From Oscillospiraceae bacterium (GTDB lineage: Bacteria; Bacillota; Clostridia; Oscillospirales; Acutalibacteraceae): a stretch of 32,996 nt of DNA. The notes beneath the pieces are model-generated. The model was given only the letters and a program-made list of their open reading frames with translations, was not told the DNA's origin and searched no databases. Shown here piece by piece: positions 1 through 32,996 of this stretch. Position 1 is the stretch's first letter. The number at the start of each line of letters is the position of its first letter. The stretch lies in the NCBI GenBank assembly GCA_029227055.1, contig JAQXZE010000020.1, forward strand, positions 1 through 32,996. The letters run 5' to 3'. A program made the translations under genes and the position numbers.

Positions 1-1
1 T

Positions 2-1024
2 CATCCTGAAATTGACGCAAGGTTTGTAATTTTGCCGCACTCTAAGGATTTTGCCCGTATGCAGAAAATCGGACCTGTAGTAAAAAAAGATTCAAGAAAG
101 CATAAAATTCTTTCGCTTTTGTGTGAATATATTATTTCCAGTCAAGCAGAGCTTGAAACCTACAATCCTTTGCGACGCAGCAATCACGCTTTCCGTGATA
201 TGTGGACTGCTGTTAAATTTGTGTTTTTACAGCACGGTATAGCACAAAGTGACCTTTCGGGATGGCTAAATAAGAATAAAAAGCGCTTTCACGGTCTTGT
301 ATGTACTGCAAATCCTGAGTATAAAGCCTTTTTCGAGTATGATTATCGCTATAACGAAAAAGAAATTTGGCTTACGGGTCTGCCGAGATTTGACCGCCTT
401 TATGACGAATCACAAAGAAAAATCACCATTATGCCAACATGGAGAAAGCGTTTAGCAGGCAAATGGGACCCTGATACAGATGTTTGGACCCTTGCTGACG
501 GTTTTAAACAAAGCGAGTATTATAAATTTTATAATTCACTTATAAACGACGAAAGGCTACTTGCAGCCGCCGAAAAGTACGGTTATACTCTAGGCTTTTT
601 CCCTCATCCGACACTTCAGCCGCATATAAACCTGTTTGACAAGGCAAAATCGGTTGAGTTTATGGACTCTTCTACAGCGTATAGAGATGTTTATGCTCAA
701 AGTGACCTTTTGATTACCGACTATTCCTCTGCGGTGTTTGATTTTGTGTATCTTGGCAAGCCAATAATCTATTCGCAGTTCGATTTTGAGGACTTCTTTG
801 ACGGCTCGCATGTAGGCACAGCGGGTTATTTCAGCTATGAGCGTGACGGCTTTGGCGAGGTTTGCTACGACCTTGATAATACCGTTAATACCATTATTGA
901 GTATATGGAAAACGGATGCAAGCTAAAGGATAAATACCGTGAGCGAGTTGACGGGTTCTTTGCTTTCAGGGATAAAAACAATTGTGAGCGTGTTTACAAA
1001 AAAATCATTGAAACACGAGACTGA
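2..1024 (+). CDS. CDP-glycerol:glycerophosphate glycerophosphotransferase-like protein (TagF/TagB family), 5'-truncated by window edge
   Basis: The frame is open from base 2 (HPEIDARFVILPHSKDF...), so the TTG at 32 is probably not the real start. Family-like motifs: QHGIAQSDLSGW, LTGLPRFDRLY, TWRKRLAGKW, HPTLQP, LLITDYSSAVFDFVYLGKPIIYSQFD. Confidence 0.85.
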   Translation, partial: HPEIDARFVILPHSKDFARMQKIGPVVKKDSRKHKILSLLCEYIISSQAELETYNPLRRSNHAFRDMWTAVKFVFLQHGIAQSDLSGWLNKNKKRFHGLVCTANPEYKAFFEYDYRYNEKEIWLTGLPRFDRLYDESQRKITIMPTWRKRLAGKWDPDTDVWTLADGFKQSEYYKFYNSLINDERLLAAAEKYGYTLGFFPHPTLQPHINLFDKAKSVEFMDSSTAYRDVYAQSDLLITDYSSAVFDFVYLGKPIIYSQFDFEDFFDGSHVGTAGYFSYERDGFGEVCYDLDNTVNTIIEYMENGCKLKDKYRERVDGFFAFRDKNNCERVYKKIIETRD

Positions 1025-1087
1025 AAAGCCCCTTAAATCTAAACTATCATAGTTTAAATGGATGCTTTTCTTTCTATTGAATAATAA

Positions 1088-1112
1088 AAAAGCCGTGATT
1101 TTCACGGCTTTT
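1088..1112. terminator. Bidirectional intrinsic terminator
   Basis: Perfect stem AAAAGCCGTGA/TCACGGCTTTT with a 3-nt loop and T/A tracts; lies between convergent genes. Confidence 0.8.
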
Positions 1113-1326
1113 ATTTTTGTAGCTTTGGATTGTCTGTTCTTTCTAAAAGATAATCAATCGAAATGTTAAAATAGTCCGCAATTTTTATGAGTTCGGTTAT
1201 ACCTGGCTCACGCTCGCCCGTTTCATAACGGCTGATGGTATTTTGGTTTGTGTTTAAGTCAAAAGCCATTTTGAGTTGAGAAATGCCCCTTGATTTTCTG
1301 ATTTCCTTTAATCTCAAAAAAATCAC
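1111..1326 (-). CDS. XRE-family helix-turn-helix transcriptional regulator
   Basis: LKEIRKSRGISQLKMAFDLNTNQNTISRYETGEREPGITELIKIADYFNISIDYLL is a classic HTH_3 domain. Start may be TTG at 1317 behind an AAGAGGTG ribosome-binding site. Confidence 0.9.
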   Translation of the reverse strand: MIFLRLKEIRKSRGISQLKMAFDLNTNQNTISRYETGEREPGITELIKIADYFNISIDYLLERTDNPKLQK

Positions 1327-1329
1327 CTC

Positions 1330-1382
1330 TTGACACTATTATCCCACATTGGTATAATATAAATATCCCAATTTGGTATAAT
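1330..1382 (+). promoter_or_regulatory. sigma70-type promoter overlapped by tandem operator-like repeats
   Basis: TTGACA (1330-1335), 17 bp, TATAAT (1353-1358). Repeated motif ATCCCAcATTGGTATAAT / ATCCCAaTTTGGTATAAT (1341-1358 and 1365-1382); the second contains the palindrome CCAA-T-TTGG. Confidence 0.7.
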
Positions 1383-1394
1383 CAGGAGAACGAA

Positions 1395-2105
1395 ATGAAG
1401 AAATTCGCAGTTATAGTGGTAATTGTGGTAGTAGCGATTTTTGCAACTTCGCTTTTTATAAAAAGACAAGAGCCGAAAAATGAAAAGCAGTTTCTTCCGC
1501 AAGAGAAAGAGAAAATGATAGAGGTAGAGGGGGTATGTCAGTATCCCGAATTACCGACAGGATGCGAGTCGGCGGCAGCCGTTACGGTGATGAGATATTA
1601 CGGTGCCGACATAACGGCGGCGGAATTTGCAAGAAATCTGCTTGAGAGTAGCAGAGATTTTTATAGCATAGAGGGAGTATTACACGGGCCAAATCCAAAC
1701 GAAGTGTTTGCAGGTGACCCCTTTTCAGAAAATGCATACGGTTGTTTTGCAGAACCGATAGTTAAAGCGGTAAATAAAAGCGATTTCGGGCTAAGGGCGG
1801 TAAAAATAACCCATAAAACTTTAGCCGAGCTTTGCAAAGAATATATTGATAAAGATAAGCCTTTACTAATTTGGGCAACAATGAGTATGAAGCCGTCAAA
1901 AAACGGAAAGGAGTGGGTTTTGCCAAGCGGAGAAAGCTTCACTTGGATTTCAGGAGAGCATACATTGGTGCTTGTAGGATACGATGATGAATATTATTTT
2001 TTCAAGGATTCACAGTCGGGCAGTACCGTTGGATACGAAAAAGCGATTGCCGAAAAAAGATTTTTAGAGCTTGGAAGCCAAGCGGTTTATATAGATAGCA
2101 AATAA
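1395..2105 (+). CDS. C39-like cysteine peptidase family protein (Peptidase_C39_2 type), N-terminal TM/signal anchor
   Basis: N-terminal hydrophobic segment, then YPELPTGCESAAAVTVMRYYG (Cys), GEHTLVLVGYDDEYYFFKDS (His/Asp). Confidence 0.8.
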   Translation: MKKFAVIVVIVVVAIFATSLFIKRQEPKNEKQFLPQEKEKMIEVEGVCQYPELPTGCESAAAVTVMRYYGADITAAEFARNLLESSRDFYSIEGVLHGPNPNEVFAGDPFSENAYGCFAEPIVKAVNKSDFGLRAVKITHKTLAELCKEYIDKDKPLLIWATMSMKPSKNGKEWVLPSGESFTWISGEHTLVLVGYDDEYYFFKDSQSGSTVGYEKAIAEKRFLELGSQAVYIDSK

Positions 2106-2150
2106 CCTCCATCTAAACAGGTGGGGTTGTTTTTTATATCATAAACATAC

Positions 2151-2171
2151 GACCTCTTGTTTAAAGAGGTC
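2151..2171. terminator. Hairpin GACCTCTTGTTTAAAGAGGTC (terminator-like)
   Basis: Perfect inverted repeat GACCTCTT/AAGAGGTC; a weaker hairpin followed by a T-tract also sits at ~2103-2136. Confidence 0.5.
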
Positions 2172-2343
2172 TATATGGATGCTTGTGGCATAATAGGGAC
2201 AAAATAAAAGCAGAAACGCAGTTTATATATAGCTTGAAAAATCTTTTAAAAAATGATATATTTAAAACAATAAAGTGTTGTTAAAAAACACGGAGAACGG
2301 TTCACTATATTTACAAAACTATTACAGAATGTGAGGAAAAAAG

Positions 2344-3612
2344 ATGATCTATGCAGCAATTGCGCTATTTGCGGTAACCTATATTTTAATGCTCGCCTTT
2401 GGCAAGTACAGACCGTATATCGCGCTCGCATCTGCCTTCGTTTTTATTGTTTCGGGGATGCTGTCGGTAGGCAACATTATTGAGAACATAGATTTTAATG
2501 TGCTTTTAATGATTGCGGGTACAATGGGAATTGTGGCTCTGTTTATCGAAAGTCATATGCCTGAGCTGCTTGCCGATTTAATAATGGAAAAGGTTCCGAA
2601 TATTAAGTGGGCGGCAGTTGCAATGGCTCTGTTTTCGGGAATCATTTCGGCGTTTGTTGATAATGTGGCTACCGTTTTAATGGTAGCGCCTGTAGCCCTT
2701 GAAATCTGCAAAAAGCTTAAAACAAATCCTGTGCCCTTCATCATAGCAATTGCGGTTTCTTCAAATTTACAGGGTGCGGCAACCTTGGTTGGAGACACAA
2801 CCGCCATCATGCTAGGCTCTGCCCTTGATATGAGCTTTATGGACTTCTTCTGGTATAAGGGTAGACCCGGTATGTTCTTTATTGTAGAGCTGGGCGCTAT
2901 TCTTTCAGCATTAATAGTAGCGTTTGTTTTCCGCAAAGAAAAAGGCGCTATTCCAAGGGGAGCTGAGCGTACAAAGGTTACAGACTATGTGCCGACCTAT
3001 CTTTTGTCAGGTACGATTTTACTGCTTATTTTGGCATCCTTTATACCTAACAAGCCCGATGTCACAAACGGACTTATCTGCTGCGGACTTCTTTTAACAG
3101 GTATAATTTATAATTTTGCCAAAAAGAGAACCCTTGCGGCGATAACAGCACCCTTAAAAGAAATTGATTTTGAAACAATCGGTCTTTTACTTGGCCTTTT
3201 CTTGATGATAGGCGGAATTGCCGAACAGGGTGTAATCGCGGCGGCTGCAAAGCTACTTGCAAAGGCAGGCGGCGGAAACATTTTCTTGCTTTATACCGTT
3301 ATTGTATGGGCTTCTGTATTAATTTCTGCATTTATTGATAATATTCCTTATGTTGCAACTATGATACCTGTTATTGCAGGTTTGGCTTCTGCGCTTAATA
3401 TTGACCCTACAGTACTTTATTTTGGTCTGCTTTCGGGCGCTACTTTAGGCGGTAACTGTACTCCTATCGGCGCTTCTGCAAATATTGCGGGTATCGGTAT
3501 TTTGCGCAAAGAGGGATACACCGTTAAAAATTCCGATTTCTTTAAAATAGGAATACCCTTTACATTAGCGGCGATAATTCCCGCTTACATTTTCCTTTGG
3601 ATTATGTACTGA
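2344..3612 (+). CDS. SLC13 / ArsB-NhaD superfamily permease (anion or Na+/H+ transporter)
   Basis: About 11 hydrophobic segments; duplicated motifs SAFVDNVATVLMVAPVALEI and SAFIDNIPYVATMIPVIAGLA; GGNCTPIGASANIAGIGI. Confidence 0.85.
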   Translation: MIYAAIALFAVTYILMLAFGKYRPYIALASAFVFIVSGMLSVGNIIENIDFNVLLMIAGTMGIVALFIESHMPELLADLIMEKVPNIKWAAVAMALFSGIISAFVDNVATVLMVAPVALEICKKLKTNPVPFIIAIAVSSNLQGAATLVGDTTAIMLGSALDMSFMDFFWYKGRPGMFFIVELGAILSALIVAFVFRKEKGAIPRGAERTKVTDYVPTYLLSGTILLLILASFIPNKPDVTNGLICCGLLLTGIIYNFAKKRTLAAITAPLKEIDFETIGLLLGLFLMIGGIAEQGVIAAAAKLLAKAGGGNIFLLYTVIVWASVLISAFIDNIPYVATMIPVIAGLASALNIDPTVLYFGLLSGATLGGNCTPIGASANIAGIGILRKEGYTVKNSDFFKIGIPFTLAAIIPAYIFLWIMY

Positions 3613-3653
3613 ATATAAAAGTTTAAAGGTTTAAAATAAAAAGGGGAAAATAT

Positions 3654-3953
3654 ATGCCAAAACTACTTGAAAATTTAAAGCAAACAGCCTTTGCAATTAT
3701 ACCTGACAGAGAAGACTTGGCCAAGGCGGTTCACCCAAGACTAGATTTTTTGCTTTTGGTTTTAAGAAATATATTTGTAGGTGCTTCTGTGCTGTTTTTT
3801 GTAGCGGCACTCTTTATACAAAACGGACCGCACAATGTTTTAAAGGTGGTCGGATATTTCGCGGGTGCGGCGGCATATATTTTTGAGTGTCTTGCCGTTA
3901 CCGACTGCTTTCAGACCAAGGTTCGACACACCGAAATGTTTATGGTTTACTGA
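3654..3953 (+). CDS. Small integral membrane protein, possibly truncated by an in-frame TGA at 3951-3953
   Basis: 99 aa with two hydrophobic helices. The same frame continues after the TGA as FGPLYILLGFDYIF* to 3998. Confidence 0.6.
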   Translation: MPKLLENLKQTAFAIIPDREDLAKAVHPRLDFLLLVLRNIFVGASVLFFVAALFIQNGPHNVLKVVGYFAGAAAYIFECLAVTDCFQTKVRHTEMFMVY

Positions 3954-4012
3954 TTTGGTCCGCTATATATTTTGTTGGGCTTTGACTACATATTTTAAAG
4001 TTTTTAAAAAAA

Positions 4013-4036
4013 GAGTTCGCATTGAACTCTCTTTTT
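4013..4036 (+). terminator. Intrinsic terminator
   Basis: GAGTTC-gcatt-GAACTC followed by CTTTTTT. Confidence 0.8.
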
Positions 4037-4055
4037 TGTTGGTTTATGTAACGAA

Positions 4056-4079
4056 AACTACCGGCACGGCCGGTAGTTA
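4056..4079. repeat. 10-bp inverted repeat hairpin AACTACCGGC-acg-GCCGGTAGTT
   Basis: Perfect inverted repeat with a 3-nt loop at ~4057-4079; overlaps the stop codon of the AraC-family gene. Confidence 0.75.
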
Positions 4080-4907
4080 TGATTTCCTATAGTGTCGCGG
4101 CGATTTGCCGTAGAATTTTTTGTAAACTCTACTGAAATAGTTATAATCGGAAAAACCGACAAGTGAAGCAATTTCCGTTATAGGAAGCTCGGTGGTTTTA
4201 AGCAAACGCTTTGCTTTATGCATCCTTCTGTACAAAATGTATTTTGAGATTCCCATATTTAAATTTTTTCTGAATATTTCATATAGCTTTGTTCTGCCTA
4301 CATTTAGCTCACAACACAATAATTCAATATTAATCTCCTCGTTTAAATGCTCTTCAATATACAATTTAGAAGACTCAATTATTTTATTATGTTCAGGCTT
4401 TATCAGTTCTTTGTAAATTATATACGATGTACAAGCTTCCATTATTTTAGCAGCTGCGAGGATTCGCTGTTCTTCTTTATACGGAATTTCATTTATTCCG
4501 CTATTTAGATTCTGTATATCAAGATTGTATTTTTCGTTTAGTTTTTCCGCATATTTGTAAAGATGTTCTTTATTGGGGCAGTCGGTTATTTGACCAAACA
4601 TTAAATAACCGATTGTTTTTTCGTTTTCATGCAAAGGCATTACAGCTTCAACCAAGCCGGCATGGCATTTGTAAACAATAAGAGAGTTTTGCTTTTCGCA
4701 TTCCAAAAAAGAACGACGGTCGGCATAGTTACATTTTCTTCTAGTTTTCGGATAACTTTTCATTGTTTTGCAAAAAGTACAGTTATCCTCAGGGTATGCC
4801 ATAATTTCTTTGAAATCAGTATCAAATAAAACGAATCTAATACCTGAAAGGATATGGAAAGATTTCATTAACGATTCTAACTGAGATTTATCTAACGAAA
4901 TTGACAT
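4077..4907 (-). CDS. AraC-family transcriptional regulator with N-terminal PocR-type sensory domain
   Basis: C-terminal double HTH (INIELLCCELNVGRTKLYEIFRKNLNMGISKYILYRRMHKAKRLL...ITEIASLVGFSDYNYFSRVYKKFYGKSPRHYRKS). Cys-rich N-terminal domain (CTFCKTMKSYPKTRRKC...YKCHAGLVEAVMPL...IGYLMFGQI) fits PocR. Start MSISLDK preferred over the longer ORF (to 5024), which overlaps the divergent gene. Confidence 0.88.
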   Translation of the reverse strand: MSISLDKSQLESLMKSFHILSGIRFVLFDTDFKEIMAYPEDNCTFCKTMKSYPKTRRKCNYADRRSFLECEKQNSLIVYKCHAGLVEAVMPLHENEKTIGYLMFGQITDCPNKEHLYKYAEKLNEKYNLDIQNLNSGINEIPYKEEQRILAAAKIMEACTSYIIYKELIKPEHNKIIESSKLYIEEHLNEEINIELLCCELNVGRTKLYEIFRKNLNMGISKYILYRRMHKAKRLLKTTELPITEIASLVGFSDYNYFSRVYKKFYGKSPRHYRKS

Positions 4908-4922
4908 AAAATCCGTTCCTCC

Positions 4923-4999
4923 GTACAAATTTACAATTTTTTGTATGATGTTGACTATAATTATATCAAATATCAAGATAAAATTAAAGTACAAATTTA
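4923..4999. promoter_or_regulatory. Divergent control region with repeated GTACAAATTTA operator candidates
   Basis: GTACAAATTTA at 4923-4933 and 4989-4999 (66 bp apart, same strand). The first also begins an imperfect palindrome TACAAA...TTTTGTA. TTGACT at ~4951 is a possible -35. Confidence 0.45.
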
Positions 5000-5012
5000 A
5001 GGAGGTAATCCT

Positions 5013-6416
5013 ATGAAAAAACAAACATTTGCATTATTTTTTGGCAACCGTGGTTTTATGCCGGCCGAGCTTATCGAAGGTGCTCGTGAAGACATGGTAA
5101 AGGCCGTGACTGAGGCAGGCTATAATTACCTTATTATGGATAAAGACGCTACTCGCTACGGGGCGGTAGAAACCAGAGATGAGGGTAGGGCATATGCTGC
5201 CTGGCTTAAGTCTCATGAGGGCGAATATGACGGTGTTATTCTCTGCATGCCTATATTTATTGATGAGAACGGTGCCATCGCAGCCCTTCAGGATGCTGGC
5301 GTTCCTATTCTTATGCAGGCATATCCCGACGAAATAGGAAAGATGGATTTTCAGCATCGTAGAGATGCATATTGCGGAAAATTCTCTGTAACCGATGTTT
5401 TTGAGCAGTACAAGGTTCCTTATACTGTTATGAAGCCGCATGTTGTAGATCCGCTGACACCTGAGTTTACAAAAAATCTTCATGATTTTGCGGCAGTATG
5501 TCGTGTAGTGAATGGAATGAAGCGTTTTACAATTGGTTGCATCGGTGCTCGCACTACGGCATTCAAGACAGTACGTTTTGATGAGCTTACAATGCAGAGA
5601 CATGGTATTAATGTTGAATCATTTGACCTCTCAGAGCTTTTCGAGTTTGTCCGTGCTAAGGATGATAACGATGAAAAGGTTATCGCAAAGAAGAAGGTTC
5701 TTGAAAACTATACCGATTTCTCAAACGTGCCTGAGGATAAGAAGAATATGCTCGCAAAAATCAGCGTTGTTATTGATGAATACATAGAAGAGTATCATCT
5801 TGATGCAATAGCACTTCGCTGCTGGAATGAGATGGAGACATATCTTAGAGTTTGTCCTTGCGTACTGATTTCCGAGCTTAATGACCGTGGCATTACTGCT
5901 TCTTGCGAAATTGATATGTGTTCAGCTATTACTATGCGTGCGCTTTCTCTTGCAACCGAAGGCCCTGCAGCCTGTCTTGATTGGAACAACAACTACGGAG
6001 AAGATCCTGATAAGGTCATACTTTTCCATTGCGGTTCTACAGCACAGAAACTTATGGCAGGAAAGGGAACTGTAACCTCTCATAAGATGTTTGATAAGGG
6101 CGATCCGGGCAGCGGATGGGGCACCAACGAGGGAAGAATTGCCGCATTCCCGATGACCTTCTCCAACTGTAAGACCGAAGATGGTAAGATTACGATTTAC
6201 TTTAGTGAAGGTGAGTTTACCGACGACAATATTGAAAAAGAATTCTTCGGTTGCGGCGGTGTCGCTAAAATTGACAATTTACAAGATAAGCTCATACGCT
6301 TAGCACGTGGTGGATTTAAGCATCATACTACAGTAGCAAACGGACACGTTAAAGAGATTTTAGAGGAAGCGTTTAAATATTATCTCGGCTATGATGTCGT
6401 AAACATAGAGGGATAA
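5013..6416 (+). CDS. L-fucose/L-arabinose isomerase-family sugar isomerase
   Basis: Preceded by RBS AAGGAGGT. Contains ITASCEIDMCSAITMRAL (E-x-D metal-ligand-like motif of FucI/AraA), AACLDWNNNYGEDPDKVILFHCGSTAQ. Confidence 0.85.
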   Translation: MKKQTFALFFGNRGFMPAELIEGAREDMVKAVTEAGYNYLIMDKDATRYGAVETRDEGRAYAAWLKSHEGEYDGVILCMPIFIDENGAIAALQDAGVPILMQAYPDEIGKMDFQHRRDAYCGKFSVTDVFEQYKVPYTVMKPHVVDPLTPEFTKNLHDFAAVCRVVNGMKRFTIGCIGARTTAFKTVRFDELTMQRHGINVESFDLSELFEFVRAKDDNDEKVIAKKKVLENYTDFSNVPEDKKNMLAKISVVIDEYIEEYHLDAIALRCWNEMETYLRVCPCVLISELNDRGITASCEIDMCSAITMRALSLATEGPAACLDWNNNYGEDPDKVILFHCGSTAQKLMAGKGTVTSHKMFDKGDPGSGWGTNEGRIAAFPMTFSNCKTEDGKITIYFSEGEFTDDNIEKEFFGCGGVAKIDNLQDKLIRLARGGFKHHTTVANGHVKEILEEAFKYYLGYDVVNIEG

Positions 6417-6418
6417 TT

Positions 6419-7897
6419 ATGGTATTTGGTGGACTTGATGTAGGAACGACTGGCTGTAAGATAGCCCTCTATAGCGATGAGTCGCAGCTGCTTCGCACCT
6501 ATTATAAGGAATATGATGTTATTCGCAACAACGGTCAACACGAAATTAATTTTGCCGATGTCAGAGGAGGGGTTCTAGAACTTCTGAAAATGGCAGTAAA
6601 GGACTATAAGGTCGAAGCATTAGGTATCACGAGCTTTGGTGAGACCTTTGCTATGCTTGATGAGAACGATAACATTTTAGCACCGTCAATGCTTTATACC
6701 GACCCTAGAGGAGAGGCAGAGTGCAAAGAACTTTGCGATGTGCTCGGTGAGGAAAGACTTACCTTGCTCACAGGCGTAAAGCCTCATCCTATGTACAGCA
6801 TCTCGAAGATAATGTGGCACAAAAATAACAATCCCGAAGCCTTTTCCAAGTGCAAAAGGATACTTCTCGGTGAGGATTTTATTGTTTACAGTATTACTGG
6901 CAAGGCGCAGATAGATTATTCTCTTGCCGCCCGTACGGCAGCTTTTGATATTGAGAAAAAGTGCTGGATAGAGGAGATTTTTAATGAGGCCGGGGTAGAT
7001 GCTTCGCTTATGTCTGAACCTGTGCCTGCAGGCACAGAGGCGGGAGTTACAACCGCCGAAATAAAGAATATACTTGGCATAGATTACGATATAACCATAG
7101 TAAACGGTTGTCACGATCAGGTGGCGGGTATGATTGGCTCGGGTATATTTGAGACCTATCAAGCTATGGACGGTACAGGTACGGTTGAATGTATACCTGT
7201 TATCTTGAATCAAAAGCCGACCGATATAAATTTCTATGAGGGTGGATACTCTGTTGTGCCTTATCTTGGTGGGCAGTATGCTTGCTACGCTCTTTCCTTT
7301 ACGGGTGGTGCAACACTTAAATGGTTCCGTGACAATTTTGCCGAGCTTGAATGGAAGGCCGCTGAAAATGAGGGCAAAAACGTTTATGCCGAGCTTGATA
7401 GCAAGGTTTCTGATAAGCCTACGGGAATACTTGTTCTACCCCACTTTGCAGGTGCTGCAACACCTTATATGGACAACGATTCAAAGGCAGCTTTTATAGG
7501 AGTTACCCTTGAAACTACAAAGTATGATCTATATAAAGCCTTAATGGAAGGCACCTCATACGAAATGCTGCTCAATTTCAATACAATGAAGGCCATGACG
7601 GGTGAAATTGAGGAAATTAGAGCAACGGGTGGGGGAGCCACTTCGGATGTTTGGCTTCAAATAAAGGCAGATATTCTTGATACTGAAATAACAGCTCTTT
7701 CTTGTAAAGAGGTAGGAGCAGCAGGAACTGCAGCGCTTGCAGGCCTTGCTGTAGGAGTGTTTACGGAGCTTAACAAAGCGGTAGAAAAAATGGCTCCTGT
7801 TCGCAAGGTGTTTAAATCTACTGCCGAAAACGTTTCGATCTACAATGAACTCTATAAAAAATATGCTAATTTATATGGCGCGGTAAAGGGGTTGTAA
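6419..7897 (+). CDS. FGGY-family carbohydrate kinase
   Basis: GGLDVGTTGCKIALYS; GCHDQVAGMIGSGIF; MDGTGTVE; EIRATGGGATSDVWLQIKADIL; CKEVGAAGTAALAGLAVG. Confidence 0.92.
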   Translation: MVFGGLDVGTTGCKIALYSDESQLLRTYYKEYDVIRNNGQHEINFADVRGGVLELLKMAVKDYKVEALGITSFGETFAMLDENDNILAPSMLYTDPRGEAECKELCDVLGEERLTLLTGVKPHPMYSISKIMWHKNNNPEAFSKCKRILLGEDFIVYSITGKAQIDYSLAARTAAFDIEKKCWIEEIFNEAGVDASLMSEPVPAGTEAGVTTAEIKNILGIDYDITIVNGCHDQVAGMIGSGIFETYQAMDGTGTVECIPVILNQKPTDINFYEGGYSVVPYLGGQYACYALSFTGGATLKWFRDNFAELEWKAAENEGKNVYAELDSKVSDKPTGILVLPHFAGAATPYMDNDSKAAFIGVTLETTKYDLYKALMEGTSYEMLLNFNTMKAMTGEIEEIRATGGGATSDVWLQIKADILDTEITALSCKEVGAAGTAALAGLAVGVFTELNKAVEKMAPVRKVFKSTAENVSIYNELYKKYANLYGAVKGL

Positions 7898-8898
7898 TGA
7901 TGAAAGACTATGTAGGAAATTCTTTGCAGATAAGAGGCGCAGAGCAATATATACTGCAAAATGGTAAGGGCGACGGAATGCATTTCCTTTATATCCGCAA
8001 CGGATTGGGCTTAGAGGTATGGATTTCGCTTGACCGTGCAGGAGATGTTTCGCGTGTTAGTTTTAAAGGGGACAACATGGGTTATTTTGCACCTTGCGGA
8101 TATGTGGCGCCGGAGTATTATGACGGCGTGGGTGCGGGTTTTCTCAAATCATTTACCGCCGGATTTTTTACTACCTGTGGTCTTACTGCAGTAGGCTCTC
8201 CTTGTACTGACGAGGGCGAGGAGTTACCGTTACATGGAACTATTTCGCACATACCTGCCGAGCTTATGTGTAAGGAAGAGAACGAGAAAGAACTTGTAAT
8301 CAAATTGCGAATTACAGATGCACGAATTTTCGGCAGAAAGCTGGTAATGGATAGAATTTACCGTTTTTCCTATGTGGATAATAGTTTTGAAGTCTCTGAT
8401 AAGGTTACAAACCTTGCTGACGCCGAAACACCCTATATGATACTTTATCATTGCAATATGGGATATCCTTTGCTTAGCCAAAACAGTATAGTTAAAATAC
8501 CCAATAATAATATTTCTGCCAGAGATGAGCATGCAGAAAAGTTTTTGGATACTGCTTTGGATATGGAAAAACCGAAGGCTAATTATCAGGAGCGCTGCTA
8601 TTACTATGATGTAAAAGAGAAGAATAATATCGCAAAAGTGGGTATATACAATGCGGATATTAATAAAGGTGTTGTTTTAAGCTACGATAAGGCGAGTTTG
8701 CCTTGTTTTACTGAATGGAAAATGATGGGAAAGACCGACTATGTTTTAGGCTTAGAGCCGGGAAATTGCACTCCGGACGGCAGAGATGTACTGCGTAAAA
8801 AAGGCACTCTCAAATTTTTACAGCCTGATGAGAGCGGCATAACTACTGTTAGATTTACGTTTGTATCAGATGAAAAAGATTTTGAAGGGGAGATTTAG
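7897..8898 (+). CDS. DUF4432 / aldose 1-epimerase-like protein
   Basis: EVWISLDRAGDVSRVSFKGDNMGYFAPCGYVAPEYYD, FLKSFTAGFFTTCGLTAVGSPCTDEGEELPLHGTISHIPAE, LYHCNMGYPLL. 1-nt overlap with the upstream kinase stop. Confidence 0.8.
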   Translation: MMKDYVGNSLQIRGAEQYILQNGKGDGMHFLYIRNGLGLEVWISLDRAGDVSRVSFKGDNMGYFAPCGYVAPEYYDGVGAGFLKSFTAGFFTTCGLTAVGSPCTDEGEELPLHGTISHIPAELMCKEENEKELVIKLRITDARIFGRKLVMDRIYRFSYVDNSFEVSDKVTNLADAETPYMILYHCNMGYPLLSQNSIVKIPNNNISARDEHAEKFLDTALDMEKPKANYQERCYYYDVKEKNNIAKVGIYNADINKGVVLSYDKASLPCFTEWKMMGKTDYVLGLEPGNCTPDGRDVLRKKGTLKFLQPDESGITTVRFTFVSDEKDFEGEI

Positions 8899-9756
8899 GT
8901 GCTTGTTAATTTGAAAGAAATCCTTAAGATTGCAGAAGAAAAAAAGATTGCAATCGGCTGTTTTAATGCGCCAAATTTGACATGCCTTCGTGCAGTTGTA
9001 AAAGCGGCTGAAGAACTTGGACGGCCGGTAGTACTTACTCATGCGCAACTCCACGAGGACAAGGGATTGGTTTCAATGGATGAAATCACTCCGGCAATGC
9101 TTTTGTATGCTAAAAAAGCAACAGTTCCTGTATGTGTACACCTTGACCATGGTACCGATATAGAATATATACGTCACGGACTTGAACTTGGATATACATC
9201 GGTTATGTATGACGGTTCGGAGCTTCCGCTTGAGGAAAATATTAAAAATACTAAACTGGTTGTGGAGATGGCTCACGCCCAGGGTGCATCTGTTGAAGCC
9301 GAGCTTGGTTCTATGGGTGCTCGCAGAGGGGGATTCGGCGGCGCTACTGAAGCCAGTGAAAACGATACGAGAGTTTCTATTTATACCGACCCCGATACCG
9401 CATCAGAATTCGTGCAAACTACGGGCGTTGATGCTTTGGCTTGTGCGTTCGGCACAGCACATGGTTTTTATGCTGATGCACCCAAACTTGATTTTGAAAG
9501 AATTTCAGCACTTAGAGAGGCAATGAATTGTTTACCTATAGTGATGCATGGCGGTAGCGGTGTAAGTGAAGAAGATTTTCGTGAGGTAATCCGCAGAGGA
9601 GTAAGAAAAATTAACTACTATACATATATGTCTAAGGCGGGCGGAGAAGCTGTGTCCAATAAAACGTATACACAGTTCCACGATGTCCTTCTTGATGCCG
9701 AAAAAGCAATGTTTGAGGATGTTAAAAAGGCAATAAGCGTATATTCAAATATTTAG
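8899..9756 (+). CDS. Class II fructose-bisphosphate/tagatose-bisphosphate aldolase-family protein
   Basis: IAIGCFNAPNLTCLRAVVKAAEE, VPVCVHLDHGTDIEYIRHGLELGYTSVMYDGSELPLEENI, VEAELGSMG, ALACAFGTAHGFY, PIVMHGGSGVSEEDFREVIRRGVRKINYYT. GTG start abutting the previous stop. Confidence 0.92.
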   Translation: MLVNLKEILKIAEEKKIAIGCFNAPNLTCLRAVVKAAEELGRPVVLTHAQLHEDKGLVSMDEITPAMLLYAKKATVPVCVHLDHGTDIEYIRHGLELGYTSVMYDGSELPLEENIKNTKLVVEMAHAQGASVEAELGSMGARRGGFGGATEASENDTRVSIYTDPDTASEFVQTTGVDALACAFGTAHGFYADAPKLDFERISALREAMNCLPIVMHGGSGVSEEDFREVIRRGVRKINYYTYMSKAGGEAVSNKTYTQFHDVLLDAEKAMFEDVKKAISVYSNI

Positions 9757-9822
9757 AGATAGTATTCTTATTGTAAGCTTGCGAAGCGATTATATTAAGG
9801 ATAAAATAACATATTTTAATAG

Positions 9823-9906
9823 CCGCAAAGACGTTTGACACACTTAGGATTTAACACGATTTCTCCTAGAATAAAGTGACTTTTATACAACACAAGGTCT
9901 TTGCGG
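9823..9906. repeat. 84-bp structured element bounded by a 10-bp perfect inverted repeat
   Basis: CCGCAAAGAC (9823-9832) and GTCTTTGCGG (9897-9906). Interior stem CACT..TAGGA (9841-9849) with TCCTA (9864-9868)..AGTG (9875-9878). Confidence 0.6.
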
Positions 9907-9959
9907 TAAAAGAATAAGAGGTAGAGAGATTGATTTCTTTCGACCTCTTTGTTGTGTAA

Positions 9960-10079
9960 CGAAAAGCGATTGCGGAGTATATCCGCAATCAGCTACAGGA
10001 AGATGTGGCATATGATCAAATGTCGATAGTAGAATATGTAGACCTGTTTACGGGTAAGCAGGTAAAAGAAGGCAAATAA
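9960..10079 (+). pseudogene. Remnant coding segment (39 codons, no start), probably debris of a mobile-element protein
   Basis: In-frame stop TAA at 9957-9959, then RKAIAEYIRNQLQEDVAYDQMSIVEYVDLFTGKQVKEGK* ending at 10079. Followed by hairpin CACACC...GGTGTG (10082-10107). Confidence 0.45.
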
Positions 10080-10211
10080 AACACACCTTTAGGGGGAAGC
10101 CGGTGTGAGTGTTGCGGTTGGCAGATTCTTTCGATGAGCCTATAGGCTCGGCCGGTAGCTATGATTAAAAACGAACTTAATTTATGGCTATTTTGCTAAA
10201 CAAAAAAAATA

Positions 10212-10240
10212 TTGCTATATGGTATATCGGGTGGTATAAT
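10212..10240 (+). promoter_or_regulatory. Promoter of the ABC transporter unit
   Basis: TTGCTA, 17 bp, TATAAT. Confidence 0.6.
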
Positions 10241-10290
10241 TAAGAAAATATTTTATGTCATTTTGTTGGATTGGAGAAGCAAAACTTTTT

Positions 10291-13233
10291 ATGTTTGAAG
10301 TCAGAAATCTTACTAAAATTTACCGTCCAAAGAGCGGTGCAGAGGTAAAAGCGCTCGATGATGTTTCCCTTTTCTTTGAAGAAACAGGAATGGTGTTTTT
10401 GTTAGGTAAGTCGGGAAGCGGAAAGTCCACCTTGCTTAATATTTGCGGCGGACTCGATGCGCCAACAGAGGGCGAAATAATCGTAAAGGGTAGAAGCAGT
10501 AAGGATTTTACCCAAAGTGATTTTGACAGCTACCGCAACACCTTTGTAGGCTTCGTTTTTCAGGAGTATAACATTCTTAATGAATTTTCGGTTGAGGATA
10601 ATATCGCCTTAGCCTTAGAGCTTCAGAATAAACCCAAGGATAAAGCGGCAATCGAAAAAATCCTTGCCGATGTAGATTTAAAGGGCATACAAAACCGAAA
10701 GCCGAACACTTTATCGGGAGGTCAAAAGCAGAGAATTGCTATTGCGAGAGCCCTTATTAAAGACCCCAAAATTATTATGGCTGATGAGCCGTCGGGTGCG
10801 CTTGACTCGGTTACGGGAAAACAGGTTTTCGATACACTTAAAAGTCTTTCTAAGGATAGACTTGTTATTGTTGTCTCTCACGACAGAGATTTTGCTGAGC
10901 AATACGGCGACCGTATAATTGAGCTTAAGGACGGTCGTGTTATTTCGGATGTTTCTAAAAATTCCGAAAAGCAAAAGCCCGTTACTAAAAATATAGACGC
11001 GATGGAAAATATTCTTCGTGTAAGAGGCGGCGCCGAGCTTGACAAAGCTGACCTTGAAGAAATAAAGGCGTTTTTAAGCAGAGCTGAGGACGATGTAATA
11101 ATAACCTCAGGCAAAAAAGAGGTAAGCGGTTTTAAAGCGGCAAACAGAATTAACGAAAACGGCGAGAGGGAAGTGTTTAAAGAAACAACGGCGAAGCCGA
11201 GTAAGGCGTATAAGCCTGAAGACTGCCGTTTTATATCCTCAAGACTACCCCTTAAGCACGCTATAAAAATCGGTCTTTCGGGGCTAAAGAGCAAACCCAT
11301 CCGTTTGTTTTTCACCTCTCTTTTGTGCATAGCTTCATTTGTTATTTTCGGACTTTTATCTACAATGTCGCTTTATAACAGTGGCGCAATATTTAAAAAG
11401 TCTATGGCGAATTCCAATCAGTCGGTAATACGCGTTAAAAAAGAATATGAGGTTGATATACAAAGCTATCAGAACGAAAAGCCGTATTTATCCTATAAAG
11501 AGGTTTATAAGACCGACTTTACACCCGAAGAGCTGGAAAAACTAAAGGATACCTACGGCAGAAAAGCTTTTGGCGGTGTTGAGACCGATAGTACCTTTGT
11601 GGTTTACAACAGCCAGCACGCCTTTTGGATGAACAGAATTGATTTTGTAGCCTTCGTGCCGAAGGATAATGTGATTTGCAGAACAATAAAGGGTGATTAC
11701 CCCGAAAACGATAACGAGGTTTGCATATCTTCTTATACTGCAGATGTGCTTTTCAACTGCAAAACCTATGACGAAAACAGAAGAATAATAAATTTCTCAA
11801 AGCCCGAAGATGTTATTGGAAAAACAATACATATCTTAGGCAGACTTTATACCATTACAGGCATTTTCGATAGCGGAGAAATAGACGAAAAATACAACAT
11901 TTTAAAGAGTGAGGCTGATAAAACAGAGCTCGAGCAGCTAGTAAACTCTTTTGAAACCACCCTTGAAGACGGACTTCATTTTGTTGCCTTTTCTACAGAA
12001 AACGCCGTTAAAACTATAGCCGCTGAGCGAGCCGAAAACCATCAGCAAGCCCACGATTATAGAGCGCTCGTTTCGGTGGTTGACTTTTACGGTATGTCAA
12101 AGCTTCCCGAATATGCAAACAGCTACTATAGGGGGGTATCCGAAAAAGCAGAGGGCGTAGAGTTTTATGAACTAAGTGACGAAATAAAGACCCTTGAAGA
12201 AGGCGAGGTTGTTATTCACGAGGATTTGTTTTATGAATCTGTTGAGAGAATTTACACAGCAAAGCAAATCTTCGAAAAGGACAGCAAAAAGCATCAAAAA
12301 TATGTAAAAATATCAAACCTTTGCCGTGAGCAAAAGTCGGGCGGTAGCTGGAATTACGGTAATGTAAGCGGATTTACCGCCTTTACCGAGAAAGAACTCA
12401 AAGAAAACATACAAACAATTTTGGCAGCCCTCAAAGAAGACGGCATTGAGCTTAATTTGAAAACAGCCCTCTTTGACGACAAAACCTACGACGAGCTTTC
12501 AGATGTAATGAATATGCGGATTGTAGGCTTCTGGACAGGCGGACCGATGGCGGCCGGTGAAAAAACCGTATACATTGCCGACGATTATGCTGAAAAGCTT
12601 TGGAACACACATAAAGGCGGTCTTTTGTTCAGCGAAGAGGCGGATACCAAGTTTGTTCGTAACTTCGAGGCTTTCTATAGCGATATATTCTTACCCTATG
12701 ACCATTCAAAAGAGCAGACAGAAGTTTACGGTGACATTTATACCGATGCCGGTTTTGATAATAAAGACTGCCGTATAGCATTATCGGGTGCCTTTATCGA
12801 AAATCTTGCAGAGGTGGACTACAGTATTCAGGAAATGTCTAAGATTTTCTTAGGCGTAGGCATAGCGCTTGCCATCTTTGCCGCATTATTGCTCTCAAAC
12901 TTTATTTCAGTTTCAATAACCCAAAAGAAAAAGGAAATCGGCATACTTCGTGCGGTTGGCGCTAAGGGTACAGATGTATTTAAAATGTTCTTCTCGGAAT
13001 CTGCGGTTATTGTTATTGTTTGTATAATTATTTCGAGCATAGCTAGTATTATCGGTTGTAACATTATAAATGAAGCCTTGGCGCAAAATGTGGGTGCAGA
13101 GCTCTTAGTGTTCGGTGTACCGTCCTTCATTTTACTTGTATTGGTTGCGGTAACAACGGCGGTTTTGGCAACATTTTTACCCGTATACAACGCCGCAAAG
13201 AAGAGACCTATCGATTCAATAAGGTCTAATTAA
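10291..13233 (+). CDS. ABC transporter with fused ATP-binding and FtsX/MacB-type permease domains
   Basis: MFEVRNLTKIYRPKSG; Walker A GKSGSGKST; LSGGQKQRIAIARALIKDPKIIMADEPSGALD; C-terminal FtsX helices and KKKEIGILRAVGAKGTDVFKMFFSES, PIDSIRSN. Start placed at MFEV rather than the upstream ATG at 10255. Confidence 0.93.
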   Translation: MFEVRNLTKIYRPKSGAEVKALDDVSLFFEETGMVFLLGKSGSGKSTLLNICGGLDAPTEGEIIVKGRSSKDFTQSDFDSYRNTFVGFVFQEYNILNEFSVEDNIALALELQNKPKDKAAIEKILADVDLKGIQNRKPNTLSGGQKQRIAIARALIKDPKIIMADEPSGALDSVTGKQVFDTLKSLSKDRLVIVVSHDRDFAEQYGDRIIELKDGRVISDVSKNSEKQKPVTKNIDAMENILRVRGGAELDKADLEEIKAFLSRAEDDVIITSGKKEVSGFKAANRINENGEREVFKETTAKPSKAYKPEDCRFISSRLPLKHAIKIGLSGLKSKPIRLFFTSLLCIASFVIFGLLSTMSLYNSGAIFKKSMANSNQSVIRVKKEYEVDIQSYQNEKPYLSYKEVYKTDFTPEELEKLKDTYGRKAFGGVETDSTFVVYNSQHAFWMNRIDFVAFVPKDNVICRTIKGDYPENDNEVCISSYTADVLFNCKTYDENRRIINFSKPEDVIGKTIHILGRLYTITGIFDSGEIDEKYNILKSEADKTELEQLVNSFETTLEDGLHFVAFSTENAVKTIAAERAENHQQAHDYRALVSVVDFYGMSKLPEYANSYYRGVSEKAEGVEFYELSDEIKTLEEGEVVIHEDLFYESVERIYTAKQIFEKDSKKHQKYVKISNLCREQKSGGSWNYGNVSGFTAFTEKELKENIQTILAALKEDGIELNLKTALFDDKTYDELSDVMNMRIVGFWTGGPMAAGEKTVYIADDYAEKLWNTHKGGLLFSEEADTKFVRNFEAFYSDIFLPYDHSKEQTEVYGDIYTDAGFDNKDCRIALSGAFIENLAEVDYSIQEMSKIFLGVGIALAIFAALLLSNFISVSITQKKKEIGILRAVGAKGTDVFKMFFSESAVIVIVCIIISSIASIIGCNIINEALAQNVGAELLVFGVPSFILLVLVAVTTAVLATFLPVYNAAKKRPIDSIRSN

Positions 13234-13251
13234 GCTATTAAGGAGAAAGAA

Positions 13252-13872
13252 ATGATAAAAGTAACTTTACTTGGTGATTCTATAAGGCAGATTGGCTACG
13301 GAAATGTAGTCCCCGAGCTTTTGGGTGATAAATATGAGGTCTTTCAGCCTGACGATAACTGCCGTTTTGCAAAATATACACTTCGCGGACTTTTCGATTG
13401 GGCGGGTGATATGCAGGGCAGCCGTATAGTCCATTTTAATTGCGGACTTTGGGATATCTGCGATATTATGGACGACGGCGAGCATTTCACATCTCTTTCA
13501 GAGTATACCGAAAATATGCTTCGCATAGCCGATATTTTACTTTCTCGCTATGAAAAGGTTATTTTCGCAACCTCAACACCCGTAAAGCCCTCAAATCCTC
13601 ATAACAAAAACGAGGTTATTGAGGAATATAATAATCATATAGTAGAAAAATTCAAAGAGCGTGGTATAATAATAAATGACCTTTATTCGCTCGTTGCAGA
13701 GGATATCGAAAACAATATCTGCGAGGACACAATTCACCTGTCTGATAAAGGTGTAAAGCTCTGCGCCGAAAGGGTAGCAGAGGTGATTAAAACCGCCGCT
13801 GCAGAGCTTGATGACAACGCTGTTCGTGAGTGTAAAACAGTTCACAAGAGCACAATGGGTGCTCCCGTATAA
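13252..13872 (+). CDS. SGNH/GDSL-type hydrolase family protein
   Basis: VTLLGDSIRQIGYG (block I GDS), HFNCGLWDI, DTIHLSDKGVKLCAERV (block V DxxH). RBS AAGGAGAAAG. Confidence 0.8.
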   Translation: MIKVTLLGDSIRQIGYGNVVPELLGDKYEVFQPDDNCRFAKYTLRGLFDWAGDMQGSRIVHFNCGLWDICDIMDDGEHFTSLSEYTENMLRIADILLSRYEKVIFATSTPVKPSNPHNKNEVIEEYNNHIVEKFKERGIIINDLYSLVAEDIENNICEDTIHLSDKGVKLCAERVAEVIKTAAAELDDNAVRECKTVHKSTMGAPV

Positions 13873-13901
13873 ATTAAAAAACTTTAACGGAGGTTTTATT
13901 T

Positions 13902-14474
13902 ATGAAAACAGTTAAGGACAAATATTTAGTAGTAGGAGCAGACTTTGCAGGCTATCCTCTTAAAGAGGCTGTTGTTGCCCACCTTAAAGAAAAAGGCTGG
14001 AAGATAACCGATATGGGCGTTAAGGCAGATTCAGACCCTAATGACACCGATTTAATGTTCCACAGAGTAGGTCTTCGTGTCGGCTCAATGATTAGCGAGG
14101 GCGAGTTTGAGAGAGCATTGCTTTTCTGCGGTACAGGTATGGGTATTCATATCGCGGCAAGTAAATGTCCCCATGTACACGCAGGCGTTGTTGAGAGTGT
14201 TCCCGCAGCGCTTCGTGCAATTACAGGCAACGGCGTAAATGTTCTTGCGATGGGAGCTTTTTATGTTGCGCCCTCTATGGGCTGCGATATTGCAGACGCT
14301 TATCTTAATGCAGAACTCGGCTCAGGATATGAGTGGTGGAAGAATTTCTATGAGTTCCATAAGCTTGCAATCGACGAGCTTGAAGCCTTCGATTACGAAG
14401 AGTACAAGGCTAACGGCTACAAGGTTAATAAGCTTGGCGATTATCCCTTAAAGCTCGAAAAGAAACCTGACTAA
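13902..14474 (+). CDS. RpiB/LacA/LacB-family sugar-phosphate isomerase
   Basis: VGADFAGYPLKEAVVAHLKEKGWKITDMGV; ERALLFCGTGMGIHIAASKCPHVHAGVV; GNGVNVLAMGAF. Confidence 0.85.
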   Translation: MKTVKDKYLVVGADFAGYPLKEAVVAHLKEKGWKITDMGVKADSDPNDTDLMFHRVGLRVGSMISEGEFERALLFCGTGMGIHIAASKCPHVHAGVVESVPAALRAITGNGVNVLAMGAFYVAPSMGCDIADAYLNAELGSGYEWWKNFYEFHKLAIDELEAFDYEEYKANGYKVNKLGDYPLKLEKKPD

Positions 14475-14484
14475 TAAATTTCCT

Positions 14485-14518
14485 CACGCCCATAAAAGTA
14501 AAAACTTTTATGGGCGTG
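14485..14518 (+). terminator. Strong intrinsic terminator
   Basis: CACGCCCATAAAAGT-AAAA-ACTTTTATGGGCGTG, 15-bp perfect stem, then AAGTTTT. Confidence 0.85.
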
Positions 14519-14585
14519 AAGTTTTAGCTTTGAAGATTGTAATGAGAAAAAAGATATGCTATAATCTTTAAAAAGAGGTGGCTTT

Positions 14586-15500
14586 ATGAAAAAGATAGAT
14601 TTTGGTAAAAGCGGAATAAAGGTTCCGTCTATAGCTGTAGGCTGTATGCGAATATCAAATATGAGTGAACACGAAGTAGACGCTTTTGTTGATACCGCTT
14701 TAGAAAACGGCGCAAACTTTTTTGACCACGCCGATATTTACGGCAGAGGCAACAGTGAAATTGTCTTTTCAAAGGCGCTTGCCAAAAGGCGCCGCGAGGA
14801 TTTTATAATACAGACAAAATGCGGAATAGTGTCGGGCAAAATGTTTGATTTTTCCTATGAGCATATTGTTGAATCTGTGAACGGGAGCTTAAAAAGGCTA
14901 GGCACCGATTATATTGATGTTTTGCTACTGCACAGACCTGATACGCTTATGGAGCCCGAAGAGGTTGCACGTGCATTTGATGAATTAAAGGCGTCGGGTA
15001 AGGTAAGGCATTTCGGAGTTTCAAACCAAAATCCCTATCAGATGGCGCTTCTTCAAAAATATCTTGATATGCCGATTTGCGCAAATCAGCTTCAGTTTAG
15101 CATTATGCATGCCCCGATGATACAGTCGGGCATAAATGTTAATATGTATAACGATTCTGCGGTTAACAGGGATGGCGGCGTCCTCGATTATTGCCGCCTT
15201 AATGATATAACTATTCAAAGCTGGTCTCCTATGCAGTATGGATTTTTCGAAGGCTGCTTTGTTGATAACGAAAAGTTCCCTGAATTAAATCTTGTTTTGG
15301 AAAGACTTGCAGAAAAATACGCCGCTTCCAAAACTACTATTGCAATTGCTTGGATTTTGCGTCACCCTGCAAATATGCAGGCGGTAACAGGCACTACAAA
15401 TCTTACTCGTCTTGCTGAATGTATTAAGGCTACCGACATAACCATTACCCGTGAAGAATGGTATGAAATATATAAAGCGGCAGGTAACATTTTGCCGTAA
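14586..15500 (+). CDS. Aldo/keto reductase
   Basis: NFFDHADIYGRGNSE, TKCGI, YIDVLLLHRPDTLMEPEEVARAFDELKASGKVRHFGVSNQNPYQM, TTNLTRLAECI. Confidence 0.93.
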   Translation: MKKIDFGKSGIKVPSIAVGCMRISNMSEHEVDAFVDTALENGANFFDHADIYGRGNSEIVFSKALAKRRREDFIIQTKCGIVSGKMFDFSYEHIVESVNGSLKRLGTDYIDVLLLHRPDTLMEPEEVARAFDELKASGKVRHFGVSNQNPYQMALLQKYLDMPICANQLQFSIMHAPMIQSGINVNMYNDSAVNRDGGVLDYCRLNDITIQSWSPMQYGFFEGCFVDNEKFPELNLVLERLAEKYAASKTTIAIAWILRHPANMQAVTGTTNLTRLAECIKATDITITREEWYEIYKAAGNILP

Positions 15501-15520
15501 CAAAAATTAAAACAAATTAA

Positions 15521-15545
15521 AAAACCGTCCTGTTGGACGGTTTTT
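15521..15545 (+). terminator. Intrinsic terminator
   Basis: AAAACCGTCC-TGTT-GGACGGTTTTT. Confidence 0.9.
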
Positions 15546-15618
15546 GCATTTTTCGGAAAAAACGGGAAAAATAGGAATAGTGAGCAACTGCAAAAATACC
15601 ATAAATGAGGTTTAGAAA

Positions 15619-16923
15619 ATGCCCAAAACAAACTCAATTTGGACAGATACGGCAAAGAGAAATAATTTTAAAGCTTTAAAAGGGGACGCTAAAACCGATG
15701 TACTGATTATAGGCGGCGGTATTGCGGGTGTTCTCACCGCTTATATGCTGACTAAAGCGGGGATAGAGTGTATTTTACTTGAAGCCGATAAGATTTGCGG
15801 CGGAATAACCGAGAATACGACCGCTAAAATCACAGTTCAACACGGGCTGATTTTTAATAAAATGATTAAAAGATATGGGCATATTACGGCTAAAATGTAT
15901 TTAGAGGCACAAAGGGACGCCCTTGAAAAATATAGAAAATTGTGTAGCGATATTCCGTGTGATTTTGAGGAGCAGACCTCGTATGTTTATTCTCGCAAAA
16001 ACAAACAAAAAATAGAAGATGAGGCGGCGGCGCTTAAAAGCCTTGGCTGTCCTGTTATTCTAACCTCGAAAACCTCGCTTCCCTTTGCGGCTGATGCTGT
16101 AGGAATTGAGGGTCAGGCAGAGTTTAACCCCTTAAAATTCCTTTTTGAAATAGCGAAGGGACTTCCCGTTTTTGAAAACACAAAGGTGCTGGAAATGGGG
16201 GATAACACCGCAGTTACAAGCTTTGGTACAATAAGCTTTAAAAGGGCGGTTGTTGCCACCCATTTTCCCATTATAAACAAGCACGGAGCATATTTTTTAA
16301 AGCTTCATCAGCACCGCTCGTATGTTTTAGCGCTCGAAAATGCGACTGAAGTTGACGGAATGTATGTTGATGAGGATATAAAGGGAATGTCCTTTAGAAG
16401 TTATAACGGCGTTTTGCTTTTGGGCGGCGGCTCTCACAGAACGGGCAAATCGGGCGGCGGATGGGCGGAACTAGAAAGCTTTGCGGCAGAGCATTACAAG
16501 GATAGTCGAATAATTAACCGTTGGGCAACTCAGGACTGTATGACACTTGACGACATACCATATATCGGGCAGTATTCGGCGTCTACTCAAAACCTCTATG
16601 TTGCAACGGGATTTAATAAATGGGGTATGACCTCATCGATGGTAGCGGCAAGTCTTTTAACCGATATTTTTAAGGGGAAAGAGACGGATTATGCCGAGGT
16701 CTTTTCGCTAAGCCGAAGCATACTTCACCCAAAGCTTTTTGAAAACGCGGCAGAATCGGTGATAGGGCTTATAACTCCTACAAAACCGAGGTGTCCGCAT
16801 ATGGGATGCGCTTTAAAATATAACAGAGCGGAACACTCTTGGGATTGCCCTTGCCACGGCTCACGCTTTAGCGAGGACGGGGAGCTTATTAATAATCCTG
16901 CAACCGATGATAAAAAACTATAA
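15619..16923 (+). CDS. FAD-dependent oxidoreductase (DAO family) with C-terminal Rieske [2Fe-2S] domain
   Basis: VLIIGGGIAGVLTAYMLTKAGIECILLEAD; C-terminal CPHMGCALKYNRAEHSWDCPCHGSRF (CxH...CxxH). Confidence 0.92.
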   Translation: MPKTNSIWTDTAKRNNFKALKGDAKTDVLIIGGGIAGVLTAYMLTKAGIECILLEADKICGGITENTTAKITVQHGLIFNKMIKRYGHITAKMYLEAQRDALEKYRKLCSDIPCDFEEQTSYVYSRKNKQKIEDEAAALKSLGCPVILTSKTSLPFAADAVGIEGQAEFNPLKFLFEIAKGLPVFENTKVLEMGDNTAVTSFGTISFKRAVVATHFPIINKHGAYFLKLHQHRSYVLALENATEVDGMYVDEDIKGMSFRSYNGVLLLGGGSHRTGKSGGGWAELESFAAEHYKDSRIINRWATQDCMTLDDIPYIGQYSASTQNLYVATGFNKWGMTSSMVAASLLTDIFKGKETDYAEVFSLSRSILHPKLFENAAESVIGLITPTKPRCPHMGCALKYNRAEHSWDCPCHGSRFSEDGELINNPATDDKKL

Positions 16924-16934
16924 ACTTACCTAAA

Positions 16935-16974
16935 CGAAGGCAAATCAAAAGCGATTGCCTTCGTTGTTTTTTTA
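16935..16974 (+). terminator. Intrinsic terminator
   Basis: CGAAGGCAA...TTGCCTTCG followed by TTGTTTTTTT. Confidence 0.85.
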
Positions 16975-17006
16975 TATAAAAGACAACAAATTGCCATATA
17001 ATAGGC

Positions 17007-17035
17007 TTGAAAAGATAAAAGGTGTGTGATATAAT
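17007..17035 (+). promoter_or_regulatory. Promoter of nagA-ROK unit
   Basis: TTGAAA, 17 bp, TATAAT. Confidence 0.65.
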
Positions 17036-17070
17036 TTTATCAATAATATATTTCAAAAAGAGGTATGTTT

Positions 17071-18213
17071 ATGAAGGCAATTATTAACGGTAAAATTGTT
17101 TTGAAGGATAGGATTGTCGAGGATAAAGCACTGCTCTATTCCGATTTGATAGAGGGTATTGTTTCTAAGGACAATCTACCTGAAAATGCTGAAATTATCG
17201 ACGCTAAAGGCGGATATATCTGTCCCGGATTTATAGATTTACATATTCACGGATATCTAGGCTGTGACGTTTGCGACGGCGAAGAAGAAAGTATCCGCAC
17301 CATCTCAAAGGCGCTTCTTGCAAACGGCGTTACAGGATATCTTCCTACAACTATGACGGTTGATATGAAGGTCATCAAAAAAGCTTTAGAGGTTTTAAGA
17401 AACCTGAAAGATGAGAGCGAAAATTGGGACGGCAGTCAGATTTTAGGCTGTCACGCAGAAGGTCCCTTTATAAGCGAGTCTAAAAAGGGAGCTCAAAACC
17501 CCGAATATATTTTAAAGCCCGATGCAGAGTTTGTAAAAGAATACGCAGATATTATAAAAATAATTTCGCTAGCTCCCGAAGAGGATACAGAGGACTTTGG
17601 TGAAATCAGAAAAATCACCAGAGACACCGATGTTGTTATTTCTATGGGACATACCTCTGCCGATTATGATACCGCAGTGAAGTCCACCGAAAACGGCGTT
17701 CGCCACGTAACACACCTCTTTAATGCTATGACACCGCTGGCTCACAGAGCACCCGGCGTTGTAACAGCGGCACTTAATACTGAGGTTAGCTGCGAGCTTA
17801 TAGTTGACACCTTCCACGTATTACCCGTTTTCTATGATATGCTGTGGAAATTAAAGGGTAGAAAGCTTGTCTTTATTACCGACTGTCTGCCGGCGGGGGG
17901 GCTTCCCTTTGGTGAATATACCTTGGGCGGTACAAAAATTATATATAACGATATCGTTTGCCGTCTTGAAGACGGAACTGTAGCAGGCAGCGTTTTACAT
18001 CTTAATGACGGTGTATGGAATGTTTATAAAAATTCTAATATACCGCTTTATGAGTGTGTAAACTGTGCCTCCCTTAATCCTGCCGAGGTTATCGGTGTTG
18101 CTGATAAAAAGGGTTCGCTTGATGTCGGCAAGGATGCAGATATTGTTATTTGTGATAATAACTTTAAGGTTCAGAAAACTATTATAAAAGGAGAAACCAA
18201 ATATGATGCCTAA
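17071..18213 (+). CDS. nagA: N-acetylglucosamine-6-phosphate deacetylase
   Basis: PGFIDLHIHGYLGCDVCDG; GCHAEGPFISESKKGAQNPEYI; SMGHTSADYDTA; THLFNAMTPLAHRAPGVV; ITDCLPAGGLPFGEYTLGG. ATG 17071 best spaced from RBS AAAGAGG (an in-frame ATG also lies at 17065). Confidence 0.93.
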   Translation: MKAIINGKIVLKDRIVEDKALLYSDLIEGIVSKDNLPENAEIIDAKGGYICPGFIDLHIHGYLGCDVCDGEEESIRTISKALLANGVTGYLPTTMTVDMKVIKKALEVLRNLKDESENWDGSQILGCHAEGPFISESKKGAQNPEYILKPDAEFVKEYADIIKIISLAPEEDTEDFGEIRKITRDTDVVISMGHTSADYDTAVKSTENGVRHVTHLFNAMTPLAHRAPGVVTAALNTEVSCELIVDTFHVLPVFYDMLWKLKGRKLVFITDCLPAGGLPFGEYTLGGTKIIYNDIVCRLEDGTVAGSVLHLNDGVWNVYKNSNIPLYECVNCASLNPAEVIGVADKKGSLDVGKDADIVICDNNFKVQKTIIKGETKYDA

Positions 18214-19576
18214 AATTGAAGCAAAATTAGATAAACAGTTTATGCCGCTCTCCCTCGTTTGCCGTGAGATGCGTGAGGCAACAAGGGAAGACGGTCAGGA
18301 TATCATTATCGCAATAAAGAGAAACAAGGGCTATACAACTACATATAAAACCCGAGTTTTCAAGGATAATACAGGTCACGATGAAGAGAATTTCAACTTT
18401 ATCGAGAGAATGACCAAGGCTCTTTTATGGGTATCGGGCGGTTATCAGATTTATATCGCAGGAAGCGAAGTAATCGGTAATAAAATTAAAGAGGCTTATA
18501 CAAAAGGCGGACTTCGTGGTTTCGATGTTGAGTTTATGGAAAGAGTTTATGAAAACGAATTTGAGGTTTTCGTATGCTCTTTAGAGGACGCTCCCGAGGA
18601 TAAGTCTTCCGCAGCAGCAATAGGCCGCCATCTTGACGGCTGCCGTATCGGTTTTGATGCGGGCGGCAGTGATAGAAAGGTAAGCGCTGTTGTAAACGGA
18701 GAGAGCGTATATTCCGAAGAGGTTGTTTGGTTCCCCAAAACAAATCCCGACCCTGATTATCACTACGAGGGCATTTTAAACGCTATGAAAACTGCGGCTT
18801 CTCATATGCCGAGAGTAGACGCAATCGGCGTTTCGAGTGCTGGCGTTTATGTTGATAACAGAATAATGGTAGCATCTCTCTTCCTTAAGGTAAGTGAAGA
18901 GGATTTCGATAAAAAGGTTAAGAATATGTACCTTGATGTAGCACGCGAAATCGGTGAGAATATCCCGATTGAAGTTGCAAACGACGGTGATGTTACTGCC
19001 CTTGCAGGTGCTATGAACCTAAATGATGACGGTGTTTTGGGTATCGCTATGGGTACCTCTGAGGCAGGCGGCTATGTTGATACTGAGGGCAATATTACAG
19101 GTTGGCTTAACGAGCTTGCATTTGTTCCGGTTGACGCTTGTAAGGATGCTATGGTTGACGAATGGTCAGGCGATTACGGTTGCGGAGTTAAATACTTCTC
19201 ACAGGATGGCGTAATTAAGCTTGCCCCCTTTGCAGGAATTGAGCTTGACGAAAATCTTTCTCCCGCTGAAAAGCTTAAGGTTGTTCAGGGCCTTATGGAA
19301 CAGGGTGACGAGAGAGCAAAGGCAATTTATGAGACCATCGGCGTATACTTCGGATATGCAATTGCTTTCTATTCAGAGTTTTATGATATCAAGCACGTTC
19401 TTATTATGGGTAGAGTTACCTCAGGAGAGGGCGGCACTATATTGCTCGAAAATGCACAAAAGGTATTAAACGAGGAATTCCCCGAATTTGCAAAGACTGT
19501 AAAGCTTCACATTCCTGACGAAAATTCAAGAAGAGTTGGTCAGTCGGTAGCGGCTGCAAGTCTTCCTAAAATCTAA
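18203..19576 (+). CDS. ROK-family sugar kinase-like protein with ~130-aa N-terminal extension
   Basis: RIGFDAGGSDRKVSAVVNG; IGVSSAGVYVDNRI; IPIEVANDGDVTALAGA; GIAMGTSEAGGYVD. Overlaps nagA by 11 nt. Confidence 0.85.
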   Translation: MMPKIEAKLDKQFMPLSLVCREMREATREDGQDIIIAIKRNKGYTTTYKTRVFKDNTGHDEENFNFIERMTKALLWVSGGYQIYIAGSEVIGNKIKEAYTKGGLRGFDVEFMERVYENEFEVFVCSLEDAPEDKSSAAAIGRHLDGCRIGFDAGGSDRKVSAVVNGESVYSEEVVWFPKTNPDPDYHYEGILNAMKTAASHMPRVDAIGVSSAGVYVDNRIMVASLFLKVSEEDFDKKVKNMYLDVAREIGENIPIEVANDGDVTALAGAMNLNDDGVLGIAMGTSEAGGYVDTEGNITGWLNELAFVPVDACKDAMVDEWSGDYGCGVKYFSQDGVIKLAPFAGIELDENLSPAEKLKVVQGLMEQGDERAKAIYETIGVYFGYAIAFYSEFYDIKHVLIMGRVTSGEGGTILLENAQKVLNEEFPEFAKTVKLHIPDENSRRVGQSVAAASLPKI

Positions 19577-19592
19577 GGAAAATTAAAAAAAG

Positions 19593-19628
19593 AGATTGCC
19601 CAACTTAAAGTAATAGGTTGGGCAATCT
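19593..19628 (+). terminator. Intrinsic terminator
   Basis: AGATTGCCCAAC...GTTGGGCAATCT perfect 12-bp stem. Confidence 0.75.
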
Positions 19629-19635
19629 AATAAGC

Positions 19636-19712
19636 GGAGGCATAGCTCAGTTGGTTAGAGTACTTGCTTGACATGCAAGGGGTCACCGGTTCAAATCCAG
19701 TTGTCTCCACCA
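19636..19712 (+). tRNA. tRNA-Val (anticodon GAC), CCA encoded
   Basis: Acceptor GGAGGCA/TGTCTCC; anticodon arm CTTGC-TTGACAT-GCAAG; T arm CCGGTTCAAATCCAG; 3' ACCA. Confidence 0.95.
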
Positions 19713-19716
19713 AAAA

Positions 19717-19745
19717 TCCCGTTCACGTAAGTGGGCGGGATTTTT
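19717..19745 (+). terminator. tRNA terminator
   Basis: AATCCCG...CGGGATTTTT directly after the tRNA. Confidence 0.75.
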
Positions 19746-19817
19746 ACTTATTACTTCTTACCTCTTCACTCTTACCTTAACCAAGATTTCTTACGGGATT
19801 TTTGGGAAGTAATAAGT
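19746..19817 (+). mobile_element. MITE-like element copy 1 (72 bp, 12-bp terminal inverted repeats)
   Basis: Perfect TIRs ACTTATTACTTC (19746-19757) / GAAGTAATAAGT (19806-19817). Strongly similar to the reverse complement of 32549-32627. Confidence 0.65.
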
Positions 19818-19896
19818 AAGAAGAAAGAGATAATAAGTATGGTGTGGCTTCGCCACGAATTTTATAAAGACGGCGCTAAACGGCATTGTGATTTTA

Positions 19897-20349
19897 TCAC
19901 AAATACCTTTTATAAACAATCTCCCCACAACCGATTTTTCTACCGGCATTTCCTGCGGGTTGGGTTGTGAAATCGTCGGGTCCTGAGTGGATAACAACCG
20001 TTCGTCCGAGTATGTCGTTAACGGTGAAGCGGTCGGTTGTAAAGGCAAGATATGCGCCGCCCCTTACATATAAAAGCGGCGGCATATCACCGGCGGGATT
20101 TGGGTGGGTAGTGTTTTCGGGGTTATAGTGACCCTTTGTGGCTTCAAAGTCTGTGCCGCTACAAGAACTTCCTTCGTGTATGTGAAACCCGAAAAAGCCG
20201 CTTTCGGTTTTTGGTAGATTTTTGACGCTTGCAACTATAAGTACAAAGTTTTTTCTTTGGGAAAATCTTACCTCGCCCGATAAACAGGGGGCGTCTTTTG
20301 AACCTTTTATATAAGCTATTGCGTTTTCACAAGCTGAACATTTTCTCAT
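19897..20349 (-). CDS. Cu/Zn superoxide dismutase-family protein
   Basis: FGFHIHEGSSCSGTDFEATKGHYNPENTTHPNPAGDMPPL...GRTVVIHSGPDDFTTQPAGNAGRKIGCG retains the His/Asp ligand pattern of SodC. Start MRKCSAC preferred. Confidence 0.88.
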   Translation of the reverse strand: MRKCSACENAIAYIKGSKDAPCLSGEVRFSQRKNFVLIVASVKNLPKTESGFFGFHIHEGSSCSGTDFEATKGHYNPENTTHPNPAGDMPPLLYVRGGAYLAFTTDRFTVNDILGRTVVIHSGPDDFTTQPAGNAGRKIGCGEIVYKRYL

Positions 20350-20435
20350 ATTATCACCCTTAGTTATGTTATGCAAAATATGTTCTTTTGTGACAACTTT
20401 AAATTTTTGACGGCGATTTTTGGTTGGTTTGTTCC

Positions 20436-20464
20436 TTGAAGTAGTGGTGATATTGTGCTATAAT
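20436..20464 (+). promoter_or_regulatory. Promoter of GH127-like gene
   Basis: TTGAAG, 17 bp, TATAAT. Confidence 0.6.
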
Positions 20465-20512
20465 TTTTGAAGCAGGGCAAAGCCCAAAAAAGCTTAAATG
20501 AGGAGAAATATA

Positions 20513-21721
20513 ATGACAATCGAACAACATATCAAAAAAAGCTTTAAGCGCTTAAGTGAGCCTGAATATTCCAGTGAAAAGGTATGGCAGCCTAAGGATT
20601 ATGAGTGGCCGGGCGATTGGGAAGGTCGCGCACTTTTAGCTATCACTTCTCTTAATTCGATAAGCGATGAAGAAAACGAATATGTACATAATATTGTAGC
20701 TGATTTAAAGAACCATGTTAACTCTCAGGGCTTTTTGGGTCACGAGTATATTGAGGGCGAGGTAGACGAGCAGCAGCTTGCAGGTCATACCTGGCTTGTT
20801 CGTGGACTTCTTTTGTATCATAATTTATACAAGAGCCAAGAGGCATTTGAATATGCAAAGAGAATAGTTTATAACCTTTATATGCCGATAATTGATGCGG
20901 TTGATACCTATCCGCTAGAGCGGGATATGGAGGATGACGGTGGCGTTGCAGGTCATAACAAACTTGTTTTATCGGGTTGGCGTGTTTCTACCGATGTGGG
21001 CTGCGCCTTTGTGGGACTTGACGGACTTACAACCTATTACGAGCAAACTCGCGATGAAAATGTTAGACCTTTAATCGATAAGCTAATCAACAAATTTTAT
21101 AGTATTGATAAGGTAGCGCTTCGCGCTCAGACCCACGCAACTCTCACGGCGGCAAGAAGCATTATGAGAATGTATCTTGTAACAAAAGAGGAAAAATATT
21201 TAGAAATGGCAAAGGACGAGCTTGAGAAGTATCTTGAGTTTGGAACAACCGCTACCTATGAAAACTATAATTGGTTTGGCCGTCCTGATACCTGGACCGA
21301 GCCTTGCGCAGTTGTTGATAGCTTTATGTTAATAACAGCTTTGGCTGATGTTACAGGCGACGAAAAATACATAAAGCTTGCAAGACGTGTTTGGTTTAAC
21401 GGACTTTCCTTCTGCCATAGAAAGAATGGTGGAGCCGGTACAAACAAGTGCGTTACCGAAACACAGCCCGTTTTGAAGATAGGTATGATAGAGGCTTACT
21501 TCTGCTGCACAATGCGTTACTGCGACGGACTAGTCTCTGCTAAGAAGTATAGCGAATGGTTTAGCTTTGACGAAAATGCAGAGGTTGTTAAAGAGGGCGG
21601 CAGATACTTTAAGGACGATGTTATGCTTGTAAAGAGCGTAAAGGACGGTAGTACCGTTTTAATAACCGATATCGAAGTATCCCCTGAAAATATGGATGAC
21701 GAATATTTAGTGTTCTATTAA
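20513..21721 (+). CDS. GH127-like (beta-L-arabinofuranosidase superfamily, alpha/alpha-toroid) protein
   Basis: WTEPCAVVDSFMLITALADVTGDEKYIKLARRVWFNGL and EAYFCCTMRYCDGL resemble the Glu-x-Cys plus Cys-Cys Zn-thiolate motifs of GH127. RBS AGGAGA precedes ATG 20513. Confidence 0.65.
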   Translation: MTIEQHIKKSFKRLSEPEYSSEKVWQPKDYEWPGDWEGRALLAITSLNSISDEENEYVHNIVADLKNHVNSQGFLGHEYIEGEVDEQQLAGHTWLVRGLLLYHNLYKSQEAFEYAKRIVYNLYMPIIDAVDTYPLERDMEDDGGVAGHNKLVLSGWRVSTDVGCAFVGLDGLTTYYEQTRDENVRPLIDKLINKFYSIDKVALRAQTHATLTAARSIMRMYLVTKEEKYLEMAKDELEKYLEFGTTATYENYNWFGRPDTWTEPCAVVDSFMLITALADVTGDEKYIKLARRVWFNGLSFCHRKNGGAGTNKCVTETQPVLKIGMIEAYFCCTMRYCDGLVSAKKYSEWFSFDENAEVVKEGGRYFKDDVMLVKSVKDGSTVLITDIEVSPENMDDEYLVFY

Positions 21722-21764
21722 TCATAGAAATTTATAAAGACATCAAAAATGGCAGTATGTATGA

Positions 21765-21875
21765 GTAGGGGCGATTCACGAATCGCCCGAAAAAAGAGGT
21801 TGATTCGTGAATCAACCCTACAAATCAATATAAATTAATTTGTATCGTAGGGGATGGAGCAGTACCGTCCCCTAT
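21765..21875. repeat. Nested inverted-hairpin repeat element
   Basis: GTAGGG (21765-21770)...CCCTAC (21816-21821) encloses two hairpins with reverse-complementary cores GATTCACGAATC (21773-21784) and GATTCGTGAATC (21802-21813). A third GTAGGGGATGG...CCGTCCCCTAT hairpin lies at 21847-21875. Confidence 0.75.
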
Positions 21876-21882
21876 AATTGTA

Positions 21883-21911
21883 TTGCGTTTGAGTTTTTAG
21901 GGTGGTATAAT
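21883..21911 (+). promoter_or_regulatory. Promoter of zinc-ribbon gene
   Basis: TTGCGT, 17 bp, TATAAT. Confidence 0.55.
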
Positions 21912-21951
21912 AAACACGAAGAGTAATATCTTTAAGAACGGAGGTCTTTTT

Positions 21952-22569
21952 ATGTATTGTTCTAATTGCGGAAAAGAAGTTAACGAAATGGCGGCGGTTT
22001 GTCTTAACTGCGGTTGTAAGGTAGAAAGAGTCAGTGACGATAAACCTTCTTTCTGGCTTGCGGTTTTAGGATTTTTTGTGCCTGTTGCAGGTCTTGTTTT
22101 ATATTTGGTTAATGACTCTAAGAATCCAAGAAAGGCAAAATCGGCAGGCAAGGGTGCGCTTGCAGGTGTTATAACAAGCGTGGTGCTTTCTATAATTTTT
22201 GTCGTCTTATACATATTTGGAATAGGATTTTTAATTTTCAGCGAGTTTGGCAATGATACAGATGTAATTCTTGCAAAACACGCCGATGTAACGATGGGTG
22301 AGTTTGTTTATGTGGAAGAAAACCCTTTAAATTCAAGTCTTTCTGTAACGGTTAAAAACAAATCCAAAGGCACGAAAGATTTTGATATTACGATAGAGGC
22401 TGTAAATGAGGAGGGTTTTAGACTCGGCACGGATGAGGTATATGTGGAGTCGCTAAAAAGCGGACAGACAGCAAAGCTAAAAGCCTTTGAGGAGTTAACG
22501 GCAGGCGAAGCGGAAGATTTCAGAGATGCCGATTTTGAAATTATAGAAATTTATATGTACGATTATTGA
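21952..22569 (+). CDS. Zinc-ribbon domain membrane protein with extracytoplasmic FxLYD-like C-terminal domain
   Basis: MYCSNCGKEVNEMAAVCLNCGCKV (zinc ribbon), two TM helices, beta-rich C-terminus (LNSSLSVTVKNKSKGTKDFDITIEAVNEEG). Confidence 0.8.
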   Translation: MYCSNCGKEVNEMAAVCLNCGCKVERVSDDKPSFWLAVLGFFVPVAGLVLYLVNDSKNPRKAKSAGKGALAGVITSVVLSIIFVVLYIFGIGFLIFSEFGNDTDVILAKHADVTMGEFVYVEENPLNSSLSVTVKNKSKGTKDFDITIEAVNEEGFRLGTDEVYVESLKSGQTAKLKAFEELTAGEAEDFRDADFEIIEIYMYDY

Positions 22570-22580
22570 GCCAAACTTAT

Positions 22581-22916
22581 ATGAAAAAAGTTAAAAATCT
22601 TAAAGAAAAAATTGTTTTAACTGTTGGTTATTTGGCAATTGTGCTTTTGCTTTACTTTTTAGGCGCTGAATGTATATTTAAAAAATTTCTCGGTGTTTCT
22701 TGCCCCGGTTGTGGCATGACAAGGGCATTTCTTTCGGCGCTGAGATTTGATTTTGTGACAGCCTTTAGGTACCATTTTATGTTTTGGTCAATGCCGATTT
22801 TATATGCATATTTTTTGTTTGACGGGAAAATTTTCAAACGCAAAAAAGTCGATTTGGCAATATTAATAATAATAGCTGTTGGGTTTGTGATAAATTGGCT
22901 AAGACTGCTGTTTTAG
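22581..22916 (+). CDS. DUF2752 domain-containing membrane protein
   Basis: FLGVSCPGCGMTRAFLSALRFDFVTAFRYHFMFWSMPI is the DUF2752 CPxCGxTRA signature. Confidence 0.88.
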   Translation: MKKVKNLKEKIVLTVGYLAIVLLLYFLGAECIFKKFLGVSCPGCGMTRAFLSALRFDFVTAFRYHFMFWSMPILYAYFLFDGKIFKRKKVDLAILIIIAVGFVINWLRLLF

Positions 22917-22928
22917 GGCGAAAAAGAA

Positions 22929-22957
22929 TTGACAAAAAAACTGCCTGTTGGTATAAT
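22929..22957 (+). promoter_or_regulatory. Consensus promoter of TM2 gene
   Basis: TTGACA, 17 bp, TATAAT. Confidence 0.75.
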
Positions 22958-22987
22958 TAAAACATAAAATAAAGGGGAGGATTCTTC

Positions 22988-23371
22988 ATGTTTTGTAAAA
23001 ATTGTGGCGAACAAATGAATGATAATCAGGCTATCTGCTTAAAGTGCGGAGTAAAGACCGGTGACGGTGTAAACTTCTGCGCAAACTGCGGTCAGCCGAT
23101 AAATCCTAATGCAGAGGTTTGTTTAAGCTGCGGCGTTGCCGTTAAAAAAGCAGGCGGTGACCTTGCAGGTAAGGATAAATTAACAATAGCGCTTTTAGCA
23201 TTCTTCCTTGGCGGTCTTGGCATACATAACTTTGTTATGGGCGAAACCAAAAAAGGAATTATTAAAATCGTATTCTCTTTTTGCTTCTATTTCGGCTGGG
23301 TTTTGGCTCTTATTGACTTTGTTAAAGTCCTTACAGACAAATACGTTGTTGACCCAGACAAGTATTTCTAA
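22988..23371 (+). CDS. Double zinc-ribbon / TM2 domain protein
   Basis: CKNCGEQMNDNQAICLKCG, NFCANCGQPINPNAEVCLSCG; TM2 motif KDKLTIALLAFFLGGLGIHNFVMGETKKGIIKI. Confidence 0.92.
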   Translation: MFCKNCGEQMNDNQAICLKCGVKTGDGVNFCANCGQPINPNAEVCLSCGVAVKKAGGDLAGKDKLTIALLAFFLGGLGIHNFVMGETKKGIIKIVFSFCFYFGWVLALIDFVKVLTDKYVVDPDKYF

Positions 23372-23386
23372 AAATTAAAATTTAAA

Positions 23387-23424
23387 AAGGAACGAAGGTA
23401 ATTTAGTATCTTCGTTCCTTTTTT
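23387..23424. terminator. Intrinsic terminator between convergent genes
   Basis: AAGGAACGAAG...CTTCGTTCCTT followed by TTTT. Confidence 0.85.
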
Positions 23425-23436
23425 GTTGTTTAGAAT

Positions 23437-24336
23437 TTAAATTGTATCAAGATATTTACAAGCGGCGAGGGCTGCAACTGCACCGTCAGCAGCGGCGGTT
23501 GTAACCTGTCGTATCTCTTTTTTACGGCAGTCGCCCGCAATATAAATTCCTTTGTTTTCGGTTACACAGTCCTCATTATAATCTGCATAGCCGAATTTAT
23601 TAAGAGTGAGCACATTTGCAAAGTTCTCGTTTTGAGGAACTAAGCCTATCGCTACAAACATTCCGTCAAGTAAAAGCTCGGTATCATTACCGTTTGAGGT
23701 GATTGTAATTCCCTTAAAGGTGTCATCCCCTAAGATTTCCTTAACGGTAGAGGATAGAATAACCTCTATATTGCTTTTTGCCTCAACCTGCTTTGCAAGG
23801 GCGGCTTCGCCTGTTAAAAAGTCTAGATTTTGCACAACATAAACCTTTTTAGCAAGTAGGGATAACTGTAAAGCTTCCTGTAAAGCGGAATTTCCGCCGC
23901 CGATAACGGCAACGGTGCCGTCCTTAAAGAATGCGCCGTCGCATACAGCACAGAAGGAAATTCCTTCGCCTACAAAGCCGTCTTCTTTATCAAGCCCTAA
24001 ACGGCGGTGCTTAGCACCTGTTGCGATAATAACCGATTTTCCCTCAAAGCTTCCGCTATCGGTAACAACGGTTTTAATATCGCCGTTGATTATTTCGGTG
24101 GCTTCGCAGAACTCGAAAACTGCACCCTGTTCGATAGCCTGTTCAACTAGCTTTTCAGCAAATTCGTTTCCTGTAACGCTCGAAAATCCGGGAATATTTT
24201 CAACCTTTGGGGAAAAAGTGATCTGACCGCCAAAGGTCTGCTTTTCGATAACTACAACCGATTTGTTTGCGCGTCTGGCATATATTGCGGCGGTGAGCCC
24301 CGCAGGGCCACCGCCTATAACGATTATATCATACAT
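23437..24336 (-). CDS. trxB: Thioredoxin reductase
   Basis: IIVIGGGPAGLTAAIYARRA; ISFCAVCDGAFFKDGTVAVIGGGNSALQEAL; GIYIAGDCRKKEIRQVTTAAADGAVAA. Confidence 0.93.
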   Translation of the reverse strand: MYDIIVIGGGPAGLTAAIYARRANKSVVVIEKQTFGGQITFSPKVENIPGFSSVTGNEFAEKLVEQAIEQGAVFEFCEATEIINGDIKTVVTDSGSFEGKSVIIATGAKHRRLGLDKEDGFVGEGISFCAVCDGAFFKDGTVAVIGGGNSALQEALQLSLLAKKVYVVQNLDFLTGEAALAKQVEAKSNIEVILSSTVKEILGDDTFKGITITSNGNDTELLLDGMFVAIGLVPQNENFANVLTLNKFGYADYNEDCVTENKGIYIAGDCRKKEIRQVTTAAADGAVAALAACKYLDTI

Positions 24337-24354
24337 TTTTTATTGCTCCTACTG

Positions 24355-26724
24355 TTAGACAACAGCCTTGATTGCACCAACGCCTGCAAACTTCTGAACA
24401 TTACCGTCCTTAACAACAACTAATGTAGGAGCCTGTTTAATGCCAAGAGCATTTGTAAGCTCAACATTGTCTGTTGCTAAAAGCTCGGTGTAGCTGTAGC
24501 TTGCTTTATCGAGCATAGAATGAGCTATTTTACAGTTGGGGCAGGTAGAAGATACGAAGAGATAGCTGCCGTCTGCTAAAGCAGTAGCGGATGTAGCCTC
24601 TTCAGCCTTTTCTTCTGCTTTGCAGCCGCATTTTTCCTTTATATCTAAAACCTTTTCGTCAATTCTGTATTCCTTACGCTCGTTGTATTCCTGAGTTTTA
24701 CCTGCGTTCCAGTTGCGAACAGGACGGTAATAGCCTGTAATACGGCTGTAAACCTCGGTGTCCTCACCGCACTCGGGACAGGTGAACTGTTCGCCTAATA
24801 AATAGCCGTGGTTCTTACATACAGAGTATGTCGGAGACATTGTGTAGTAGGGGAGCTTGTAGTTTTCTGCAATCTTGCGAACAAGGTTTGCAGCAGCCTT
24901 CCAATCGGGAAGCTTTTCGCCGAGGAATGCGTGGAAAACAGTACCTGAAGTATAAAGAGTCTGAAGCTCATCCTGAATATCAAGAGCAGAGAAGATATCG
25001 TCTGTATAACCAACGGGCAAGTGGCTGCTGTTGGTGTAATAAGGAACATCGGATGCTTCGGATGCGGTAATGATTTCGGGGAACTGCTCAACGTCATGCT
25101 TTGCAAGACGGTAAGAGGTAGATTCAGCAGGAGTAGCTTCAAGGTTGTAAAGATCGCCATATTCCTCCTGATAGTCAGAAAGACGCTCGCGCATATGATT
25201 TAATACATTCTTTGTGAATTCCTGAGCTTCTTTTTCTGTTAAGTCTTTTCTGATCCACTTAGCGTTAAGGCAAGTTTCGTTCATACCAACAAGACCAATG
25301 GTTGAGAAGTGGTTTGCGAATGTGCCGAGGTAACGCTTTGTATAGGGATATAATCCCTCGTCTAAGAGCTTTGTGATAACGGTTCTCTTAATCTTCAAAG
25401 AACGAGCAGAGATGTCCATCATCTTATCAAGTCTTGAATAGAAGTCTGTGATGTCTGTTGCAAGGTAAGCAATTCTTGGCATATTGATGGTTACAACGCC
25501 TACAGAACCTGTGCTTTCACCGCTTCCGAAGAAGCCGCCTGATTTCTTGCGGAGTTCTCTTAAGTCGAGACGAAGTCTGCAGCACATACTTCTAACATCG
25601 CTCGGCTCCATATCACTATTAATATAGTTGGAGAAGTAGGGAGTACCGTATTTAGAGGTCATTTCGAAAAGAAGCTTGTTGTTTTCGGTTTCAGACCAAT
25701 CAAAGTTGCTTGTGATAGAATAGGTCGGAATCGGATACTGGAATCCTCTGCCGTTAGCGTCGCCCTCAATCATAATTTCGATGAAAGCTTTGTTGATAAG
25801 ACGCATTTCTTCAACACAGTCGCCATAAGTAAAGTCCATATCCTTGCCGCCTACGATAGCGGGAAGATTTGCAAGGTCTGCAGGAACGGTCCAGTCTAAT
25901 GTAATATTAGAGAAGGGAGCCTGAGTACCCCAACGGGAAGGAGTATTCACACCGTAAACGAAGGACTGAATGCACTGCTTAACCTCTTTATAGGAAAGGT
26001 TATCAACCTTAACAAAAGGAGCAAGATAGGTATCAAAAGAGGAGAAAGCCTGAGCGCCTGCCCACTCGTTCTGCATAATTCCAAGGAAGTTAACCATTTG
26101 GTTACAGAGTGTTGATAAGTGGCTGGCGGGAGAAGAAGTAATCTTTCCGGGAACGCCGCCAAGACCCTCTTTAATAAGTTGCTTTAAGCTCCAACCTGCG
26201 CAGTAGCCGGTAAGCATGGAAAGGTCGTGAATGTGAATGTCACAATTTCTGTGAGCGTCACTGATTTCAGGGTCATAAATTTCGGATAACCAGTAGTTTG
26301 CTGTAATAGCGCCTGAGTTTGAAAGGATAAGTCCGCCTACAGAATAAGTAACGGTGGAGTTTTCCTTAACACGCCAGTCTAAAACATTTACATAGTTATT
26401 AACTGTCTCTTTGTAATCCAAATATGTGGTTTTGAGATTACGAAGCTTTTCGCGGTGCTTTCTGTAAAGAATGTATGACTTTGCAACTGCATCATAACCG
26501 CCCTGAATCAATACAGATTCAACGCTATCCTGTACATCCTCAACAGCAACATAGCCGTCTTTAATCTTGGGTAAAAAGTCTGCGGTAACCTTAAGGGCTA
26601 AAAAGTCGATAATATTATCGGTGTACTCTGTGTTGGTAGCCTCAAAGGCCTTTTTCATAGCACTTGCAATTTTGCTGATGTCAAATTCAACGATTTTGCC
26701 GTCGCGTTTGATGATTTGATACAT
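24355..26724 (-). CDS. nrdD: Anaerobic (class III) ribonucleoside-triphosphate reductase with fused C-terminal thioredoxin-like domain
   Basis: N-terminal ATP-cone; CKNHGYLLGEQFTCPECGEDTEVYSRITGYYRPVRNWN (Zn site and glycyl-radical region); C-terminal ADGSYLFVSSTCPNCKIAHSMLDKASYSYTELLATDNVELTNALGIKQAPTLVVVKDG. Confidence 0.93.
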   Translation of the reverse strand: MYQIIKRDGKIVEFDISKIASAMKKAFEATNTEYTDNIIDFLALKVTADFLPKIKDGYVAVEDVQDSVESVLIQGGYDAVAKSYILYRKHREKLRNLKTTYLDYKETVNNYVNVLDWRVKENSTVTYSVGGLILSNSGAITANYWLSEIYDPEISDAHRNCDIHIHDLSMLTGYCAGWSLKQLIKEGLGGVPGKITSSPASHLSTLCNQMVNFLGIMQNEWAGAQAFSSFDTYLAPFVKVDNLSYKEVKQCIQSFVYGVNTPSRWGTQAPFSNITLDWTVPADLANLPAIVGGKDMDFTYGDCVEEMRLINKAFIEIMIEGDANGRGFQYPIPTYSITSNFDWSETENNKLLFEMTSKYGTPYFSNYINSDMEPSDVRSMCCRLRLDLRELRKKSGGFFGSGESTGSVGVVTINMPRIAYLATDITDFYSRLDKMMDISARSLKIKRTVITKLLDEGLYPYTKRYLGTFANHFSTIGLVGMNETCLNAKWIRKDLTEKEAQEFTKNVLNHMRERLSDYQEEYGDLYNLEATPAESTSYRLAKHDVEQFPEIITASEASDVPYYTNSSHLPVGYTDDIFSALDIQDELQTLYTSGTVFHAFLGEKLPDWKAAANLVRKIAENYKLPYYTMSPTYSVCKNHGYLLGEQFTCPECGEDTEVYSRITGYYRPVRNWNAGKTQEYNERKEYRIDEKVLDIKEKCGCKAEEKAEEATSATALADGSYLFVSSTCPNCKIAHSMLDKASYSYTELLATDNVELTNALGIKQAPTLVVVKDGNVQKFAGVGAIKAVV

Positions 26725-26740
26725 TTTTTAAACCTCTCTT

Positions 26741-27433
26741 TCATATTCCTCTTAGAATTACAGATTTAACGAAGGGGGAGACTTCCTCTAAGAACTCTTT
26801 CATCTCTTCCTCTGAAAAAGCAGAAAGCCCGTCAGGAGAAATTAAATCGCCCGAATCCTTAAATTGCTGTAAATAATAATTTTTTGCGCCCGAAATGAAA
26901 CGGGCTAAATCCTTTAGTGAGTCTTTCGTGTGAATTCCCTTAACAAGCGTTGTTCTGAATTCGTAAGGTACAACACCGCTAAGTAAAAAGTTTTTAGTCT
27001 CTTCAACCTTAGAGATATCAAAATTTTCAATACCGATAGCCAAAGAGTACCCGTCGGGTGAATTTTTAATGTCCATAGCAACATAGTCGACAAGACCTAG
27101 GGATACCAATCTTTTCAGCAAAGACGGGTTTGTTCCGTTAGTGTCTAATTTTACCTTGTAGCCGAGATTTTTTATCTTTTCTAAAAAGGACTCAATGTCG
27201 CTTTGTAGCAGCGGTTCTCCTCCCGTGACAACTACGCCCTCAAGGATTCCCTGTCTGCGCTTTAGAAAATCCAAAACCTCATTTTCGTCAATAGAACAGC
27301 TTAAATCGCCCGTTACAAGCGATGCGTTATGACAAAAAGGACATCTAAAATTACAACCTGCCGTAAAAACAATACAGGCAACAATTTCGGGAAAATCCAA
27401 CAAAGTAAGTTTACTAAGACCTGCTAATTTCAT
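26741..27433 (-). CDS. nrdG: Anaerobic RNR-activating radical SAM protein
   Basis: CIVFTAGCNFRCPFCHNASLV (CxxxCxxC), VVTGGEPLLQ; adjacent to nrdD. Confidence 0.92.
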   Translation of the reverse strand: MKLAGLSKLTLLDFPEIVACIVFTAGCNFRCPFCHNASLVTGDLSCSIDENEVLDFLKRRQGILEGVVVTGGEPLLQSDIESFLEKIKNLGYKVKLDTNGTNPSLLKRLVSLGLVDYVAMDIKNSPDGYSLAIGIENFDISKVEETKNFLLSGVVPYEFRTTLVKGIHTKDSLKDLARFISGAKNYYLQQFKDSGDLISPDGLSAFSEEEMKEFLEEVSPFVKSVILRGI

Positions 27434-27460
27434 TCGACAGCCTCCAAAGGTGATGTAAAC

Positions 27461-27513
27461 ACACTATATCATATTTTGTTATTCGTGTCAATAGTAAACA
27501 CAACATATTGTAT
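27461..27513 (-). promoter_or_regulatory. Candidate tandem NrdR boxes upstream of nrdG
   Basis: ACACAACATATTGTAT (27498-27513) matches ACACWATATATTGTGT at 14/16; ACACTATATCATATTT (27461-27476) at 12/16. Confidence 0.55.
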
Positions 27514-27622
27514 ATAAAAAATTTTTTCGATATTTTGTGACATTTGCCACAAAATTACCAAGAAAGACAAAAAACGCCCCATTTTAAAAGAGCGGTGTAA
27601 AATCTAAAAGGACAAAAAGAAA

Positions 27623-27646
27623 AGGCAGTCTCGTTTGAGACTGCCT
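27623..27646 (-). terminator. Intrinsic terminator
   Basis: AGGCAGTCTC-GTTT-GAGACTGCCT; T-rich on the minus strand. Confidence 0.85.
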
Positions 27647-27663
27647 GAAGTTTAAAATCTTAA

Positions 27664-28248
27664 TTATTTCTCAACCGCGGTTTTCTTTGTAGAAACTGCA
27701 ACTGCGCCTGCAGCGAGGATTACAAGAGAGAGAACAGCGATTACACTATAGGAAAGCTCTTCGCCTGTAGCAGGAGAAAGAGTTTCGGAATCAGAAATGT
27801 TGAACTCAATCTTTACGCCCTTGAAGTTTTCAGAAACAAAAAGCTTATCAACGAGGGGCTTAACTACAACTGTGAGATAAGCGCCGTTTTTAGCAACAAT
27901 TTTACCGACTTTAACAGTATATTCCTTGCCCTTAACAGCCTCGTCGCCGTTAGGAAGGGTAACCTTTACGATTTCGTAATCCTTGCCTTCAACTGCGGGC
28001 TTCATATCTTCTGTGTAGAAATTCCAACCGTTGAAAGTTTTATCCTTGTTCTGTCCGGGAGCAAGTACGAGATCTTCGCCATCAGCTACAACTACGCGCT
28101 CAGCGGGGTTAGAGTTTTCACCGGTATGTGTTCTGTTTATATAGATTTCACGATAAACAGTACCGCCGGGGCTAACCAAAGCCATAGAAGTAATTGAGAG
28201 AGCGAAAATTAAAACTAAAGCTAAAAATAACGAGACTAACTTCTTCAT
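27664..28248 (-). CDS. Secreted cell-wall-anchored protein with SPATG-type sortase signal
   Basis: Signal peptide MKKLVSLFLALVLIFALSITSMA; C-terminal LSPATGEE, hydrophobic span LSYSVIAVLSLVILAAGAVAV, then STKKTAVEK. Start MKKLV with RBS GGAGGT. Confidence 0.8.
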   Translation of the reverse strand: MKKLVSLFLALVLIFALSITSMALVSPGGTVYREIYINRTHTGENSNPAERVVVADGEDLVLAPGQNKDKTFNGWNFYTEDMKPAVEGKDYEIVKVTLPNGDEAVKGKEYTVKVGKIVAKNGAYLTVVVKPLVDKLFVSENFKGVKIEFNISDSETLSPATGEELSYSVIAVLSLVILAAGAVAVSTKKTAVEK

Positions 28249-28323
28249 AGATAGTACCTCCAATATAATTTTATAATATCGTATATGGATTATACCACGA
28301 AATTTTGTGTTTGTAAAGAAAAA

Positions 28324-29445
28324 TTATTTAATTTTTTCATAAAAAATTGATAAAACGAGTTCGAAAACCTCTGTTTCGTCAATATAAAGCTCGGCAAAGC
28401 CGTCATTACCCTTTTTATATTCGCCGCGAAGCTGTTTAAATTCCAGAGAAACATTCTGTCGGCTACCGACAACGGCGCTTGTAAGATAGGTCACCTTTGC
28501 CGCGTTTATATCGGTTATAGAGTTGGATAAAACCTTGTTGTAAAGCTTTACGGGGAAGGTAATATCAGACTTTGTTTTGTTTATTGCTGCAGCAGAATAC
28601 TTCTTTAAATATTCTAACTGACGCTCCATTCTAAGATATGCGGCATTGGTGGTTGTTTGGTTTCTCGTATAAAGATAAGAAAGGGCTTGATTTGGATAAA
28701 GACTTACAATGTCACCCTTTTTATAATAGTTTAACACACCGTTTTTATTGTCGGGAAGAGCCAAATCTTCGTTCATTCGTACCTTTATAAGACCAACTGC
28801 GCGGTGCAAGGTTTCGACAGCGCTGAAATCCATCGCAAAATATGAATTTATAGGCATTCCGCAAAGCAGACGCGAAACTGAACGCGCAACATTTTTGCAG
28901 CTGCCGTCCTTCCCGTCTCCGTATGCAAAGGCAAGGCAAACCTGTGTTTTTTCAACGCCTATAAAAGAACCGCTGCTTGAGTACATATCTACATCCACCA
29001 TAGAGTCACGGGGAATTCCGATAACGGTGCTTTTGCCGGTTTCGGTATCAATCGCCAAGAGGAAAATCGCATCGGACTGACCTGAATGGCCGATAACAGA
29101 GGTGTTTTCTTCGTCAATACCCATACAAAGTATTGTCGTTATATTTTCGTTAAAGCTGTAAACCGAATCTTTGTAAAAAACGGTGTTATCGTCGTAAATT
29201 TCGGCTTCAACATTTTCTTGGGGCTTTATTATTTCAACATCGTCTTTGTCGGTTAAAAGACTTCCCCTTCCCGAAAACCAAAGAATTGCCACCGATGAGC
29301 AGCCTACAACTATGAGAGATAGAAAAACAATAAAAATGATAAGCAAAACTTTTTTGCTCTTTTTCATTTTTTTGGCTTTAGGGGCTACATTCTGCTCAGA
29401 CGACAACTCGCTCTGAGCCCCATTATCATTTGGTTGGTTGGTCAT
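28324..29445 (-). CDS. LytR-CpsA-Psr (LCP) family protein
   Basis: TM anchor, then TTILCMGIDEE...SDAIFLLAIDTETGKSTVIGIPRDSMVDVDMY...SYLYTRNQTTTNAAYLRMERQLEYLKK. Confidence 0.88.
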   Translation of the reverse strand: MTNQPNDNGAQSELSSEQNVAPKAKKMKKSKKVLLIIFIVFLSLIVVGCSSVAILWFSGRGSLLTDKDDVEIIKPQENVEAEIYDDNTVFYKDSVYSFNENITTILCMGIDEENTSVIGHSGQSDAIFLLAIDTETGKSTVIGIPRDSMVDVDMYSSSGSFIGVEKTQVCLAFAYGDGKDGSCKNVARSVSRLLCGMPINSYFAMDFSAVETLHRAVGLIKVRMNEDLALPDNKNGVLNYYKKGDIVSLYPNQALSYLYTRNQTTTNAAYLRMERQLEYLKKYSAAAINKTKSDITFPVKLYNKVLSNSITDINAAKVTYLTSAVVGSRQNVSLEFKQLRGEYKKGNDGFAELYIDETEVFELVLSIFYEKIK

Positions 29446-30187
29446 TTATCAAAACTCCTTGAACTAGATATCTGTAATCGTCACTCGTCATACAGGTGCT
29501 TAAGGTTATGATGCGGTCTACAGACGAAAGCTCTATACCTTTTCGTATGTTTTTAATCAGTGTTTTAGGGTTTAGAGTCATCTGCAGATAGTCGTTAAAG
29601 ACTTCAGGGTCGTTAAAATCAAAGGAATACAGAAGATGGCGGTTATCATATCGGTAAGCCGCGTAAATGGTGTAGGTTAAAATATGTCCGGGGGTGTAAA
29701 TGTAGATTACCGAATTTTTATTAAAGTAATTAACATCGCGGTATTTTTTAAGGGTACCGAACATTGAGCCGTTTTTCATATTGTGACCGTAAATAACGGT
29801 GTTAGGGTCTGAAAAATCGGTGGAGTTGCGGCGCTGTGTATAAATACTTCCCGCATAAAGATACTTTTTGTTTGTGCCGTGATTTAAATAAAAATCTTCG
29901 GGAGTATCGTCACCGCTTTGAAGAATAGGATAATCAATATTTGTGCCCGGAATTGAAATCCAAGCGTGAATATCGGGGTTTTGCTTTTGAAGCTTTGTAA
30001 AGTTTTTCGGGTTGTCGGGTAAAACGACCTCGCTTGAGGTGGCATCGGAAGAGGAAGGAGCTTCGACAACAGGCTTTTTCGGTGGAATTAAAAGATGTGG
30101 TAAAAGATAAACAGAAAGCGCAATAATTGCCGCAAGCATCACCGAAAGAGCTATTATAAAAACGATTTTAGATTTTTTCTTGTCCAT
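29426..30187 (-). CDS. srtB: Class B sortase
   Basis: IPGTNIDYPILQSGDDTPEDFYLNHGTNKKYLYAGSIY; VIYGHNMKNGSMFGTLKKY; IITLSTCMTSDDYRYLVQGVLI (catalytic TLSTC). Confidence 0.92.
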   Translation of the reverse strand: MDKKKSKIVFIIALSVMLAAIIALSVYLLPHLLIPPKKPVVEAPSSSDATSSEVVLPDNPKNFTKLQKQNPDIHAWISIPGTNIDYPILQSGDDTPEDFYLNHGTNKKYLYAGSIYTQRRNSTDFSDPNTVIYGHNMKNGSMFGTLKKYRDVNYFNKNSVIYIYTPGHILTYTIYAAYRYDNRHLLYSFDFNDPEVFNDYLQMTLNPKTLIKNIRKGIELSSVDRIITLSTCMTSDDYRYLVQGVLINDQPTK

Positions 30188-30270
30188 TTTTTCGCTTCCT
30201 AAACAGAAAATTTATTACAGGTAATTATACCATATATAAATATATGTTGTCAAACAGATATAAAATAATA

Positions 30271-30299
30271 AAACAGACCCGATCAATTTGGGTCTGTTT
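30271..30299 (-). terminator. Intrinsic terminator overlapping the 3' end of the upstream CDS
   Basis: AAACAGACCC...GGGTCTGTTT; the minus-strand stem includes the last codons (K-T-D-P) of the 30283-31548 CDS. Confidence 0.8.
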
Positions 30300-31548
30300 T
30301 AGTTTCGTGAAATTTAAGGTTTGATTTTTGATAATGCCAAAGATTGCACAGATAAGACATTTCATAGCCTGCCTTTATATGCTGTTTTCTGTTTTTAATA
30401 TCATGGGAATTAAAGGTTATGTAATCTTGGTTTTCCTTAAAGGCAAAAGAGTCGTAATCTACAGCATACATACTGCGGTCAACATCTAACTTCTTTTCAC
30501 TATCAGGTTTTTTCTTTTCGCTTTCGAAAAATTCTTCTCTTTTTTGGTAGTATGTGGCAGTATCCATATTGTTGATTTTTACTGCAAAGTAAAACTGCGG
30601 TTTACCGCCCTCATAAATATTCTGCCCAAAGCCTAAAAACTGAATGTCGATTTCATTGGAGTCGATATCATCTTCGTTCAACTTTACGCGGTCGGTAAGA
30701 TTTTTTAATATGTTATCCCGCAGGAGATACTCGGGAGTTATAACTGCAGATTTTGGGTTGTTTTCAAACTCTTTTGGGAAGGTAAGCATAACGGCAATTG
30801 ACGAAGTGATTTTGTTTTTAGATATGGTAGAATCGGCTTTTCTTCTTGGGACTAAAAGCCTGCCGTCATTTAAAAAGACAAGGGCATTAATGCCTATGTG
30901 ATTAGACATTTTAGATTCACTCAACGGATTTAAGAGAGGGCCGTATTCGTGAACGTTTCGAAGAGAAACATCGTCGAAAAGCAAAAAGTCAACCGCGCGG
31001 TTAGTAATAAGGTGGTTAAAGTAGTTGCTTCTTGACAGATAAAAAGTCTTGCTTTCAGGGTCAAAGTCGTCAAGTCTAATGGTTAAAAAGTTCTGTTTTG
31101 CTGAGTTTGAATGTGCTGAAAAAAGCTGAGTGTAGTTGCTTACTGTAAAGTCGTCGAGTACAAAATGCTTTTCGGGGAAATCTTTAACCTCGAAAGTATA
31201 GTTTTCATTTATAAGTAGGTCAGAATAAGCAAATTCTTTGGTTGTGCCGTTAAGGGTGAGAATCTTTTTATACTCAGGGTTACCGTTGTAAATTTTTAAA
31301 AGTGTATTTGTGTCATAATTGATTTTAAGAAAATCCTCAAAGTGTCCGCCGATGATTTTGAAACCATAAAGGACAAGAGAGGAGAAAAGAAAACCGACAA
31401 CGGCACCGAAAACATTGCTTACAACATCCTTTGTTGCGAGGTAAAGCAGAAACCCCATAACAATGAAAACACCCGCTATTTCAACAACATATTTTATTGT
31501 GTGGTCTTTTTTGAAAAACGAAATGATTTTTACTAATAATTTTTTCAT
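30283..31548 (-). CDS. Uncharacterised 2TM membrane protein with possible degenerate Nudix-like cytoplasmic domain
   Basis: Two N-terminal TM helices (VVEIAGVFIVMGFLLYLATKDVVSNVFGAVVGFLFSSLVLYGF), then ~350 soluble residues including IGINALVFLNDGRLLVPRRKADSTISKNKITSSIAVML...LRDNILKNLTDRVKLNEDDIDSNEIDIQFLGFGQNIYEGGKPQFYFAVKIN. CDS call is strong; the domain call is weak. Confidence 0.75.
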   Translation of the reverse strand: MKKLLVKIISFFKKDHTIKYVVEIAGVFIVMGFLLYLATKDVVSNVFGAVVGFLFSSLVLYGFKIIGGHFEDFLKINYDTNTLLKIYNGNPEYKKILTLNGTTKEFAYSDLLINENYTFEVKDFPEKHFVLDDFTVSNYTQLFSAHSNSAKQNFLTIRLDDFDPESKTFYLSRSNYFNHLITNRAVDFLLFDDVSLRNVHEYGPLLNPLSESKMSNHIGINALVFLNDGRLLVPRRKADSTISKNKITSSIAVMLTFPKEFENNPKSAVITPEYLLRDNILKNLTDRVKLNEDDIDSNEIDIQFLGFGQNIYEGGKPQFYFAVKINNMDTATYYQKREEFFESEKKKPDSEKKLDVDRSMYAVDYDSFAFKENQDYITFNSHDIKNRKQHIKAGYEMSYLCNLWHYQKSNLKFHETKTDPN

Positions 31549-32447
31549 AGAGCGTCATTCACCTCAAGCAAAAATTTGTGTATAAGCCGAGCGCTTTCTG
31601 TGTTCTCTCTGCCGTCAAGACGGGTGAAAAGATTGTAATAATGCTCGGTCATCCTCTCGCGCTTTGCAAGAGAAACGCTACCTGTGTTATCGGAAAGACT
31701 TTGTTCGGAATGGTTTATATAAACCTTTTTATCCGAAAGGGTGATATAACTTTCCTTTAAGGTTTTGTGGCTACGCCAATCAACAGAAATGGAAACCCGA
31801 ACCTTGTCAATCAAAAGCTCTGCAGAAGCATAAAGCGGTAAATCGGTTTTTGTGCATTTAACCGAGTTAGTCTTAATGATTTCAAGGGATTTAAAGGGGA
31901 GCCACATTTTTATCATTGATAGAGCGTTTACACCGCTGTCAATCCAAGCACCCATTAAAGCTCTAACGCTTGTATTTATAGACTTTCCATCATCGCTGTA
32001 GGGGTCTGATACAAAAACATTAATTTCTTTTATATCTTCAGGGTTATAAACAGAATTAAAGCTATCGAGTTCAATACCGCCCTGCCAATGAAAAAGGGTT
32101 ATGAATTTAAGTGCCTTTTCTTTGGCTAAGCCACAAAGGGCATCAAAATCAGCGATATTTAGTACAACGGGCTTTTCTATAATGACATTTGTATTGTTTT
32201 CAAGGCAAAATTTTGCAATCTCAAAGTGACTTTCGGGAGGGGTGGAAATTATAGCAAAATCGGGTTTTGCCGAGGATATCATATCTTTATAATCGGCAAA
32301 AAAAGGAAGGCTTGAGTAAAGCTCTCGGGAAACTGAATTCGGGTTAATGTCCGAAACGGCACAAAGGTTTAGAAAGCTTGAGCTATCCAAACCCTCAGCA
32401 TAGTGCCTTGTAATTTTTCCAAGCCCGATAAGACCTGCCGTTTTCAT
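31545..32447 (-). CDS. Gfo/Idh/MocA-family oxidoreductase
   Basis: MKTAGLIGLGKITRHYAEGL; CAVSDINPNSV; PDFAIISTPPESHFEIAKFCLENNTNVIIEKPVVLN. Start at 32447 behind GGAGTGGG. Its stop overlaps the next start as ATGA. Confidence 0.9.
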   Translation of the reverse strand: MKTAGLIGLGKITRHYAEGLDSSSFLNLCAVSDINPNSVSRELYSSLPFFADYKDMISSAKPDFAIISTPPESHFEIAKFCLENNTNVIIEKPVVLNIADFDALCGLAKEKALKFITLFHWQGGIELDSFNSVYNPEDIKEINVFVSDPYSDDGKSINTSVRALMGAWIDSGVNALSMIKMWLPFKSLEIIKTNSVKCTKTDLPLYASAELLIDKVRVSISVDWRSHKTLKESYITLSDKKVYINHSEQSLSDNTGSVSLAKRERMTEHYYNLFTRLDGRENTESARLIHKFLLEVNDAL

Positions 32448-32529
32448 AAGTTCCCACTCCTTTGCCGAGTTTTTGTTTATTATACCACCATAAAACAAAA
32501 AGAGCAAGGTGTAAACCTTGCATTTATAA

Positions 32530-32627
32530 TTTGTGGAAAAGCCACAATACTTATTACTTCCCAAAAATCCCGCAAGGAGTGTTGGTTGTGGTAAGAGTGA
32601 AGAGGGAAGAAGCAAGAAGTAATGAAG
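32530..32627 (-). mobile_element. MITE-like element copy 2 with adjoining GTGGC hairpin
   Basis: ACTTATTACTTC (32549-32560) to GAAGTAATGAAG (32616-32627). Its reverse complement aligns with copy 1 (CCTCTTCACTCTTACC..AACCAA....CTT.CGGGATTTTTGGGAAGTAATAAGT). Confidence 0.6.
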
Positions 32628-32787
32628 CACTCGCTTTCGCTCGTATGAAGCGGCGGCTTTGCCACTATGAAGCATTTTGCTTCGCAAAATATGAAGCGAA
32701 GCGCACTTTTTGTTTCTTAATGTGCCGAAGGCACGCTTCATAGCCGAAGGCGACTTCATTTTTCATACACTGTAAGGTGCGCTTCAT
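32622..32787. repeat. ATGAAG/CTTCAT-phased hairpin array
   Basis: ATGAAG at 32622, 32645, 32667, 32691, then CTTCAT at 32736, 32754, 32782. Hairpins between them, e.g. ATTTTGC-TTC-GCAAAAT, GTGCC-GAA-GGCAC, GCC-GAA-GGC. Confidence 0.75.
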
Positions 32788-32789
32788 TG

Positions 32790-32823
32790 AAAAAACCTCT
32801 TTACTTTCGTAAAGAGGTTTTTT
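32790..32823. terminator. Bidirectional intrinsic terminator
   Basis: AAAAAACCTCTTTAC-TTTC-GTAAAGAGGTTTTTT near-perfect stem. Confidence 0.85.
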
Positions 32824-32880
32824 CTGTCATTCGTGTCCGAAAAAGAACTGGTCGAAAACCGAGGATTTTCTTTAAAATAT

Positions 32881-32994
32881 TTAATATTTGTTTAAGTAAA
32901 AGTTCCAAACACAATTACTACGCTCACCAGCGGCAAATTCATATTTTTCTCCGTCAATTATGACAGTGTAAACTGGAACAGCATACGATAAATC
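32881..32994 (-). CDS. C-terminal fragment of an uncharacterised protein running off the window
   Basis: Open minus-strand frame to the window edge: DLSYAVPVYTVIIDGEKYEFAAGERSNCVWNFYLNKY*. Confidence 0.5.
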   Translation of the reverse strand, partial: DLSYAVPVYTVIIDGEKYEFAAGERSNCVWNFYLNKY

Positions 32995-32996
32995 AT

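Follow-up and report, generated by a model that had tools for sequence, protein, structure and literature searches.

The genes at positions 4077 to 9756 of the window (the whole 32,996-nucleotide stretch of DNA that was analyzed) probably encode the PocR-AraC-controlled catabolism of a neutral, non-phosphorylated aldose in which a ketose-1-phosphate is cleaved; this degree of confidence applies to the chemistry and not to the substrate. From the observed gene set, protein families, fold, catalytic residues, and recurrence of both the module and its upstream element, we infer the following reactions, products, and regulation. A DUF4432 protein would speed anomer exchange of the aldose, a metal-dependent isomerase would convert the aldose to the 2-ketose, an FGGY kinase would generate the ketose-1-phosphate, and a class II aldolase would split this compound, releasing DHAP together with a short aldehyde. 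Some relatives have a nearby aldo-keto reductase gene, the product of which may reduce this aldehyde. Regulation would be exerted via PocR-AraC. The fucIKA-like isomerise-phosphorylate-cleave logic had been proposed in the first-pass annotation, and the gene set, enzyme families, conserved residues, and recurrence of the module make this reaction logic of a widespread catabolic module well supported. The gene set is undescribed in the literature searched, where no assignment was found for its enzymes or its sugar, and the module looks like an undescribed means of cleaving a plant-type sugar to yield a small aldehyde and an intermediate of glycolysis.

Organization, recurrence, and upstream element

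The regulator, an AraC-family protein with a PocR domain (4077..4907, reverse strand; 276 residues; PF10114, 6.7e-32; HTH_18, 8.3e-23), is divergent from four forward-strand genes that encode a sugar isomerase of the AraA/FucI/SqvD superfamily (5013..6416; 467 residues; PF02952), an FGGY sugar kinase (6419..7897; 492 residues; FGGY_N/C), a mutarotase-like DUF4432 protein (7897..8898; 333 residues; PF14486, 5.8e-86), and a class II aldolase of the FBP type (8899..9756; 285 residues; PF01116, 2.9e-84). These coordinates and Pfam domains agree with the gene content initially read from the DNA, as do the gaps of 2, -1, and 0 nucleotides between the enzyme genes (6416/6419, 7897/7897, and 8898/8899). 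The tight packing and the presence of a conserved element ahead of whichever gene comes first support the single transcript that had been claimed. The operon indeed contains no transporter gene, the nearest being a CitMHS-type permease gene upstream (2344-3612) and a gene for a 992-residue ABC protein downstream (10255-13233). The regulator start was revised from TTG 5024 to ATG 4907 because the former overlaps the isomerase gene and the resulting 276-residue protein agrees with its homologues (275-298 residues in most loci); with this start the divergent intergenic region is 105 bp. The regulator scored 123 bits against the PocR equivalog, far below the cut-off of 500.

Several other features of the window and its genome were recorded. 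Positions 13252-15500 encode an SGNH hydrolase, an RpiB/LacAB-family isomerase, and an aldo-keto reductase; the closest models of the isomerase (RpiB and erythrulose-phosphate isomerase) were matched below their cut-offs, and the reductase shares a sequence group with those beside the module in other genomes. A 407-residue open reading frame (20498-21721) with no Pfam match at 1e-6 lies near NagA-like and BadF-type kinase genes. The genome was unmatched for PF00562 (RNA polymerase beta domain) despite its 97% completeness rating, probably reflecting an assembly gap.

A scan of a one-genome-per-species collection revealed at least 579 stretches that encode an isomerase relative. The top 80 of these are 75-94% identical to it and derive from Clostridia, plus one case in Pectinatus; many carriers are gut bacteria of herbivores or other animals. 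Among the 52 loci with enough flanking sequence, 45 encode the isomerase, kinase, and aldolase together and 32 contain all five genes, and a divergent PocR gene adjoins the module in most loci examined. The gene order varies, with PocR/ISO-KIN-DUF-ALD in 15 loci, PocR/KIN-ISO-ALD-DUF in nine, PocR/DUF-ISO-KIN-ALD in five, and other arrangements also present. Reshuffling of the order with retention of the set is strong evidence for one function, and the five-gene set is a true, widespread module rather than a product of chance or a local oddity. Close relatives of the isomerase were found in the order of the window organism. A sample of the phylum yielded no close relative outside the genome of the window, only clades of 32-40% identity and more distant ones. 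Viral contigs contained no relative.

The isomerases are 81-94% identical where the kinase, DUF4432 protein, and aldolase are mostly 46-81% identical. We considered whether abnormal conservation or a recent transfer of the isomerase explains this difference and rejected both: four-fold sites are saturated in all of the module genes, which argues for purifying selection instead of a recent transfer, and the high conservation is not peculiar since FucI behaves similarly across such genomes (57-90% identity).

An element close to GTACAAATTTACAATTTTTnGTA recurs between the PocR gene and the first gene ahead of many operons. It was matched with at most six mismatches in 22 positions in 37 of the 61 PocR-divergent loci, compared to a shuffle mean of 9.3 mismatches. 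The median was four mismatches for isomerase-first operons, whereas a diverged form precedes kinase-first and DUF-first operons (medians of 7.5 and 7, respectively); singly these forms are near the shuffle level, yet they are visibly alike and are followed by a similar -10-like box. In the window, the putative operator GTACAAATTTACAATTTTTTGTA (4923..4945, forward strand) comprises two GTA(C/T) half-sites 20 bp apart and lies upstream of a TAAAAT -10-like box (4979-4984) and an AGGAGG sequence (5000-5005). We read the conserved upstream element as a putative PocR-AraC operator. The intergenic region also contains an exact 11-bp direct repeat that, among the loci checked, occurs only in the window; the conserved unit is the single element.

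Enzyme families and predicted reactions

PDB sequence searches with the isomerase, using the single sequence and a profile, returned zero matches. A structure model (pLDDT 89) was compared by Foldseek, with the best matches being L-arabinose isomerases (TM 0.83, 15% identity) followed by FucI (TM 0.75). In profile alignments, of which the one to AraA is weak (E = 3.6e-4) and the one to FucI covers only the Glu and Asp residues, E299 aligns with AraA E306 and FucI E337, D323 with FucI D361, and H339 with AraA H350; H438, within GGFKHHT, corresponds to AraA H450 by motif. All four residues are invariant in 31 diverse relatives and are the inferred metal ligands of a retained site. On the basis of the modeled fold and these predicted metal-binding residues, the isomerase belongs to the AraA/FucI/SqvD fold superfamily. 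It is not a member of the AraA family, as the Pfam scan identified PF02952 alone without PF02610, and it is not FucI, a protein of about 590 residues with PF07881/PF07882 N-terminal domains, of which PF07882 is the published signature (PMC5583593).

The sole NCBIfam match of the isomerase, to the sulfoquinovose isomerase SftI (NF048012), raises the alternative of sulfoquinovose catabolism by a sulfo-EMP2-like route involving an SqvD-type isomerase, an SF kinase, and an SqiA class II aldolase. In sulfo-EMP2, too, the isomerase belongs to PF02952 and the aldolase is of the FbaA type (PMC9594981). The SftI score of 94.6 bits is, however, far below the cut-off of 700, the module kinase is of the FGGY family rather than PF00365, neither SqvB nor a sulfoquinovosidase or sulfolactaldehyde enzyme was recognized in the annotated neighborhoods, and the aldolase has an invariant Glu at its far site that would be unfavorable for a sulfonate. 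We regard this alternative as extremely improbable.

In a quick-method tree, the module isomerases group in a single starred clade (n = 21). Its nearest neighbors are the isomerases of L166 (60% identical), a locus that carries GH36 and AKR genes in addition to the complete module, and L167 (58% identical), their exact placement being unsure given long branches. Beyond these are a clade paired with D-psicose 3-epimerase, and then clades found in AraR-AraB-AraD operons or with split transketolase and FGGY kinase genes. The occurrence of sister isomerases in L-arabinose-type and apiose-type operons narrows the candidate sugar. In L114, L120, L124, L133, and their relatives, isomerases of 35-40% identity take the place of AraA in GntR/AraR-AraB-AraD operons; these proteins apparently represent a non-orthologous L-arabinose isomerase for which sequence searches found no structure.

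Generically annotated, D-apiose-like clusters were observed in Sodalis, Klebsiella, Rahnella, and Monoglobus (L188, L189, L190, and L192). Their isomerases are 27-37% identical to that of the module and are encoded with a split transketolase, an FGGY kinase, and ribose-type ABC genes, in agreement with the apsI/aplK/aptAB set (PMC13001218). D-Apiose as the substrate of the module is nevertheless highly improbable: the module lacks the transketolase pair, and its kinases fall outside the probable apulose-kinase clade. Furthermore, aldol cleavage of apulose-1-phosphate does not yield DHAP.

The kinase scored 279 bits against the XylB model (TIGR01312; cut-off, 380) and 128 bits against that of AraB (PRK04123; cut-off, 428). 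Module kinases form one starred clade, on long branches, that is apart from Escherichia coli AraB, XylB, and the probable apulose kinases. Phosphorylation of the ketose at C1 is predicted from the conserved P1 site of the aldolase.

The module could also be a variant of the L-fucose/D-arabinose (fucIKA) or L-rhamnose (rhaBAD) route, with which it shares identical reaction logic. The nearest E. coli kinases, grouped weakly (support of 86, long branches), are FucK/RhaB/LsrK, and PocR regulators elsewhere are propanediol sensors. Opposing this reading, the isomerase possesses PF02952 alone without the FucI-specific domain, the module aldolase belongs to PF01116 rather than PF00596, and the genome of the window encodes a separate FucI as well as, in a microcompartment-like locus, a FucA/RhaD-type aldolase. 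The latter locus (L193, on contig C5 of G000), with the aldolase gene beside genes for an alcohol dehydrogenase and a PduO-like protein, is probably a fucose/rhamnose propanediol microcompartment locus. Trees place the module enzymes outside the known L-fucose, L-rhamnose, xylulose, AraB, and probable D-apiose clades, so the possibility that would have made this a standard pathway is improbable.

The DUF4432 protein had been considered mutarotase-like, a view that its model (pLDDT 94) upholds, with Foldseek matches to 3ty1 and galactose mutarotases and thus a galactose-mutarotase fold. Four residues (H113, H185, E232, and E287) show no substitution down to 28% identity and parallel the GalM catalytic residues in their order and spacing; on this basis H185 and E287 are the putative counterparts of the GalM catalytic pair. 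A mutarotase role is plausible from these model-based comparisons.

For the aldolase, the best NCBIfam match was PRK06801 (254 bits, below its cut-off), and the GatY/KbaY model (TIGR01858) gave 202.6 bits compared to a cut-off of 443.55. In the aldolase tree, a starred clade distinct from GatY/KbaY and YdjI holds the standard module enzymes. The HLDH, GTAHG, HGGSG, and NxxT/S motifs are retained, comprising the zinc and catalytic residues and the P1 phosphate site, and by these residues the protein is a predicted PF01116 ketose-phosphate aldolase. An invariant H52-E53 pair occupies the far-phosphate positions of FBP and tagatose-bisphosphate aldolases. Because this pair replaces the far-phosphate residues and the isomerase requires a free aldose, a ketose-1-phosphate would be the simplest aldolase substrate. 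Five related loci (L057, L063, L167, L177, and L179) swap in a second PF01116 subfamily of ~335 residues for the usual aldolase, as does L070, which suggests that a PF01116 aldolase is what the pathway needs.

Candidate sugars

We give about an even chance to a substrate of D-galacto/L-arabino configuration. GH36 genes, a GH4 gene, MglB-type transporters, and the araBD sister clade point weakly in this direction. The GH36 genes, which may lie before or after the isomerase gene, occur in 13 of the 80 loci; their best curated model, the BAD_1528 beta-L-arabinopyranosidase (the biology of which is described in PMC10688797), gave 468 bits in L020 and 499 bits in L032, well short of the 1100-bit equivalog cut-off. 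The GH4 alpha-galactosidase in L177 scored above its cut-off, and in a few loci the neighborhood survey identified an MglB-like binding protein together with an ATPase and a permease. A GH51 gene within L037 is a further hint of this kind. The substrate signal is mixed, as GH78-type, GH94, GH2, GH43, and other hydrolases also adjoin the module.

L-Arabinose is our tentative first guess, with L-ribulose-1-phosphate being cleaved to DHAP and glycolaldehyde; D-fucose and D-galactose rank behind it, each with a slim chance. A native L-arabinose route via L-ribulose-1-phosphate, or its D-galactose/D-fucose analogue, that is widespread in gut Clostridia is a real prospect, at somewhat less than even chance. 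A pentose route via a ketose-1-phosphate is known from engineered strains; we know of no description of ketose-1-phosphate cleavage as the native route for L-arabinose, D-galactose, or D-fucose. AraA was not found in the genome of the window, a hint toward such a substrate. Of 40 carriers of the module, however, 16 encode AraA and 39 encode GalK, so that many carriers would not depend on the module for L-arabinose or D-galactose. The module as a simple replacement for AraA is not supported, as AraA is more common in carriers than in non-carriers (5 of 40; the samples are unmatched for lineage and genome size). GH51 arabinofuranosidase, used as a test for L-arabinose, was encoded by 6 of 24 AraA-less carriers and 6 of 35 AraA-less non-carriers, with no clear enrichment.

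The same chemistry could instead act on a sugar that yields a 3R-ketose (D-allose, D-altrose, or D-arabinose, via D-psicose or D-ribulose). A sister operon type (L168, L169, L170, L171, and L040:4671-7010) encodes PocR in most cases, an isomerase of 49-51% identity, and a D-psicose 3-epimerase, which in L040 exceeds its curated cut-off (366 versus 300 bits). This pairing favors a 3R-ketose; in L040, however, the epimerase pair is in tandem with the module isomerase-kinase-aldolase genes, an arrangement suggesting that two isomerases make C3-epimeric ketoses that feed one kinase and aldolase. The GH36 neighbors favor galacto/arabino sugars, and the known PF01116 ketose-bisphosphate aldolases are, to our knowledge, 3S-specific. 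We consider a 3R-ketose sugar unlikely and retain the D-galacto/L-arabino reading.

Naming the sugar would explain what the gut bacteria that carry the module compete for, and the assignment would correct a family annotated as "L-fucose/L-arabinose isomerase" or "xylulokinase". The module could also supply a natural route that leads from a pentose or rare sugar directly to DHAP.

Relation to known systems

The E. coli K-12 YdjH/YdjI route resembles the pathway predicted for the module in using a PF01116 aldolase on a ketose-1-phosphate with an aldo-keto reductase nearby, but it has a PfkB-type kinase, no isomerase, and an aldolase of another clade. The araBAD system has an AraA-fold isomerase, and sister isomerases of the module replace AraA beside AraB and AraD; whereas araBAD phosphorylates ribulose at C5 and then epimerizes the product, the module has an aldolase in place of AraD and a kinase outside the AraB clade. 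The non-oxidative D-apiose route (ApsI-AplK-AptAB) shares the isomerase superfamily, in the clusters examined here, and an FGGY kinase; it differs in having a transketolase pair rather than an aldolase, and the kinase clades are separate. Sulfo-EMP2 (SqvD-SqiK-SqiA) has in common with the predicted module pathway a PF02952 isomerase without FucI N-terminal domains and an FbaA-type class II aldolase that converts a ketose-1-phosphate to DHAP; the module differs in its FGGY rather than PF00365 kinase, its lack of SqvB and sulfo-genes, and an aldolase in which a far-anion site is not evident. Like the pathway predicted for the module, fucIKAU combines an isomerase, an FGGY ketose kinase, a metal-dependent aldolase forming DHAP and an aldehyde, and a separate mutarotase; in contrast, the module lacks the FucI domain set, has a PF01116 rather than PF00596 aldolase, contains DUF4432 instead of FucU, and is paired with a PocR-AraC regulator. 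We conclude that the module, although its predicted operation resembles that of fucIKA or sulfo-EMP2, belongs to neither system.
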